Assembly (NCBI RefSeq): GCF_029910215.1
Contig: NZ_CP110395.1
Coordinates: forward strand, 3,720,001 to 3,784,000
From: Paraburkholderia sp. D15
GTDB lineage: Bacteria > Pseudomonadota > Gammaproteobacteria > Burkholderiales > Burkholderiaceae
Length of the DNA stretch: 64,000 nt
Direction of reading: 5' to 3'
Of this stretch, positions 1 to 64,000 are shown piece after piece. The position numbers and the translations under genes were made by a program. The notes under the pieces were generated by a model that saw only the letters and a list, made by a program, of their open reading frames with translations, did no database searches and was not told where the DNA came from. How positions within the stretch are numbered: position 1 is the stretch's first letter; the number at the start of each line of letters is the position of its first letter.

Positions 1-570
1 CACCGCCACATAGTCCACGCCGAGCGACATGGCCGTGCGGATGTCTTCCATGTCCTTCGCGGTCAGCGCGGGCGCCGACAGGCCGCCGCCCTGGCGGTTG
101 ATACCCTTGTTGTTCGACAGCTCGCCACCGATCTTGACGATGGTGTGGATTTCGCTGCCGATCACGCGCGCGACGTTCAGCACGATCAGGCCGTCGTTGA
201 GCAACAGCACGTCGCCCGGTTTCAGGTCGCGCGGCAGGTCCTTGTAGTCGAGACCGGCGCGCTGCTCGTTACCGAGTTCGCAGTCGGCGTCGAGAATGAA
301 CGGCTCGCCGGCGACCAGCATGATCTTGCCGTTTTCGAATTTACCGACCCGGATCTTCGGGCCTTGCAGGTCGGCCATGATGGCGACTTCGCGGCCGGCC
401 TGGCGGGCCGCCTCGCGCACGAATTCGGCGCGCTGGCGGTGGTCGTCGGCAGTGCCGTGCGAGAAATTGAGCCGCACCACGTCCAATCCTGCCTGAATCA
501 TTTGCAGCAGGATTTCCGGCGTGCTGGAAGCCGGTCCGATGGTAGCGACAATCTTGGTGGCGCGATGCAT
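1..570 (-). CDS. pyk: Pyruvate kinase, N-terminal part (runs off the left edge)
   Basis: Reading down from the ATG at 570 gives MHRATKIVATIGPAS followed by the pyruvate kinase active-site segment around DVVRLNFSHG, and further on a KIRVGKFENG-type stretch of the B-domain boundary. This is the enzyme that turns phosphoenolpyruvate and ADP into pyruvate and ATP in the cytoplasm. About 190 codons are visible; the stop lies outside the window. A good ribosome-binding site (GAGGAG, about 4 nt upstream) supports the start at 570. It lies downstream of pgk on the same strand, so the two glycolytic genes may be co-transcribed. The reading frame stays open upstream of 570, described separately. Confidence 0.93.
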   Translation of the reverse strand, partial: MHRATKIVATIGPASSTPEILLQMIQAGLDVVRLNFSHGTADDHRQRAEFVREAARQAGREVAIMADLQGPKIRVGKFENGKIMLVAGEPFILDADCELGNEQRAGLDYKDLPRDLKPGDVLLLNDGLIVLNVARVIGSEIHTIVKIGGELSNNKGINRQGGGLSAPALTAKDMEDIRTAMSLGVDYVAV

Positions 571-1014
571 GAGTCTCCTCGTCTGGATGGGATCGCTGGG
601 AAAAGCGCTGCGAGTCGGATGCGGAGGCTGCGCACCGAAGGATGCTGCCGGGGGCTGCGCGCCGGTTGAAACCAGCGTCGCTTTATGGGGTGAAGCGGTG
701 TTCGACACCAGTACGGGGCGTACTGGCGGTTCGGCGAGCGCGACCTCGTCGCCGGGGAGTTCTGCCTGCGATTGCGCGGCCTGTCCGATGGACGGGGCCG
801 CGGCTTCGCCGGCAGTGGTCAACTCCACCTGCGCGAGGGACGAGCCGGATTCCTGAAGCTGCTGCGGATCCAGGGCGGCCGCAGCGTTGGCCGTGTCGGC
901 CGGGTTCGTTGCCGCAGCGGGAGCGGCCGCGGAGCGCGTTGCGCGCTCCCCCGCTTTTGCTGCTTCCGTGGTACGCGATGCCTTGGCGCCGCGGGTTTTT
1001 GCAGTCTTGGTCAT
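571..1014 (-). other. Open in-frame stretch upstream of pyk (possible 148-residue N-terminal extension)
   Basis: The 463 bases between pgk and the expected pyk start hold no separate recognisable gene. The pyk frame contains no stop codon from 570 up to an ATG at 1014, exactly 148 codons upstream. The encoded peptide starts MTKTAKTRGAKASRTTEAAK and is rich in Ala, Thr, Pro and Gln, with no known domain. Usual pyruvate kinases start at the MHRATK position, which has its own ribosome-binding site. No Shine-Dalgarno sequence is obvious before 1014. The stretch may be a 5' leader that is open by chance because of high GC, or a low-complexity extension in some translation products. Confidence 0.4.
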
Positions 1015-1033
1015 GGGGGAGCGCGCCGTCACG

Positions 1034-2227
1034 TTAAGCCCGCGATTCGAGAACTGCGACGGCGGGCAGTTTCTTGCCCTCCAGGAACTCGAGGAAGGCG
1101 CCGCCGCCCGTCGAGATGTAGCTGACCTTGTCGTGAATGCCGTACTTGGCGATAGCGGCGAGCGTGTCGCCGCCGCCCGCGATCGAGAACGCCGACGACT
1201 TGGCGATGGCGTCCGCCAGCGTCTTCGTGCCGTTGCCGAACTGGTCGAATTCGAACACGCCGACCGGGCCGTTCCACACGATCGTGCCGGCCTTTTCCAG
1301 TTGCGATGCGAGGATACGCGCGGTTTCCGGACCGATGTCGAGGATCAGGTCGTCGTCCTGCACGTCCACGACAGCCTTCACTTCGGCCTTCGCGGTCGGC
1401 GAGAACTCCTTGGCGGTGACCACGTCCGTCGGGATCGGCACCGAGGCGCCGCGCGCCTTGGCCGCGTCGATGATGGCTTTGGCTTCGTTCACCAGATCGG
1501 CTTCGGCGAGCGACTTGCCGATCTTCAGGCCGGCGGCCAGCATGAACGTATTGGCGATACCGCCGCCGACGATCAGTTGATCGACCTTGTCGGCGAGCGA
1601 TTTCAGAATGGTCAGCTTGGTGGACACCTTCGAGCCGGCGACGATCGCCACCAGCGGACGCTTCGGCGCGCCGAGCGCCTTGCCGAGCGCTTCGAGTTCG
1701 GCGGCGAGCAGCGGGCCCGCGCACGCCACGCCCGCGTATTTCGCGATGCCGTGGGTGGTCGCTTCGGCGCGGTGCGCGGTGCCGAACGCGTCGTTCACGT
1801 AGATGTCGCAGAGCTTCGCCATTTTCTGCGAGAGCTCGTCGGAATCCTTCTTTTCGCCCTTGTTGACGCGGCAGTTTTCCAGCAGCACGAGCGCGCCCGG
1901 CGCGACGTTCACGCCGTTCTCGACCCAGTTGGCGACCAGCGGTACGTCGCGGCCGAGCAGTTCGGCCAGACGCTTCGCGACCGGCGCGAGCGAATCTTCC
2001 GGCTTGAATTCGCCTTCCGTCGGGCGGCCCAGATGCGACGTGACCATCACGGCGGCGCCGGCGTCGAGCGCGGCCTTGATGGCCGGCACGGAGGCGCGGA
2101 TGCGGGTGTCTTCGGTGATGTTGCCTTGATCGTCCTGCGGCACGTTCAGATCGGCGCGGATGAACACGCGTTTGCCGGAGAGCTTGCCTTCGGCGATCAG
2201 ATCAGAAAGACGCAATACCTTGTTCAT
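1034..2227 (-). CDS. pgk: Phosphoglycerate kinase
   Basis: A 397-residue protein, the usual length for bacterial phosphoglycerate kinase. It opens with [20 protein letters not shown] and the substrate-binding segment RADLNVPQD. It contains [11 protein letters not shown], a central [13 protein letters not shown] block, and the C-terminal nucleotide-binding glycines in [14 protein letters not shown] and [14 protein letters not shown]. It transfers phosphate between 1,3-bisphosphoglycerate and ADP in glycolysis. It lies upstream of pyk on the same strand. The 274-bp gap on its 5' side separates it from azlD and should carry its promoter, though I cannot place one with confidence. Confidence 0.97.
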
Positions 2228-2501
2228 GGGCGTTTGTGTGCGAGTTGATTGGAAGGCGGTGGCGGACGGCGCGCCGACGTTCCCGGCGGCAAACTCCAGC
2301 GCCAGGGCACGGCAGCGGCTCCACGGAAGCGGGCGCCGGCGGGGCTGGCACGGCTCGCGCGCCTTGCCGCGGCGCGCTCATCCCGGAAACGAGCATTTTA
2401 ACTGATCCACAATGCCTTAAGACCCGCAAGCGGGCGAATGTCCCGTATTTGAAGATTGGCCGCTTTATGTCGCAATGCAGCAATGGCACTGTGATGCGGC
2501 C

Positions 2502-2825
2502 TTACAGAAATAGCCGCAACAATGTGAACACCACCATGCCGACGACGATCGTGCCGAGCATGGTGCGGCGCCACAAAAACCACCCGAGTCCGGCCAGCGT
2601 CGCATAGAACTCGTGGTTGGACGGCGCGAACGACAGGCCGTCCGGCGTGGCCAGCACATCGGGCAGCACGACGGCCGCGAGCGCCGCGGCCGGTGCGTAG
2701 CGCAGCATCTTCTGCACGCGCGGCGGCAATACCGTGCGTTCGCCGCCGATTAGAAACATCGCGCGTGTCAGCGCGGTGACGAAGGTCATGCCGGCGATGG
2801 CGAGCCAGATCTGCGTGGAAGTCAT
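2502..2825 (-). CDS. azlD: AzlD-family branched-chain amino acid exporter subunit
   Basis: A 107-residue hydrophobic protein with about four membrane segments, typical of the small AzlD partner. The visible segment TALTRAMFLIGGERTVLPPR is characteristic of the family (the TxxxR and the PP before the second helix). AzlC and AzlD together form an inner-membrane exporter for branched-chain amino acids. The start ATG overlaps the azlC stop codon as ATGA, so translation is coupled. The nearby divergent ilvE gene fits a branched-chain amino acid context. Confidence 0.9.
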   Translation of the reverse strand: MTSTQIWLAIAGMTFVTALTRAMFLIGGERTVLPPRVQKMLRYAPAAALAAVVLPDVLATPDGLSFAPSNHEFYATLAGLGWFLWRRTMLGTIVVGMVVFTLLRLFL

Positions 2826-3646
2826 CGGGAATCTCCGGCGCTGCTGCGAATGCGGCGCAGGTCGGCGCGCTCGACCATCAGGTCGGCCGCGCTGCCCGCG
2901 ACGATCGCGGCGATCACCGCGAGCGGCAGCGCGAGCCGGTAAGGCAGGTCGAAGGCGAGCAGCGAGACGACGCCGGCAATGCTCACGGCGACCAGCGTGG
3001 CGCGGTTCGCGATCGCCGACACCATGATGGGCAGCAACGCGAGCGTGCCCGCCAGCGCGAGCCCCCAGTTGTCCGGAATCAGGCTCGCCAGCAGAATCCC
3101 GGCGATCGACGAGACCTGCCAGGACAGCCAGCTGCACAGCGCCATGCCCCAGTAGTACGCCTCCTTGCCAGGCTGATAGCCCGGCGGGAAGCTCTTCTTC
3201 TGGAACAGGAGATAGATCACGTCGCCGTTGAAGTAGCCGAGCAGGATGCGGCGCCACATCGGCAGATAGGAGAAATGCGGCGCGAGCCCGACGCTGAAGA
3301 TCACGAAGCGCGTATTGACCATGGCCGCCGTGAGCAGCACGGTCCACACCGGCAGTTTCGCCGCGAGCAGCGGCAGCACCGCCAGTTGCGACGAGCCGGC
3401 GTAGCACAGCAGCGACATGGTGAGCGCCTGCGGCAGCGTGAGTACCGATTTACTCATCGCGATGCCGGTGACAAGACCCCAGGAGAAGATCGCCATCAGC
3501 GTCGGCGAGTAGTCGCGCGCGCCCTCGCTGAAGGCACGGCGATCGGTATCGGACAGACGAGCGAGCATGAGGCGAAACTTGCGGCGCGCGAGAGCGCCGC
3601 TGCGATGGGAAGTCGGCGCCAGGTCGTCAAGCACCCGCTGGCGCAT
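2822..3646 (-). CDS. azlC: AzlC-family branched-chain amino acid exporter subunit
   Basis: A 274-residue membrane protein with a run of hydrophobic helices and the AzlC hallmarks LCYAGSSQLAVLPLLAA and AAMVNTRFVIFSVGLAPHF. It forms the large subunit of the AzlCD exporter. The first roughly 26 residues are basic and poorly conserved in appearance; translation could instead begin at the internal Met of MLARLSDTDRRAF. The gene is divergent from ilvE, leaving about 165 bases between them for both promoters, and overlaps azlD by 4 nt. Confidence 0.9.
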   Translation of the reverse strand: MRQRVLDDLAPTSHRSGALARRKFRLMLARLSDTDRRAFSEGARDYSPTLMAIFSWGLVTGIAMSKSVLTLPQALTMSLLCYAGSSQLAVLPLLAAKLPVWTVLLTAAMVNTRFVIFSVGLAPHFSYLPMWRRILLGYFNGDVIYLLFQKKSFPPGYQPGKEAYYWGMALCSWLSWQVSSIAGILLASLIPDNWGLALAGTLALLPIMVSAIANRATLVAVSIAGVVSLLAFDLPYRLALPLAVIAAIVAGSAADLMVERADLRRIRSSAGDSR

Positions 3647-3811
3647 CCGGATATGAATTATGCGTGCGCTGGATTATAGCGTCCGGCATGCGGCCGAATG
3701 CCCGTTCCGTGTGCAAAAGACGCTAAAATGACGCTCTTCGCCCCACCCCATCGGGAGCCTGCCGCCTGGCGGCCGGTTCGGGGGACTCACAACGCACTGC
3801 TGGAGAATCGT

Positions 3812-4735
3812 ATGTCAATGGCCGACCGCGACGGCAAGATCTGGATGGATGGCAAGCTCATCGACTGGCGCGACGCCACGGTCCACGTGCTCACCCACAC
3901 GCTGCACTACGGCATGGGCGTGTTCGAGGGCGTGCGCGCCTACAAGACGGCGGACGGCGGCACGGCGATTTTCCGTCTCCAGGAACACACCAAGCGGCTG
4001 CTGAACTCGGCCAAGATTTTCCAGATGGACGTGCCGTTCGACCACGAAACGCTCGCCGCCGCGCAATGCGAAGTGGTCCGCGAGAACAAGCTCGAATCCT
4101 GCTATCTGCGCCCGATCATCTGGGTCGGCTCGGAAAAGCTCGGCGTGTCGGCCAAGGGCAACACCATCCACGTGGCGATCGCGGCATGGCCGTGGGGCGC
4201 CTACCTCGGTGAAGACGGCATCGCCAAGGGCATTCGCGTGAAGACCTCGTCGTTCACGCGCCATCACGTGAACGTGTCCATGGTCCGCGCGAAGGCGTCG
4301 GGCTGGTACGTGAACTCGATCCTCGCCAACCAGGAAGCGATCGCCGACGGTTACGACGAAGCGCTGCTGCTCGACGTCGACGGCTACGTGTCGGAAGGCT
4401 CGGGCGAGAACTTCTTCCTCGTCAACAACGGCAAGCTGTACACGCCGGACCTGTCGTCGTGCCTCGACGGCATCACGCGCGACACGGTCATCACGCTGGC
4501 GCGCGACGCGGGCCTTCAGGTGATCGAAAAGCGCATCACGCGCGACGAAGTCTATACATGCGACGAAGCGTTCTTCACCGGCACCGCCGCCGAAGTCACG
4601 CCGATCCGCGAACTCGACAACCGTACGATCGGCTCGGGCACGCGCGGCCCGATCACGGAAAAGCTGCAATCGGCTTTCTTCGACGTCGTGAACGGCAAGA
4701 GCGACAAGTACGCGCACTGGCTCACCAAGATCTAA
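3812..4735 (+). CDS. ilvE: Branched-chain amino acid aminotransferase
   Basis: A 307-residue PLP-dependent class IV aminotransferase that interconverts leucine, isoleucine and valine with their 2-keto acids. The sequence shows the family markers LHYGMGVFEGVRAYKT, the PLP-lysine region around VNSILANQEA, the substrate motif EGSGENFFLV, and FTGTAAEVTPI near the end. The reading frame is open further upstream, but the ATG at 3812 is preceded by GGAG at suitable spacing and gives the expected N-terminus MSMADRDGKIWMDG. It is followed after 93 bases by a small zinc-finger gene on the same strand. Confidence 0.96.
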   Translation: MSMADRDGKIWMDGKLIDWRDATVHVLTHTLHYGMGVFEGVRAYKTADGGTAIFRLQEHTKRLLNSAKIFQMDVPFDHETLAAAQCEVVRENKLESCYLRPIIWVGSEKLGVSAKGNTIHVAIAAWPWGAYLGEDGIAKGIRVKTSSFTRHHVNVSMVRAKASGWYVNSILANQEAIADGYDEALLLDVDGYVSEGSGENFFLVNNGKLYTPDLSSCLDGITRDTVITLARDAGLQVIEKRITRDEVYTCDEAFFTGTAAEVTPIRELDNRTIGSGTRGPITEKLQSAFFDVVNGKSDKYAHWLTKI

Positions 4736-4828
4736 CGCACGCCGCGCCGCGGGCGCGCCTCGCCGGTTCCGGCGGACGCGAACCCTCGCGGCGCGACGCA
4801 CGCCCCCTGCATACAACGAGAACGTCCC

Positions 4829-5023
4829 ATGAGCGAAATCAAGGAAATGCCGCTGGTCGAACTGTCGGCGAAAGATCTGCCCGCTTACTGCCCGAACCCG
4901 GCCATGCCGCGCTGGAGCGCGCATCCGCGCGTTTTCATCGACGTCACGCATGGCGAAGCGCGTTGCCCGTATTGCAGCACGCGATACAAGCTGCGCGACG
5001 GCGAAGTGGTCCGGGGTCATTGA
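4829..5023 (+). CDS. Small zinc-finger (CHCC-type) protein
   Basis: A 64-residue protein with Cys and His residues arranged as in the zf-CHCC family: one Cys at CPNP, a His in the VTHGEARC segment, and the CPYCSTRY pair. The family is related to the zinc-binding subunit of mitochondrial complex I, but its bacterial role is unclear. It follows ilvE on the same strand and is followed by waaF, an arrangement I associate with Burkholderia. The 264 bases from here to waaF contain no gene I can support. Confidence 0.85.
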   Translation: MSEIKEMPLVELSAKDLPAYCPNPAMPRWSAHPRVFIDVTHGEARCPYCSTRYKLRDGEVVRGH

Positions 5024-5287
5024 ACCCGTTCCGCTGAACGCCGATCGCTTGCGGTGTCGTCCGCCGGCGCGCCTTGAAGGTCGCATAGCCGCCTGGCACG
5101 CCGAGCGGCAACGTGCCGCCGGCAACGAGGCGCTACGGCAGACTCACCGCGACATGGCCGCAACCGCGGCGCCCCCGGCCTCGCCGGCAGGGCGTCCCGC
5201 GGCTGGCGGCCCTTCCCTTTTGAACCACCCGAACGCCACGCGCACGCCGCGCGCGGCGTTTCGTTTCGACACCGGACACTCACTCTG

Positions 5288-6313
5288 ATGCGTCGCGCGT
5301 TGGTTATCGCACCGAACTGGATCGGTGACGCATTGATGGCGCAGCCGCTGTTTGCGCGCCTCGTGAAATTGCATCCGCGCATCGTCATCGACGCGGTCGC
5401 GCCCTCGTGGGTCGCGCCCGTGCTCGAACGCATGCCGGAAATCCGCGACGTCTACGCCACCGACCTCGCGCACGGCAAGCTGCAGATGCTGCGCCGCTGG
5501 CAACTGGCGAGCGATCTGCGCGACGTCGGCTACGACGCGGCCTACGTGCTGCCGAATTCGCTGAAGTCCGCGCTGATTCCGTGGCTGGCGGGCGTGCCGT
5601 TGCGCATCGGCTATACCGGCGAAAGCCGCTACGGGCTGCTCAACGTGCGCCACGCGAATCCGCGCAAGGACGAGCGTCCGCCGATGGTCGGCCACTACGC
5701 CGCGCTCGCCTACGCGCCCGGCGCCAAGATCCCCGACGACCTGCCGATGCCGCGCCTCGACACGGACCTGAACGAAGCGTCGCGCGTATCGGCGCGCTTC
5801 AATCTGGACACCCGCGTGCCGCTGCTGGTGTTCTGTCCGGGCGCCGAGTACGGTCCCGCCAAGCGCTGGCCGCCCGAACATTTCGCCGCGCTCGCGCAGA
5901 TGGTCGGCCAGTCGTTCCCGTACACGCAGATCGTCGCGCTGGGCTCGCCGAAAGACGCGCCGCTCGCCCAGGCGATCGCCGAACGGGCGCCGAACGTGCG
6001 CAACCTGTGCGGGCAGACCGCGCTGGGCGAAGCCTGCGCGCTGATCTCGCGGGCCAACGCGGTCGTCACCAACGACTCCGGGCTGATGCACGTGGCCGCC
6101 GCGCTGCGCCGTCCGCTGGTGGCCGTGTACGGCTCGACCGATCCGCGCCATACGCCGCCCTTGTCCGAGCTCGCAAAGGTACAATGGCTTCACCTCGAAT
6201 GCAGCCCCTGTTTTGAGCGCGAGTGTCCGCTCGGCCACCTGAACTGCCTGAAGCAGTTGAGCGCCGAGCAGGTGTTCAGCGATTTGCGCGGCATGTTGCT
6301 CACGCAACGCTGA
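5288..6313 (+). CDS. waaF: ADP-heptose:LPS heptosyltransferase II
   Basis: A 341-residue family 9 glycosyltransferase adding the second heptose to the inner core of lipopolysaccharide on the cytoplasmic face of the inner membrane. Visible markers are the N-terminal IAPNWIGDALMAQPLF, the central CPGAEYGPAKRWPPEHFA, the nucleotide-sugar binding segment VVTNDSGLMHVAAAL, and GSTDPRHTPPLS. Near the C-terminus is the Cys-containing block ECSPCFERECPLGHLNC typical of WaaF. Length and start agree with the family. Confidence 0.95.
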   Translation: MRRALVIAPNWIGDALMAQPLFARLVKLHPRIVIDAVAPSWVAPVLERMPEIRDVYATDLAHGKLQMLRRWQLASDLRDVGYDAAYVLPNSLKSALIPWLAGVPLRIGYTGESRYGLLNVRHANPRKDERPPMVGHYAALAYAPGAKIPDDLPMPRLDTDLNEASRVSARFNLDTRVPLLVFCPGAEYGPAKRWPPEHFAALAQMVGQSFPYTQIVALGSPKDAPLAQAIAERAPNVRNLCGQTALGEACALISRANAVVTNDSGLMHVAAALRRPLVAVYGSTDPRHTPPLSELAKVQWLHLECSPCFERECPLGHLNCLKQLSAEQVFSDLRGMLLTQR

Positions 6314-6510
6314 TCCGGTTGACACTCGCACGCAACACCGCACGCCCCTGAGCGCGTCGCGTCATGTTCGCGCCTTGCAGCGCGGGCAAGCTCGCAAGAG
6401 CACGTCCCTCGGGACGTCCGGCGCTCGGGTCGATGGTCCGGTGCTTCGCCGGATCGTCCCGTTGAACGCTGCCCCGCAACCGCGCGCCGCGCACTAGAGA
6501 CTGACGAGCC

Positions 6511-6957
6511 ATGCCACGTTTTGCCCATATCTTCGAAGCCGCCGCCGATACCCTGAACGCCTACTATCAGGCCGTCGCCGAGGTCAATATCGACAGCTTG
6601 ATGGGCCTGTGGATCGACGAGGAGTTCGTGAGCTGCATCTGCGCGGACGGCTCGCACCTGCACGGCCTGGACAGCATTCGCGCCGGCCTGCAGATCCAGC
6701 TTGAAACCGCCCCGGTGTCGATCGAACCGCTCGACATCCGCGTGTACGACAGTCTCGGCACCGTGGTGTACGCAATCGCCGAGGCGCACCGCCCAGCCGA
6801 TCCGAAAGCCACGCCCACCATGGTGTTCACGACCTACGTGATGGTTCACGAGCGCGGCGAGTGGCGCATCGCGCACATTCACGCGAGCCCCATGCCGAAC
6901 GAGGCCGCCAGCCAGTTCGCCACCAAGATGCGGCACGGCCAGGGGTCGCTGCACTGA
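6511..6957 (+). CDS. NTF2-like / SnoaL-like family protein
   Basis: A 148-residue protein with the cone-shaped NTF2-like fold pattern: an N-terminal helix (AAADTLNAYYQAVAEVNID), the LMGLWIDEEF strand, and the C-terminal strand series TTYVMVHERGEWRIAHIHAS. The family includes small enzymes and binding proteins acting on diverse substrates; I cannot name one here. The 197 bases before it contain two short GC-rich hairpins (around 6402-6417 and 6436-6454) and no gene. The next gene starts 39 bases downstream, so an operon with the hydrolase is likely. Confidence 0.8.
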   Translation: MPRFAHIFEAAADTLNAYYQAVAEVNIDSLMGLWIDEEFVSCICADGSHLHGLDSIRAGLQIQLETAPVSIEPLDIRVYDSLGTVVYAIAEAHRPADPKATPTMVFTTYVMVHERGEWRIAHIHASPMPNEAASQFATKMRHGQGSLH

Positions 6958-6996
6958 CGTGCGGCGCAGTTTCTCCTTTCCACTTTTCAAGCCGGT

Positions 6997-8154
6997 ATGA
7001 GCACGACTCGTCGCCCTGTTCCAACGCCCGAGGGAGCGTCCTCGCAGGAGTTGGACAGCGCGCGAGACGATGCCGCGCCTGCCGGGGCCATCGAGCGGGT
7101 TGCGGCGGCCGTCGAGGCGGGCATCGAATCGCTGTACCGCGCACCGCTGTGGCTGCCGAACCGGCATGCGCAGACCATCGTTCCGTCGCTGTTCGCGCGC
7201 CGCCCTGCCGTGACGCTGCGGCGCGAGCGCTGGGATACGCCGGACGGCGATTTCATCGATCTCGACTGGGTCGTGCATGACCGGCCGCCATCGGCCGAAC
7301 GCACCGCCAACGTTTCTGCCGGCGCATCGTCTTCGCACCACCCCGCCGCCGATGCCCCGCTGCTCGTGCTGTTCCACGGTCTGGAAGGCAGCTCGGCCTC
7401 GCACTACGCGATGTCGCTGATGGCCGCCACCCGCGAGCACGGCTGGCACGGCGTGGTGCCGCACTTTCGTACGTGCGGCGGCGAATTGAACCGCCTGCCG
7501 CGCTTCTATCACCTCGCGGACAGCACCGAGGTCGACTGGATCCTGCGGCGTTTGCGCGCCGCGCATCGCGGGCCGATCGTGGCGGCGGGCGTGTCGCTCG
7601 GCGGTAATGTGCTGCTGCGCTGGCTCGGCGAGCAGCGTGACGAAGCCGGCTCGGTGATCGCCGCGGCCGCCGCGATTTCCACGCCGATCGACGTGCATGC
7701 GGGCGGCCGCGCCTTGTCGCAAGGCTTCGGTCTCGTCTACGCGCGCAGCTTTCTGAAAACGCTCAAGCAGAAGGCCGCGCAGAAGCTGATCCAGTATCCC
7801 GGTCTGTACGACCGCGACGCGATGCTCGCGAGCCGCACCATGTACGAGTTCGACAATATCGTCACCGCGCCGCTGCACGGCTTTCGCAATACCGAGGACT
7901 ACTGGAGCCAGGCGACCACGCGCCCGCTACTGCCGCATATCCGCGTGCCGACGCTGGTGCTGAACGCGCGCAACGATCCGTTCCTGCCGGCCGAGGCGCT
8001 GCCTTCGCGGCACGAGGTGTCGGCGGCGGTGCAACTCGAACAACCGGAGCACGGCGGTCACGCCGGCTTCATGACCGGGCCGTTTCCGGGCCGTATCGAC
8101 TGGCTGTCGCGGCGCGTGTTCGGCTATCTGGAGCAGCACGTCGATCATGGATGA
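6997..8154 (+). CDS. YheT-type alpha/beta hydrolase
   Basis: A 385-residue hydrolase of the YheT/ABHD family. It shows WLPNRHAQTI near residue 55, the oxyanion region LFHGLEGSSASHY, the nucleophile elbow GVSLGGN with Ser as catalytic base, and late His in PEHGGHAGF. The Asp of the triad probably lies in LNARNDPFLP. The family is made of esterase-like cytoplasmic enzymes of uncertain substrate. An unusually long disordered, Ala- and Ser-rich segment precedes the conserved domain. The stop overlaps the next gene by 8 bases, indicating coupled translation. Confidence 0.87.
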   Translation: MSTTRRPVPTPEGASSQELDSARDDAAPAGAIERVAAAVEAGIESLYRAPLWLPNRHAQTIVPSLFARRPAVTLRRERWDTPDGDFIDLDWVVHDRPPSAERTANVSAGASSSHHPAADAPLLVLFHGLEGSSASHYAMSLMAATREHGWHGVVPHFRTCGGELNRLPRFYHLADSTEVDWILRRLRAAHRGPIVAAGVSLGGNVLLRWLGEQRDEAGSVIAAAAAISTPIDVHAGGRALSQGFGLVYARSFLKTLKQKAAQKLIQYPGLYDRDAMLASRTMYEFDNIVTAPLHGFRNTEDYWSQATTRPLLPHIRVPTLVLNARNDPFLPAEALPSRHEVSAAVQLEQPEHGGHAGFMTGPFPGRIDWLSRRVFGYLEQHVDHG

Positions 8155-8785
8155 CATCGTCAAACAGGCGCTGGCCAAGTGGCCGAACGTGCCGAGCTGC
8201 ACCGGCTGGCTGATGCTCGACCGGCGCGGCAACTGGCGGATGCGCGACGAGGCCGCGCAGGCGAGCGGCGCGCCGGGCACCGCGATCCGGCACGAGGCGC
8301 TGCTGGGGTTCATCAATCGCAATTACGCGGTCGACGAGCAGGGGCAGTGGTATTTCCAGAACGGTCCGCAACGGGTGTATGTGGAGCTGGGTTATACGCC
8401 GTGGGTGGTGAGGTTTGCGAGCGGTGACGGTCGTGATGGCCATGCCGCTTCCGTGATCGATGCCGAGGCCAAGGCTGCGGCTACCGCTCGACTCGTGCTG
8501 CACGATCAAGCCGGCCAGGCGTTCGAACCCACCGCGGTGTACATTGACGAAGACGGCGGCATCCTGTTCGCCGATGCATCGACGCCGCCGCGAATCGCCG
8601 TGCTGCACGATCACGATCTGGACACGTTCGCCGATCACGCCGAACTCGCCGACGATTCGATGAGCGGCGAGTTTCGCTGGAACGACAGCGTGGTGTTGCC
8701 GCTGCAGGCGGTACGACGCGCCGAGGTACCCACGCGATTCGGCTTCGTGGCCAGTCCCGCCGCGAAGGCCGGCGCCCCCAGCTAA
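8147..8785 (+). CDS. Conserved protein of unknown function
   Basis: A 212-residue soluble protein with no signal peptide or membrane segment. It opens with MDDIVKQALAKWPNVPSCTG and contains a repeating Trp/Tyr-rich strand pattern (GNWRMRDE, GQWYFQNGPQRVYVELGYTP). The start overlaps the hydrolase gene by 8 bases, so the two are probably made together. Its stop codon shares bases with the stop of the convergent protease gene (CTAA at 8782-8785). The gene looks conserved in Burkholderia-like genomes, but I cannot give a function. Confidence 0.75.
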   Translation: MDDIVKQALAKWPNVPSCTGWLMLDRRGNWRMRDEAAQASGAPGTAIRHEALLGFINRNYAVDEQGQWYFQNGPQRVYVELGYTPWVVRFASGDGRDGHAASVIDAEAKAAATARLVLHDQAGQAFEPTAVYIDEDGGILFADASTPPRIAVLHDHDLDTFADHAELADDSMSGEFRWNDSVVLPLQAVRRAEVPTRFGFVASPAAKAGAPS

Positions 8786-10614
8786 CTCTTCTCGTCCAGC
8801 CGCTCTTCCTTATAGCGGCTTTCCATTTCGTGCAGTCGCGCGTCCACGGTCGCGAGGTCGTAGTAGCCGATCGTCTTCAGATCGCGCGCATCCTTCAGTT
8901 GCCGGATCGCCGACGGCCACGCCCCTTCCAGCGCGAACTTCTCCGCCATCGCGCGATGCTGCGTCAACGCATCGCCGCTCCCCGCGCTGGCCTGCGCGAG
9001 ATACAGCCACCACGCGGGCTGGTCCGGCATCGCACGGGTTTCCTTTTGCGCCAATAACTGCGCATCGGCAAATCGCCGCAACGTCAGCAAGGTGCGGATG
9101 TGCATGTCGATCGCGGCATTCGACTGCGGCCAGCGCTGCTGCGCGAACGCCGCAAGCCGCAGCGCTTCGTCGTCGCGGCCGGCGCGACGGGCGATGTCGG
9201 CGGCCAGCACGTCGAGGCTCGGCGAACTGCGCGCCGCTTCACCCTCGCGCTGCTCGCCCGCGACGAAGGCTGCGAGACACTGCGCCAGCGAAGCCGACGC
9301 ATCGTCATAGCGCTCCAGCAGCATCTGCCCGTAGGCGATGCCATACCAGTTCGCCGCGACGTTGACGGCGGTGCGGTCCTCGATTTCGGAACGCAGCCGC
9401 GACACTTCGTCGGTGTACTCGCTGCTCGAACGTTCCTGCAACAGACGCGCACGCGCGCGCACGAAGCCGTACTCGGGCGCTTGATGCGGCTGCCGGTACG
9501 GCGCGCGGCGCGCGCGGTCCTCCATGTCGGCGATCCGCTCGCCCGTCAGCGGGTGCGTGCGCGCGTACGCGGGAATGCCGGTGTCGCTCATCGACGCGCG
9601 GTCGAGCCGGCCGAAGAACGTGGTCATCGCATACGGGTCGTAGCCGGCGCCGGCCAGCAGCAGAAAGCCGACGCGGTCCGCTTCGTGTTCGGCGGAGCGC
9701 GAGAAGCGCAACTGGTTGTCGACCGCATACGCCTGGCCGCCGATCGCGATCGCGCTGCCGAGGTCGCCGCTATGCGCGAGCACGCCCGCCAGCACGCCGA
9801 ACAGCACCCCGGCGAGCGCGGCGTAGCTGCTGTGCTCGCCGGTCGTGATCATCCGCGAGATGTGGCGTTGCAGGACGTGGCCCATCTCGTGGCCGAGCAC
9901 CGACGCGAGTTCTGACTCGGTCTGCGTCGTCACGATCAGGCCAGTGTTCACGCCGATGAAACCACCGGGCAACGAGAACGCATTGATCTGCGGGTCACGC
10001 ACCGCGAACAGATCGAAGTCGGGGCGATAGCCGCCGAGGTAGAGCGCGTTGGCCGCCGCGGCGAGCTTCGCAGCGACCGAATTGAGGTAGTCGCGTACCA
10101 GCCAGTCGTCGAGATAATCGGGATCGCGGCGCAGTTCGCGCATCACGCGCTCGCCGAGTTTGCGCTCGGCTTGCGGCGTCAACGAACTCGACCCGCCGTT
10201 GCCGAGATCGGGCAACTGCTGCGTGACGAGCGGCGCGCGCCACCCGGTGGCGACGCCGGACTGCCCGGAAAAGCGGCTCTGCGCGCCGCCATACACGCCG
10301 AATACGCCTTGCACGATGTCGGGCGGGATGATCGGGTCGGCGTAGATGTCGGTTGCGCCGCTGACGAGAGGCGGCTCGGCGGGCTGCGTGTTGAGCGCGG
10401 ACAGATTGGCGGCGCCGGCGGACGTGCCGAGTGAAATGCCGGTAGATGCGTTGGAAGAAGCGTTGGAAGAAGCGCCGGATGAAACGGCAGACGGAGCGTT
10501 GGCTAGCATGTCGGCCGACGCGCCGGATGAACTGCCGCGCGATTGCGCGAACGCCCCCGGCTGCACGACCAGCGCGACGGATAACAACGCAGCAGGAAAC
10601 CGTTTCGAACGCAT
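8782..10614 (-). CDS. BepA-like periplasmic M48 metalloprotease with TPR region
   Basis: A 610-residue protein starting MRSKRFPAALLSVALVVQPG, a signal peptide ending near AFAQ. A Ser/Ala-rich linker of about 80 residues follows. The M48 domain has the zinc motif LGHEMGHVLQRH and a third ligand in EHEADRVGF. The C-terminal half is helical and repeat-like, as in the TPR part of BepA/YfgC. Such proteins assist or degrade outer-membrane proteins in the periplasm. Start chosen at 10614; the open frame upstream has no signal-like sequence. It is divergent from moaC with 188 bases between. Confidence 0.88.
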   Translation of the reverse strand: MRSKRFPAALLSVALVVQPGAFAQSRGSSSGASADMLANAPSAVSSGASSNASSNASTGISLGTSAGAANLSALNTQPAEPPLVSGATDIYADPIIPPDIVQGVFGVYGGAQSRFSGQSGVATGWRAPLVTQQLPDLGNGGSSSLTPQAERKLGERVMRELRRDPDYLDDWLVRDYLNSVAAKLAAAANALYLGGYRPDFDLFAVRDPQINAFSLPGGFIGVNTGLIVTTQTESELASVLGHEMGHVLQRHISRMITTGEHSSYAALAGVLFGVLAGVLAHSGDLGSAIAIGGQAYAVDNQLRFSRSAEHEADRVGFLLLAGAGYDPYAMTTFFGRLDRASMSDTGIPAYARTHPLTGERIADMEDRARRAPYRQPHQAPEYGFVRARARLLQERSSSEYTDEVSRLRSEIEDRTAVNVAANWYGIAYGQMLLERYDDASASLAQCLAAFVAGEQREGEAARSSPSLDVLAADIARRAGRDDEALRLAAFAQQRWPQSNAAIDMHIRTLLTLRRFADAQLLAQKETRAMPDQPAWWLYLAQASAGSGDALTQHRAMAEKFALEGAWPSAIRQLKDARDLKTIGYYDLATVDARLHEMESRYKEERLDEKS

Positions 10615-10802
10615 CGCGAGATGGGCAGGAGAGCGGGCGAAAAACGAAGAACGAAACACGGGCGAAACACGGAGGCGGCACGCGCCGCACGGAATAAGAT
10701 AGCGGGCAGCACAGGGCAATTGTAATCATTCGACGCGCACCGGCGGGCATTCTTGTGCATCCGCGCCGCTGCTATGATAGGCGCCCTCTGAAGGAGCCCA
10801 AC

Positions 10803-11282
10803 ATGCCAGAACTCACACATTTCGACGCAGCCGGTCAGGCGCATATGGTGGACGTCGGCGGCAAGCAGGAGACAAAGCGCATCGCGCTCGCGCGCGGTTC
10901 GATCCGCATGCTGCCGGACACATTCGCGCTGATCCGCGACGGCAACGCCAAAAAGGGCGACGTGATCGGCATCGCACGAATCGCCGCGATCCAGGGCGCG
11001 AAACGTACCGCCGATCTGATCCCGCTATGTCATCCGCTCGCACTGACCCGCGTGAAGGTGGATTTCGAACTCGACGAGGTGCTGCCCGGCGTGCATTGCT
11101 CGGTCCAGGTCGAAACGCTCGGACGCACGGGCGTGGAGATGGAAGCGCTGACCGCCGTGCAGGTGGGTCTGCTGACCGTGTACGACATGTGCAAGGCGGT
11201 GGATCGCGGCATGACCATCACCGATGTGAAGGTGATGGAGAAGCATGGCGGGAAGTCGGGGGATTGGGTGGCGCAGGGTTAA
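10803..11282 (+). CDS. moaC: Cyclic pyranopterin monophosphate synthase
   Basis: A 159-residue protein of typical MoaC length. Visible motifs are [18 protein letters not shown], the [21 protein letters not shown] block carrying catalytic residues, and [23 protein letters not shown]. It forms cPMP from the MoaA product in molybdenum cofactor synthesis. The start is fixed by AAGGAG seven bases before ATG. No other moa gene is in the window. Confidence 0.96.
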
Positions 11283-11390
11283 GTCGCTGCTTTGTAAAAG
11301 CGAATCTGGCGATTTGACGAGTTTCCTCGCGGCACCAGTTCGCAACTTAACCACTACAAAGCTGCACCTCACCGAATCACATGAAACGCA

Positions 11391-11999
11391 TCAAAACTGG
11401 CTAATTACTCGGGCTTTGATCGTTTCGAATTCGGAGTCACTTATCAGTCCCGCGTCGAGCATCGACTTTGCTTTTTTCAGGCGCTCAGTCGGGTCTTCGT
11501 TCGCCGTTGAAGACGCCCCGTCCGCGCCAACCGAGCCCTGAAATCCGCCAGACTTTGCCCTTAGTTCTTCCAGTTCACGAAGGCGTCTTTTTTCGCGCCA
11601 AGCTTGTTCCTGCGTCTGGCAAATACGATAGACAGCTTGCGCTTCTGCTTTACGGAGACCGGTAAACTCGAAGGGACGAACCGAGCCATTAATGGCGAGG
11701 TCTGGCATCGTCAGAGCCGTTACCCGCAGTGTGCTACCAAAAATACCCGCCTTGATGTGCGCAGACTTGATGTCCTGCCACCGAAGATCAACCGGGGTAA
11801 ATCCACCGATCAGACCACGGCTAACGCCAATCAACCGGCCCGTAGTGGCAGCGACAATTGAACGACGATGCAGCAATGCAAAGAGTCTGCGCTGCACAGC
11901 CGTTGTTTGGATTTTCTCACCCGCGACAAGCATTGAATCCAGCGGCTCGAATACTCTTTCAAGTCCCGCTTCACGCGGCACAACCTGCTCTTGATTCAT
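11391..11999 (-). CDS. PH-domain protein with C-terminal SHOCT domain
   Basis: A 202-residue soluble protein. Residues about 15-130 resemble bacterial PH domains (GRLIGVSRGLIGGFTPVDLR, then strand-rich segments). A charged helix rich in Arg and Glu follows, and the last 30 residues (TERLKKAKSMLDAGLISDSE) are a SHOCT motif. Proteins of this build are often linked to membranes or oligomeric assemblies, but a function cannot be assigned. Base composition is visibly lower in GC than the flanking genes, suggesting acquisition. It is convergent with moaC. Confidence 0.72.
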   Translation of the reverse strand: MNQEQVVPREAGLERVFEPLDSMLVAGEKIQTTAVQRRLFALLHRRSIVAATTGRLIGVSRGLIGGFTPVDLRWQDIKSAHIKAGIFGSTLRVTALTMPDLAINGSVRPFEFTGLRKAEAQAVYRICQTQEQAWREKRRLRELEELRAKSGGFQGSVGADGASSTANEDPTERLKKAKSMLDAGLISDSEFETIKARVISQF

Positions 12000-12342
12000 C
12001 TGTGCTCCCCGTTAGTCTATGTATTGATTTGACAACCCGTACCGATGATCGGGCATGCGGATAGTTTATCTTGATCTCAGCGTTCGGGATCGGTCGCATT
12101 TCGGCATACACCGCGCCTGCAAGCTGGACACACCGTCATTTCAAAAGCTTTGAATCTAAAAGCGCCGCCGCAATCACCAGGATCAACCGTTTGCCGGTCC
12201 ATGAATTCCCTGCCGAACGGGGTTATATCTTCCGCGAAAGTCTTCGCTTCTTATGCGCAGCTTCTATAAAAAAATGTCTGTCTGTGAGCGTATTGAGATC
12301 GCCGCCATCCTTCACCATTCCAATGACGTGCGAATCGCCGGA
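12000..12342. other. Intergenic stretch without a recognisable gene
   Basis: These 343 bases lie between the start of the PH/SHOCT gene and the stop of the LprI-like gene. The sequence is AT-richer than the chromosome around it. I see no convincing coding frame, RNA gene or terminator. It should contain the PH/SHOCT promoter at its left end. Confidence 0.5.
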
Positions 12343-12735
12343 CTATGCGCTGGCTTGAGTTGCAGGTGCTGCCGCTACTGAACTGATGTCAATCGATTGG
12401 ACGCACTCCGCATGGACGCCTGACACGACAGGTGCGTCGCAAACATCATCCACGCGCTTGCGGTACAGATCGACCAGGCACTTGTCGTTCGTACACTTGT
12501 TGCGTTGCGCGATCCATGCACGTTGCTCCTTCTTCAACGACGCGCCGCCGTCGCCCAGGTCAGTCGCCAACATTGCGTTGTAGTTTCCTGTCAGGGCATC
12601 GTCCAGTTTTCCAAGCAGCGGATTGGCGCAAATTGCCTTCTCCACGAAGGTCGATGCCTTCTTGCAGTCGAAGGATGCAGCGTGCGCCAGCGGAGATACG
12701 ATCAGCAAGGCAGCAATCAGGTGACGAAATTTCAT
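12343..12735 (-). CDS. LprI-like (DUF1311) secreted protein
   Basis: A 130-residue protein with a signal peptide (MKFRHLIAALLIVSPLAHA, cleaved before ASFDC). The mature part has the LprI/DUF1311 pattern: FDCKKAST, EKAICANPLLGKLDDAL, a Tyr-x-Ala-Met helix, and QRAWIAQRNKC with paired Cys. Some relatives inhibit lysozyme, but for this one that is only a family-based guess. GGGGAAG upstream supports the start. Codon use and GC are a little lower than in flanking genes. Confidence 0.8.
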   Translation of the reverse strand: MKFRHLIAALLIVSPLAHAASFDCKKASTFVEKAICANPLLGKLDDALTGNYNAMLATDLGDGGASLKKEQRAWIAQRNKCTNDKCLVDLYRKRVDDVCDAPVVSGVHAECVQSIDISSVAAAPATQASA

Positions 12736-12765
12736 GGACTTCCCCGGATTATCGATAGTCGAATC

Positions 12766-12791
12766 ATAAAAACCGCGAATGAATGGCGGTT
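12766..12791 (-). terminator. Rho-independent terminator after pglL
   Basis: On the minus strand AACCGC, a 9-base loop and GCGGTT are followed by a run of T. It lies about 90 bases beyond the pglL stop and 30 bases before the LprI-like gene, so it probably ends the pilA-pglL transcript. Confidence 0.6.
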
Positions 12792-12883
12792 GCTTTAACG
12801 TTCTGGATCGCAGAACACATCGCCGACAGCGCCCGAATACGTGTTTCCGTGTCCGTACTCAGGCAGGTTGCATCGCTACACCC

Positions 12884-14668
12884 TCAATCGTCGTCGCTGT
12901 CGTCGTCCTGATTGATGTCGGCGGGCGGCAAGCCGTAGCGTTTCATCAATTCCGCCTTGAACGCGCCGAGCGTTTTCTGCTCGTCGCAAAGCTGGTACAG
13001 ATAGCTCAGTTGCAGCGGCCAGTCATTGAGTTCCACCGCGAAAATCTTCAGGCGCTCGACCGTATCGAACGCCGCTGCCGTGTCGCCGCTCAGCGCCTGC
13101 AACACCGCGTAACGGCGCAGCACCGTTTCTCCCGGCAACAACGCCAGCGCCTGGCGATGCATCGCCAGCTTGTGCTGCAGGTCCATCGAATTCATCGGCA
13201 GCAGTGTCGCGAGACCATACTCGCCCCACGCCTGGAAGAGGAACGACGGGTCCGCACGATACTGCTCGGCAGGGCGCGAGCCGTAGTACAGCACTTCCGA
13301 GCGCGCATAGTCGCGATACACCGGATACAACGCGGCCAGTCCACCGAACACCACCACCGCGAACGCGCCGAACGATAGACGCGCCGGCACGAGCCGCAGC
13401 GAACGCGTGTCCAGCAAGCCGAACACGAACATGGCCGGCAGCAGGAAGAACATGTACTGCTGCGGGTATTCGACCAGAGCATGCATCGCCAGCACGCCGA
13501 TCAACGCAACGCCGAATACGCGAGCCGCGCTCTGCGGCGCACGCACCACGCGGACCAGCCACGCGCCGAGGCCGAGCAGCACGATCGCGACGCCGATCAA
13601 GCCGGTTTTCGCCAGCAGGTCGATGAAGATGTCGTGCGAATTATTGGCGATCTCGACGCCGCCGAGGTTCTTCACGAACGCGAACTGATAGCTCGGAAAC
13701 TCGCCCCAACCGACACCCAGCAGCGGATGGGTCTTGAACATCGTCCAGCCGTACTTCCACAGCGCGAGGCGCGGCGCGATCTGGCCGGCGTCCTTGAAGC
13801 GCTCCGCCGCCGACTGCCCAAGCTCCAGGTGATAGCGCACGTTGGCCCAGCGAATCAGCGCATTGACCACCACGAACAGCACGGCCAATGCGATCGGCAC
13901 CAGCCATTGACGGTTGCTGCGGCGAAGCAGCGGCTCGCTGCGCGTCTGCGCGAACGCCATCCAGAAACCCGCCACCACGATCACGCCCATCTGCAGCCAC
14001 GGCCCGCGCGACACGGTCAGCGCGAGGCCCACCGCGAAGAGGGTCGAGACAAGCAGCCAGATACTCACGGCGATACGCCGCGTCTGCACGAGGAACATCG
14101 CCGCGGCCATCGCGAACGCGATGTAGGTGGCGAGGTGGTTAGCCTGCGCCATATTGCCGAACGGCCGTCGCTCGACGGTGATGTTGTACGCCACCACGAA
14201 CGGCGATACGCGCGTTTCGAGGTGGAACAACTGGATCACCTGGCAGAACACCGCGAACAACCCGCCGACGATCAACGCCTCCGCCGCCCAGCGCAGCGCC
14301 GTTTCATCGAGCTTGACGCGCGCGAAGCCGTACCCGGCATGCACCGCCATGAACGCCGCCAGCAGGTAACCGCCGCCGAGCCAGTTCATCGACGGTTGCG
14401 AGACCGGCAGCAGCACCGACTGCGACACCACCACGAGGCCGAACAGCAACGGCACCAGCGCAACCACCGGTGACGCGAACGCGACGCGCGGCTTGGCGCT
14501 CGCCACCATCAGCACGACGCCGGCGCCGGTCAACAGATAGAGCGACAGCGCCGTGAATTCGGCATAGAAGGTCGGAATCGGATACGTGTGGTTGACGACT
14601 GCATAAGGCAGCACCAACGCGAGAGCCAGCAGAATGAGAGAAAGGTAGCGCGCGAATGGGGTGGGCAT
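12884..14668 (-). CDS. PglL-type O-oligosaccharyltransferase (Wzy-like), probably pilin-directed
   Basis: A 594-residue polytopic inner-membrane protein with about 12 helices. It has the Wzy_C/PglL signature in the large periplasmic loop: HPLLGVGWGEFPSYQF, with NNSHDIFIDLLAKTGLIG following, and the HxLxExP-like HALVEYPQQYMFFLLPAM. Such enzymes move lipid-linked oligosaccharides onto Ser or Thr of periplasmic proteins. The gene lies just downstream of a type IV pilin gene on the same strand, the arrangement of pilin glycosyltransferases (PilO/TfpO class). Start chosen at MPTPFARYLS; an upstream ATG 33 bases earlier is possible. The C-terminus ends in an acidic DDDSDDD tail. Confidence 0.85.
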   Translation of the reverse strand: MPTPFARYLSLILLALALVLPYAVVNHTYPIPTFYAEFTALSLYLLTGAGVVLMVASAKPRVAFASPVVALVPLLFGLVVVSQSVLLPVSQPSMNWLGGGYLLAAFMAVHAGYGFARVKLDETALRWAAEALIVGGLFAVFCQVIQLFHLETRVSPFVVAYNITVERRPFGNMAQANHLATYIAFAMAAAMFLVQTRRIAVSIWLLVSTLFAVGLALTVSRGPWLQMGVIVVAGFWMAFAQTRSEPLLRRSNRQWLVPIALAVLFVVVNALIRWANVRYHLELGQSAAERFKDAGQIAPRLALWKYGWTMFKTHPLLGVGWGEFPSYQFAFVKNLGGVEIANNSHDIFIDLLAKTGLIGVAIVLLGLGAWLVRVVRAPQSAARVFGVALIGVLAMHALVEYPQQYMFFLLPAMFVFGLLDTRSLRLVPARLSFGAFAVVVFGGLAALYPVYRDYARSEVLYYGSRPAEQYRADPSFLFQAWGEYGLATLLPMNSMDLQHKLAMHRQALALLPGETVLRRYAVLQALSGDTAAAFDTVERLKIFAVELNDWPLQLSYLYQLCDEQKTLGAFKAELMKRYGLPPADINQDDDSDDD

Positions 14669-14825
14669 CGAGTAACCGGTGGGCGTCAGCAACCGGCGCA
14701 CTATACAAAAAAATCCTCCCGCTGTGCGCCGGCCCGGCCGAAATAGCTCGAAAATCAGCGTTTTACGCGCGTTCGGCCACCCGCGCGCTTATTCGCACGC
14801 GGGTCTCCCGCAGGTCAAGAGTGGA

Positions 14826-15455
14826 TCATGAGCGGCATTCGGGTGGTGCGAGATTCGCCGCGAGCGTCGGTGCTTCGGCAGGTGCGGGGCCAGCGCCCGG
14901 TGCCGGCAGTGACGACGACGCCTTGCCCCCCGCAAAACATTCCCACGTGAGCGCGCCCGCCTGCACCGCGCTCCTGCTCAACGCGACGCGCGCGGTCGGC
15001 GCATCGGCGTTGTCCGGCACCGAAGGCACCAGCGTCAGCGTGTTCGCGCCGGCCGCCGCCACGCGCGCCGTGAAGGCGACAGTGATCTGTCCGGTGTCGT
15101 CGTCGACGTGAATGGACTCGACGTTGCGCGTGGCAGGCGGCGACGCGTAACCGCCGCCGAGCGCGCCGCCGCTCGCGGCGTTCTCCGCGACGGACAAACG
15201 GGCCGACGCCGCGAGCGCAAGCCCTTCGCCGACGCGGCTACGAGCGAGATAGTCCTGATACGCGGGAATCGCATAAGCGGCGATCACGCCGACGATCGCC
15301 AGCACGATCATCAGTTCGATCAGCGTGAAGCCGAGCGCAAGGTTCAGGCGGCGGCAAGCGCGCACGAGACGCGCGGACCAGCGCGCTCGCTCCAGCGAGA
15401 AACGCGGCGGCAGGGACGATTGGGTATAAGGCGAAAACGGCAAGGTAACGGTCAT
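14826..15455 (-). CDS. pilA: Type IV major pilin with an unusually long leader
   Basis: A 209-residue prepilin. The prepilin peptidase site is G42/F43 in [19 protein letters not shown], with Glu at position +5 and the usual hydrophobic alpha-1 spine ending [14 protein letters not shown]. Two Cys near the C-terminus (WECFAGG and PPECRS) would close the D-loop. The leader is 42 residues instead of the usual 6-10, and is basic; AGGAG eight bases before the ATG at 15455 supports this start, and I see no other start codon close to the cleavage site. The loop is Pro- and Ala-rich. A pilin-type oligosaccharyltransferase follows downstream. Confidence 0.88.
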
Positions 15456-15473
15456 GAGCAGACTCCTGATACG

Positions 15474-15507
15474 AAAACGCCTGCCCCACGGATCGGGAAC
15501 AGGCGTT
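15474..15507 (-). terminator. Terminator-like hairpin directly before pilA
   Basis: On the minus strand AACGCCTG pairs with CAGGCGTT across an 18-base loop that can pair further (CCC with GGG), followed by TTTT. The structure ends only about 19 bases before the pilA start codon. It either ends transcripts from the upstream TerC gene or acts as an attenuator in the pilA leader. Confidence 0.55.
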
Positions 15508-15623
15508 GAAATCGTAGCGATTGAGGCTTGCCGCCGACAGTCAGCCGAATGGCTAATGTTTGGTGCGCGGTAATCTGTGCTAGGTGCTGACGCGCGTCGC
15601 CCAGACGCGCCTGCGCGAGCGGC

Positions 15624-16328
15624 TCAGGCGCTTGCGCGCGCGGCATTGCGCCGCTTCAGCAGGTACCCCAGGATCACGACGAACAGCGCGCCCGCCGCGC
15701 ACATGCCGTACTCCGCAGCCGGCGTGTCGAGGATCGGCCACCGGTCGCCGGCCGGATCGTTGACGATCAAACCACCGGCGATCCAGCCGAGCAAGGCCGC
15801 GCCGAGCGTGACCACGACCGGAAAACGATCGAGTAGTTTCAGCACCAGCTGACTGCCCCACACGATCAGCGGAATGCTGACCACCAACCCGAAAATCACC
15901 AGTGCGAGGCGATGATCCGGATCGGCCGCTTCCGCCGCGCCCGCGATGGCGATCACGTTGTCGAGGCTCATCACCGCATCCGCGACGATGATCGTTCTGA
16001 TCGCCGAGAGCAGCTTGTCGGCCGGCTTGATGTGCTCGTGCACGTCATGCGCGGGCGCCATCAGCCGCACGCCGATCCACAGCAGCAACAGCCCGCCCGC
16101 GAACTTCAGCAGCGGCACGTCGAGCAACGCGACGGCGAACGCGATCAGCGCGATGCGCAGCACGATCGCGCCGACCGTGCCCCACAGCACGCCCTGCGTG
16201 CGCTGCGACGGCGCGAGGTTGCGGCAGGCGAGCGCGATCACGACCGCGTTGTCGCCACCCAACAGAATGTCGATGACGATGATCTGAACGACAGCGCCCC
16301 AATGGAGCGTGGCAAGGAATTCGAGCAT
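15624..16328 (-). CDS. TerC-family integral membrane protein
   Basis: A 234-residue protein with about seven hydrophobic helices and the TerC signatures DILLGGDNAVVIALACRNL and VADAVMSLDNVIAIAGAAE, where paired Asp/Asn residues sit within the membrane. Members are associated with metal ion (manganese) export or tellurium resistance; this one resembles the YjbE/YkoY-like branch, so manganese export is a family-based guess. Start chosen at MLEFLATLHWGAVVQ; longer upstream frames lack support. It lies between a terminator after sucD and the pilA hairpin, so it may be a single-gene unit. Confidence 0.87.
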   Translation of the reverse strand: MLEFLATLHWGAVVQIIVIDILLGGDNAVVIALACRNLAPSQRTQGVLWGTVGAIVLRIALIAFAVALLDVPLLKFAGGLLLLWIGVRLMAPAHDVHEHIKPADKLLSAIRTIIVADAVMSLDNVIAIAGAAEAADPDHRLALVIFGLVVSIPLIVWGSQLVLKLLDRFPVVVTLGAALLGWIAGGLIVNDPAGDRWPILDTPAAEYGMCAAGALFVVILGYLLKRRNAARASA

Positions 16329-16364
16329 GGGCGGAAGGCCAGTCAGGTCTGGCGCACAGCCAAT

Positions 16365-16400
16365 AAAAAAGCGGAGGAGTCTGCACTCCCCCGCTTTTTT
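16365..16400 (-). terminator. Rho-independent terminator after sucD
   Basis: GCGGAGGAGT and ACTCCCCCGC form a stem with one mismatch around a CTGC loop, flanked by A6 on one side and T6 on the other, so it can work in both directions. It lies 73 bases beyond the sucD stop. Confidence 0.85.
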
Positions 16401-16472
16401 CAAACCGTACGCTCACGAAAGGGTTCCGTAAGCGTATCAAAATTCGCGCCTCGATTGCGCGCGAATGTCGAC

Positions 16473-17354
16473 TTACAGCATCGCCTTCAGAAGACGCGCC
16501 ATTTCCGACGGGTTCTTCGTGACCTTGATGCCGCAGGCTTCCATGATTTCCAGCTTCGCTTCGGCCGTATCCGCACCGCCCGAGATCAGCGCGCCGGCGT
16601 GGCCCATGCGCTTGCCCGGAGGCGCCGTCACACCCGCGATGAAGCCAACCACCGGCTTCTTCATGTTGTCCTTGATCCACTCGGCCGCGTTGGCTTCGTC
16701 CGGACCGCCGATCTCGCCGATCATGATGACGGCGTCCGTATCCGGATCGTCGTTGAACATCTTCATCACGTCGATGTGCTTCAGACCGTTGATCGGGTCG
16801 CCGCCGATACCGACCGCCGACGACTGGCCGAGGCCGATCGCCGTCAATTGACCGACTGCTTCGTACGTCAGCGTGCCCGAACGCGACACGACGCCGATAC
16901 GGCCCTTGCGGTGGATGTGACCCGGCATGATGCCGATCTTCAGTTCGTCCGGCGTGATCGTGCCCGGGCAGTTCGGTCCGAGCAGCAGCGTCTTGCTGTT
17001 CTTCGCGCGCATACGTGCCTTGAGCTCGATCATGTCACGCACAGGAATGCCTTCCGTGATGCAGATCGCCAGATCCAGGTCGGCTTCGACCGCTTCCCAG
17101 ATCGCAGCGGCAGCGCCTGCCGGCGGAACGTAAATCACCGACACGGTCGCGCCCGTTTCAGCCTTGGCTTCGGCGACGCTCGCGTAGATAGGAATGCCTT
17201 CGAAATCTTCGCCGGCCTTCTTCGGGTTCACGCCTGCAACGTACGCTTCGCGGCCGTTTGCATATTCGCGGCAAGCACGCGTATGGAACTGACCGGTCTT
17301 GCCGGTAATGCCCTGCGTGATGACCTTGGTGTCTTTGTTAATCAGAATCGACAT
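16473..17354 (-). CDS. sucD: Succinyl-CoA ligase, alpha subunit
   Basis: A 293-residue protein beginning [20 protein letters not shown] with the CoA-binding Rossmann fold (GKTGQFHT, then [16 protein letters not shown]). It carries the phosphohistidine region in [20 protein letters not shown], where the second His is phosphorylated. With SucC it makes succinate and ATP/GTP from succinyl-CoA in the TCA cycle. It follows sucC after 169 bases, a rather long gap for this pair, but no terminator is visible between them. Confidence 0.97.
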
Positions 17355-17523
17355 GTATTGACCTCTGTTCGTTTGGCGTCGACGTGTAGCGCGGAGTTTG
17401 CGTCGGCCGGCGGGATGTTCTCCACCGGCGCCGCTGATGCGTCACACGTGCGCCGCCATTCGTAATCCTGGTGAATGCGCGTGGCGAGCGCGTCTGTTCG
17501 AACAAACGCGCTCCGGGTCTGGC

Positions 17524-18693
17524 TTACGCCTTGCCCGATGCCGCCGCGACGACCTTCTGAGCCGCTTCTTCCATGCTGTCGGCCGCGATGATCGGCAGAC
17601 CGGATTCGGCGAGCATCTTCTTGCCCAGGTCTTCGTTCGTGCCCTTCATGCGGACCACGAGCGGCACCTTCAGCGACACGGCCTTCGACGCCGCGATCAC
17701 GCCTTCCGCGATCACGTCGCAGCGCATGATGCCGCCGAAGATGTTGACCAGGATCGCGGTCAGGTTCGGGTTCTTCAGCATGATCTTGAACGCTTCCGTG
17801 ACCTTCTCGGTCGTGGCGCCACCGCCCACGTCCAGGAAGTTCGCCGGTTCGCCGCCGAACAGCTTGATGGTGTCCATGGTCGCCATGGCCAGGCCGGCGC
17901 CGTTCACCAGACAGCCGATGTTGCCGTCGAGCGAGATGTACGCGAGGTCGAACTTCGACGCTTCGACTTCAGCCGGATCTTCTTCGTCCAGATCGCGGTA
18001 CGCGACGATTTCCGGATGACGGAACAGCGCGTTCGAATCGAAGTTGAACTTGGCGTCCAGCGCGATGACCTTGCCGTCGCCGGTCAGGATCAGCGGGTTG
18101 ATTTCGGCCAGCGATGCGTCGGTTTCCCAGAATGCCTTGTACAGGCCTTGCAGGATCGCGCGAGCTTGCGGCAGCGAAGCGGCGGGCACGCCGATCTTCG
18201 TGGCCAGCTCGTCGGCTTCGGCGTCTTTCAGACCGGTTGCCGGGTCGACGGCGATCTTGTGGATCAGCTCGGGCGTCTTTTCCGCGACTTCCTCGACGTC
18301 CATGCCGCCTTCGCTCGATGCCATCACGACGATCTTCTGCGTAACGCGATCGATCACGAGGCCGACATACAGTTCCTTCTTGATGTCAGCGCCTTCTTCG
18401 ATCAGCAGACGATTCACCTTCTGGCCTTCCGGACCGGTCTGGTGCGTGACGAGCTGCATGCCGAGGATCTGGTTCGAGTATTCACGAACCTGTTCCAGCG
18501 ACTTGGCGACCTTCACGCCACCGCCCTTGCCACGGCCACCCGCGTGGATCTGAGCCTTCACGACCCAAACCGGGCCGCCGAGCTCTTCCGCGGCCTTGAC
18601 CGCATCATCCACCGAAAAGACCGGCTTGCCGCGCGGTACCGCGACGCCGAATTTCCGCAGGATTTCCTTACCCTGGTACTCGTGAATCTTCAT
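17524..18693 (-). CDS. sucC: Succinyl-CoA ligase, beta subunit
   Basis: A 389-residue ATP-grasp protein starting [20 protein letters not shown]. Markers are the nucleotide-binding [15 protein letters not shown], the metal-binding [12 protein letters not shown] and the subunit-contact region [17 protein letters not shown]. It is the nucleotide-binding half of succinyl-CoA synthetase. Its ATG overlaps the stop of the upstream DUF2889 gene as ATGA, so its translation is coupled to that gene. Confidence 0.97.
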
Positions 18694-19430
18694 GCGTGAT
18701 TCCCTTCAGTCTGAGAGTTGGATTGAACTTCGTTTCCGCTGCCGTCGTTCATGCCGGACACGTTGCCGCCCTTGCCTGTCTGGCGGACCGCTCCGTCGCC
18801 TGACGCTGCCACGCGCTCCGCGGAACGCGGTGCGTGGCCATACCAGCGCGGATAAAACTGTTGCACCGCCTCGCCGTCGAAACGCAGCGCGTGGCAGCGT
18901 CCCAGCTGGAATGGCGGTTTGTCGTTGGAATGCTCGCCTGTGCTGTTGGACGATTCGTCTCCAGAACGGGCTGCCGCGCCGCGCGCGCTGTCACCGGTGC
19001 GCCACACGTCGCCGGCGAATGCCTGAATCGCGGCGGTCGGCAAAATTGCACATAGCTCGGTGAGATGCGTGCAACCGGCCGTGCCGCCCAGCAAACGGGC
19101 AGACTCACGGCGGAAGTTATGGCGCAGATTGAGCCCGATGAGGGCACGGTAGGCGGGATTGCTGACTTCGCACTGCCCTGGATAGGGCACCCAGTCGGAC
19201 GACGCTTCGGCGTCGACGACATTGAGCGAGCGATCGATGGTGATGCGAAGCCAGAGTTCATGGATCGGCTGACCATTGGGCCGGACGCCCGACGCAAGCA
19301 CCACGTCGCGCGGTTTTTCGTCAGTCAAGCACGCTTCCACATCCCACAGGCCATCGGCTCGCTCATAGGCTTCCGCGCGGATTGCGCGGCGATGGCGCAA
19401 CTGACGGGTTACGGGCGAGGAAAGCGGCAT
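18690..19430 (-). CDS. DUF2889 family protein, coupled to sucC
   Basis: A 246-residue soluble protein whose first 190 residues match the DUF2889 pattern ([20 protein letters not shown], then [20 protein letters not shown]). Conserved Cys and His residues follow in [12 protein letters not shown]. The last 60 residues are Gly-, Ser- and Asn-rich and look disordered. The function is unknown. The 4-base overlap with sucC makes it the first gene of a DUF2889-sucC-sucD unit. The 267 bases upstream contain no gene. Confidence 0.82.
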
Positions 19431-19697
19431 GCGGGAAGGAAAGGCCGGATTGGAAAACCCACGAATTTTAGCATACTGGGTATTTGGGACAGGCTGGATT
19501 GCGCAGGCCCAAGCGGCGCGCGGCTGAGCGGGTTAGGCGCTATCTCGAAGCGGTTTTTTTGACGACGATCGCGGCGGGATGCTTCGATGGCGCTCGCCGG
19601 ACAGCGGCGGAACAACGCGCCGGTGACGGCCAGGCAGAGGCGCAGGGGAAAGACTTGAACGCGTTCTAACGGACGACCGTATGGCGGGTTGCCAGGA

Positions 19698-20492
19698 TCA
19701 CTCGTCGTCGAGACCCTTGAGGATTTTGCCTATCGTCGAACCCGAGAAACCTCGCGATGCCAGAAAGCGCGCCTGCTTCGCGCGTTCGGCAGGCGATTCG
19801 GGCAAGCGGCCGAATTTCTTTTCCCACACGGCCTGGGCGCGCGCGAATTCGGTCTCGCGTAATTGCGCACTGGCTTCCTCGACGAGCGTCGAATCGACCG
19901 CGTGCTGTTTCAGTTCACCGATGATGCGGCTCGCCCCCAATCGCGACGAACGACGATGAATCAGACTTTCGGCGAAACGCGAATTGGACAGCCAGTTTTC
20001 GGCTTCCAGTTGATCGAGCAGCGTATCGAGCGAATCGGTTTCCTCGACGTACGGTTTCAGCTTGCGTGCGAGTTCGGCACGGCTGTATTCACGACGGGAT
20101 AAATAGCCGAGTGCTCGCCCGTTCAGGGAACGGACGGGGCGCTGGGATTTCCTGGCTTCGTCCTGATCCGGCCTTGCTTCGCCGGGTACGCGACGCGAAC
20201 GGGTGTAGGTGGACTCGCCGGGTTGAGCGGCTTCGGAGGAACCGAAACCAGAAGCGGAACCGGCAGACTGGGACGGCTTGAACGACGCGCGCTGCGGGCC
20301 TCGGCCCTCGGCGCGGTCGTGCGCGTCGAACGATTCGGATGGGTCGAACGGGTCGTCGCTGCTAAAAGAATCGCTATCTGAATCACGATTAGCGCGTGGG
20401 CCGTCCGCACTGCGTCCAGCATGGGACAACGGCCGGCCCTTGCGTATCACTTGATGGTTACTCTTCTTCGTCCGCGACTTCTGCGCCGGCAC
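19698..20492 (-). CDS. recX: RecX regulatory protein with a long N-terminal extension
   Basis: The RecX core occupies roughly the last 145 residues: [39 protein letters not shown] and [18 protein letters not shown] are the three-helix repeats. RecX binds RecA filaments and moderates recombination. Before the core lies about 118 residues of Ser/Asp/Arg-rich low-complexity sequence. The reading frame begins with GTG at 20492, inside the 3' end of recA. A second GTG at 20450, seven bases after the recA stop and preceded by GAAGAG, would give a 250-residue protein and may be the true start. No ATG is available in the extension. Confidence 0.85.
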
Positions 20493-21537
20493 CAGCGGTT
20501 ACCGCTTCGGCCATGGCATTCACACCCAGCGATTCACGGATGCGGTTTTCGATCTCGCGAGCGATTTCCGGATTTTCGCGCAGGAATTCACGCGCATTGT
20601 CCTTGCCCTGACCGATACGTTCGCCGTTGTAGCTGTACCAGGCGCCGGCCTTGTCGACGATCTTGGCCGTGACGCCCAGATCGATAACTTCGCCCTGACG
20701 CGAGATACCCTCGCCGTAAAGAATGTCGAAGATCGCTTCTCGGAACGGTGGCGACACCTTGTTCTTGACGACCTTCACGCGCGTTTCGTTGCCGATCACT
20801 TCGTCGTTCTTCTTGATCGAACCGATACGGCGAATGTCCAGACGCACCGACGCGTAGAACTTCAGCGCGTTGCCGCCCGTGGTGGTTTCCGGGTTGCCGA
20901 ACATCACGCCGATCTTCATGCGGATCTGGTTGATGAAGATCACCAGGCAGTTCGTGCGCTTGATCGTGCCGGTCAGCTTGCGCAGTGCTTGCGACATCAG
21001 ACGCGCTTGCAGACCCGGCAGCGAGTCGCCCATTTCGCCTTCGATTTCAGCCTTCGGCACGAGTGCCGCGACCGAGTCGATCACGATCATGTCGATCGAG
21101 CCCGAACGCACCAGGGCGTCCGCGATTTCAAGCGCCTGTTCACCGGTGTCCGGCTGCGAAACCAGCAGCTCGTTCACGTTCACGCCGAGCTTGCCTGCGT
21201 ACTGGATGTCCAGCGCATGTTCCGCGTCGATAAACGCTGCCGTGCCGCCGAGCTTCTGCATTTCAGCGACCACTTGCAGCGTCAGCGTGGTTTTACCCGA
21301 CGATTCCGGACCATAAATTTCGACCACACGGCCACGCGGCAAACCGCCGACGCCCAGCGCGATGTCGAGGCCGAGCGATCCGGTTGAAACCACCTGGATG
21401 TCTTCGACTACCTCACCTGCGCCGAGCCGCATGACCGACCCTTTGCCGAACTGCTTTTCGATCTGCGCGAGTGCGGCAGCGAGTGCCTTGCTCTTTTCAG
21501 CAGTCAGTCCAGCCGAGCCTTTCTTGCTTTCTTCCAT
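20458..21537 (-). CDS. recA: RecA recombinase
   Basis: A 359-residue protein with Walker [11 protein letters not shown], Walker [11 protein letters not shown], the L2 and MAW regions ([20 protein letters not shown]) and the acidic C-terminus VADEEE. It catalyses strand exchange and triggers LexA self-cleavage. Start at [15 protein letters not shown]; a longer upstream frame is open but lacks family support. An SOS box lies 80 bases upstream. recX follows directly on the same strand. Confidence 0.98.
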
Positions 21538-21616
21538 GAATCGTCCTTTGCTATGATGAACGGCGTCTGAGGCAGGTGTGCCGCCCGTTTTTGAAGGCAG
21601 CGCACGAAACCCAGAC

Positions 21617-21634
21617 ACTGTATAAAAAAACAGT
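21617..21634 (-). promoter_or_regulatory. LexA (SOS) box of recA
   Basis: ACTG, a 10-base AT-rich spacer and CAGT match the proteobacterial LexA consensus CTGT-N8-ACAG. It is placed 80 bases before the recA start codon, as expected for control of recA by DNA damage. Confidence 0.85.
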
Positions 21635-21766
21635 AGTTTTGGCAAGCGCGATTCTCATGCGAACGCGCATTTTTACCGTCGCACTGCCCAACTACCCACA
21701 ATAATTTTCGGAGACCGCTGTGCGCCGGGGATACCCGCGGTGCCGGCAAGGCCAGGCTGGCGCACC

Positions 21767-22567
21767 ATGCGAATTCTGATTGCCGAAGACGACAGCATAC
21801 TCGCGGACGGTCTGGTTCGATCACTCCGCCAATCGGCCTATGCCGTAGACCACGTAAAGAATGGTATAGAGGCCGACGCCGCGCTCTCCGTGCAAAGTTT
21901 CGACCTGCTGATTCTCGATCTGGGCCTGCCGCGCATGTCCGGTCTCGAAGTGCTGCGCCGCCTGCGCGCACGCAATTCCACCCTGCCCGTGCTGATCCTG
22001 ACCGCCGCCGACAGCGTCGACGAACGCGTGAAGGGCCTCGACCTCGGCGCCGACGACTACATGGCCAAACCCTTCGCGCTGAACGAACTCGAAGCGCGCG
22101 TGCGCGCGCTGACCCGGCGCGGCGCGGGCGGCGGCCCGACGGTGGTGCGCCACGGCTCGCTGTCGTTCGATCAGGTCGGGCGGATCGCGTATGTCAACGA
22201 GCAGGTGATCGACCTGTCGGCGCGCGAACTCGGTCTGCTCGAGGTGCTGCTGCAACGGATCGGCCGGCTGGTTTCGAAGGAACAGCTGGTCGACCATCTG
22301 TGCGAATGGGGCGAGGAAGTCAGCAACAACGCAATCGAAGTCTACGTGCACCGGCTGCGCAAGAAGATCGAGCCGAGCGGCGTGCGCATCATCACCGTGC
22401 GCGGACTGGGCTACTGTCTGGAGAAGGCCGCGCCCGCGGCCGGCAGCCAGACACAGGCGGCATCCGAGGCCGAAGCCGGCGTCGCCGGGCCACCCGCTTC
22501 CGCCTCAGCTCCCGCCGCTCAATCCGAGCCGTCCGGCGCCATGCCGGCCAGCCACCACTTCAAGTAG
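21767..22567 (+). CDS. OmpR/PhoB-family response regulator (TctD-like)
   Basis: A 266-residue regulator: receiver domain residues 1-115 with the acidic pair in IAEDDSILADG, phospho-Asp in LLILDLGLPRMSG, Thr/Ser in LILTAADS and Lys in DDYMAKPF; then a winged-helix domain ending in NAIEVYVHRLRKKIEPSGVR and TVRGLGYCLE. About 40 extra Ala-, Pro- and Ser-rich residues form the C-terminal tail. Start chosen at MRILIAEDD. It forms a two-component pair with the kinase 9 bases downstream; resemblance to TctD suggests control of organic acid uptake, which the adjacent MHS transporter would fit. Confidence 0.88.
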   Translation: MRILIAEDDSILADGLVRSLRQSAYAVDHVKNGIEADAALSVQSFDLLILDLGLPRMSGLEVLRRLRARNSTLPVLILTAADSVDERVKGLDLGADDYMAKPFALNELEARVRALTRRGAGGGPTVVRHGSLSFDQVGRIAYVNEQVIDLSARELGLLEVLLQRIGRLVSKEQLVDHLCEWGEEVSNNAIEVYVHRLRKKIEPSGVRIITVRGLGYCLEKAAPAAGSQTQAASEAEAGVAGPPASASAPAAQSEPSGAMPASHHFK

Positions 22568-22576
22568 AGCGCCACC

Positions 22577-24115
22577 ATGTCCGCGCGCGAAGACCGCGCC
22601 ACGGCGCACGCGGCGGATCTCGACGAGGCGCGCGACGAGCGCTACGCCAATCCGTTCGCCCCGCCGGACGAAACCGAGGCCGCCGCCGAAGCACGCCCGC
22701 GCTCGCTGTTCGGCGAAATTCTCGACTGGATGCTGGCGCCGCTGCTGCTGCTCTGGCCGATGAGCCTCGCCGTCACCTATCTGGTCGCCAAGTCGATCGC
22801 GAACGGTCCGTTCGACCGCGCGCTCGAAACGGACGCTTACGTGCTGGCGCGCCAGATTCATCCGGTGAACGGGGTGGCGGAGTTGTCGCTGCCCGATTCC
22901 ACGCGCGATTTTCTGCGCACCGACAACGTGGACCGCGTGTTCTATCAGGTGCTCGGCACGCGCGGCGAACTGGTGGCCGGCGAGCGCGACATGCCGCTGC
23001 CGCACGAGGAAGACCGGCCGCAACCGGGTCTCGTCGAGTTTCGCGACGATATGTTGCGCGGCAACGACATCCGCGTGGCTTATACGACCGTGGAGTTTCC
23101 GCAGACGCCCGGCGCGCAGCCGGTGCTGGTGCAGGTCGCCGAAACGCTCGACAAACGCAGCCAGCTTGCCAACGACATCATCAAAGGTGTGATCCTGCCG
23201 CAGTTCGTGATCCTGCCGCTGGCGATCCTGCTGGTGTGGTTCGGGCTGTCGCGCGGCCTCGCGCCGCTGCATGCGCTGCAGGCGCATATCCGCGCGCGTC
23301 GGCCGGACGATCTGTCGCCGCTCGAGGCGCGACGCGCGCCGCCGGAAATCGAGCCGCTCGTCACCTCGTTCAACGATCTGTTGACGCGCCTCGAACAGAA
23401 CATGGAATTGCAGAAGCGCTTTATCGCCGATGCCGCGCATCAGATGAAAACGCCGCTCGCCGGGCTGCGTACGCAGGCCGAGCTGGCGTTGCGGCAGGAT
23501 GCGTCGGCGGAGGTGCATCGCTCGCTGGAGCAGATCGCCACCAGTTCCGAGCAAGCCGCGCGGCTCGTCACGCAATTGCTGGCCCTGGCGCGCGCGGAGA
23601 ATCGCATGTCGGGGCAGATTTTCACGCCGGTCGAGGTGACCGAAGTGGCGCGCAGCGCGGTGCGCGACTGGGTCCAGCCCGCGCTCGCGAGGCAGATGGA
23701 CCTCGGTTACGAGGCGCCCGACGACCCCGTCGACGTGAACGGCAATCCAGTGATGTTGCGCGAAATGCTGTCGAACCTGATCGACAACGCAATCCGCTAT
23801 ACGCCGCCGGGCGGCCGGATCACGGTACGGGTCCGGCACGACTCGACGGCGCGCCGTGTCCATCTCGAAGTCGAGGACACCGGGCTCGGGATTCCCGTTG
23901 CCGAGCGTTCGCGCGTGATCGAACGCTTTTACCGGATTCTCGGCCGCGAAGGCGACGGTAGCGGCCTGGGCCTCGCGATCGTCCGCGAGATTGCGACGAT
24001 GCATGGCGGCGAGCTGACCATCGACGACAACGTCTATCAAACCTCGCCACGACTCGCCGGCACCCTCGTGCGCGTCAGTTTCGACGTGCTCGAGCGGGGA
24101 CGGGACTTACCCTAA
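22577..24115 (+). CDS. Sensor histidine kinase (TctE-like)
   Basis: A 512-residue inner-membrane kinase. After a 45-residue acidic cytoplasmic leader come a membrane helix (WMLAPLLLLWPMSLAVTYLV), a periplasmic 2CSK_N-like sensor of about 130 residues, and a second helix (QFVILPLAILLVWFGLS). The cytoplasmic part has the H-box DAAHQMKTPLAGL, the N-box LSNLIDNAIRYTP and the glycine boxes EDTGLGIP and GSGLGLAI. It probably phosphorylates the neighbouring response regulator. The ligand is not known; the TctE resemblance suggests a carboxylate. Confidence 0.88.
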   Translation: MSAREDRATAHAADLDEARDERYANPFAPPDETEAAAEARPRSLFGEILDWMLAPLLLLWPMSLAVTYLVAKSIANGPFDRALETDAYVLARQIHPVNGVAELSLPDSTRDFLRTDNVDRVFYQVLGTRGELVAGERDMPLPHEEDRPQPGLVEFRDDMLRGNDIRVAYTTVEFPQTPGAQPVLVQVAETLDKRSQLANDIIKGVILPQFVILPLAILLVWFGLSRGLAPLHALQAHIRARRPDDLSPLEARRAPPEIEPLVTSFNDLLTRLEQNMELQKRFIADAAHQMKTPLAGLRTQAELALRQDASAEVHRSLEQIATSSEQAARLVTQLLALARAENRMSGQIFTPVEVTEVARSAVRDWVQPALARQMDLGYEAPDDPVDVNGNPVMLREMLSNLIDNAIRYTPPGGRITVRVRHDSTARRVHLEVEDTGLGIPVAERSRVIERFYRILGREGDGSGLGLAIVREIATMHGGELTIDDNVYQTSPRLAGTLVRVSFDVLERGRDLP

Positions 24116-24341
24116 GGCCGCTGCGACGGGCAGCCGCCTCATTCGAATAATGAGATTTGGTTGCCAGATTTTTGGCGAACTTATCTGATATTTGACGACT
24201 TTTAACAGCAACCCAACCGCCCGCCACGCCCTCGAAATTCGCCCTTCCACGTCAGTACGCCGTAAGTTTCCACTCCAATAATCGGCCTCACGGGAACGCC
24301 TTACCGGCGAACCGCGTGCATATCAATATTGGAGACGACAT

Positions 24342-26000
24342 ATGGCTACCGTTGGCGGGCAAATCTCCCCCGTGCCGATGACGCGTGATGAGAAGCGGGT
24401 GATCTTCGCATCGTCGCTGGGCACGGTTTTCGAGTGGTACGACTTCTTCCTGGCCGGCTCGCTTGCGGCTTTCATCAGCAAGAGCTTCTTCTCCGGCGTC
24501 AATCCCACGGCGGCTTTCGTGTTCACGCTGCTCGGCTTCGCGGCGGGTTTCGCGGTGCGGCCGTTCGGCGCGATCGTGTTCGGCCGGCTCGGCGACATGG
24601 TCGGACGCAAGTACACGTTCCTGATCACGATTCTGATCATGGGCTTCTCGACGTTCCTGGTCGGCTTCCTGCCGGGATATGCGTCGATCGGTTTCGCTTC
24701 GCCGGTGATCTTCATCGCGATGCGGATGCTGCAGGGCCTCGCGCTCGGCGGCGAGTACGGCGGCGCGGCAACTTACGTCGCGGAACATGCGCCGGCGGGA
24801 CGTCGCGGCTTCTACACCGCGTGGATTCAGGCGACCGCGACGCTCGGCCTGTTCCTGTCGCTGCTGGTGATCCTCGGCGTGCGCACGGCGATCGGCGAGG
24901 ATGCGTTCAGTGCCTGGGGCTGGCGCGTGCCGTTCGTGGCATCGATCATCCTGCTGGCGGTGTCGGTATGGATCCGGATGCAACTGCATGAGTCGCCGGT
25001 GTTCGAGCGCATCAAGGCCGAGGGCAAGACCTCCAAGCAGCCGCTGACCGAAGCGTTCGCGCAGTGGAAGAACCTGAAGATCGTGATTCTCGCGCTGGTC
25101 GGGCTGACCGCCGGTCAGGCCGTGGTCTGGTACACGGGCCAGTTCTACTCGCTGTTCTTCCTGACGCAGACGGTCAAGGTGGACGGCAGCACCGCCAACA
25201 TCATGATCGCCATCGCGCTGTTGATCGGCACGCCGTTCTTCCTGTTCTTCGGCTCGCTGTCGGATCGCATCGGGCGCAAGCCGATCATCATGGCCGGTTT
25301 GCTGCTCGCGGCATGCACGTACTTCCCGCTGTTCAAGGCGCTGACGCACTACACGAACCCGGCGCTGGAAGCGGCGAATGCGCGCGCACCGATCGTCGTG
25401 GTCGCCAATCCGGACGAATGCTCGTTCCAGTTCAACCCGGTGGGCACGTCGAAGTTCACGAGTTCGTGCGACATCGCGAAGAGCGCGCTGGCCAAGGCCG
25501 GTCTGAATTACGACAACGTCGCGGCGCCGGCGGGCACGCTGGCGGAGATCAAGGTCGGCGACACGGTGGTCAATACGTACGACGGCAAGGCCGCCGACGC
25601 CAAGGATCAAGGCAAGGCATTCGACAAGACCCTCGCGACGACGCTGAAGACCGCAGGCTACCCGCCGAAGGCCGATCCGTCGCAGATCAACTGGCCGATG
25701 AGCGTGGTGATCCTGACGATCCTGATGCTCTACGTGACGATGGTCTATGGGCCGATCGCGGCGATGCTGGTGGAAATGTTCCCGACGCGGATCCGCTATA
25801 CGTCGATGTCGCTGCCGTATCACATCGGCAATGGCTGGTTCGGCGGCTTCCTGCCGGCGACCGCGTTCGCGATCGTCGCGGCGAAGGGCAACATCTACTC
25901 GGGGCTGTGGTACCCGATCGTGATCGCGGTGGTGACGTTCGTGATCGGCATGCTGTTCGTGCGGGAGACCAAGGACTCCGACATCTACGCGCAGGACTGA
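24342..26000 (+). CDS. MHS-family major facilitator transporter with a large loop insert
   Basis: A 552-residue, 12-helix transporter of the metabolite:H+ symporter family. It has FASSLGTVFEWYDFFLAGSL in helix 1, the loop motif GDMVGRKYTF, and RMLQGLALGGEYGGAATYVAEH. Between helices 9 and 10 is an extracytoplasmic loop of about 100 residues containing two Cys, much longer than in ProP or KgtP. GGAGACGACAT precedes the ATG. It lies 226 bases after the TctDE-like pair and just before tRNA-Met, so it is a plausible target of that pair. Substrate unknown; organic acids are a family-based guess. Confidence 0.87.
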   Translation: MATVGGQISPVPMTRDEKRVIFASSLGTVFEWYDFFLAGSLAAFISKSFFSGVNPTAAFVFTLLGFAAGFAVRPFGAIVFGRLGDMVGRKYTFLITILIMGFSTFLVGFLPGYASIGFASPVIFIAMRMLQGLALGGEYGGAATYVAEHAPAGRRGFYTAWIQATATLGLFLSLLVILGVRTAIGEDAFSAWGWRVPFVASIILLAVSVWIRMQLHESPVFERIKAEGKTSKQPLTEAFAQWKNLKIVILALVGLTAGQAVVWYTGQFYSLFFLTQTVKVDGSTANIMIAIALLIGTPFFLFFGSLSDRIGRKPIIMAGLLLAACTYFPLFKALTHYTNPALEAANARAPIVVVANPDECSFQFNPVGTSKFTSSCDIAKSALAKAGLNYDNVAAPAGTLAEIKVGDTVVNTYDGKAADAKDQGKAFDKTLATTLKTAGYPPKADPSQINWPMSVVILTILMLYVTMVYGPIAAMLVEMFPTRIRYTSMSLPYHIGNGWFGGFLPATAFAIVAAKGNIYSGLWYPIVIAVVTFVIGMLFVRETKDSDIYAQD

Positions 26001-26104
26001 CGCCGGCGATGTGTGCCGACAACTTTTCCGGATCGTTCGATTGAAAAAGTTGTGCGCCGGGGGTTGACAGCCTCCGGCGCGGTCAGCATAATCTCGCTTC
26101 TTTC

Positions 26105-26181
<77 letters not shown>

Positions 26182-26194
26182 GTTTCAACGCGAA

Positions 26195-26225
26195 GGCCCG
26201 CACTCTCACGAGTGTGGGCTTTTTC
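26195..26225 (+). terminator. Rho-independent terminator after tRNA-Met
   Basis: GGCCCGCACTC and GAGTGTGGGCT form a strong stem with a TCAC loop, followed by TTTTCGTTTT, 14 bases after the tRNA. Confidence 0.85.
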
Positions 26226-26266
26226 GTTTTGGCGCGCGGTGAGCCGCTTGGTGAGCCATATCGCGC

Positions 26267-26984
26267 ATGCACAAGTTGCCCCATCTGATCAAAAATCGCT
26301 TCGGCGTTTATTACCTTCGGCTCGCTCGCAACGGCCAGGAGGTCAAACGGTCGCTGCGCACAAAGGACTTCCGGTATCGCGATCGAGCTGGCCAAAGGCG
26401 CCCGACGCTCGGAACTGAGCGCCGAACCTTTGCACCATGAACCTTCGACTGCGGGTTTCGTGGACTTTTTCGGCGCCCATTTTGACGACTTGGCGTCTGG
26501 CCTCGCAGACCTCCGCCAAGAAATGGCCGGGCTCCGAGCATTTCTCATGGCCGGCCAGCAGCAAGGAAACGAGTTGTCAGCAACGCGAGCGGACGACGAG
26601 ACGCCCTCGCCGCCATTCGAAGCGCCAACGAGCCTGGCAGATTGGCTCATGCGAGAGACCGAGACGCGCGGCTTCCCCATGCCTGATTCGGCCGTCATCA
26701 AGGCGCGAGTGGTCGCGGCAAATCAATCCGATTTGGGTGAGATCGCGTTGGTTTTGGCGGCAGAGTTGGTCGCCGCTGATAAGTCGAAGGCGAAACCCGG
26801 CGCGGGACAAGCGTCCCGCGTGGCGTTAAGCGCAATGCCCGTTGAGGGCGGCGCGTCGGCCTTGGAGCCTAAAAGCCGCGTGTGCCTGTGGTGCCAAAAC
26901 GCCGACGGGCGGTGGGATATCAAGATTCACCCGTTCGACCGCGAAGGGAAAGTCGGCAGGTTGATCGCAACAGCACGCGCATGA
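26267..26984 (+). pseudogene. Integrase relic (tyrosine recombinase N-terminus, frameshifted, no catalytic domain)
   Basis: The ATG at 26267 begins MHKLPHLIKNRFGVYYLRLA and continues to RSLRTKDFR, the small N-terminal DNA-binding segment (DUF6538-like) of island integrases. The frame then stops at 26440. Skipping one base, the T at 26375, continues the protein as IAIELAKGARRSELSAEPLH and runs open to 26984. The extended part has coil-like helices (DDLASGLADLRQEMAGL) but no recombinase catalytic R-H-x-x-R or Tyr region, so the gene is both frameshifted and truncated or fused. Its place beside tRNA-Met supports the integrase reading. Confidence 0.65.
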
Positions 26985-27270
26985 GACGGGCGCTATCGAG
27001 GTTTCTCGGGCGCCGAAAAGGCGTCCCGCGTATGCCCCGCGCAGCGGTGCGGCCGGTGTATAACCAATAAAAAACATCGAAACTACAGGCCAGTCAATAA
27101 AACCCGAAATACCGATTCGCTCACGGTCCGTGGCTGTCCGTTGTGTGGTGCGTCGCTGATCACGGACATTCTCAAATCTTCGTGCGTCGTTTGGTCATGC
27201 ACGCGTCCATGTTCATTCGCCGAAAGACAAAACTGCCAAGGTTCGCAACTGCACAGTTAGATCGCATGAG

Positions 27271-29496
27271 TCAGATGGCGACCTTCCTGAAAGTGATGGA
27301 CACACGGCGACCGCGAGGCACTCCGTGCTCCTTGAGGCGTGCAGGGATCTCGTGATGCCATGCGCTCCGTGCCTCACCATCGAGAACAACCGCACTGCAG
27401 CGCGCAAGCGATTGAACGAATTTCGCGGTCTCCCCTGCGATCTTCCGTGTGAAGATCATGTCCCAAGTTTCCAGCAAACTGATGGTGACGACCGGGCCGC
27501 GGAAGCAATCCTTGCAATCGATGTGCTTCGAGATGCCCTGCTTACCTTCGTAGTTGTTGACGATCACCTGGTCTGGCAACTCTGGAACGACACCCGACGC
27601 GAGCAGACGTTCCGCTAAGTCCCCAGCCCATTCCGGAAGCGGGCCGAGATAGTTGGCAGGCGCAACTTGCCGTGCTCTGTAATCATAGCGCCAGCCATAA
27701 TGCTGGACCCGACGCTTCATCAACTGATCCCATTCAGCGGAGTCGATGGCAGCGATTAATTGGCCTTCTTCGTCGCCATCGATGAAGTTGGGCAGCACTT
27801 TCAGGCCAAGTGGCTCACCGGCGCTCTTCACGGCCGGCTTGGATACCGGTTTGATTGCAGGCTTCTTTGGCGTGATGGCAAATGAGGCCTGCGTGGAAGA
27901 GATGCTGGGCGAAAAGGGAGCCTTATCCTGTCGGGGCAAGGTGCTCGATGGACGCGCCAGCCGACGAGAGATGCTAGCAATCGCCAGCCATTCTTTGAAG
28001 CGAGACTGATTCAGCCTGCGATCGAATGTCACGCCTTGGCTCATCGCGAACTCAACCCGGCCAGTGACCGTCAAGGCGGATTGCCTCTCCAACTCAAGAA
28101 CACCGCCTCCGACAAGCTGGATCGTTGTGTTTTCCAACACAACTAGCTGGTCGAGTGAGTAAGGGCATTCTTCGAATGCGAGGGTTCGGGCTTCCAGTTG
28201 AACCGCTTGGTCTTCGAAGTCTGCTCGATACCAACTACCACGGGTTCCTAGCTTGTACTCGCCCCATGTCTGCGCGCCCGCCGTCATCACGACTACGCCT
28301 TCGTCGACTCGCCATGCCACATTGTCTGGCGTCAGCGCATGCCAAGGCCCTGAACCGTTCGTGCCAGCCTGCTGCCAAGTCTTTAAAGCCAAAAGCTTTC
28401 TGCATTCCGTGAGTCCACGAAACTGCTTGGGCAAGGCGCTATAGCCCTGCAAATAGCCAGCGAGGGTCATGCCAGTCCACCAGACCACTGGGGGGATTGC
28501 TGGCCAATCCTCGCGCCAGCTGGAAAACTTATCAGGCGACGGCCGGAGTAGTAGCAATTGAAGCGTCAAGGCAAGGAAGTCGTCGTGAGCCCCAAGGTCT
28601 TGCACGGTTCCCCTATCGTCAAGGAGCGCCCTCGTACCCTCAAAAAGTTTCGCTAGCCGAGTCTCATCCTCGCCAAGATCTCGCGCATGCTCACAAATGT
28701 CGTTTAGGATGGCCCTCGCCCGCCATTCATCCAATATTCCTGGCTGCGAGAACTTCGCAACCATGGCTCGCCAGAGCTTGGGAAGCTGATCCTGCTCCGC
28801 ACTATCGACCCAGAGCGCAGTTCGCCACCAGGGCGCATGCAGCCGTTCGACGGACTCAGCGCTTGCAACACCGGAGCAAAGCAGGTCGCAGAACAATTCA
28901 ACCCATGGATCAATCACAGGGACAGCGAAAGCCGCCATCGCGGCAGCGCCTCGCAATGCGTTCCAGTTCGATGGAGGCTGCCAAGGACTCTTTTCCGGCG
29001 GCGTGCTCTTCGGCGGTGCCACTTGCGAGAACGCGCCAACTTTGAACGGCTGGGAGGGAACCTCCATGTCCGCGAAGTTGCGAGCCATCGCCAAGAGCTT
29101 AGCCTTTACAGCCGCCGAACTCACGCTGAAATGGTCAACCGCAAACGCCGGCAGCGGGCCAGCCCACGATACAACGGTGTCGCTGGCCCTCAAACCGCGC
29201 AAGGTGGATTCGGTCCATGCGCCATCCCTCCACACCTTGATGGTGTTGTCCGGAAGGCTCTGGGCATCGAACCAGATGCCGACGGATGACGAGTTGCTAG
29301 AATCACTGCCACAAGCCTGCTGCGTGCCGAGCAGCAAGTGCCCTGCCGGCGGAATTATCCATTCGCTGCTGAGAAATTGCAGAAAGGCTTCTTGGTCCAA
29401 AATCAGACCAAGAAGACGCACACCGCCAGCAGCTTGCTGCTCGGGTGCGGGCGCAGATGCAAGTAGCTCCAACTGGCCGCCGGACATAGAGGTCAT
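27271..29496 (-). CDS. Large protein with C-terminal AlkB-type 2OG-Fe(II) oxygenase domain
   Basis: A 741-residue protein. The last 177 residues (about 565-741) form an AlkB-family dioxygenase: KVLPNFIDGDEEG at its start, the YGWRYDYRAR nucleotide-lid region, VIVNNYEGKQGISKHIDCKD with the iron ligands H658 and D660, the second His in SAWHHEIPAR, and the 2-oxoglutarate arginines in GRRVSITFRK. Such enzymes remove alkyl groups from DNA or RNA. Residues 1-500 form an unrecognised Trp-rich region, joined by a Pro/Lys/Ser linker. Start chosen at 29496, where ATGA overlaps the helicase stop; an ATG 30 bases upstream is possible. Third gene of a three-gene operon; lower GC than the chromosome. Confidence 0.82.
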   Translation of the reverse strand: MTSMSGGQLELLASAPAPEQQAAGGVRLLGLILDQEAFLQFLSSEWIIPPAGHLLLGTQQACGSDSSNSSSVGIWFDAQSLPDNTIKVWRDGAWTESTLRGLRASDTVVSWAGPLPAFAVDHFSVSSAAVKAKLLAMARNFADMEVPSQPFKVGAFSQVAPPKSTPPEKSPWQPPSNWNALRGAAAMAAFAVPVIDPWVELFCDLLCSGVASAESVERLHAPWWRTALWVDSAEQDQLPKLWRAMVAKFSQPGILDEWRARAILNDICEHARDLGEDETRLAKLFEGTRALLDDRGTVQDLGAHDDFLALTLQLLLLRPSPDKFSSWREDWPAIPPVVWWTGMTLAGYLQGYSALPKQFRGLTECRKLLALKTWQQAGTNGSGPWHALTPDNVAWRVDEGVVVMTAGAQTWGEYKLGTRGSWYRADFEDQAVQLEARTLAFEECPYSLDQLVVLENTTIQLVGGGVLELERQSALTVTGRVEFAMSQGVTFDRRLNQSRFKEWLAIASISRRLARPSSTLPRQDKAPFSPSISSTQASFAITPKKPAIKPVSKPAVKSAGEPLGLKVLPNFIDGDEEGQLIAAIDSAEWDQLMKRRVQHYGWRYDYRARQVAPANYLGPLPEWAGDLAERLLASGVVPELPDQVIVNNYEGKQGISKHIDCKDCFRGPVVTISLLETWDMIFTRKIAGETAKFVQSLARCSAVVLDGEARSAWHHEIPARLKEHGVPRGRRVSITFRKVAI

Positions 29497-30599
29497 CGTT
29501 CTAGGATGGGAGGAGGAGGAAGACAAGCCAATTGTGCCTCCAAAAGTAAGTTCGGCCCATTGACAAGAAGCAAGGCGTCCCTAGCGCGGGCACAGAGCAT
29601 GTACAAGCGCCGTTGCTGGACCGGGAGAATCATTGGCAACGAGCGGTCCAGGTCTTGAAGGTACACGGTATCGAACTCAAGCCCTATGGCCGATTCGCCA
29701 GAGATGATGGTGATGCCGGCATCGCGCAAGCGAATAGCATCCTCCGCCCTAGCTTCGGCATTGCTAGTGTACATGTCGACGCGAGCATCGGGCAATCGGG
29801 CCCTGAGCAAAGCATGCAGAACATTGATGTCTTCCTGGCGATAAACGATAACCCCGATAGAGCCGCCGCGGTTTCCGAATCTGACGGCAACCTGTTGGGC
29901 CAACGCTTCCCAGGTAGTTACCGTGATCATCCTAGGTGGCTCGTTGGACCGCCCACGCTGCGCCGGCGCTGGCGGGACATAGCGGTCCTGGTGGAAACAC
30001 TCAATCAGTTCAGCAATCTCAAACGTGTTGCGGTGATTGACCGTCAGAACGTGCATCTCTGTGAAACCGGCGGCCTGCAAATCCGCAACGTGGCAACCGC
30101 CATCTTCTGTCGATTGATTTTCATCCGCAAAGACTGAGACGGTTAAAGCCCCGAAGCGACAAGCCCAGATGAAGAACTCTCTCGGCAGATTTTGTCCTTC
30201 GTCGACGATGAGGTGGTCAATCGACGGCGCAACGTTGGCCTCAGCATAGTTTTGAAGAACTTGTTGCCAGTTGAATTGATACGGATAGAGCTGGGGAATG
30301 TTGTGCCCGAAGGTATTCCTATAGTGGTTCCAGACGAGCGTATGCATCGTGGTGCTGGTGACCGGTGCATTCCCCTGATCTTGAGAAATCTGCGTCGCCA
30401 GAGCGGCAAGCAGCCGGTTCTTGGTGACCACGGTCACCCGGCGCTGATAGTCAGGCCCGGCAAGAATATTAGCCTTCCAGAGAGCTACGGAGGTCTTCCC
30501 GGACCCAGGTGGCCCAACCACCAGAATCGACTGGTCGGGATCCGCCATGAACACCTGACGCTGCTCTTCGATCAGAGCACTAAAACTTGGCAATCTCAT
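29493..30599 (-). CDS. UvrD-like superfamily 1 helicase
   Basis: A compact 368-residue SF1 helicase or ATPase. It has a Q-motif (EEQRQVF), Walker A GPPGSGKTS at 29-37, Walker B DHLIVDEGQNLPREFF near 128-143, motif III VSVFADENQS, and in the C-terminal half SAIGLEFDTVYLQDLD with YMLCARARDALLLV as motifs V and VI. It lacks the large 1B/2B insertions of full UvrD, so it resembles the short helicases found in defence and repair cassettes. Both ends overlap its neighbours by ATGA, coupling it to the methyltransferase upstream and the AlkB-domain gene downstream. Confidence 0.85.
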   Translation of the reverse strand: MRLPSFSALIEEQRQVFMADPDQSILVVGPPGSGKTSVALWKANILAGPDYQRRVTVVTKNRLLAALATQISQDQGNAPVTSTTMHTLVWNHYRNTFGHNIPQLYPYQFNWQQVLQNYAEANVAPSIDHLIVDEGQNLPREFFIWACRFGALTVSVFADENQSTEDGGCHVADLQAAGFTEMHVLTVNHRNTFEIAELIECFHQDRYVPPAPAQRGRSNEPPRMITVTTWEALAQQVAVRFGNRGGSIGVIVYRQEDINVLHALLRARLPDARVDMYTSNAEARAEDAIRLRDAGITIISGESAIGLEFDTVYLQDLDRSLPMILPVQQRRLYMLCARARDALLLVNGPNLLLEAQLACLPPPPILER

Positions 30600-31447
30600 C
30601 GGTTAACCTCGCTTAGCGGAATCAGCATCGGCACGCGCGTGAATAGGGCGTAGTGGATATTGCGTGGCTTATCGCCGTCTGTCAGCAATTCGGTTTCGAC
30701 CACCTCGCACTTGAAGCCAGCAGCTTCCATGCGGCTCTGAAACTCGGGGAATGCTAGGCGCCGCTCAGGCAGCGCCGAGTTCGTGTACAGCACTGCCACC
30801 GGACCCGGGCCGATACGGCCGCATGCGTCGACGATCTCACGCACGATCAGCTCAATATTGAGCGACGCGCTGGCCAGCAGGTAGGACAAGACCACAACGG
30901 TCCAGCCCAGCTTGGGCTGCCCGAAATCGATGCTGTTTATTGAGCCAGCGAAAGACACCCTCGTCTGAGGGCTTAACCCTCCAGCTCCCTGCGCGGCAAG
31001 CGCGAGTTCAAGTCCGAGGGCGCACATTTGCACCGAAGTGTCGACGCCAAAATATCGGAAGGCAACTTCGTTGCCAGCCACGTTGGCGAGTGCCAAACCG
31101 GCGGTAAACGGTCCGCACCCAATGTCGAGCATCGTGGCGTTGTTCAGGCGCTGTGGGCTGTCCACGAGTTTTTGGAACGCGTGGATCAATTCGGGAACGT
31201 GCCCCTTTTGGTTGAAGAGGGCGTAAAGCATGACCCGATCTCTTGGGGAGAGGTCTTCAATTGGCTCATCGAAGTTCGCCTGCCCGCCGCCGATAGCGTG
31301 GCTAAAGATCCAGCCGCTCGACTTGCCTAATCGCGTCCCCTGCTGGCCCGTCTCTCTGGGGTCGTTGTTGAGCGGGTCGACAATGCATGTGCGGCGCACA
31401 TGCCCATACCAAGGCCTGACTGTGATCAAGCTGCCCCCTAGCTTCAT
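30596..31447 (-). CDS. Class I SAM-dependent methyltransferase
   Basis: A 283-residue protein with SAM motif I MLDIGCGPFTAG at about 106-117, an acidic motif II at YFGVDTS, and strand 4 WTVVVLSYLLASA. It lacks the D/N/S-PP-Y motif of DNA adenine or N4-cytosine methyltransferases and the PCQ motif of C5 enzymes, so a DNA target is not shown; RNA, protein or small-molecule targets are possible. It is the first gene of the operon with the helicase and the AlkB-domain protein. No clear ribosome-binding site precedes the ATG, so the first 40 residues are uncertain. Confidence 0.8.
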   Translation of the reverse strand: MKLGGSLITVRPWYGHVRRTCIVDPLNNDPRETGQQGTRLGKSSGWIFSHAIGGGQANFDEPIEDLSPRDRVMLYALFNQKGHVPELIHAFQKLVDSPQRLNNATMLDIGCGPFTAGLALANVAGNEVAFRYFGVDTSVQMCALGLELALAAQGAGGLSPQTRVSFAGSINSIDFGQPKLGWTVVVLSYLLASASLNIELIVREIVDACGRIGPGPVAVLYTNSALPERRLAFPEFQSRMEAAGFKCEVVETELLTDGDKPRNIHYALFTRVPMLIPLSEVNR

Positions 31448-31510
31448 TTGTTAGCAAATGTAAGAAGCTGATTGTCACCCACGCTGGTCACGGCAGCAAC
31501 TGAATATATA

Positions 31511-31680
31511 TGGAGGTGACCCTGTAATTCAGGACACGTGGACACCGTTAGGTTGATGACGCAGCAGCCCGCCTAAACTCGCGAGGCAAGCGGTATTTCA
31601 GGGCTTTGCGCGGGTGGCGCTCGTTGTAATGCTCAAAGAGCACGATGTGTATCTCGGCCATCCAAGACCCCCGCGACCGA
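31511..31680 (-). mobile_element. IS3-family element relic (3' end only)
   Basis: A minus-strand frame ending with TAA at 31548 reads WMAEIHIVLFEHYNERHPRK then ALKYRLPREFRRAAASST. This is the C-terminus of an IS3-family OrfB transposase (the YNxxRPHxxL-like region). Beyond the stop, TGGAGGTGACCCTGTAATTC looks like the terminal repeat of such an element. Everything upstream of about codon 40 from the end is missing. It sits between the methyltransferase operon and the type VI effector island and has truncated the gene beginning at 31843. Confidence 0.75.
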
Positions 31681-31843
31681 CTCCAATCCATTGCGACCGA
31701 ACGTAGGCAGTCTTTGGAGTGTTCTTAATTTCGCCGCTTAGAACGCCCACAGCCATGCGGCTCGCATCGGAAATTTCGGATTTCGCGCTTGATGGTCCGC
31801 CAGCGCCGATTTTCGCGACTTGATTGCTTAGAGTACGCGCCAT
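31598..31843 (-). pseudogene. Truncated divergent gene upstream of PAAR
   Basis: From ATG at 31843 the minus strand reads MARTLSNQVAKIGAGGPSSA then KSEISDASRMAVGVLSGEIK and NTPKTAYVRSQW before running into the IS relic near 31680, where it continues in an unrelated frame to a stop at 31598. The gene start faces away from the PAAR gene, 21 bases apart. The same codons, with two in-frame stops, occur at the mirror position beside the second effector (37571-37711). The family is not recognised. Confidence 0.55.
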
Positions 31844-31850
31844 CGAAACT
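31765..31850. repeat. Inverted repeat, left arm (upstream of PAAR)
   Basis: A 28-base block at 31823-31850 and a 22-base block at 31765-31786, separated by 36 diverged bases. Both blocks occur as perfect reverse complements at 37564-37591 and 37628-37649, again 36 bases apart. In both places the 28-base block ends 14 bases before a start codon. The blocks are the most conserved parts of a duplicated divergent gene start and may also hold the shared promoter. Confidence 0.85.
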
Positions 31851-31864
31851 TCGGCAGCTTTGCG

Positions 31865-32413
31865 ATGAGCGCGTTTATTCGAGAGGGCGACACCACCGAT
31901 CACGGCGGCACCGTTCTTCAGTGTTCCCACGAACATAAGGTGGATGGCAAACCGATCGCCCGCTTCGGCGATATGGTTTCGTGCCCGAAATGCGACGGTG
32001 TTTATCCGATCGTCAAGATATCGCCGCGCGGCATGTCGATGGGCGGTAAGCACCCTGCGTTCGAAGGCGACAGGACCGCTTGCGGAGCAAGGCTGATTGC
32101 ATCCCAGGCTGTCGCCACCGCGCAACCGGTCAGCGGGTTGGGCAATCCGGGCGCCTCACGGGCGCCGTCGGTCAGTCATGAAAAAGCGAGCGACGCGTCA
32201 GGACCTTATCGGGGCCGTTTCCAGGTGTTCGACGAGACCACCGGCCAGCCGATCGCGAATCACCCGTACACCATTCACGCTTCCGACGGGCATGTCATTG
32301 CCGGAAACACGGACGCGAATGGGTACACCGAATGGCATGAAGGGGACGCGCCGGCTTCGCTTCGATTCGCTTCGCCGTCGACGCAGGTAAAAGGCTGGGC
32401 GGGCGACAAATGA
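31865..32413 (+). CDS. PAAR-domain type VI secretion spike protein
   Basis: A 182-residue protein. Residues 1-80 are a PAAR domain (REGDTTDHGGTVLQCSHEHK, GKPIARFGDMVSCPKCDGVY, GDRTACGARLI) that sharpens the VgrG spike and binds metal. After a short linker, residues about 112-170 (RGRFQVFDETTGQPIANHPY, TDANGYTEWHEGD) form the small beta domain often found after PAAR in Burkholderia. The stop overlaps the next gene as ATGA, so the effector is coupled to it and probably carried by it. No other type VI structural gene is present in the window. Confidence 0.88.
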   Translation: MSAFIREGDTTDHGGTVLQCSHEHKVDGKPIARFGDMVSCPKCDGVYPIVKISPRGMSMGGKHPAFEGDRTACGARLIASQAVATAQPVSGLGNPGASRAPSVSHEKASDASGPYRGRFQVFDETTGQPIANHPYTIHASDGHVIAGNTDANGYTEWHEGDAPASLRFASPSTQVKGWAGDK

Positions 32414-33144
32414 CCGGTAGCGCTTATGGCACCGGTGCCCGTTCAGCATCGGCGGCGTCGGGCGGCACCCAAACGACGAGTATTCAACTGCGCGGAACCG
32501 GCCTCGACCCTAGGGACAAAAAGGTTGTGTGCAAGGTCGTCTGCGTCTGCTCACGCAGGCCCGACGTAGGAGTATCGAGGCAGAACCTCAAACAGCAATG
32601 CGTATCGCGCAATCTCCGCGACGTCGATCGCAGCATGAACTGGCAAAGCCCATACAAGTCCGAAGTCAATTACGACATGACCCAAGTGCCGCCGGTCCCA
32701 ATCATGCGCTCTGTCAATCCGCTGGAAACCCACCCGTATCTGCCCGCGTGGATCGCCAGATACTGGCCCGGCGGCAAAAGCAATTACCCGGCCGGCACGG
32801 GTGCGATTCGCCGCCCGGATGTAGTCATCGTCAAGGACGGTTCCCTGCCGCCCACACAGAACAACATCAAGAACATCGTCGAAATCAAGTTTCCACCGCA
32901 GGCACCCTCCCTGGATCAAGCCGAAGACTACGTCTCAATCGCTGGCTCGGCAGAGAAAGTCGTGATTCTCGGACCGCAAAACTGCGACTGTCGGGAAGAC
33001 GATAAAGGAGAAAATCCCGTCAAAGCTGCCGTCTCGGACGCGCTTTCCGAACTCGGAAAGTCGCTTACCGCGATCTTCAACCCGAAGCTGCCCACGACAG
33101 GCTTCGGCCTGCCACCGCCCTTTCCGCCGCTTCCGGTTCCCTGA
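32410..33144 (+). CDS. VRR-NUC nuclease effector of type VI secretion (TseV-like), copy 1
   Basis: A 244-residue protein with a PD-(D/E)XK nuclease core: GAIRRPDVVIVKDG supplies the metal-binding Asp and IVEIKFPP the E-x-K pair, the VRR-NUC arrangement. The N-terminal half has a Cys cluster (VVCKVVCVCSRR, then KQQCVSRNLRD) and the C-terminus is Pro-rich, ending PPPFPPLPVP. Relatives are DNA-damaging type VI effectors. It is preceded by a coupled PAAR gene and followed by two TsiV-type immunity genes, which fits an antibacterial toxin. Confidence 0.85.
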   Translation: MTGSAYGTGARSASAASGGTQTTSIQLRGTGLDPRDKKVVCKVVCVCSRRPDVGVSRQNLKQQCVSRNLRDVDRSMNWQSPYKSEVNYDMTQVPPVPIMRSVNPLETHPYLPAWIARYWPGGKSNYPAGTGAIRRPDVVIVKDGSLPPTQNNIKNIVEIKFPPQAPSLDQAEDYVSIAGSAEKVVILGPQNCDCREDDKGENPVKAAVSDALSELGKSLTAIFNPKLPTTGFGLPPPFPPLPVP

Positions 33145-33179
33145 TAGCCTATGCCGCCTGACTTCTGCGGGTTTGCTCC

Positions 33180-34274
33180 ATGACCGACATAACGCCAGAC
33201 TTTCTGCAGTGGGCGAGAGCCAATCGATCCAGGGCACTCGTCGCCAATGCTCTCCTCGAACCGCGCTATCCGAATGAAGGAATCGGCGCCGCCTTTGTCA
33301 TCAGGGCCTGCCTCTATTTCGAGAAAGCGTTCGATGCTGTCGTCCGTGAAGCGTTGGCCCAAACGTTCGACGAGTTCGTGGTGTCGATGGGCGACGAGAA
33401 GCTGACCTACATGTGGCACAACGGCAAAGCCGCCCGCCCCATGTCGAAAGTGAAGTCGTTGCAAGCCGTCGCTTCCGGACTCGGTCCCGAAGATCGATTC
33501 GACTTTGACTTCATGAGCGGCGAGCGCCCAGAGGACGCCGGCCTTTGGGAGTTCCATGTGGGAGGGATTCGTCGATGGCAGGAAAAGCTCGATAATCGCG
33601 GCTTCAACGCCCTGTCGTTTTCCTGGCCCGTCTTCGCCGTCCAGGAGCGCCCCAACTCCTTTGCCAGGTTGTTCTTCGATGCCGCGTCGCGTCTGAAAGC
33701 GGCTCACGGCCATGCGGGTGTCGCCGTCAACCTTTCGCCGACCGGTCGCGAGGAAAACGAAGCAACCGAATACTGGGCCAGTCAAAGGATGCCCGGCCTC
33801 GACGTCGGATTCCCTGGGGATCTGTCGGTTCGGCAACTCAAAGGGCAACTGAAAACGGTCGATTGGCTAACAGCGATCAGCAAGCCAATGCTGGACGCGG
33901 TGGGCGGTCTGGTTGGACTGCGCTCGCATCTACCGCCGGGTTGGTTCTCGATTGGCGACTATGGACACGGCGTCGTTATCCGCGCTGGCGCGTTGCCTGA
34001 GAGTGGAATTTCCAGCGATGAGAAAAAGCCACCGGTCAATCCACCCGCTTACGTCATTCTGGATGCGGCATTGCGATCAATTCGCGCAACCGAAATGGAC
34101 ATCCTGCAACGCGGCACCGTCAACGGCGACGCCCCGGTCTACAACACCAGATCATCAACCGCAGCATGGCTACGCCGCTTTGAAACCGACGAAAACGGTC
34201 TTCTTGCCACCAAAGCGGCCCTGCTCGACACGCCGCCGCTGCAACCGTCGAACGTGTTGCCAAATCCGCTTTGA
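33180..34274 (+). CDS. TsiV/DUF3396 type VI immunity protein, copy 1
   Basis: A 364-residue protein of the DUF3396 family, known as immunity proteins for VRR-NUC effectors. Shared markers with the other two copies are the N-terminal NALLEPRYPNEG, FDFDFMSGE, HGHAGVAVNLSPTGREENEA, TVDWLTAISKPMLD and LPPGWFSIGDYGHGVVIRAG. It probably binds and blocks the upstream nuclease in the cytoplasm. It is the most divergent copy over most of its length, yet its last 57 bases are identical to those of copy 2. Confidence 0.86.
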   Translation: MTDITPDFLQWARANRSRALVANALLEPRYPNEGIGAAFVIRACLYFEKAFDAVVREALAQTFDEFVVSMGDEKLTYMWHNGKAARPMSKVKSLQAVASGLGPEDRFDFDFMSGERPEDAGLWEFHVGGIRRWQEKLDNRGFNALSFSWPVFAVQERPNSFARLFFDAASRLKAAHGHAGVAVNLSPTGREENEATEYWASQRMPGLDVGFPGDLSVRQLKGQLKTVDWLTAISKPMLDAVGGLVGLRSHLPPGWFSIGDYGHGVVIRAGALPESGISSDEKKPPVNPPAYVILDAALRSIRATEMDILQRGTVNGDAPVYNTRSSTAAWLRRFETDENGLLATKAALLDTPPLQPSNVLPNPL

Positions 34275-34424
34275 TTGCTTGTCGACAAGAGCCCGTTCGC
34301 GCAACCCAACGCTTTGACCTACTAACACCAACGAACTAAAACTGCTCAACAAACCGCCAATCCTTGGATTCGATGACCTGTCGTCGCCCACGCTATTACC
34401 GTGCCCTAAGCAACCAACCATCAA

Positions 34425-35507
34425 ATGGACAACAATTTCTTGCAGTGGGCCAAAGAAAATCAATCAAAGGCCCTCATTCCGAATGCCCTATTGGAGCCTC
34501 GCTATCCGCACGAAGGCATCGGGGCCGCGCTCGTCATTCGGGCCGTTCTGTATTTCGAAGGAGCCTACGAGACGTCTGTTCGTCTCACATTGGCCGCTTG
34601 CCTCGATGAATATCTGGCGAGCTCCGGCGACGTCTTCAACTTTGTGTGGCACAACGGCAAAGCCTTCCAGACTTTCAAACGCGCCAAGCCAATGCGCAAG
34701 CTTGCGACGTCGCTCAAAGAAAACGATCGATTCGATTTCAACTTCACGAGCGGCGAACAGGCGAGCGACGCGGGGTTTTACGGTTTCCACACGTTCGGCA
34801 TGCGGGCATGGCAGCAGAAGATGGGCACGCGAGGCATCGACGTTGTCGAATTTTCGTGGCCCATGCTCGCGGTCCAGGAGAACCCCGACGTGTTCGCACG
34901 GCTATTTTTCAACGCAGCACAACGGCTGAACGCGATCCACGGTCATGCCGGGCACGCCGTCAACCTGTCGCCCGTCGCGCGGCAGGAGAATGAAGCGACC
35001 GAGTACTGGATCAGCCAAATGATGCCTGGTTTCGACGTCGGACCGGCAATCGACAACGCCACGCGCGACCTCAAAGGGCAAATCAAAACCGTGAGCTGGC
35101 TGACGGCGATCGACAAGGCAATGTTCGACAAGGTGGGCGGCGCGCGAGGACTGCGCGCCGAATTGCCCCCCTCGTGGTTCAGCCTGCACGACTACGGAGC
35201 TGGCGTGATCATTCGCGCCGGAGTGGAACCAAGCTCGGGCGATGCGGGAAGCGACGCTGAGCGGCCATGGCTTCCGCCCGCCTATGTTGTGCTCGATCAT
35301 GCGTTGCTCCCGATCCGCGCGACCAGCCTCGACGTCCTCCAACAAGGGACGATCAACGGCGACGCGCCGGTCTACGGCACGGTCGCGTCGACCAACGCAT
35401 GGCTACGCCGCTTTGAAACAGATGAAAACGGTCTCCTTGCCGCCAAAGCAGCCCTGCTCGACACGCCGCCGCTGCAACCGTCGAACGTGTTGCCAAATCC
35501 GCTTTGA
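34425..35507 (+). CDS. TsiV/DUF3396 type VI immunity protein, copy 2
   Basis: A 360-residue paralogue of copy 1 with the same markers (FVWHNGKAFQTF, HGHAGHAVNLSPVARQENEA, LPPSWFSLHDYGAGVIIRAG). By eye it is closer to copy 3 on the opposite strand than to copy 1. It starts 150 bases after copy 1 and converges with copy 3, leaving 108 bases between their stops with no clear terminator. It may protect against effector copy 2 or a related nuclease from competitors. Confidence 0.85.
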   Translation: MDNNFLQWAKENQSKALIPNALLEPRYPHEGIGAALVIRAVLYFEGAYETSVRLTLAACLDEYLASSGDVFNFVWHNGKAFQTFKRAKPMRKLATSLKENDRFDFNFTSGEQASDAGFYGFHTFGMRAWQQKMGTRGIDVVEFSWPMLAVQENPDVFARLFFNAAQRLNAIHGHAGHAVNLSPVARQENEATEYWISQMMPGFDVGPAIDNATRDLKGQIKTVSWLTAIDKAMFDKVGGARGLRAELPPSWFSLHDYGAGVIIRAGVEPSSGDAGSDAERPWLPPAYVVLDHALLPIRATSLDVLQQGTINGDAPVYGTVASTNAWLRRFETDENGLLAAKAALLDTPPLQPSNVLPNPL

Positions 35508-35615
35508 CCACGCCTTGATAAGAGCCGACTCCCTTGCCCCACCAGTCTCAATTCACTCCGCCGCCGGAGAATCACACGCCTTACCTGAGCAAACGGGAAT
35601 ACGCACACCGGCGCA

Positions 35616-36698
35616 TCACAACGGGTTCGGCAATGCGTTCGACAAGTCAAGGGGCGGTGTATCGAGCAAGGCCGCCTTCGCAGCAAGCAGGCCGTCGCCG
35701 CTGGTCTCGAAGCGGCTAAGCCACGCGTTCGTCGACGAGAACGTGTTATAGACCGGCGCATCGCCGTTGACCGTGCCTTGCTGGAGAACATCAAGACCAT
35801 TCACGCGCACGAGCCGCAATGCACGATCGAGGACAACGTAGGCCGGCGGCGGAAACGATTTACCACCTTCCGTTACTGCCGCGCCGGATTCCGGCCAGAC
35901 ACCGGCCCGAATGACAACCCCAGCGCCGTAATCGTTCAGGCTGAACCATGAGGGCGGCAGTTCGCCGCGCAGCCCACGTACGCCGCCGGCCTTACCTAAC
36001 ATCGCCACGTCGATCGCCGTCAACCACCCAACCGTCTTGATCTGCCCTTTGAGATCACGCACGGCATTCGCGGTGGGAGGGCCCACGTCAGTCCCCGGCA
36101 TCATCTGACTGATCCAGAACTCAGTCGATTCGTTTTGCTGACGCGCTACCGGCGAAAGGTTGATGGCGTGTCCTGCATGTCCATGGACGGCGTTGAGTCG
36201 CTGAGCCGCGTTGAAGAAAAGACGGGCGAATGCGTCGGGGTTGTCCTGCACCGCCACCATGGGCCACGAGAACGCGAGAACATCGATGCCTCGCGTGCCC
36301 ATCTTCTCTTCCCATGCCGGCATACCGAAAACGCGGAATGACCATAGGCAAGCGTCGGAAGGTTGTTCCCCGCTCATGTATTGAAAATCGAAGCAGTCGT
36401 TTTCGCCGAGCGACGCGGCAAGGACACGCATCGGTTTGGCCTTGTCGGCGGTTTGCGCCGCCTTGCCGTTGTGCCAGACGAACTTGAAGACGTCACCTGT
36501 TGCGGCCCGAAACTCGTCAAAGCAGTCGGCTAGTGCGAGCCGGACCGATGTCTCGTAGGCTCTTTCAAAATACAGAACCGCCCGCACTACGAGCGCGGCA
36601 CCGACGCCTTCGTGCGAATGACGAGGTTCCAGCAACGCATTCGGAATAAGGGCGTTCGACTGATTCTCTTTCGCCCACAGCAAATAGTCCTTGTCCAT
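35616..36698 (-). CDS. TsiV/DUF3396 type VI immunity protein, copy 3
   Basis: A 360-residue paralogue (MDKDYLLWAKENQSNALIPN, FVWHNGKAAQTAD, HGHAGHAINLSPVARQQNES, LPPSWFSLNDYGAGVVIRAG). It follows effector copy 2 after 15 bases on the minus strand, so it is that effector's most likely cognate immunity protein. Orientation is opposite to copies 1 and 2, forming the inner junction of the inverted array. Confidence 0.85.
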   Translation of the reverse strand: MDKDYLLWAKENQSNALIPNALLEPRHSHEGVGAALVVRAVLYFERAYETSVRLALADCFDEFRAATGDVFKFVWHNGKAAQTADKAKPMRVLAASLGENDCFDFQYMSGEQPSDACLWSFRVFGMPAWEEKMGTRGIDVLAFSWPMVAVQDNPDAFARLFFNAAQRLNAVHGHAGHAINLSPVARQQNESTEFWISQMMPGTDVGPPTANAVRDLKGQIKTVGWLTAIDVAMLGKAGGVRGLRGELPPSWFSLNDYGAGVVIRAGVWPESGAAVTEGGKSFPPPAYVVLDRALRLVRVNGLDVLQQGTVNGDAPVYNTFSSTNAWLSRFETSGDGLLAAKAALLDTPPLDLSNALPNPL

Positions 36699-36713
36699 CG
36701 GAAAGTCGTCCAG

Positions 36714-37454
36714 TCAGGGAAGCGGAAGCGGCGCGATGGGAGGCGGAAGGCCGAGTCCTGGAAACTGTGGCCGGCTGATGGCGATCTGTCGCAACTTCTC
36801 GCCTAGCCCCGAAAGCATGCTCGAAACTGTAGACGTAGCGGGATGCTCGCCGCCATCGTCTTGAGCGCAATCACAATCATCCGGCGTCAGGACTGTGACC
36901 TTGGACGCCGAACCAGCAATGCGGGTGTAGGCCGCTATCTGACGATCGTCATCGCCTGCCATCTGTGGCGGAAATTTTATCTCGACGATCTTTTCTATGT
37001 TGTCCTGCGTCGGCGGCAAGCTGCCGTCGTTGACGATCACCACGTCTGGACGACGTACTGCGCCTGAACCGGCCGGATATCGGTCGAGTCCGCCAGGCCA
37101 GTATTTCTGAATCCAACCGGGCAAGTACGAATGAGGCTCCAATGCATTCGACGAGCGTGTGATCGGCGCGGGCGGCTCACAACTCATGTCGTAATTGACT
37201 TCCGCCTTGTAGGGGCTCTGCCAGTCCATTGATCTATCGACATCGCGCAGGTTCCGGGAGACACATTGTTGTTTCAGGGCTTGTCCGGAGGCACCCGCAT
37301 CCGGTCGACGATTGCAAACGCAGAGCGCCTTGCAGATGACCTTTTTGTCGATGGGTGAAAGTGGAGACAGGTCGAGCCGAACCGTGGTCGCTTGCCCCAA
37401 GCCGTTGGACGTGCCGCCGGAGCTAGAACCGGTGTTATAGGCTTTGCCGCTCAT
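36714..37454 (-). CDS. VRR-NUC nuclease effector of type VI secretion (TseV-like), copy 2
   Basis: A 246-residue homologue of copy 1 with the same Cys cluster (VICKALCVCNRRPDAG, KQQCVSRNLRDVDRSM) and intact nuclease core: GAVRRPDVVIVNDG and IVEIKFPPQ. The C-terminus also ends Pro-rich (PPPIAPLPLP). Unlike copy 1 it has no PAAR gene in front; a 32-codon frame occupies that place and overlaps it by ATGA. Delivery would need the PAAR encoded at 31865 or another carrier. Confidence 0.84.
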   Translation of the reverse strand: MSGKAYNTGSSSGGTSNGLGQATTVRLDLSPLSPIDKKVICKALCVCNRRPDAGASGQALKQQCVSRNLRDVDRSMDWQSPYKAEVNYDMSCEPPAPITRSSNALEPHSYLPGWIQKYWPGGLDRYPAGSGAVRRPDVVIVNDGSLPPTQDNIEKIVEIKFPPQMAGDDDRQIAAYTRIAGSASKVTVLTPDDCDCAQDDGGEHPATSTVSSMLSGLGEKLRQIAISRPQFPGLGLPPPIAPLPLP

Positions 37455-37549
37455 TTTTCGCCGATCCCACTTGTGGCCTGCATCAACGGCGACTCGAACC
37501 GACTTGCTCCGCGCGCGCCCTCATTAGCTCCTTGAAAAACCGCGTCCAT
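37451..37549 (-). CDS. 32-codon mini-ORF in the place of a PAAR gene
   Basis: ATG at 37549 opens MDAVFQGANEGARGASRFES and ends ...SGIGEK at a TGA that overlaps the effector ATG as ATGA, exactly as the real PAAR gene overlaps effector copy 1. The start codon lies 14 bases from the conserved 28-base block, the same distance as the PAAR start at 31865, and both are preceded by TTGCG. No PAAR sequence remains. It may be the scar of a PAAR deletion that still provides translational coupling, or a small leader peptide. Confidence 0.45.
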   Translation of the reverse strand: MDAVFQGANEGARGASRFESPLMQATSGIGEK

Positions 37550-37563
37550 CGCAAGTCCCAGCA

Positions 37564-37649
37564 AGTTTCGATGGCGCGTACTCTAAGCAATTAATGTGAG
37601 CAAAACGGCCGCGACGAGCCGTAGCGTGCGAAATCCGAAATTTCCGATG
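37564..37649. repeat. Inverted repeat, right arm (upstream of effector copy 2)
   Basis: Perfect reverse complements of the two blocks at 31765-31786 and 31823-31850 (22 and 28 bases), with the same 36-base spacing. Together with the left arm it brackets the inverted effector-immunity array. Confidence 0.85.
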
Positions 37650-37711
37650 TGAACCGCATGGATACGGACAGTTTGAACAGGGAAACAAAGAAAATTCCGA
37701 AGCTTGCCTAA
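37571..37711 (+). pseudogene. Decayed copy of the divergent gene upstream of the effector
   Basis: Reading from ATG at 37571 gives MARTLSN then a stop; after ten codons and a second stop the frame continues RAKSEISDVNRMDTDSLNRE and TKKIPKLA before a third stop at 37709. This aligns codon by codon, without gaps, with the truncated gene at 31843 (MARTLSN..., KSEISDASRM..., EIKNTPKTA). It is therefore a dead paralogue. The rest of the gap up to 37859 holds no gene I can support, apart from AAGGAGG just before the next start. Confidence 0.6.
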
Positions 37712-37859
37712 ACAGTTTGGCTTCTCGCGACACGATCAAAAGCATCTTCCGTGAACTTCTCCAAACCACCCGCTGTCTCGACACTACAACCCACCACATC
37801 AAGCGCCGGCCGACAACCTTCCGGCCCGCCCTAAATTACCCCCTCAAGGAGGTTCCCCG

Positions 37860-38231
37860 ATGTCATTCCGCACCACCACGCTGACCGCGGCCACCGCCTC
37901 GCTCGCCTCACTTATCGCGCTCGCCACGTTTGCCGCCGCCACCTCATCGAGCGCACAAGCGCAAACACCCGCCCCCGACAACCAGTGGCGCACCACACAA
38001 ACCACGCTCTCCACGCTGCTTCAGGACGGCTACAAAATCGTCGCGGTCGTCAACGACACCCGCAGCGGCGCAAGCTCCGCCGACACGATCTTCGTACAGC
38101 GCGATCAAAGCGCGTTCAAATGCATCGATCCGCAGCAGCCCGAAGCCAAAACGAAAACGGCGGCCATGCCGCCGGTCTGCTACGAACTGGTGCCACCAAT
38201 CGGTGCGCCGGCCACCTCCGAATCGAAGTAG
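37860..38231 (+). CDS. Small secreted protein of unknown function
   Basis: A 123-residue protein with a signal peptide (about 35 residues, ending SSSAQAQ before TPAPDNQW). The mature part contains one conserved-looking segment, LLQDGYKIVAVVNDTRSG, and two Cys (FKCID, PPVCYEL) that could form a disulfide. A strong ribosome-binding site (AAGGAGG) precedes the ATG. GC and codon use match the chromosome, so the accessory region seems to end before this gene. Function not recognised. Confidence 0.75.
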   Translation: MSFRTTTLTAATASLASLIALATFAAATSSSAQAQTPAPDNQWRTTQTTLSTLLQDGYKIVAVVNDTRSGASSADTIFVQRDQSAFKCIDPQQPEAKTKTAAMPPVCYELVPPIGAPATSESK

Positions 38232-38245
38232 CCGCAAACTGACGC

Positions 38246-39826
38246 TTACCCCCGTTCAGCTTCCAGCCTGAAAAAAGCCACCGCCTGATTCAGTTGCTGC
38301 CCCTGGTTCTCGAGCGACTGCGAAGCCGCGGCCGCTTCTTCGACCAGCGCGGCGTTCTGCTGCGTGACCGCATCCATCTGCGTGATCGCGCGATTCACCT
38401 GCTCGATGCCGCGACTCTGTTCGCCGGTGGCCGCCGCGATCTCGCCCATGATGTCGGTCACGCGCGCCACCGCGTGCGTGACTTCCGCCATCGTGCTGCC
38501 GGCTTCCTGCGCGAACGACGAGCCGTCGCGAATCTTCTCCACCGATGCGCCGATCAGTTCCTTGATCTCCTTGGCCGCCACCGACGAGCGCTGCGCGAGA
38601 CTGCGCACCTCGCTCGCCACCACCGCGAAGCCGCGTCCCTGCTCGCCCGCGCGCGCCGCCTCGACGGCCGCGTTCAACGCGAGGATGTTGGTCTGAAACG
38701 CGATCCCTTCGATGATCCCGGTGATGTCGGCGATCTTCGCGGAACTGTCGCTGATGTCGCCCATCGTTCCCACCACGCGGCCGACCACTTCGTTGCCCTT
38801 CTGCGCGATCTGCGACGCGTTGGTCGACAGCATGCTGGCCTGCTGCGCGCTGTCGGCGTTGTGACGCACGGTGGCGGTCAGTTGCTCCATGCTCGACGCG
38901 GTCTGCTGCAACGACGACGCCTGCTGTTCCGTCCGCGAGGACAGATCGACGTTGCCCGCGGCAATCTGGCTCGACCCGGTCGCGATGCTGTCCGCCGCGT
39001 GGCGCACCTGGCCGATCAGCGTGACGAGGCTCTGCTGCATCGCGCCCATCGACGCGAGCACGCTACCGGCAGGCGCTTCGCGCGCACCGTCGACGGGGCT
39101 CAGATCGCCCTTCGCGACACGCTGGCTCACTTCGCTCAACGCGCCGGGCTCGGCGCCGAGCGCACGCATCAGCGCACGCGTGATCACCACACCGGCGATC
39201 ACCGCCGCGATGGTCGCCAGCAGACAGATTCCGATCAGCAGATTGCGCTGCTGTGCATTGCGCTCGCTGGCGGCCTGCTCGCTCTGCGCGGCTTCGTCGC
39301 GGGTATAGGCGACGTACGCTTCGGTCGCCTTGACGAGCGCGGCCAGCAGCGGACGGCAGTCGTCGTTGATCTTCGCCACCGCTTCGTCGCGCTTGCCGTC
39401 CGTTGCAAGTGCGACGATGTTCTGCGCGACCGGCGTATAGAGCGCCTCGACGCGGCTCATTTCGGCGATCAACGCCTGCCCCTTGCCCGACGGATCGGCG
39501 GCGGCGCCGGACAGTTGCTTCAGTTTGGCGAGCCGCGTCTGCACGTCTTCCTGAGCCTGCGCCTCGGCGGCCTTCTCGAGTTCGAAATCCTGCGGACGGG
39601 TGACGAGCGCCATGTTGCGCGCCGCGATCGCACGCCGGTCGACGGCCGTGCGCACCCGCGACGCCAGTTCGGCGCGCGCGCTGATTCCGGTGATGTAGTC
39701 GGCGAACCGCTGGTCCGCGTCGTTGAGCGACTTGATCGCCAGGCCCGAGACGAGCAGGACGATGGCCGTGAGTACCCCGAATGCCGTCGCGAGCCGCGCT
39801 CTGACGGTGAGCTGTTGGTTGTTCAT
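38246..39826 (-). CDS. Methyl-accepting chemotaxis protein
   Basis: A 526-residue chemoreceptor. [20 protein letters not shown] leads into transmembrane helix 1, then a four-helix-bundle periplasmic sensor of about 150 residues, helix 2 ([20 protein letters not shown]), a HAMP region, and a signalling domain with the hairpin [20 protein letters not shown] followed by [20 protein letters not shown]. Its ligand is unknown. Start chosen at 39826; the open frame continues 46 codons upstream without membrane-protein character. Its stop is 14 bases from the convergent gene at 37860. Confidence 0.93.
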
Positions 39827-40227
39827 TATCTGGTCTGGTCTTCGATGGACGGCTTGGAATGCGAAAAGAGAGGCCGTCCGCTCGCTCCTTCCGTCTACGG
39901 GTAACCGTGAATGGCGCATTGCACGCCTACTGTGCTGACCCGTTGTGCAGGCGGCATTATCCACGGGTCCGCTTCACATGGAAAATGTTTTTAAATCAGC
40001 GACAAAGTGTGGATATCGAGCACTTCGCGAGCATCTTTTTCACGCGTCACAGGCCGGTAAAAAATGCGCAAAAAAAAGGAGCCGGCTCACGCCGACTCCT
40101 CCAAGTGCCGCTTGTCGCGTCGTTCACGCGATGCCGCTGTTGCTTGATGCTCTCGCTACCGACGTTCGCTTCTTACCTTCACCTTCTTCACCTTCTTCAC
40201 CACCCGGCGTCGCCATGCGACGCCATC
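39827..40227. other. Intergenic region before the chemoreceptor gene
   Basis: These 401 bases separate the chemoreceptor start from the phospholipase stop. They hold the phospholipase terminator (40069-40100), a short imperfect tandem repeat of CACCTTCTT at 40180-40202, and presumably the chemoreceptor promoter. I could not find a convincing sigma-28 promoter or a gene. Confidence 0.5.
40069..40100 (-). terminator. Rho-independent terminator after phospholipase C
   Basis: On the minus strand AGGAGTCGGC, GTGA loop and GCCGGCTCCT form a stem followed by eight T. It lies about 130 bases beyond the phospholipase stop. Confidence 0.85.
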
Positions 40228-42366
40228 TCAACTCGCTACACCCATCGCCGGATCGCTGACGCTGTCCTTGCCGGTTTCCACGCGACCCGCGAAGCGCCGC
40301 GAGAAGCCGCCCGTCATCGTCAGCGTGAAGTCGTACCAGCCGCCGGAGGCGCTCACCGACCAGTACGGCTCGACCTGCATGCCGGCGGGCACCGCGTAGG
40401 TCCACGGCCCATCCGTGCGATACGCGTTCGATGTCACCGTCACGTTGGCCGTCGCATTGCCGACGTTCATGATCGTCAGATAGACCGCGTTGTTGACGAC
40501 GTCGTAGCAGACCCGCACCTCCGGGTCCGGCCCGCTCGCGACGCTCGCCACATTGCCCTGGAACGCGCGATGAAACCCGTTCGGCCCGAGCACCCACAGA
40601 CTGTAGTTGCCCTGATCGTCGGCGAGCGCGCTCCACGAATCCGACAGTTCCTTGCCCGCCTCGACGGTATAGCGGCGCGGCACCCGATCGAGATGCAACT
40701 GGTCGTACACATGGAACACCGCGCCCGCCGTGCCGGTATTGCTGAAGATCAGCCAGATCAAGCCGTCCTGCACGTCGGCGTTCGCGCTGACGTGCAGCAG
40801 ATACGGCAACGCGCGCGAGGGCCGCGACATCAGCGTCTGATGCGGCATCTGCTGGCTCGCCGCCGACGGCACCGGCACCGCGCCGAGCGCGCTTTGCTGC
40901 GCGTTCTGCGCATCCGCCTGGGCCTTGGTCGGCGCGGGCAGCGCCGCGACCGGCGCGTCGTTCGGATTGCGGAAGTTGAAGGCCGACGTCAGATCGCCGC
41001 ACACCGCGCGCCGCCACGGGCTGATGTTGGTTTCGATCACGCCGAAACGCTGTTCGAGAAAGCGCAGCACCGACGTATGGTCGAACACCTGCGAATTGAC
41101 CCAGCCGCCCGTGCTCCACGGCGACACCACGAACATCGGTACGCGCGGGCCAGGGCCGAAGCAATTGCCGTCCGGCGTCAGCGGCGACGAATCGCCCGGC
41201 GGGTTCGGCGTGGTGAAGTACTCGTACTGCGCGTTGACCGTCGATTTGCCGGCGAAGGTGCCGTCCGCGTTCTTGCTCGGCGCGTCGGGCGGCGGCATGT
41301 GATCGAAGAAGCAGTCGTTCTCGTCGTAATTGACGAACAGCACGGTCTTGCTCCACACATCCGGATTCGCGGTCAGCGTGTCGAGCAGCAGTTGCAGGTA
41401 GTAGCCGCCCTGCCCCGGCGTCGACGCACCCGGATGCTCGCAGTACGCCTGCGGCGACACGATCCAGCTCACCTGCGGCATCTGGCCCGCCGCGATGTCG
41501 TCCTTCAACGCCTGCAGGAAGCCGCCGTCCGGCATCGTGTTGCCGATGCCCTTGTACAGCGGCGCCACCGCTTCGAGCGACTGCGTGTACGGCAGCAGCG
41601 GCGAACCGGGCAGCGTCTCGTTGACCTTGCGGAAGGTCGCGAAGCCGGCCAGCGAGTTGTCCGTGTAGTTGTCCGGCATGTTCTGGTAGACCTTCCAGCT
41701 CACCCCCGCCGCCTGCAGACGCTCGGGATAGGTGGTCCACTTGAGACCGGTCGCGGACGCGCCCAGGCCGTCCCAGCCGTCGTTGTTGACCACCGGATTC
41801 GAGCCCGCGCTCTCGCCGTTGGTGCCGGTCCACAGAAAGATCCGGTTCGAGTTGGTGCCGCCGTGCAGCGAGCAGTGATACGCGTCGCAGATCGTGAACG
41901 CGTTGGCGAGCGCGACGTGGAACGGCAGGTCGGACTGGTTCAGATAACCCATCGACACATCGCCCTTCGCTTTCGGCCATTGCGTCATGCGTCCGTTGTC
42001 CCACGCCTGATGCGCGTCGGTCCACGAGTGCGGGCCGCCCGCGAGCAGCGCGTTGCCCTTGGTGCTGTCGAGGTAGAACGGCAGCACGGTGCGCGTGCCG
42101 TCGTTCTGCTGGAACACGGTCGTGCCGCCGGGCTGCGGAATCGTGAAGCGGTCGCTAAAGCCACGCACGCCAGGCAGCGTGCCGAAGTAGTGATCGAACG
42201 AACGGTTTTCCTGCATGAAGATCACGACGTGCTGCACGTCGTTGATGGTGCCGGTCGTGTTGTTCGCGGGAATCGCGAGCGCCCGGCGGATCGCGGGCGG
42301 AAACAGGCTGAGCGCGGCGGCGCCCGCGGCGCTGCGCAGGAAGGTGCGGCGGTCCAGTGAGGTCAT
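40228..42366 (-). CDS. Phosphocholine-specific phospholipase C, Tat-exported
   Basis: A 712-residue enzyme of the PLC/AcpA phosphoesterase family. The N-terminus carries a twin-arginine signal (DRRTFLRSAAGAAALSLFPP). The catalytic domain has the motif VVIFMQENRSFDHYFGTLPG, with metal-binding Glu/Asn, NSNRIFLWTGTN, NYDENDCFFDHMPPP and FDHTSVLRFLEQRFG. Two C-terminal DUF756-type domains (residues about 510-700) complete the usual layout. It cleaves phosphatidylcholine and related lipids outside the inner membrane. It is followed upstream on the same strand by genes for a small lipoprotein and a phosphatase-like lipoprotein. Confidence 0.93.
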   Translation of the reverse strand: MTSLDRRTFLRSAAGAAALSLFPPAIRRALAIPANNTTGTINDVQHVVIFMQENRSFDHYFGTLPGVRGFSDRFTIPQPGGTTVFQQNDGTRTVLPFYLDSTKGNALLAGGPHSWTDAHQAWDNGRMTQWPKAKGDVSMGYLNQSDLPFHVALANAFTICDAYHCSLHGGTNSNRIFLWTGTNGESAGSNPVVNNDGWDGLGASATGLKWTTYPERLQAAGVSWKVYQNMPDNYTDNSLAGFATFRKVNETLPGSPLLPYTQSLEAVAPLYKGIGNTMPDGGFLQALKDDIAAGQMPQVSWIVSPQAYCEHPGASTPGQGGYYLQLLLDTLTANPDVWSKTVLFVNYDENDCFFDHMPPPDAPSKNADGTFAGKSTVNAQYEYFTTPNPPGDSSPLTPDGNCFGPGPRVPMFVVSPWSTGGWVNSQVFDHTSVLRFLEQRFGVIETNISPWRRAVCGDLTSAFNFRNPNDAPVAALPAPTKAQADAQNAQQSALGAVPVPSAASQQMPHQTLMSRPSRALPYLLHVSANADVQDGLIWLIFSNTGTAGAVFHVYDQLHLDRVPRRYTVEAGKELSDSWSALADDQGNYSLWVLGPNGFHRAFQGNVASVASGPDPEVRVCYDVVNNAVYLTIMNVGNATANVTVTSNAYRTDGPWTYAVPAGMQVEPYWSVSASGGWYDFTLTMTGGFSRRFAGRVETGKDSVSDPAMGVAS

Positions 42367-42409
42367 GTGAGGCCTTGAGTGATCGTCGTCGGAAACGGTG
42401 CGGCGGCGC

Positions 42410-42814
42410 TCAGGGCGCGCACACCAGTTGCGTGTTCTGCAGCGGCTGCGTGGCGCTCGCGCCCAGCGCCGCGCAGCCGCCCGAAGCGGGCGCGGCGACG
42501 ATCGCCACCGGCGCGCTCGCGCCGCCCGCGCCGGCTGCCGCGTTGTTCGCGGCGGTGGCGCCGCCGGAGCTGGCGCCGCCCGAGCTGCTTGAACTGCCGT
42601 CGCAGCCGGCGAGCGAAACGCAGCACAGCACGCTCAAGGCTGTCGCCGTCAGCAGGCCGCGCCGGCGTGCCGGCCTGCGCCGCGAGTCACCCGCGCCGGT
42701 GCCCACGCCCACGCCCGCGCCTCGTGCCGGGCCCTCTTCGTGAAGAACCGCATACGGCTCGTGCGTCGAACACACCGGCCGCGTCGCCGGGAAAAAACCT
42801 GTCGTCGAATTCAT
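42410..42814 (-). CDS. Small Ala/Gly-rich lipoprotein
   Basis: A 134-residue protein from ATG at 42814, preceded by GGAG. After about 55 polar residues comes an Arg cluster and hydrophobic segment with lipobox (LLTATALSVLCCVSLAGC), so the lipid-anchored Cys would be near residue 76. The mature part is short, Ser-, Gly- and Ala-rich, ending with two Cys (GGCAALG, QLVCAP). The long pre-signal segment is odd; the true start may lie further in. It lies between the phospholipase and phosphatase genes and is probably co-transcribed. Confidence 0.6.
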   Translation of the reverse strand: MNSTTGFFPATRPVCSTHEPYAVLHEEGPARGAGVGVGTGAGDSRRRPARRRGLLTATALSVLCCVSLAGCDGSSSSSGGASSGGATAANNAAAGAGGASAPVAIVAAPASGGCAALGASATQPLQNTQLVCAP

Positions 42815-42827
42815 CGCGAGGCTCCGC

Positions 42828-44951
42828 TTAGTGAGTGAGCGTGGACAACGGCTGGCCCGAGCCGAACACCGTCTGCAACTCGGCTTCGGTAACGATGCGG
42901 GTCCACAGGGCGAGATCGCTGAACGCCTGCACATCCGGCGGCGTCGCCGCGCACTTGCCGACGGTGTACGGCGGCGTGTCGTTACACGCATTCATGTAGT
43001 AGCGGCCGGTGCCGTCCTCGTTCAGGCCGAACACGCCGAGACCGGGCAGCTTCGCGATGTTCACGCTCAGCGTCTGGGCCTGCACCTTCTGCTCACCCAG
43101 CACCGGATCGAACACGTACGCGTTGATCTGCCTGGCCGACGTATCGATGGCGAGCGCGAGATAGGTCCACTTGTTCGCGCTGACGTTCAGGCTGTTGATG
43201 TCGTTGCGCGTGCTGCCGTCGCCGAGATTGAAGCGGATGTTGCAGCTCGTCCCCGAGCCCGGGAACAGGCCGATCGCGATACCCGCGTTGCCGCCCGAGT
43301 AGTAGTTCTTGTTCGAGAAGATCGGCGTGCCGTTGCCGGTCAGATTCGCGCACGACGTGTAGAACCAGAAGCCGATCGTGAACTGCGCATGCGCCGTCAC
43401 GTCGTTGGTCTGGGTCAGCTTGTAGCCGTCGTAGCCGTTGCTGTCGACGGTATGCGTGTCGATCTGCAAGCCCTTGCCGCCGAACGGGTCGGCGAACAGC
43501 GAGCCGCCGTCGGCATCCGCGGCCCACGGGCCCATCGTGCTGGCGTTCAGGCGGTCGACGGGCGGCAATGCGCCGAACGGGTAGTAGCTGCTCAGGCCGT
43601 TGGTCAGCGTGGTCGCGAGCGGCGGCGGGGGCGGCGGAGGCGGCGGCGGTTGCACGTAGACCACCTGCGTGATCGTCGCGAGCGGCGCATTGCCGGCCAC
43701 CACGGTGTAGTTGAACGGATAGACGCCGGTGGCCGACAAGCCCAGCTGGCTGTCGGTGTAGGTCGCGGTGCCGGCGGGCAGGCTGGCGACCACCGTGCCG
43801 TTGCGCAGCACGCTGATCGCACCCGTTGCCGGCGCGGTCCACTTGAGCACGAGGCTGGCGTTGTCGCTGCCCGTCGTGCCGAGCAGTTGCGAAACCGGCG
43901 TCGCGCCGATCAGCTGGCCGCCGTCGAGCGCATAGTTCGCCGGGGCCGGCAGCGCGTTCTGATACGCGAGCAGCGTCGGCGTGATGTCGGCGATGCTCGC
44001 GCGCGTGTAGAGCGCGGCCATCGTCGTGGGCGCGGTGGTGTTGCCCAGACGCGCGTTCGGCGCCTGGTTCAGGCCGATGAAGCTGGTCGATTCGAGCGGC
44101 AGCGGCAAACCGTCGGTGCCGCCCGCCGCGTTCAGGCCGTGGCTGGTGGTCACCACGACGAGCCAGTTCTCGTTGCTGCGTTTGGCGGTTTCGGCCACCA
44201 GCGTCCCGAGCGCGCCGTCGAGCTGCGTCAGCGTGCTCGCATAGTTCGACGACGACAGGCCGGCGTTGAGCGCCGCGTCCTGCGCTGAATGATATTGCGC
44301 GACGACCAGCGCGTAGCCGTTGTCGATCATGCTCACACCGTTCTGCGTGACGCATGCATCGACGGACGCGCAGTTCACCAGCGTGTTCAGGTTGCCGGCG
44401 TTCTGGTCCGGCGTCAGCAATGCGGCGAGACCGGTCGAATCGACGGCCGCGCCCATCGTGCCGAAGCCCGCCGTCTTCAGCATCTGGAAGACGGTGGGAC
44501 TGTGCGATGCCTGATTCGGCGCGTCCGAGTTGATCTGGTGACGGTCGGCCCACGTGCCGGTGAGGATGCTGGCCCAGCCCGGCGTGTCGAGATTCGGCTG
44601 CTGCGCGAGCGTGCCGTTGACGCCGCCGCTGTACGCGGGCGCAACGGTGAGCTTCGCCAGATTCGGCAAGGTGCCGGCCGCGATGCCCGCGTTCAGCGCG
44701 CTGTACGTCACGCCGTCCAGTTCGACCAGCAGCATCTTCTTCGCGGCGGGGCCGGTGGGCGTGCCGGTCGACGTGTCGGCCGCGCCGTTGCCCGGCGTGC
44801 TGCCCGAGGTGTTGCCCGCGCTGGTGCCGGTGCCCGTGCTGCCGTCAGCCGATTGCGATACGCCGCCGCAACCGCTCAAGCTCGCCGTGGCGCCGAGCGC
44901 GCCGACGAGCGCCAATGCGCATGCCATTTGCACGACGGTATGCCGTCTCAT
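42828..44951 (-). CDS. Alkaline-phosphatase-superfamily lipoprotein with C-terminal LamG domain
   Basis: A 707-residue lipoprotein: signal with lipobox ending LSGCGG, a Ser/Gly/Thr-rich linker, then a type I phosphodiesterase/nucleotide pyrophosphatase-like domain (MLLVELDGVTYSALNAG, NLDTPGWASILTGTWADRHQ, VVVTTSHGLNAAGG) in which Asp, Thr and His residues match metal and nucleophile positions. A short fibronectin-like segment follows (SLVLKWTAPATGAISVLRNG), then ten consecutive Pro residues and a LamG/concanavalin-like domain (QFTIGFWFYTSC, NKWTYLALAID). Probably an outer-membrane or periplasmic phosphoesterase that binds a glycan. It starts the unit leading to phospholipase C. Confidence 0.82.
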   Translation of the reverse strand: MRRHTVVQMACALALVGALGATASLSGCGGVSQSADGSTGTGTSAGNTSGSTPGNGAADTSTGTPTGPAAKKMLLVELDGVTYSALNAGIAAGTLPNLAKLTVAPAYSGGVNGTLAQQPNLDTPGWASILTGTWADRHQINSDAPNQASHSPTVFQMLKTAGFGTMGAAVDSTGLAALLTPDQNAGNLNTLVNCASVDACVTQNGVSMIDNGYALVVAQYHSAQDAALNAGLSSSNYASTLTQLDGALGTLVAETAKRSNENWLVVVTTSHGLNAAGGTDGLPLPLESTSFIGLNQAPNARLGNTTAPTTMAALYTRASIADITPTLLAYQNALPAPANYALDGGQLIGATPVSQLLGTTGSDNASLVLKWTAPATGAISVLRNGTVVASLPAGTATYTDSQLGLSATGVYPFNYTVVAGNAPLATITQVVYVQPPPPPPPPPPLATTLTNGLSSYYPFGALPPVDRLNASTMGPWAADADGGSLFADPFGGKGLQIDTHTVDSNGYDGYKLTQTNDVTAHAQFTIGFWFYTSCANLTGNGTPIFSNKNYYSGGNAGIAIGLFPGSGTSCNIRFNLGDGSTRNDINSLNVSANKWTYLALAIDTSARQINAYVFDPVLGEQKVQAQTLSVNIAKLPGLGVFGLNEDGTGRYYMNACNDTPPYTVGKCAATPPDVQAFSDLALWTRIVTEAELQTVFGSGQPLSTLTH

Positions 44952-45079
44952 GTTGTCCCCTTCGATGCCGATACGCGCCGGACCATCCGGCGAATCGATG
45001 CAACGATAGGGAGTGCGGGCGACGCGGGTATGTCGTTCTGCGCAAGCTGGCCGATACCGGCATCAGCGGATTTTTGGGG

Positions 45080-45961
45080 TCAAAGGGAAGGCTCGGGCGA
45101 GGCCGGCACCTCGACGTTAGCCATGAACGACGTGATCAGCCGCGAACCGGCGCGCGCCTGCAGGTGATACAGATATTCCTGCAGGATCGGCGCGTCGGAC
45201 TCCAGGGGCAGTTGCCGCAGATCCGGATGCGCGGGCGCTTCGCCCACCGGCATCAGCGTGCAGCCCATGTTGTGACGGATCGCTTCGTAGATCGCCTCGC
45301 GGCTGCCGATCTCGATCAGCGACGCCGGCTCCACGCCGATGCGCTTGAGCGCGGTCTCGGTGGCCTCGCGCGTGCGCGAACCGGTTTCGCGCAGCAGCAG
45401 CGTGTGCGCGGCGACATCGGCGAGTCGCACCACCTTCTGCGCGGCCAGCGGATGCCGGCAATGCGCGACGACCACCAGCGGATCGTCGGCGATCGTCACG
45501 CGTGCGAAGCGCGGATCGTCGACCCGTTGCGACGACACCGCGAGGTCGACGCGGAAATCGAGCAATGCGTCGAGTATCTGCTGCGAGTTGCCGATCTCCA
45601 GGTGAATCTTCACGGCCGGGTACTGCCGATGAAACGCGGCGATGGCCGGCAGGATGTAATACGGTCCCGTCGCGCCGACCCGCAGATTCCCCGCCGCGAG
45701 TTCGCGTTCGTTGCGCAGCGTGAAGTCGATATCGCTTTCGGTCTGCTGCATGCGGTCGATCAGCGGCATCAGCGCGGCGCCCGCATCGGTCAGGTCGAAG
45801 CGGCTGCCGCGCCGGTGGAACAGTTCGACGCCATACTGTTTTTCGAGTTGCTGGATGCGCGCGGTGATGGTCGGCTGGCTGACTTCGAGGCGCTTCGCGG
45901 CGGCGGTGACGCTGCCTTGCCGGACGGTTTCGTAAAAGGCGACCAGGAGCGGTGCGAGCAT
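45080..45961 (-). CDS. LysR-family transcriptional regulator
   Basis: A 293-residue regulator with the N-terminal winged helix (FYETVRQGSVTAAAKRLEVS, then QPTITARIQQLEKQYGVELF) and a periplasmic-binding-protein-like effector domain from about residue 90 (LRVGATGPYYILPAIAAFHR). The N-terminus is short, with only eight residues before the first helix. It lies downstream of MarR on the same strand, 157 bases apart, and upstream of the phosphatase gene by 128 bases. Targets cannot be told from sequence. Confidence 0.9.
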   Translation of the reverse strand: MLAPLLVAFYETVRQGSVTAAAKRLEVSQPTITARIQQLEKQYGVELFHRRGSRFDLTDAGAALMPLIDRMQQTESDIDFTLRNERELAAGNLRVGATGPYYILPAIAAFHRQYPAVKIHLEIGNSQQILDALLDFRVDLAVSSQRVDDPRFARVTIADDPLVVVAHCRHPLAAQKVVRLADVAAHTLLLRETGSRTREATETALKRIGVEPASLIEIGSREAIYEAIRHNMGCTLMPVGEAPAHPDLRQLPLESDAPILQEYLYHLQARAGSRLITSFMANVEVPASPEPSL

Positions 45962-46118
45962 GGAAGTCCGGAAGGAAAACTTCCAATTTATTACCGCTGC
46001 GTGGCAGTTTCGTTACAGGACGCTTTTGTTTCCGTTGTTTAGACCGGAGACAACGCTGGCATGCCGCGTAGGGGCGACGCCCGCCAGGCGCTCTCGCCAC
46101 CGCCGCGCGCGTCGCGCA

Positions 46119-46565
46119 TCAACGGTCCACCAGCCGGCTCAGATTGCCGCGCACCCGTTGCAGCAACGCGATCAACTGCTTTGCCTCGGCGTCGCTGAAA
46201 CCCTCCAGCGCTTCGAGCGCAACTTCGTCGCCGACCTTGCGGGCCTTGCCGAGCGTGCGCTCGGCCTTCGGTGTCATGCCGACCTGGCGCTCGCGGCGGT
46301 CCTGCGGATTGGCGGTGCGTTCGATCCAGCCGCCCTCCTCCATGCGGTCGAGCAAACGGCCCGCCGAAATCGGCGCGACTTCCAGCAGGTCCGCGAGCCG
46401 CGCCTGGTTGATGTCGCCGTAGTGCGCGAGATAGGCAAGCACACGGCACTGCGCGCGCGTCAGATCCACCGAGGACTTCGCGAGGTCGTCGAAGCGTTTG
46501 CCGGTCAGACGGCCGACGTCGGAAATCAGAAAGCCGAAGCGCTCATCGAGTTGGGTTTTCTTCAT
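46119..46565 (-). CDS. MarR-family transcriptional regulator
   Basis: A 148-residue winged-helix repressor: DLTRAQCRVLAYLAHYGDIN, the recognition helix QARLADLLEVAPISAGRLLD, and the wing RTANPQDRRERQVGMTPKAE. MarR proteins usually respond to aromatic or toxic compounds. It is divergent from a DHA2 efflux pump, with an imperfect 20-bp palindrome between them, so it very probably represses the pump and itself. Confidence 0.92.
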   Translation of the reverse strand: MKKTQLDERFGFLISDVGRLTGKRFDDLAKSSVDLTRAQCRVLAYLAHYGDINQARLADLLEVAPISAGRLLDRMEEGGWIERTANPQDRRERQVGMTPKAERTLGKARKVGDEVALEALEGFSDAEAKQLIALLQRVRGNLSRLVDR

Positions 46566-46659
46566 GCGCGGATTATACGAAGCCGCCGTGCGTTCGGGGA
46601 TCGCGGCGGCTTATTCAGGCTCCGCATAATTCCCGATGGCGGTCCGTCGTTCAGCCGAT

Positions 46660-46679
46660 ATACTAAGCATGCTTATTAT
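46660..46679. promoter_or_regulatory. Probable MarR operator
   Basis: ATACTAAGCATGCTTATTAT: a perfect 12-bp palindrome TAAGCATGCTTA extended by matching ATA/TAT ends. It lies between the divergent marR-like gene and the efflux pump, 22 bases before the pump's start codon, the usual form and place of a MarR site. Confidence 0.7.
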
Positions 46680-46700
46680 TTCGGCCAACCCCACGCACTC

Positions 46701-48239
46701 ATGTCTTCCGACTCTTCGCCCGCGAGCGGCGCCGCGCCGCTCAACCGGCCGATGATCACACTCTCGATCATGCTGGCGACGCTGATCCAGACGCTCGACA
46801 GCACCATCGCCAACGTCGCGCTGCCGCATATGCAAGGCACGCTGTCGGCCTCGCAGGACGAGATCACCTGGGTGCTGACCTCGTACATCGTCGCCGCCGC
46901 GATCGCCACGCCGCTCACCGGCTGGCTGTCCGACCGGCTGAGCGTGAAGCGGCTGCTGATCGTCGCGATCGGCGGTTTCACGGTGTCGTCGGCGCTGTGC
47001 GGGCTGTCGGAGACGCTTACGCAGATCGTCGCATCGCGGCTGTTGCAGGGGATTTTCGGGGCGTCGCTGGTGCCGCTGTCGCAGTCCATCCTGCTCGACA
47101 TCAACCCGCGCGAGAAGCAGGGCCAGGCGATGGCCGTGTGGGGCATGGGCGTGATGGTCGGGCCGATTCTCGGACCGACGCTCGGCGGCTGGCTCACCGA
47201 CAGCTACAACTGGCGCTGGGTGTTCTTCATCAACGTGCCGATCGGCGCGTTCGCGCTGTTCGGCGTGGCGACCTTTCTGCCCACCCGCGAGCCTAAGCAC
47301 GACGCGAAATTCGACGCGTTCGGCTTCGCCACGCTCGGTCTCGCGATCGGCGCGTTGCAGGCCATGCTCGATCGCGGCGAACAGCTCGACTGGTTCGGCT
47401 CGCACGAGATCGTCGCCGAGGCGTTGATCGCGGCGATCGCATTCGCGTTCTTTCTCGTGCACACGGCGACGGTCGGCAAGACGTCGTTCTTCAAATACGA
47501 GTTGCTGAAGGATCCGAACTTCGCCACCGGCACGTTCTTCATCTTCGTGATCGGCGCGGTGATGTACGCGACCCGCGCGCTGCTCCCACCGATGCTGCAG
47601 AACCTGATGAACTATCCGGTCGCCACCACCGGCCTCGTCACCGCGCCGAGCGGCGCGGGCACGATGGTCGCGATGCTGTTCGCCGGCCGCCTGCTGAAGC
47701 GGATCGACGCGCGGCTATTGCTGCTGGCCGGCTTCCTGATCTCGGCGTTCGCGCTGTGGCAGATGATGCATTACACGATCGTGCTGTCGGCCTCGGACAT
47801 CGTCTGGCCGGGTGTGATTCAGGGCTTCGGGCTCGGTCTCGTGTTCGTGCCGCTGAGCGCGCTGACCTTCTCGACGCTCACGCCCGCGTTGCGCGCGGAC
47901 GGCACCGCCACGTACAGCCTGATGCGCAATATCGGCAGCAGTATCGGCATTTCGATCGTGCAGACGCTGATGACGCGTAATACCCAGGTCTCGCACGCCG
48001 ACCTCGCGGCCAACATCACGCCGTTCAATCCGGCGCTGCAGCCGATGCTGGCGAACGGTTCGATCGCCGACATGGCGGCGCTGAACGTGTCGATCACGCA
48101 GCAGGCGTCGATGATCGCGTATCTGAACGACTTCAAGCTGATGTTCATGGCGACGCTGCTGGTGATTCCGTTGCTGTTGCTGATCCGTCCCGCGCACAAG
48201 GCGCCGGACGCGTCGGTCGCGCATGCGGCGATGGACTGA
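46701..48239 (+). CDS. DHA2-family drug efflux transporter (EmrB/QacA-like)
   Basis: A 512-residue, 14-helix transporter. Family motifs are LDSTIANVALPHMQG (motif D1), the loop GWLSDRLSVKRLL and GPILGPTLGGWLTDSYNWRW (motif C). It uses the proton gradient to export drugs or other toxic compounds. Start chosen at MSSDSSPASG, right after the MarR palindrome; a longer upstream frame overlaps the regulator and is not credible. No membrane-fusion (EmrA) gene is adjacent. An old-yellow-enzyme-type reductase follows on the same strand. Confidence 0.92.
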   Translation: MSSDSSPASGAAPLNRPMITLSIMLATLIQTLDSTIANVALPHMQGTLSASQDEITWVLTSYIVAAAIATPLTGWLSDRLSVKRLLIVAIGGFTVSSALCGLSETLTQIVASRLLQGIFGASLVPLSQSILLDINPREKQGQAMAVWGMGVMVGPILGPTLGGWLTDSYNWRWVFFINVPIGAFALFGVATFLPTREPKHDAKFDAFGFATLGLAIGALQAMLDRGEQLDWFGSHEIVAEALIAAIAFAFFLVHTATVGKTSFFKYELLKDPNFATGTFFIFVIGAVMYATRALLPPMLQNLMNYPVATTGLVTAPSGAGTMVAMLFAGRLLKRIDARLLLLAGFLISAFALWQMMHYTIVLSASDIVWPGVIQGFGLGLVFVPLSALTFSTLTPALRADGTATYSLMRNIGSSIGISIVQTLMTRNTQVSHADLAANITPFNPALQPMLANGSIADMAALNVSITQQASMIAYLNDFKLMFMATLLVIPLLLLIRPAHKAPDASVAHAAMD

Positions 48240-48386
48240 GGCGATGGACTGATGCAGCCGGCCCAATGACCCCGGACCGGCATGCCCGAATAACTACGTA
48301 GTCTGGACAGACGATGTGCGGCGCGGCAGCGACTCCAAGAATGAGACGGTCGCGTTTCATCCACGTCATCGCCATCGTCACCGTCC

Positions 48387-49610
48387 ATGAGCGCCGCCTC
48401 GAGTCCGTTCAGCCCGCTTCGTGTCGGGCCCATCACGCTTCGCAACCGCCTGATCAAGTCGGCCACCAACGAAGGCATGACGCCCGGCGGCGTGCCGTCG
48501 CGGCTGCTCGTCGATCTGCACGCGCGCGTCGCGGCGGGCGGCGCGGCGATGACCACGGTCGCGTATTGCGCGGTCAGCGCCGACGGCCGCACCTTCGTCG
48601 ATCAGGCGCAGCTTCGGCCCGCGACGCTCGCGCCGTTCCGGGCCTTGACCGACGCCGTGCATCGGCACGGCGCGGCGGCTTGCGCACAGATCACGCACGG
48701 CGGCTGCTTCACCTTCCTGCCGGAGCTGTCGACACGCCGGCCGCTCAGCGCGTCGGGCGGCTTCAACAAGGTCGGCATGATGAGCGGCCGCTTCCTCAAG
48801 CAGGCGATGAGCGAACGCGAGATGGACGCATACGCCCGCCAGTTCGCGCAGGCGGCCCGCGTCGCGCGCGAGGCGGGCTTCGACGCCGTCGAGATTCACA
48901 TGGGCCACGGCTATCTGCTGAGCCAGTTCCTGTCGCCGCTCTATAACCATCGACGTGACGCGTACGGCGGGTCGGCCGAGGACCGCGCGCGGTTTCCACG
49001 CCAGGTCTTGCGGGCCGTGCTCGACGCGGTCGGCCGCCACATGGCGGTGCTATGCAAGATCGGGGTGACCGAAGGCGTCAAGGGCGGCAGCACCGCCGAC
49101 GACGCCGCGACGATCGCGCGTCTGCTCGAAGCGGACGGCGCGCACATGCTGGTACTGAGCGGCGGAATGAACGTCGAGTCGGTCTGGCAACTGTTCGGCG
49201 GTCCGATGCCGGCCGAGGCGCGCGCCAACGTGTCCAACCCGATCGTGCGATGCGCGATGTCGTTGCAGAAATTGACCGAGCCGAAGTTCGACGGCTTCAG
49301 GGAGATGTATTTGCTGGAGCATTCGCGCAAGGTGCGCGAGGCGGTGCGGATGCCGCTGGCCTACCTTGGCGGCGTGCGCTCGCTGGCCAACATCGAACAC
49401 GCTTTGCGCGAAGGATTCGAGGCCGTCGCGATGGCGCGCGCGCTGGTGTTCGATCCGGGTTTCGTCGACCAGTTGCGCTCGCAACCGTCGCGCGCGTCCG
49501 GTTGTACGTCGTGCAATCGGTGCGTGGTGATGATGTACACGCCCGGCGGGACATCGTGCGCGTTGCAGCCACCGAACGACGCGGCGCTGAACCGGATCGC
49601 GGCGGCTTGA
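48387..49610 (+). CDS. Old-yellow-enzyme-type NADH:flavin oxidoreductase with Cys cluster
   Basis: A 407-residue FMN-binding TIM barrel: LRVGPITLRNRLIKSATNEG, the active-site segment QITHGGCFTF, FDAVEIHMGHGYLLSQFLSP, and phosphate-binding LGGVRSLANIEHALREGFEA. The last 45 residues hold CTSCNRCVVMMYTPGGTSC, spaced like the [4Fe-4S] site of 2,4-dienoyl-CoA reductase and trimethylamine dehydrogenase, but without their further domains. It may reduce unsaturated carbonyls. It lies 147 bases after the efflux pump; a 10-bp palindrome ACTACGTAGT at 48293-48302 lies in the gap. Confidence 0.88.
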   Translation: MSAASSPFSPLRVGPITLRNRLIKSATNEGMTPGGVPSRLLVDLHARVAAGGAAMTTVAYCAVSADGRTFVDQAQLRPATLAPFRALTDAVHRHGAAACAQITHGGCFTFLPELSTRRPLSASGGFNKVGMMSGRFLKQAMSEREMDAYARQFAQAARVAREAGFDAVEIHMGHGYLLSQFLSPLYNHRRDAYGGSAEDRARFPRQVLRAVLDAVGRHMAVLCKIGVTEGVKGGSTADDAATIARLLEADGAHMLVLSGGMNVESVWQLFGGPMPAEARANVSNPIVRCAMSLQKLTEPKFDGFREMYLLEHSRKVREAVRMPLAYLGGVRSLANIEHALREGFEAVAMARALVFDPGFVDQLRSQPSRASGCTSCNRCVVMMYTPGGTSCALQPPNDAALNRIAAA

Positions 49611-49681
49611 GTGCGTTGGGGCGGGACTTGCGGGTTCGGGACCGAACGGTTGAACGATTGAACGATTGATCGCCTGGGCAA

Positions 49682-50359
49682 CTAGCCCTCGATCCGCCCG
49701 CGCGTCACCCCAAGCAGACTTGCCATCGCCGCGCGCGCCGCATCCGCATCCCGCTCGCGGATCGCTTCGAACACGGCGGTATGTTCGTCGAGCGACGCGT
49801 TATACACGTCAGCGCGCTTCGCATTCAACCGTAGCTGCGCTTCCAGCGTCCGTTCGATCAACGTGCCCAGCGGTATCAGCAGTTCGTTGCTGCACGCGCT
49901 CAGCACGCTCAGATGGAACGCCAGATCGGCGCGCACCCATTCGTCGACATTGCGCGCCGCCACCATCGCGGCATGCGCTTGCGTCAGCGCGTCAAACGCG
50001 ACGTCGGTATGCGACGCCGCCGCGAGACCCGCCGCGTACGGCTCGATCATCTCGCGCATTTCCTGAAGCTTGAGCGCGAACGTCATCGGCTCGGCGACGC
50101 GCGAATACCAGTCGAGCACGTCGACATCCAGCAGGTTCCACGCTTGCCGCGGCCGTACCCGTGTGCCGACCCGCGGACGCGACTCGATCAGCCCTTTCGA
50201 GGTCAGCGTGCGCAAGGCCTCGCGCAACACCGTGCGACTCACGCCGAAGGTTTCCATCAACTCCGCCTCGCGCGGCAGGATCGATTCGGGCGCGTAGTCG
50301 CCGCGCAGAATCGCGGTCGCCAGCAGGTGGGCGACGCGCCCGTGCAGATCGTGCTGAAT
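49682..50359 (-). CDS. GntR-family (FCD) regulator, probably of the galactonate gene; non-standard start
   Basis: The winged helix begins VIQHDLHGRVAHLLATAILR and continues LPREAELMETFGVSRTVLRE and LIESRPRVGTRVRPR; the FCD ligand domain (EMREMIEPYAAGLAAASH, ADLAFHLSVLSACSNELL) completes the protein. The HTH needs codons from about 50360, yet that frame has no ATG or GTG between the stop at 50426 and a TTG at 50260, which would cut off the first helices. An ATT at 50359, six bases after AGGAG, is the best-placed start. Divergent from galactonate dehydratase with a palindrome between, as for DgoR. Confidence 0.8.
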   Translation of the reverse strand: MQHDLHGRVAHLLATAILRGDYAPESILPREAELMETFGVSRTVLREALRTLTSKGLIESRPRVGTRVRPRQAWNLLDVDVLDWYSRVAEPMTFALKLQEMREMIEPYAAGLAAASHTDVAFDALTQAHAAMVAARNVDEWVRADLAFHLSVLSACSNELLIPLGTLIERTLEAQLRLNAKRADVYNASLDEHTAVFEAIRERDADAARAAMASLLGVTRGRIEG

Positions 50360-50438
50360 AACTTTCTCCTGGCGCCCTCGCGGCGCGCTTGATGTCGGAT
50401 GCCGGCACCGGCCGTCCCCCGACCACTATCTGGCCAAT

Positions 50439-50456
50439 AGTACTATTAATAGTACT
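50439..50456. promoter_or_regulatory. Perfect 18-bp palindrome, probable GntR operator
   Basis: AGTACTATTAATAGTACT reads the same on both strands. It lies between the divergent regulator and galactonate dehydratase, 77 bases before the dehydratase start. A weaker inverted repeat (ACTAT...ATAGT at 50425-50441) overlaps its left side. Confidence 0.75.
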
Positions 50457-50533
50457 TTAAAGGGATTCTGTTGTAGCATGTGAGTCCCCGAAATCGCTCG
50501 CAGGCGCCCCAGCCTTTCAAGGAGACTCGCACC

Positions 50534-51682
50534 ATGAAAATCACCAAGCTCGAAACCTTCATTGTCCCGCCGCGCTGGTGCTTCCTGAAGATCGAGACGG
50601 ACGAAGGCATCGTCGGCTGGGGCGAACCGGTGGTCGAGGGGCGCGCGCATACGGTCGCGGCCGCGGTGGAAGAGCTGTCGGACTATCTGATCGGCAAAGA
50701 CCCGCTGCTGATCGAAGACCACTGGCAGGTCATGTACCGCGCCGGATTCTATCGTGGCGGCCCGATCACCATGAGCGCGATCGCCGGCGTCGACCAGGCG
50801 CTGTGGGATATCAAGGGCAAGCATCACGGCGTGCCGATTCACGCGCTGCTCGGCGGCCAGGTGCGCGACCGGATCAAGGTGTATTCGTGGATCGGCGGCG
50901 ACCGTCCGAGCGACGTCGCCAATAACGCGCGCGCGGTGGTCGAACGCGGCTTCAAGGCGGTCAAGATGAACGGCTCGGAAGAGCTGCAGATCATCGACAC
51001 CTTCGACAAGGTGCAGGGCGTCATCAACAACGTCGCGGCGGTGCGCGAGGCGGTCGGACCGGACATCGGCATCGGCGTGGACTTCCACGGCCGCGTGCAC
51101 AAGCCGATGGCCAAGGTGCTCGCGAAGGAACTCGACCCGTATAAGCTGCTGTTCATCGAGGAGCCGGTGCTGTCGGAGAACGCCGAGGCATTGCGCGATA
51201 TCGTCAACCAGACCAATACGCCGATCGCGCTGGGCGAGCGTCTGTATTCGCGCTGGGACTTCAAGCACATTCTGTCGGGCGGCTACGTCGACATCATCCA
51301 GCCGGACGCATCGCACGCGGGCGGGATCACCGAGTGCCGCAAGATCGCGTCGATGGCCGAGGCCTACGATGTCGCGCTCGCGCTGCACTGCCCGCTCGGT
51401 CCGATCGCGCTGGCCACCTGTCTGCAGATCGACGCGGTGAGCTACAACGCGTTCATCCAGGAACAGAGCCTCGGGATTCACTACAACCAGGGCAACGACC
51501 TGCTCGACTACATCAAGAACCCGGAAGTCTTCAAGTACGAAGACGGCTTCGTGTCGATTCCGCAAGGCCCCGGCCTCGGCATCGAGGTCAACGAGGAGAA
51601 GGTGCGCGAGATGGCCAAGGTCGGTCATCGCTGGCGCAATCCGGTGTGGCGCCATGCGGACGGTAGCGTCGCCGAGTGGTGA
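50534..51682 (+). CDS. dgoD: D-galactonate dehydratase
   Basis: A 382-residue enolase-superfamily enzyme beginning [20 protein letters not shown]. The metal ligands and acid/base residues are visible in [30 protein letters not shown] and [12 protein letters not shown], and the C-terminal His in [12 protein letters not shown] matches galactonate dehydratase. It converts D-galactonate to 2-keto-3-deoxygalactonate. AAGGAG precedes the ATG. No dgoA, dgoK or transporter gene follows in the window. Other sugar-acid dehydratases of the subgroup remain possible. Confidence 0.92.
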
Positions 51683-51928
51683 GCGTCAGCACAAGGCAGA
51701 CAGCCGGCCGCGCGTTACGGTGACGTCACGCGCGGGCCGTCGCAGTAACGTAACACTCAGGACCAAACGGGCTCGAACAGGCGTTTCGAGCCCTTCGCAT
51801 CGCCACTCTCGCCTACCCGCAAAGCCTTGCCCGGCAAGGCTCTCCGGCCGACTGTTCGGTATCGGACATACACATGGCCCGGTCCTTGCTCAAATGCATG
51901 CAAAACATCACATGCATCGGGGGCAATC

Positions 51929-52231
51929 ATGGGCGAATTCCTTCCTGACTATCTGATCCGCGAACAGGCCGCCGTCGGCGCGCTGGTCATGTTCGGCGTG
52001 CTACGCATTCTCGGCGCGGTGCTTGCATTCGAACGCGGCTGGCGCATCTCGGTGATCGAGAAATGTTTCTTGAGCGCGGCGGTGATTTATTGCCTGCCGC
52101 AGCTGTTCGATCTGCTGACGCATCTTTACGGCTCGCGCACCGCGGGCGCGGAGCTGGAAGGCAAGGCTGCCGGCTGCGCGATCGCGCTGTTCTGCGCGCC
52201 GATTCTCGGGCATCGGCTGGGCCTGGAATAA
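51929..52231 (+). CDS. Small membrane protein of unknown function
   Basis: A 100-residue protein beginning MGEFLPDYLIREQAAVGALV with two or three hydrophobic segments (LVMFGVLRILGAVLAF, CFLSAAVIYCLPQLFDLL, AAGCAIALFCAPILG). GGGGGCA lies before the ATG. It stands alone between dgoD and a terminator; 246 bases upstream contain no gene. No family recognised. Confidence 0.6.
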   Translation: MGEFLPDYLIREQAAVGALVMFGVLRILGAVLAFERGWRISVIEKCFLSAAVIYCLPQLFDLLTHLYGSRTAGAELEGKAAGCAIALFCAPILGHRLGLE

Positions 52232-52339
52232 GCCGCTCACGGGGTTTGCGGGGAGACCATCGAGCGGGCGACATCGACGTCCGCCGTTCAACGGGTAGTA
52301 ACGGATGTGCTGGCCACCGCCAGGCGACCGTGTGTATTG

Positions 52340-52376
52340 CGCCGCACGCATTTGCCGTGCGGCGCTTTTTTATGCG
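52340..52376 (+). terminator. Rho-independent terminator
   Basis: GCGCCGCACG and CGTGCGGCGC form a perfect 10-bp stem with a CATTTGC loop, followed by six T. It ends the transcript of the small membrane protein gene; the minus-strand copD stop lies 130 bases further on. Confidence 0.85.
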
Positions 52377-52506
52377 GCCGATGTGGCGGTTCGGCTCGCG
52401 CGTGTGAAGCGGCCAGCCGGATTGCGCCGATTGTGTCGATTTCGTCGACCAGTGGATGTTGCACGGATGCCGCATCGCGGACGCGTGAAGCGGTCCGCCG
52501 CCCGGC

Positions 52507-53436
52507 TCAACCCAACGCGGCAAACGCCGGCACGCTATGCGACAACGCGGCCGCCGCGACAAACACGCCGATCATCGCAAGCGCTTCGAGATACAGCACG
52601 TTGACGAACGTATGCGCGTCCATCGTCGATGCCGTGCGGCGCAGGCGCGGCAATGCCAGCACCCGGTTCAGCCCGCCGAGCACGAGCGCCATCGCGACCA
52701 GCGTGAGCTTCAGCGTCAGCACATGGCCCCACGTGCTCTGCTCGATCGCCTCGAACGAGCCGCCCGACCCGCGCACCGCGTTGAAAATACCCGACAGCAG
52801 CACCAGCCCGACCGCGACCAGCGACACGTTCGACACCTGTGTCGCCGTGCGGATCAGCATGCCGCGCGCGGTCGACGTGCCGAGCACCGGCAGCACCGAG
52901 AGCCCGGCGGCCATCGCAAGGCCGCCCCACACGCTGGTCACCAGCACGTGCAGCGTCTGCATGCCGATCGCCGCCGACGCCACGCCCGCATCGGCCGCGT
53001 GACCGAGCGAGGCCTTGCCGGCCGCGACCGCGATCACCGCGAGCCACAGCAGCGCGTTGCGCAGCATGCCGGTCTGGCTGGTCATGGCCGTGCCGAGCAA
53101 CACCAGCGCGCCCGCGAAGGCCACGCTCCAGCCGTAGCCGACATGCGTCTGCGTCAGCACGGTCGGCACTACGCCGATCGCCGCCGGCAACGCCACACCG
53201 CTCATCGACGCCGCCTGATACAGCAGCCAGCCGAGATCGGCGAGCACCAGCACGACGGTCGCGGTCAGCATCGACCGTTGCGCGCGCAACCAGGCCGGAC
53301 GTGCCGGCGACACCTTGGTTTGCGCGTCCTTCGCGAGCCACGCGCCGAGTAGCGCCGACCCCACGGCGAACGCGAACGCGACATTCATGAGCGCGGCCAT
53401 GGCGACCTGCCCGATCCACAATCCGTCGATGCTCAT
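52507..53436 (-). CDS. copD: CopD-type copper resistance membrane protein
   Basis: A 309-residue protein with about eight helices, with the CopD core in the C-terminal half (IGMQTLHVLVTSVWGGLAMA, STWGHVLTLKLTLVAMALVL) where paired His residues are thought to bind copper. It starts MSIDGLWIGQVAMAALMNVA and overlaps the copC stop by ATGA. With CopC it is believed to move copper from periplasm to cytoplasm. Confidence 0.88.
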   Translation of the reverse strand: MSIDGLWIGQVAMAALMNVAFAFAVGSALLGAWLAKDAQTKVSPARPAWLRAQRSMLTATVVLVLADLGWLLYQAASMSGVALPAAIGVVPTVLTQTHVGYGWSVAFAGALVLLGTAMTSQTGMLRNALLWLAVIAVAAGKASLGHAADAGVASAAIGMQTLHVLVTSVWGGLAMAAGLSVLPVLGTSTARGMLIRTATQVSNVSLVAVGLVLLSGIFNAVRGSGGSFEAIEQSTWGHVLTLKLTLVAMALVLGGLNRVLALPRLRRTASTMDAHTFVNVLYLEALAMIGVFVAAAALSHSVPAFAALG

Positions 53437-53849
53437 TTGACGTTGAACGAAAAGTCGCCCTGGGTCCGATGGCCGTCCGTGGCCACCGCCGTCCAATGCA
53501 CCGCGTAGCGGCCCGCGCCCAACGGCGGCAGCGGCAGATGCATGACCTTGGCGTCGCCCTTATCGACCGACGCCGACGGCGCATCGGCCGGCAGGGCGGG
53601 CTTGCCGCTTGCGTCGGCCAGTTCGATGCGGCTGAACGCCGGTTCGAGCGGCTCGGTGAAATGCATGGTCAGTTCGGCCGGCGCGGCCACCGCGGCATTC
53701 GCCGCCGGCTCGCTCGACACCAGATGCGCGTGCGCGAACGCCGAGGACGCGGCCACCAGCGCGGCGACGCCGAGGGCCGACGCCGTCGTGCGCGGCGCCA
53801 TGCGGAACAGCGCGCGACGCGCCATACGGGAAAGATTGAATAGCTTCAT
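53433..53849 (-). CDS. copC: CopC-type periplasmic copper-binding protein
   Basis: A 138-residue protein with a signal peptide (ALGVAALVAASSAFA) and mature start HAHLVSSEPAANAAVAAPAE, where the N-terminal His and following His are copper(II) ligands. The domain ends with HWTAVATDGHRTQGDFSFNV, containing a further ligand His. Start chosen at MKLFNLSRM; the open frame runs 89 codons upstream without support. Coupled to copD by a 4-base overlap. Confidence 0.9.
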   Translation of the reverse strand: MKLFNLSRMARRALFRMAPRTTASALGVAALVAASSAFAHAHLVSSEPAANAAVAAPAELTMHFTEPLEPAFSRIELADASGKPALPADAPSASVDKGDAKVMHLPLPPLGAGRYAVHWTAVATDGHRTQGDFSFNVK

Positions 53850-54282
53850 GTAAGGCCGATAGCGGATGATCAGGAAAACGGTGAAACGGAGGACGTCGAA
53901 CCGGAGCGGGTCCAGGCCGGAGCCGGGTTGGTGGCAGACCGGCGCCGGGCCGGCGAGCCCGGAAGTGTACGCTTCGATGGCGCCGGCGCGCGTCGGTTCA
54001 ACCTGGATTGCCGGCGAAGCGCGGCGCGCGATGCCGGCGAGCCGTTGCGCACGGCGTTTTGCGTGGAATTCGGCTCGGCCGGGATCGGGCGAGTCCCATG
54101 CCCGCAAGCACCGCATGCAACATTGCGCGCGTCAAACTGTCGCATTGCGGTGACACCCGGAGCCTTTCTCATAATGTGTCAAATAGTCAGCATCACCCTT
54201 CGATGATAGAATGCTGCGTCGCCGCAGCGCCGGCGGCCCTTCACACCGAGCCGCTCGAAGTTCGGTCAGGTCCCCGATATTG
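53850..54282. other. Divergent intergenic region between copC and the cytochrome genes
   Basis: These 433 bases lie between copC and the first cytochrome gene, which point away from each other. Frames on both strands are open only because of high GC. An AT-richer patch at about 54165-54210 (ATAATGTGTCAAATAGTCAG) may contain the cytochrome promoter. No gene, RNA or terminator seen. Confidence 0.5.
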
Positions 54283-54294
54283 ATGGAGTTACGC

Positions 54295-55014
54295 GTGTCT
54301 TCTAGACGCCTTTTCCGCCCGTTGCTCGCCCTTCTGCTGATCGGCTCCGCGGGTGTCTACAGCGCTGCGAAAGCGCAGACTCAACCGAAGGCCCCCGACA
54401 CGATGGAAGCGCGCGTGCAAGGGTGCACGGCATGTCATGGCAGCCACGGCCAGGGTACGGACAACGACTACTTCCCGCGCCTCGCGGGCAAGCCGGCCGA
54501 CTATCTGTACAACCAGCTGCAGAATTTCCGCGAAGGGCGCCGCAAGTACCCGCCCATGAACTACCTCGTCACGTATCTCTCGGACGACTACCTCCACCAG
54601 ATCGCCACTTACTTCTCGCAGCAGCGTCCGCCGTATCCGCCGCCGGCCAAGCCGACGGTGTCGCAAAGCACGCTCGCGCGCGGCCAGCAGATCGTGCTGA
54701 ATGGCGACGCATCGAAGCAGATTCCCGCGTGCGCGGCCTGCCACGGCAAGGCGCTGACCGGCATGGAGCCGGCCATCCCGGGTCTGGTCGGTCTGCACTC
54801 CGACTACATCAGCGCGCAGCTCGGCGCGTGGCGTTCGGGTTCGCGTCATGCGATCGCGCCGGATTGCATGCACACCATCGCCACCCGCCTGACGGACGAT
54901 GACGTGAACGCCGTCGCTTCGTGGCTCGCCACGCAGAAGGCCCCACAAAACCCCGTGCCGGCTCCGGCCCGCTCGATGAAGACTCCGCTTGCCTGCGGCA
55001 GCGAACCGCAATAA
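54295..55014 (+). CDS. Dihaem cytochrome c (cytochrome c4-like)
   Basis: A 239-residue periplasmic protein with a signal peptide (SSRRLFRPLLALLLIGSAGV, ending near AAKAQ). Two haem c sites are present: GCTACHGSHGQG and ACAACHGKALTG, with Met ligands likely in YPPMNY and GMEPAIPGL. The start is either GTG at 54295, with TGGAG seven bases before it, or ATG at 54283, four codons earlier. It is followed after 20 bases by a three-haem cytochrome gene, so the two form an operon. Confidence 0.9.
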   Translation: MSSRRLFRPLLALLLIGSAGVYSAAKAQTQPKAPDTMEARVQGCTACHGSHGQGTDNDYFPRLAGKPADYLYNQLQNFREGRRKYPPMNYLVTYLSDDYLHQIATYFSQQRPPYPPPAKPTVSQSTLARGQQIVLNGDASKQIPACAACHGKALTGMEPAIPGLVGLHSDYISAQLGAWRSGSRHAIAPDCMHTIATRLTDDDVNAVASWLATQKAPQNPVPAPARSMKTPLACGSEPQ

Positions 55015-55034
55015 GGCACCGGGAGAGACACTAA

Positions 55035-56333
55035 ATGAAACGCAAGTCTTTGTTCGCCCTCTCGGCAGTCATCGTCGTTGCAGCTGCCGCGCTCGTCCCC
55101 GTCCTGTGGTCGGGCGGCGACAACCTGCACAACGGCTCCGCGATGGCCGCCACGCCCGCCGATCAGGCCGCGTTGATCAAGAAGGGCGAGTATCTCGCCC
55201 GCGCCGGCGACTGTATCGCCTGCCACACGGTGCGCGGCGGCAAGCAATTCGCCGGCGGCCTGCCCATGGCCACGCCGTTCGGCACCATGTTCACGCCGAA
55301 CATCACGCCGGACGATCAATACGGCATCGGCAAGTGGACCCAGGACGACTTCTATCGCGCCATGCACACCGGCCGCTCGAAGGACGGCAGCCTGCTGTAC
55401 CCGGGCTTCCCGTTCACGAGCTACACGAAGGTCACGCGCGCCGACTCGGACGCGATCTACGCGTATCTGCGTTCGGTCGCGCCGGTCAACGTGCCGAGCC
55501 GTCCGCACGAACTGAAATTCCCGTTCAACCAGCGCAACATGCTGATCGGCTGGCGCACGCTGTTCTTCCGTGAAGGCGAGTACAAGCCGGATCCGACCAA
55601 GTCGGTGGAATGGAATCGCGGTGCGTACCTGATCGAAGGCCTCGGTCACTGCGGCATGTGCCACACGTCGATCAACGCGATGGGCGGCCCGGTCAGCTCG
55701 GCGGCGTTCGCCGGCGGCCTGATCCCGCTGCAGAACTGGTACGCGCCGTCGCTGACGTCGAACAAGGAAGCAGGCCTCGGCGACTGGGAAACCAAAGACA
55801 TCGCCGATCTGCTGAAGAACGGCGTGTCGGCCCGCGGCGCGGTGTTCGGTCCGATGGCCGAAGTGGTCCACAACAGCCTGCAGTACATGTCTGACGCGGA
55901 CATCAACGCGATGGCCACGTATCTGAAGACGATTCCGCAGAAGAGCGAAGCACCGGAAACGATGCAGCTCGAAACGTCGGAAAAGTTCGGCGGCGAACTG
56001 TTGAAGCAAGGTCAGAAGATCTACGCTGACAATTGCGCGAAGTGCCACGCGGAAAACGGCCTCGGCATGCCGCCGTCGTTCCCGCCGCTCGCGAATAACC
56101 AGTCCATCCAGATGCCGTCGGCGGTCAACCCGATCCGTATGGTGCTGAATGGCGGTTACCCGCCGAGCACGGAAGGCAACCCGCATCCGTACGGCATGCC
56201 GCCGTTCGCGCAGGCTCTGTCGAACACGGAAGTGGCGGCTGTCGTGACCTACATCCGTATGTCGTGGGGCAACCACGGCACGGCCGTGTCGCCGCAGCAA
56301 GTGTCGGATCTGCGTTCGGCGCCGCTCGACTAA
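55035..56333 (+). CDS. Trihaem cytochrome c, alcohol/gluconate dehydrogenase cytochrome-subunit type
   Basis: A 432-residue protein with an N-terminal signal or anchor (LFALSAVIVVAAAALVPVLW) and three haem c sites: GDCIACHTVRGGK, GHCGMCHTSINAMG and NCAKCHAENGLG. The layout matches the cytochrome subunit of membrane sugar or alcohol dehydrogenases, which passes electrons to ubiquinone or oxidase. No dehydrogenase subunit gene is next to it, so it may serve a distant enzyme. GGGAGAGA precedes the ATG. Confidence 0.9.
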   Translation: MKRKSLFALSAVIVVAAAALVPVLWSGGDNLHNGSAMAATPADQAALIKKGEYLARAGDCIACHTVRGGKQFAGGLPMATPFGTMFTPNITPDDQYGIGKWTQDDFYRAMHTGRSKDGSLLYPGFPFTSYTKVTRADSDAIYAYLRSVAPVNVPSRPHELKFPFNQRNMLIGWRTLFFREGEYKPDPTKSVEWNRGAYLIEGLGHCGMCHTSINAMGGPVSSAAFAGGLIPLQNWYAPSLTSNKEAGLGDWETKDIADLLKNGVSARGAVFGPMAEVVHNSLQYMSDADINAMATYLKTIPQKSEAPETMQLETSEKFGGELLKQGQKIYADNCAKCHAENGLGMPPSFPPLANNQSIQMPSAVNPIRMVLNGGYPPSTEGNPHPYGMPPFAQALSNTEVAAVVTYIRMSWGNHGTAVSPQQVSDLRSAPLD

Positions 56334-56352
56334 GCAGCGTTCGTCGCACCCT

Positions 56353-56395
56353 GGGCGCGGCCTGCGGAAAACGCGGCCGCGCCCTTCGTTTTTTC
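56353..56395 (+). terminator. Rho-independent terminator after the cytochrome genes
   Basis: GGGCGCGGCC and GGCCGCGCCC form a perfect 10-bp stem with a 12-base loop, followed by TTCGTTTTTT, 20 bases after the cytochrome stop. Confidence 0.88.
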
Positions 56396-56453
56396 AGGAC
56401 CGGTATCATGTGGGCTCTTCGGGTCCGATGAAACCGCGCAGGAGGAAAGAGCC

Positions 56454-57074
56454 GTGCATGTCGGAGAGCGTTTCAACAGCATCACCCACCTCGTCGGCGC
56501 CGTGCTGTCGGTGGCGGGGCTGGCAACGCTCGTGACGATGGGCGCGCTCGACGGCGACGCGTACAAGGTGGTCAGTTTCAGCGTGTACGGGGCGATGCTG
56601 ATCGTGCTGTACGCGATCTCGACGCTGTATCACAGCGTGCGCAACCCGCGTGTCAAAGCGGTTCTGCAGAAATGCGACCATTCGGCGATCTACCTGCTGA
56701 TCGCCGGCAGCTACACCCCGTTCACGCTCGTGACATTGCGCGGCCCGTGGGGCTGGTCGTTATTCGGCGTCAGCTGGGGGCTCGCCGCCCTCGGCATCGT
56801 GCAGGAACTCACGCTCGGGCGACGCACCCGCAGCGTGTCGATGGTGTTGTACGTGTTGATGGGATGGCTCGCGCTCGTGGCCGTCCGCCCGCTGGTTCAA
56901 GCTTTACCGGCAGCGGGTACCGCCTGGCTCGTGGCCGGGGGCGTCATCTACAGCGCCGGGATCTACTTCTTCATCAACGACGAGCGCATCCGGCACGGAC
57001 ATGGTATCTGGCACCTGTTCGTTCTGGCGGGCAGTCTGTGTCAATTCGTCAGTGTCGCGCGCTACGTCGCGTGA
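56454..57074 (+). CDS. Hemolysin III / YqfA-family membrane protein
   Basis: A 206-residue protein with seven hydrophobic helices and the family residues in ERFNSITHLVGAVLSVAG, STLYHSVRNPRVKAVLQKCD and HSAIYLLIAGSYTPFTLV, with a late GHGIWHLFVLAGSLCQF. These His, Asp and Ser residues match the zinc site of PAQR-like proteins. Despite the name, members are not generally toxins. The start is GTG at 56454, preceded by AGGAGG nine bases away. Confidence 0.88.
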   Translation: MHVGERFNSITHLVGAVLSVAGLATLVTMGALDGDAYKVVSFSVYGAMLIVLYAISTLYHSVRNPRVKAVLQKCDHSAIYLLIAGSYTPFTLVTLRGPWGWSLFGVSWGLAALGIVQELTLGRRTRSVSMVLYVLMGWLALVAVRPLVQALPAAGTAWLVAGGVIYSAGIYFFINDERIRHGHGIWHLFVLAGSLCQFVSVARYVA

Positions 57075-57285
57075 CACGCCACGGCGGCGAAATGCAACTT
57101 AAGGCCAGTCAACGTGTCTTGATAGCGCGTTGAAGCATTCGGCACGCATTTGAGCGTGCCGCCGATTTCTCAGCGAACGGATCTGAGCCGCAGCCTCGGT
57201 CGCGCCATGCCGGCGTGTCGAAGCTGCGTCGAGGCCTGTCAGGGCCCCAGCCGCCGTTCGCGAAACTGCATTGCAAAGAGCATTT

Positions 57286-58854
57286 ATGTCTTTTGATTCC
57301 CTCGGCTTGTCCGAACCGTTGGTCCGCGCTGTAAACGAACTCGGCTACACCACCCCGACTCCGATCCAGACCCAGGCGATTCCGGCCGTGCTCAACGGCG
57401 GCGACCTGCTGGCCGGCGCGCAGACCGGCACCGGCAAGACCGCCGGCTTCACGCTGCCCATCCTGCAACGCCTGAACAGCATGCCTGCGGTCGCGACAGG
57501 TTCGGGCAAGCGCGCGGTGCGCGCGTTGATCCTCACGCCGACGCGCGAGCTCGCCGCCCAGGTCGAGGAAAGCGTGCGCGCCTACGGCAAGTATCTGAAG
57601 CTGAAGTCGACCGTGATGTTCGGCGGCGTCGGCATCAATCCGCAGATCGGCGCGCTGCGCAGCGGCGTGGACATCGTCGTCGCGACGCCGGGCCGTCTGC
57701 TCGATCACATGCAGCAGAAGACCATCGACCTGTCGCATCTCGAGATTCTCGTGCTCGACGAAGCGGACCGCATGCTCGACATGGGCTTCATTCACGACAT
57801 CAAGCGCGTGCTCGCGAAGCTGCCGCCGAAGCGCCAGAACCTGCTGTTCTCGGCGACCTTCTCCGACGAGATCAAGACGCTCGCCGACAATCTGCTCGAC
57901 TCGCCGGCGCTCATCGAAGTCGCACGCCGCAATACGACCGCGGAAACGGTCGCGCAGAAGATCCACCCGGTGGACCGCGACAAGAAGCGCGAACTGCTCA
58001 CGCATCTGATCAAGCAACACAACTGGTTCCAGGTGCTGGTGTTCACGCGCACCAAGCACGGCGCGAACCGTCTGGCCGAGCAACTGACGAAGGACGACAT
58101 CAGCGCGCTGGCGATTCACGGCAACAAGAGCCAGTCCGCACGCACGCGCGCGCTCGCCGAGTTCAAGGACGGCACGCTGCAGGTGCTGGTCGCGACGGAC
58201 ATCGCGGCACGCGGTATCGATATCGATCAACTGCCGCACGTGGTCAACTTCGATCTGCCGAACGTGCCGGAAGACTACGTGCACCGCATCGGCCGCACGG
58301 GCCGCGCGGGTGCGACGGGCGAGGCGGTGTCGCTGGTGTGCGTCGACGAGTTGCAACTGCTGAAGGACATCGAGAAGCTGATCAAGCGTCCGGTGCCGCA
58401 GGAAGTGATCGCCGGTTTCGAGCCGGATCCGACCGCGAAGCCCGAACCGATTCTGCGTCGCAGCCAGGGCGGCGGTGGCGGTGGACGTTCGCCGCGCCAG
58501 GGGCAAGGCCAAGGTCAGGGTCAACGCCAGGGTCAGGCAGCGCCGAAGCGTGACGGCGCCGGCGCAGCCAAGCCGGCGCAACGGTCGGGACAGCGTCCGG
58601 CCGCGGGTCAGCAACAGCCGAAGCCGCAAGGTGCGAAGCCGGCAGGCAACGGCGGTCAGGCACGCCGCGACGGTCATCGTCATGACGAGCGGCCGCGTGC
58701 CGTGTCGCACGAAGGCGGCGGCGCGCAGCACGCGCCGCGCAAGCCGCAAGGCCAGGGCGGCAATCCGGGCGCGTTGCTCGGCGGCGGCGCGAAGCCGCGT
58801 AACGATGCACCGCGCGGTGGTCAGCCGACGCGCAGCGGTCAGCGCGGCCGTTGA
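57286..58854 (+). CDS. rhlE: DEAD-box RNA helicase RhlE
   Basis: A 522-residue helicase with all motifs: Q-motif [22 protein letters not shown] (I), PTRELAAQ (Ia), TPGRLLD (Ib), [11 protein letters not shown] (II), SATF (III), ARGIDI (V) and [10 protein letters not shown] (VI). The last 130 residues form a disordered Gly/Gln/Arg-rich tail with a run of GQ repeats, likely for RNA binding. It acts in RNA unwinding in ribosome assembly or RNA decay. AAAGAG precedes the ATG. The 211 bases upstream hold no gene. Confidence 0.94.
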
Positions 58855-58938
58855 GCATGCCGGACTGGCGATCGTTTGTCGTTGCGCGTTGCGTGCACGG
58901 CAGCGGCGATCGCCGGTCTTGACGCTGCACCACCGCCC

Positions 58939-59460
58939 CTACCGGCGTGCCGCCGCAGCCTGCTTCAGGTGCTCGATCTGCCGTTCCCAACGATCGAGCA
59001 CCCTCTCCCGCTCTCCCACCAGTTCGAATGTGATACCGCTCGTCAGACGCGCGTATCGCACGCTCTGCGCTTCCGCCGTATCGATCGAGCCGCTTAGATA
59101 GACCAGGCCGCTGTCGTCGCCAGACACGGCGGCCAGCGTCACGACGCGCAACTGCACCTGATAGAACGCCTCGTCGCACACGAAGCTCAGCGCCGCGCGG
59201 CCGTTGCGCTCAATCGCGCGCGTTGCCCTCGCCTGCGGCCACAACGCGATGCATAGCGAGCGCGAGTCCGGCGCATACAGTTCGCCGATGCCCAGCAGCG
59301 ACGTGCGCAGATGCCCATTCGCATCGACGCTCAATAACGACGCGGTGAACCCCGTCTTGCTCGCCAGCGACGAGCCGTCGAACAATGCGCGCACCGCGTC
59401 GGGCCATTCGTCGAACGCCGACTGATCCAGCGGACGTTCGGGTTGCAAGGAATCGCTCAT
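58939..59460 (-). CDS. Pyridoxamine 5'-phosphate oxidase-like flavin-binding protein
   Basis: A 173-residue split-barrel protein: KTGFTASLLSVDANGHLRTS, ARATRAIERNGRAALSFVCD and FYQVQLRVVTLAAV are strands typical of the PNPOx-like family, which binds FMN or F420. It lacks clear PNPOx substrate residues, so vitamin B6 synthesis is unlikely. Convergent with rhlE; 123 bases from the ferritin-like gene's stop. Confidence 0.75.
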   Translation of the reverse strand: MSDSLQPERPLDQSAFDEWPDAVRALFDGSSLASKTGFTASLLSVDANGHLRTSLLGIGELYAPDSRSLCIALWPQARATRAIERNGRAALSFVCDEAFYQVQLRVVTLAAVSGDDSGLVYLSGSIDTAEAQSVRYARLTSGITFELVGERERVLDRWERQIEHLKQAAAARR

Positions 59461-59519
59461 GGTCGTCTCGAAGCCGATCGGCTGAAAGGAAAGATGGACA
59501 AGTCCGCATCATGCCTCGA

Positions 59520-59557
59520 AAAGCAAATGGCCCGCCGTTCGACACTGGCGGGCCATG
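59520..59557 (-). terminator. Rho-independent terminator after the ferritin-like gene
   Basis: On the minus strand TGGCCCGCC and GGCGGGCCA form a 9-bp stem with a 10-base loop, followed by TTTGCTTTT, 27 bases beyond the stop. Confidence 0.82.
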
Positions 59558-59583
59558 TTGATGCAACCGGTGCTGCTTGCCGG

Positions 59584-60411
59584 TCAGCGGAAAAACACGT
59601 GCTGCGTGATCTTCGCCAACGGATAGTGCACGCCCGGCTGAATGCGCGCCGGGATATCGAGCGGCTTGAGCAGCATCTTCACGCACATGTCCGCCGACAG
59701 ATTGCGCCGCACCAGCGCATTGATGCGCGCCGCCCGATCGCGGTTGTACGCCGAGTCGTGCACGCGCTCCGGATAACGCACCGCGAACACATGGCGCAAC
59801 GCGATCTCCGAATCCTCGTTCTTGATCTCCATCACACGACGCATCAGCGCGCCGAGCACCGCCAGACGGCCATTGCCTTCGATCTTGTTGTACTTCTTGA
59901 AGAACTTGAAAAAGTGCTTGTAGTGACGGACTTCGTCGGTGCGGATGTTGTCGGTGATCTCCTTGAGCACCGGCTCGTCCGAGCACTCGCCGATCGCGCG
60001 ATACAGCGTGGCCGTGCCGGTTTCCACCACGCAGCGCGCGACCATTTCGAGCGCGCGGGTCTTTTCGAAATCTTCCACCGAACAGGTCAGCGAATACTCT
60101 TCCATGAACTGGCGAAACGCGGTGTCCCAGTCGAACTCGGGCCACACGTAAGCGATATAGGTTTTGAGCGCCCGGCCGTGCTGCATTTCCTCCGGCTCCC
60201 ACTCGTTATTGAGCCAGGCGGAAACTTCCGGATCACCGTCAAAAAAAGTACTCAAATTGCTTGTATAAAGATCAGTGCCGCTTTCGATAAACGAGGCGGC
60301 GCACAGCAGCAACAACAGATCTTCATTGGCGACGGCTTTCTGCCGGTCGACGCGGGTGAGGTCGATGTCCTCGATCCGCCAGGGCATGACATGTTTCAGC
60401 TCTGCGTGCAT
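59584..60411 (-). CDS. Ferritin-like diiron protein
   Basis: A 275-residue helical protein with the carboxylate pattern of diiron ferritin-like enzymes: FIESGTDLYTSNL, NNEWEPEEMQHGRAL (E-E-x-x-H), VVETGTATLYRAI and DNIRTDEVRHYKHFFKFF (second E-x-x-H). It resembles acyl-ACP desaturase-related proteins, but the substrate is unknown. It is a single-gene unit with its own terminator. Confidence 0.82.
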   Translation of the reverse strand: MHAELKHVMPWRIEDIDLTRVDRQKAVANEDLLLLLCAASFIESGTDLYTSNLSTFFDGDPEVSAWLNNEWEPEEMQHGRALKTYIAYVWPEFDWDTAFRQFMEEYSLTCSVEDFEKTRALEMVARCVVETGTATLYRAIGECSDEPVLKEITDNIRTDEVRHYKHFFKFFKKYNKIEGNGRLAVLGALMRRVMEIKNEDSEIALRHVFAVRYPERVHDSAYNRDRAARINALVRRNLSADMCVKMLLKPLDIPARIQPGVHYPLAKITQHVFFR

Positions 60412-60738
60412 CGTGTTGCTCCGAAAGCTGTATCGACTCGTGGAGCGAGCCCGAACCGTCTGCTCTCGCCAGAACGGTTCGCCGTGTCGGATACAGCGTC
60501 TAGATTAGAGTTAACCCCTTGTATCTTGCATCTTAGCCGGTGTTGACCAACTCTGCAGATAACCCAGCACAGACCATGCCGGATCGGCACAGTTCCAGGC
60601 ACGGGGTAGTCGAACCCTTCGGTCAGACAAAAACCTGGCGCGCATGATGAAAAAAAGCCAGCTCGTCGAGCTGGCTTTTGTCTGTCCGGCAGACCGGCCG
60701 GGTGCAACCGGCGCCGTCACCGCATCGACACTGCGCAA
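60412..60738. other. Intergenic region before the ferritin-like gene
   Basis: These 327 bases hold the terminator of the MHS transporter gene (60650-60679) and, near 60500-60540, an AT-rich patch (TAGATTAGAGTTAACCCC) that may be the promoter of the ferritin-like gene. No gene or RNA is recognised. Confidence 0.5.
60650..60679 (-). terminator. Bidirectional rho-independent terminator after the MHS transporter
   Basis: AAAAAAGCCAGCTCG and CGAGCTGGCTTTT form a near-perfect stem with A and T runs on both sides, about 60 bases beyond the transporter stop. Confidence 0.87.
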
Positions 60739-62151
60739 TCAAGCGGGCTGCACCCCGCTCACCGCGCGCACGCGCCGCATGCGCAGCGCGACGATCACCA
60801 GCGATACGCCCGACAGCACCGCCGCGATCAGCACGTAATAACTCGGCGCGAGTTTGTCGCCGGTCAAGTGAATGAACGTCTCGACGATGGTCGGCGCGAA
60901 ACCGCCGAAGATCGTCACGCCGATGCTGTAGCCGATCGACAGTCCCGTCGAGCGGACCTGCGTCGGAAAGATCTCGGACATCAGCGCGGGCATCGGGCCG
61001 GAATAAGCGGCCTTGAAGATGCCGGCGGTGCCTTGCAGCAGCAACAGCCAGCCGATGGTCGGATGCGATTGCAGTAGCGCGAACATCGGATAGATCAGCG
61101 CGCCCATCAGTACCGACGTCGTCAGCATGATGCGAATTCGCCCGATGCGATCGGACAGCGCGCCCATCACCGGCGACAGCAGGAACTGCAGGCCGCCGTT
61201 GAGCACCACCACCCCGAACGACGCTGCCGCCGGCATGTGCAATTGCTTGACCGCGTACATCGGCATGTAGAGCTGCAGCACGTACACGCCGACGGTGGAT
61301 TGCGCGACGATGCCCACGGCGAGCAGCAGGTTGACCCATTGGTTCGCGAATGAAGCGCCATGAGCCGCTGCTTTGTCATCTGCGCCTGGAGCAATCGGAG
61401 AGGCGGCCGCACGCGCGTCGTGCCGCTCACGCTCCTCACGCTCCTCGCGTGCCTGACGCATCGCCAGAAACTCCGGCGTTTCGTCGAGGTGCGAGCGGAT
61501 GTAATACCCCACCGGCCCGACCAGCAAACCGAACACGAACGGCAGACGCCAGCCCCAGCTATCGAGCTGCTCGGGCGGCATCCATGCGGTCAGCAGCGAA
61601 CCGAATGCCGCGGCGGTGATCGCCGCGAGCCCCTGACTCGCGAACTGCCAGCTCGCGTAATACCCGCGACGCGACGCGCTGTGCTCGACCATGAACGCCG
61701 TCGCGCTGCCGAACTCGCCGCCTACCGCGAAACCTTGCACGAGCCGCGCGAGCAGGATCAGCAGCGGCGCCGCGATGCCGATCGATGCATACGGCGGCAT
61801 CACCGCCATCGTGAAGGTGCCGACCATCATCAGCGCGATGGCGAGCGTCAGCGCCGCCTTGCGGCCTTTGCGATCGCCGTAGATGCCGAGCACCACCGCG
61901 CCGAGCGGCCGCATCAGGAACGAGATGCCGAAGGTGGCGATGGCGAGCAGCGTCGACAGCCATTCGTCGCGCAGCGGGAAAAACTGTCTGGCGATGATCG
62001 TCGCGAAGTAGCCGTAGACCAGGAAGTCGAACCATTCGAGCGCATTGCCGACCGACGACGAAAACACGATCCGTCGCACCGTCGCCCTGGACAGCGGCGC
62101 GGGCGCGGCATGAGGAAAAGGATTCGCCGACGGCGATGAGGGGGATTGCAT
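60739..62151 (-). CDS. MHS-family major facilitator transporter
   Basis: A 470-residue, 12-helix transporter with FSSSVGNALEWFDFLVYGYF in helix 1, the loop motif GDRKGRKAAL, LARLVQGFAVGGEFGSATAF and the second half motif GALSDRIGRIRIM. A charged cytoplasmic loop (QAREEREERERHDARAAAS) separates the halves. The family brings in organic acids or osmolytes with protons. Start chosen at MQSPSSPSAN. It lies directly downstream of the gamma-glutamyltransferase gene, so amino-acid- or peptide-derived substrates are a possibility. Confidence 0.9.
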   Translation of the reverse strand: MQSPSSPSANPFPHAAPAPLSRATVRRIVFSSSVGNALEWFDFLVYGYFATIIARQFFPLRDEWLSTLLAIATFGISFLMRPLGAVVLGIYGDRKGRKAALTLAIALMMVGTFTMAVMPPYASIGIAAPLLILLARLVQGFAVGGEFGSATAFMVEHSASRRGYYASWQFASQGLAAITAAAFGSLLTAWMPPEQLDSWGWRLPFVFGLLVGPVGYYIRSHLDETPEFLAMRQAREEREERERHDARAAASPIAPGADDKAAAHGASFANQWVNLLLAVGIVAQSTVGVYVLQLYMPMYAVKQLHMPAAASFGVVVLNGGLQFLLSPVMGALSDRIGRIRIMLTTSVLMGALIYPMFALLQSHPTIGWLLLLQGTAGIFKAAYSGPMPALMSEIFPTQVRSTGLSIGYSIGVTIFGGFAPTIVETFIHLTGDKLAPSYYVLIAAVLSGVSLVIVALRMRRVRAVSGVQPA

Positions 62152-62256
62152 GGCGTCTCCTGCCTGCCGCGAAATGAAGCGTAGCGGCACATCGGTGCGC
62201 GCCGCTTCATGCGTGTCGTTATCGATTGACCGCGCTTGCCCGGGCCTGCCGCGAAC

Positions 62257-63903
62257 TCAGAACCCCGCGGCCAGCCCATCGCGGCGGCTGTCGCTCGCCG
62301 CCACATAACCGCGCTCCGGCTCGTCGCGATCCAGCTTCCAGATGTACTGGCCGGAGCCGAAGTCCATGTACGGATCGTCGACCGACTTGATCGTGTGGCC
62401 CCGCTTCTGCAATGCGGCGGCGGTGTCCGGATCGAGCGTCGCTTCGATGTCGATGGTGAAGTCGCGGTTGACCTTCCAGCGCGGCGCGTCGCAGGCGGCC
62501 TGCGGCTGCTGGCCGTAGTCGAGCATCCGCACGATCGATTGCAGATGCCCCTGCGGCTGCATGTCGCCACCCATCACGCCGAAGCTCATCACCGCTTCCT
62601 GGCGGCCGTCCACCTGCTGCGTGAGGAACGACGGAATGATCGTGTGGAACGGCCGCTTGCCGCCTTCCACGACGTTCGGCGACTTCGGGTCCATCGAGAA
62701 ACCGCAGCCGCGGTTCTGCATCGCGATGCCGCTGTCCGGCACCACGATGCCCGAGCCGAAGCCCATGTAGTTCGACTGGATGAAGCTGACCATCATGCCG
62801 CGCTCGTCCGCCACGGACATATAGATCGTGCCGCCCGCCTTCGGCATGCCGAAGTCGAACTGCGTGGCGCGCTTGTGATCGATCAGCTTCGCGCGCGACG
62901 TGAGGTACGCGTCGTCGAGCATCTGTTCGGGCGTGACGTCCATGGAACGTGGGTCGGCCACGTAGCGGTAGACGTCGGCGAATGCGAGCTTCATCGCTTC
63001 GATCTGCAGATGCTGCGATTCGACGTTATCGACCGCCAGTTCCTTCACGTCGAATTTTTCGAGGATGCCCAGCGCGATCAACGCCGCGATCCCCTGCCCG
63101 TTCGGCGGAATCTCGTGCACCGTGTAGCCGCGATAATCCTTGCCGATCGGCTCGACCCAATCCGCGCGGTAGTTGCGCAGGTCGTCCAGCGTCATCGCGC
63201 CGCCGCCTTCGCGGGCGAATGCCGCGATCTGCTCGGCGATCTCGCCTTCGTAATACGCGCGCGGGCCCTGTTCGGCGAGCTTGCGCAGCGTCTTCGCGTG
63301 GCCGGGGAAGCGCACCAGCTCGCTGACCTCCGGCGCGCGGCCGCGCGGCATGAAGGTTGGCGCGAAGCCTGGCAGGTCTTTCAGTTCGGGCACGGCGGCC
63401 GCCCATTTGTAGGCGACGATGCTCGCCACCGCATGGCCGCGCTCGGCGATTTCGATCGCGGGCTCCATCAGATCGGCGAACGGCAGCGAGCCGAATTTCT
63501 GGTGCAGCGCCTCCCAACCGGCGATCACGCCCGGCACCGTCACCGAGTCCCAGCCGCGCTTGGGCTGGATCGCGAGACCGTTGTCCTCGCCGTATTTGCG
63601 CTTGAAGTAGTCGACGTTCCACGCCGCCGGCGACACGCCCGACGCGTTCAGGCCGTGCAGCTTCCGGCCGTCCCACACCAGCGCGAACGCGTCACCGCCG
63701 AGACCGCACGACACCGGCTCGACCACCGTGATGGCCGCGGCGGCCGCGATGGCCGCATCGACGGCATTGCCGCCTTTCCACAGCATGCGCAGGCCGGCCT
63801 GGGCGGCGAGCGGATGCGAAGTCGAAACGATGTTGCGCGCGAATACGGGCAGGCGCGGCGTCGGATACGGGTTTTGCCAGTTGAAGCCAGTCATGTCGAA
63901 CAC
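62257..63903 (-). CDS. Gamma-glutamyltransferase family protein
   Basis: A 548-residue Ntn-hydrolase of the GGT family: STSHPLAAQAGLRMLWKGGN, the active-site region NAVDAAIAAAAAITVVEP, and the autocleavage nucleophile Thr in AGGTIYMSVADERGMM. Later come PNVVEGGKRPFHTIIPS and FGVMGGDMQPQGHLQ. It lacks a clear signal peptide, so it is more like the cytoplasmic YwrD-type branch than secreted GGT. The oddly placed MSV instead of the usual THxSV after the Thr fits that branch. It is upstream of an MHS transporter on the same strand, 105 bases away. Confidence 0.9.
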   Translation of the reverse strand: MFDMTGFNWQNPYPTPRLPVFARNIVSTSHPLAAQAGLRMLWKGGNAVDAAIAAAAAITVVEPVSCGLGGDAFALVWDGRKLHGLNASGVSPAAWNVDYFKRKYGEDNGLAIQPKRGWDSVTVPGVIAGWEALHQKFGSLPFADLMEPAIEIAERGHAVASIVAYKWAAAVPELKDLPGFAPTFMPRGRAPEVSELVRFPGHAKTLRKLAEQGPRAYYEGEIAEQIAAFAREGGGAMTLDDLRNYRADWVEPIGKDYRGYTVHEIPPNGQGIAALIALGILEKFDVKELAVDNVESQHLQIEAMKLAFADVYRYVADPRSMDVTPEQMLDDAYLTSRAKLIDHKRATQFDFGMPKAGGTIYMSVADERGMMVSFIQSNYMGFGSGIVVPDSGIAMQNRGCGFSMDPKSPNVVEGGKRPFHTIIPSFLTQQVDGRQEAVMSFGVMGGDMQPQGHLQSIVRMLDYGQQPQAACDAPRWKVNRDFTIDIEATLDPDTAAALQKRGHTIKSVDDPYMDFGSGQYIWKLDRDEPERGYVAASDSRRDGLAAGF

Positions 63904-64000
63904 TCTCTAAGGCGAATTACATCAAGCCAACACAGGACCTCGAATTGCAGCGTGATCCGGCCCAAAAAACAAATTCATTTATCAAATGAATAAATGCACA

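What the first reader, a model, noticed from the sequence alone, without database searches (positions are those of the whole stretch)
27271..31447. Candidate undescribed system: methyltransferase - SF1 helicase - AlkB-domain protein in one coupled operon
Three genes on the minus strand are joined by ATGA overlaps at both junctions (30596-30599 and 29493-29496), so they are probably made together. They encode a class I SAM methyltransferase, a compact UvrD-like helicase with intact Walker A and B, and a 741-residue protein ending in an AlkB-type dioxygenase with HxD, second His and both Arg motifs. A methyl-adding enzyme, a methyl-removing enzyme and a nucleic-acid motor in one cassette suggest a write/erase or sense/repair scheme on DNA or RNA. 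The cassette is in a tRNA-adjacent island next to type VI toxins, the usual setting of defence genes. I know of no named defence system with this set.
Basis: partly seen in the sequence, partly recalled or inferred. Interest (0 to 1): 0.85.

Follow-up and report, generated by a model that had tools for sequence, protein, structure and literature searches.

The report
Mobile methyltransferase–helicase–AlkB gene cassette
A small mobile set of three tightly joined bacterial genes pairs an enzyme that should add methyl groups with one that should oxidise them, plus a motor protein; the set travels as a unit, matches no system named in the catalogues searched, and is probably, though not provenly, a weapon against phages or plasmids.

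Summary
The coupled genes are real and form one unit. The order methyltransferase, SF1 helicase, AlkB-tailed protein was read in five other loci (down to 27-39% identity), and distances among 23 operons agree across the three genes (Mantel r 0.96-0.97). A 4.63 kb block with just these genes sits at 97.5% identity in a genome of another genus, with unrelated flanks. In the window it lies in an ~11.65 kb insertion at tRNA-Met with type VI effector genes; in another genome it lies two genes from the defence pair DUF4297-HerA. The AlkB domain is ALKBH8-type with intact catalytic residues. The methyltransferase lacks DNA-methylase motifs. The helicase family also follows DrmA-DrmB on plasmids. The third protein's N-terminus looks, in a moderate model, like ADP-ribosyltransferase and ARH folds without conserved catalytic residues. 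A related methyltransferase-AlkB pair sits on cyanobacterial plasmids. PADLOC, Pfam, NCBIfam and my paper searches name no such set. Against: about half of listed methyltransferase contigs show a listed helicase, many of those no listed third gene; some bacterial ALKBH8s repair DNA in vitro. Best reading: a new mobile, probably antiviral cassette acting by methylation and oxidation of nucleic acid, probably RNA. Function untested.

The parts
30596..31447 (-). Class I SAM methyltransferase, 283 aa (P0001), first gene of the cassette
   Evidence: relatives in six loci
29493..30599 (-). Compact SF1 (UvrD/HelD-core) helicase, 368 aa (P0002)
   Evidence: best solved relative 6wvk, E 4.1e-26
27271..29496 (-). 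741-aa protein (P0003): N-terminal ART-like and ARH-like folds, a further alpha/beta region, linker, ALKBH8-type AlkB domain
27274..27819 (-). ALKBH8-type Fe(II)/2OG dioxygenase domain (residues about 560-741)
29032..29421 (-). N-terminal ART-fold-like region (residues about 26-155; DarT/Tpt1-like), no conserved catalytic residues found
28354..28974 (-). Helical ARH-like region (residues about 175-381; ARH3-like)
30596..30599 (-). ATGA overlap, methyltransferase/helicase
29493..29496 (-). ATGA overlap, helicase/AlkB protein
27026..31657 (.). 4.63 kb block shared at 97.5% with another genus (L076), flanks unrelated: limits of the transferred unit
31548..31660 (-). Fragment resembling the 3' end of an IS3-family transposase gene at the edge of the block
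   Evidence: read by eye; family name recalled, not tested
26105..26181 (+). tRNA-Met (CAT), next to which the ~11.65 kb insertion 26189-37843 lies

Best explanation
It is a mobile three-gene conflict cassette, most likely defending the cell against phages or other invading elements, that works by enzymatic methylation and oxidation of nucleic acid. Shown by sequence: three coupled genes that travel together; an ALKBH8-type oxygenase domain with intact iron and 2-oxoglutarate ligands; an SF1 motor core; a SAM methyltransferase without the motifs of DNA amino- or C5-methylases. Inferred: the helicase opens or scans the target; the ART/ARH-like N-terminus recognises the infection state or the substrate rather than catalysing ADP-ribosyl chemistry; the methyltransferase marks a site (more likely RNA, perhaps tRNA or rRNA) and the AlkB domain oxidises that mark or a related one. 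Methyltransferase and oxygenase would thus work on one site, in sequence (as in human ALKBH8) or in opposition (write and erase).
Against: No activity has been measured. None of the three proteins has a convincing PADLOC match. No nuclease or other killing enzyme is recognisable among the three genes. Only one locus (L052) is near a catalogued defence pair; the window neighbours are type VI effector and immunity genes, and L076 has IS-type genes nearby. 41 of 59 contigs (by shared length) with listed methyltransferase and helicase have no listed third protein. The RNA preference is weak: the best solved relative of the methyltransferase is a small-molecule enzyme, trans-aconitate 3-methyltransferase (E 0.00093), ahead of METTL17 (E 0.0066), and generic Pfam models match more members (11 and 10 of 32) than Rsm22 (9 of 32). 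The abstract of PMC4051686 says all enzymes tested showed DNA repair in vitro, and its text that the Rhizobium etli ALKBH8 was as efficient as E. coli AlkB on a damaged ssDNA phage. L052 also carries SbcD- and YhaN-like genes, which would suit DNA better.
Confidence: 0.45

Rival explanations
1. RNA modification or RNA repair module: the methyltransferase and the ALKBH8-type domain together install a hypermodification on tRNA or rRNA (methyl ester then hydroxylation, as in human ALKBH8), protecting host RNA from ribonuclease toxins or phage-induced damage.
For: ALKBH8-type AlkB. PMC4051686 (start of abstract and passages seen) found substantially lower or negligible repair by the Rickettsia felis and Roseobacter denitrificans ALKBH8s than by R. 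etli ALKBH8, favours RNA modification with a still unidentified substrate for them, and describes the animal AlkB-methyltransferase fusion. A plasmid AlkB of R. denitrificans is 46% identical to our domain; that it is the tested protein is my inference. The cyanobacterial pair on pAQ5 follows a gene for an AAA_33/KTI12-like P-loop protein with weak WYL-type matches.
Against: No RRM found by Pfam; the methyltransferase profile does not retrieve Trm9 from the PDB; the Agrobacterium knock-out left the tRNA-Gly(UCC) wobble base unchanged, and the abstract reports DNA repair activity in vitro for all enzymes tested (PMC4051686).
Confidence: 0.22
2. Alkylation-damage repair module: AlkB removes methyl lesions, the helicase opens DNA, and the methyltransferase is a passenger or regulator.
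For: AlkB fold; SF1 motor; L052 carries SbcD- and YhaN-like genes downstream; bacterial ALKBH8s can repair DNA in vitro (PMC4051686).
Against: The genome has two other AlkB-type genes; a repair view gives no role to a co-inherited methyltransferase; the domain is far from the other fetched AlkBs (18-50 bits or under threshold, against 155-213 for ALKBH8-type standalone ones); the Agrobacterium ALKBH8 mutant was not sensitised to MMS or CAA (PMC4051686).
Confidence: 0.13
3. Cargo serving the mobile element itself (counter-defence or competition between elements) rather than the host.
For: L048 with VirD4-like and integrase-like genes, on a contig classed as viral; L052 near ParB- and DUF932-like genes; recombinase-like trio in L001 (domain names by eye).
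Against: No phage or conjugation genes were recognised next to the cassette in the window or in L076 (ORFs read), although both copies lie in DNA that is itself inserted or IS-rich.
Confidence: 0.15

Closest known systems
Human ALKBH8 (AlkB domain fused to a Trm9-like methyltransferase, tRNA wobble uridine)
   Same: Nearest solved AlkB relative; an AlkB oxygenase working with a methyltransferase.
   Different: Methyltransferase is a separate gene and not recognisably Trm9-like; no RRM found; an SF1 helicase and ART/ARH-like regions are added; mobile in bacteria.
DISARM and DISARM-like DrmA-DrmB operons
   Same: DISARM combines a methyltransferase with helicases (recalled); relatives of this helicase follow DrmA-DrmB in three plasmid loci.
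   Different: No DrmA or DrmB match and no DNA-type methyltransferase here.
ARMADA (PMC12458937, abstract and passages seen)
   Same: Methyltransferase plus several helicases in one anti-phage operon, one of them UvrD/GajB-like.
   Different: ARMADA is defined by YprA-like and BrxHII-like helicases and a PglX-like methylase; the terms AlkB and dioxygenase do not occur in its text.
DarT and ARH ADP-ribosylation enzymes
   Same: Predicted folds of the third protein's N-terminus.
   Different: No sequence-level family match and no conserved catalytic set.
Picosynechococcus plasmid methyltransferase-AlkB pair (L032, L113, L114)
   Same: Related methyltransferase immediately before an ALKBH8-type AlkB.
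   Different: AlkB stands alone; upstream is an AAA_33/WYL-type protein and, further up, a reverse transcriptase (L032) or a CRISPR RAMP gene (L113, L114); no strong match of this helicase family in the stretches (best 25 bits).

Membership tests
Restriction-modification | Sequence-specific DNA methyltransferase with an amino (D/N/S-PP-Y/F) or C5 motif | tested here: not met
   Alignment of 32 rows shows SYLLAS, with no DPPY- or PCQ-type motif; only generic methyltransferase and Rsm22 Pfam matches. Motif definitions recalled.
Restriction-modification | Restriction endonuclease | tested here: not met
   No nuclease domain among the Pfam matches of the three proteins, and none convincing in PADLOC or NCBIfam.
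DISARM | DrmA and DrmB | tested here: not met
   No DrmA or DrmB match of the three proteins in PADLOC; the same models do match in L027-L029.
ALKBH8 | ALKBH8-type AlkB catalytic domain | tested here: met
ALKBH8 | N-terminal RRM | tested here: not met
   No Pfam match in residues 26-519 at E up to 0.05; the fold matches listed there are mainly ART- and ARH-type.
ALKBH8 | Trm9-like methyltransferase | tested here: inconclusive
   Profile search of the PDB lists ten sequences (best trans-aconitate 3-methyltransferase, E 0.00093; METTL17, E 0.0066) but no Trm9.
ALKBH8 | Hydroxylation of mcm5U in tRNA | not testable with these tools
   Needs enzyme assay or RNA mass spectrometry.
DarT ADP-ribosyltransferase | ART fold | tested here: inconclusive
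DarT ADP-ribosyltransferase | Conserved catalytic residues | tested here: not met
   In residues 26-155 only E45, D77, D143 and Q149 are polar and conserved in at least 80% of 35 rows; no conserved Arg or His. Residue-by-residue mapping onto DarT was not possible.
ADP-ribosylhydrolase (ARH) | ARH fold with acidic metal ligands | tested here: inconclusive
Any catalogued defence system (PADLOC 2.0.0) | Match of the three proteins to system models | tested here: not met
   P0003 none at E up to 1; P0001 one partial match (E 2.1e-6); P0002 partial helicase matches (best E 3.2e-6).

The most novel reading that the evidence does not exclude
A new type of prokaryotic immune system whose working chemistry is a methyl mark and its oxidation: a methyltransferase writes on nucleic acid (probably RNA), an ALKBH8-type oxygenase oxidises or erases, a minimal SF1 motor delivers the substrate, and a degenerate ADP-ribosyltransferase/ADP-ribosylhydrolase-fold region senses infection. 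It would give bacterial ALKBH8 proteins, whose natural substrate is unknown, a first biological role.
Probability: 0.3. Interest if true: 0.9.

Novelty: categorically new. Interest (0 to 1): 0.72.

Why it matters
The physiological substrate of bacterial ALKBH8-type oxygenases is stated as an open question in PMC4051686 (2014; passages seen). Here such a domain is tied, by co-inheritance and overlapping genes, to a specific methyltransferase and a helicase, and a related methyltransferase-AlkB pair recurs in cyanobacterial plasmids. That turns the open question into a direct test: compare nucleosides with and without the cassette. If the cassette is antiviral, it would be the first defence system I know of built on oxidative demethylation or hydroxylation.

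Tried and rejected
Write/erase of DNA as in restriction-modification: set back because the methyltransferase lacks DNA-methylase motifs and no nuclease is present. Phage gene set: no match of P0003 or P0002 in 50,697 phage records (P0001 was not tried there); PHROGs gives only weak matches. Plasmid gene set: no P0001 match in 72,556 plasmids; none of the 36 plasmid records hit by P0003 covers 80% of it, and the rows listed match only its C-terminal part. The helicase profile in viral contigs had 600 stretches matching a pattern and none confirmed, yet L048 carries a relative, so that negative tells nothing. The promoter scan found none. A catalytically active ADP-ribosyltransferase/hydrolase pair in the N-terminus was considered and set at low probability. 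Viral fold library: no match at E 0.001 or below. The whole-model fold search showed only the AlkB part, hence the separate N-terminal model. Generic methyltransferase hits at about 20-29 bits (38 of 40 genomes with a match; 2 of 3) and AlkB-domain-only hits (24 of 25 genomes) were not counted as cassette members, nor the partial 26-bit hit of G843.

Limits: contig-length matching is a proxy for linkage and used only the 120 listed rows of 672 (helicase) and of 225 (methyltransferase), with all 47 third-protein rows. Alignments used parts of what was found: A1 31 of 47 relatives, A2 29 of 225 plus two loci, A3 24 of 672 plus four loci. The genome searches score only a few candidates per genome and sample large groups; the copy in G818, found, is not listed. 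The Mantel test cannot separate co-transfer from shared descent; its set was 18 contigs matched by length plus 5 loci, and L076 was left out as a near-duplicate of the window. No Pseudomonas locus could be read, so what follows the methyltransferase-helicase pair there is unknown.
Full report
OBSERVATION. The three ORFs, their strand and both ATGA overlaps are as reported. The third protein ends in an AlkB-type domain (Pfam E 8.2e-18). The helicase is a minimal SF1 core; its best solved relative is 6wvk (E 4.1e-26, deposited as DNA helicase IV; I take it to be HelD; NCBIfam HelD model E 1.7e-6). The methyltransferase passes no Pfam cut-off, but the search found 225 relatives and the alignment keeps a GCGPFT motif I.

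UNIT OF INHERITANCE. The same order was read in the six loci examined: the window; L001 (Burkholderiales MAG; 84, 83 and 76% identity to the three proteins); L048 (IMG/VR contig; 38, 37 and 32%); L052 (same genus; 42, 47 and 38%); L037/L053 (38, 39 and 27%, third gene cut by the end of the stretch); and L076. Genes 2 and 3 overlap by 4 bp in all six. Distances between operons correlate at r 0.961-0.970 for the three gene pairs over 23 operons, with 0 of 2000 permutations as high each time. The window shares 27026-31657 (97.5% over 4633 bp) with L076; the only other match between the window and that 19 kb stretch is a 67% match at 21901-22434, outside the flanks. L076 lies in another genus of the family; its contig length, 4140040, equals that listed for a Burkholderia plantarii helicase, so I take it to be that species and the window to be another genus of Burkholderiaceae (inference).

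SETTING. In one search the 23 same-genus relatives listed all match the window through the MFS gene and tRNA-Met. Of six relatives read further, four resume homology at window 37828-37983 only 83-1173 nt after the end of the tRNA match, one resumes at 49686, and one runs to its contig end without resuming. So about 11.65 kb (26189-37843) is extra at tRNA-Met in the window; it holds the cassette, a PAAR gene, a weak VRR-NUC match and three TsiV immunity genes, and none of the seven other island ORFs scanned is an integrase. In L052 the cassette is followed by an SbcD-like phosphoesterase (PF00149) and a YhaN-like AAA_27 protein (PF13514), then DUF4297 and HerA, which PADLOC and NCBIfam name as defence proteins. 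In L001 the genes upstream look by eye like three tyrosine recombinases and a small coiled-coil protein; Pfam gives only E 0.019 for an integrase domain in one of them.

DISTRIBUTION. The full-length third protein was found in 1 of 399 genomes sampled in the order, the window's own, and in 2 of 144 of the genus. The full-length methyltransferase was found in 1 of 399 of the order sample and 2 of 378 of the family sample. The helicase search of the class sample gave 12 of 369, of which one besides the window is a cassette (G614, L037). The protein database gave 47 relatives of the third protein, 672 of the helicase and 225 of the methyltransferase. 59 of 120 listed methyltransferase contigs hold a listed helicase, and 41 of those 59 have no listed third protein. 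The last number counts against the trio being obligatory, but the third-protein search scored a capped candidate set and its weakest hits were still at 36% identity over 96% of the query or longer matches of fragments.

THE METHYLTRANSFERASE. No DNA-methylase motif IV is present; the conserved block is SYLLAS. Pfam resemblance is weak and mixed: Methyltransf_25 in 11, Methyltransf_31 in 10 and Rsm22 in 9 of 32 members. In the PDB the best match is trans-aconitate 3-methyltransferase (E 0.00093), then METTL17 (E 0.0066). A related methyltransferase (92-101 bits against 22-29 for generic ones) lies directly before an ALKBH8-type AlkB in the three Picosynechococcus plasmids hit; they are close copies, so they count as one case. 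Two of them have a CRISPR RAMP gene three genes upstream. The pairing thus exists in a distant phylum in another gene setting, which is the best argument that the two enzymes act on one substrate.

THE HELICASE elsewhere. Relatives follow DrmA-DrmB on three plasmids and a protein kinase on a Rhizobium plasmid. The family is therefore shared among several operons, some of them of conflict type.

MECHANISM. Shown: gene set, overlaps, co-inheritance, intact AlkB ligands, motor motifs. Inferred: common substrate for methyltransferase and AlkB, RNA as the more likely polymer, motor-assisted access, sensing by the N-terminus, and defence as the purpose.

NOVELTY. No PADLOC, NCBIfam or Pfam model covers the set. 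Searches of the paper library for AlkB with antiphage and defense system gave 0 papers; AlkB with anti-phage gave 2, of which I saw the AlkB passages of one, on jumbo phages, and only the listing of the other. Wider searches listed no such system among the titles and abstract starts shown: 25 of 53 papers shown; 20 of 698; 15 of 39; 15 of 142. Most subscription-only papers are not in that library. I therefore call the set categorically new as a gene system, its function being unproven.

Noticed in passing
L052:12876-17771 and L081:263-3172: In a same-genus genome the cassette is followed by SbcD-like and YhaN-like genes and then DUF4297-HerA: a possible longer five-gene version or a defence island.
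   Followed up: partly
L032, L113, L114 (Picosynechococcus plasmids): Methyltransferase plus standalone ALKBH8-type AlkB after a gene for an AAA_33/KTI12-like, WYL-type protein; reverse transcriptase upstream on pAQ5, CRISPR RAMP gene upstream on the other two.
   Followed up: partly
L027, L028, L029 (plasmids): A compact SF1 helicase of the same family directly follows DrmA-DrmB; whether other DISARM genes are near was not checked.
   Followed up: partly
window 31865-37454: Two effector-like genes (32410-33144, no Pfam match, and 36714-37454, a weak VRR-NUC match) flank three TsiV immunity paralogues in mirrored order.
   Followed up: partly
window 31548-31660: Remnant resembling an IS3-family transposase 3' end at the upstream edge of the transferred block.
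   Followed up: no
L048:9965-12772: The AlkB protein carries an extra C-terminal stretch of about 200 residues without Pfam match.
   Followed up: no
L049:9983-10579: Standalone ALKBH8-type AlkB with the CxxC motif in a viral contig that encodes a terminase-like protein (by eye).
   Followed up: no
L031 (Roseobacter denitrificans pTB4): ALKBH8-type AlkB on a 5.8 kb plasmid with a BrnT/BrnA pair; possibly the R. denitrificans enzyme tested in PMC4051686.
   Followed up: partly
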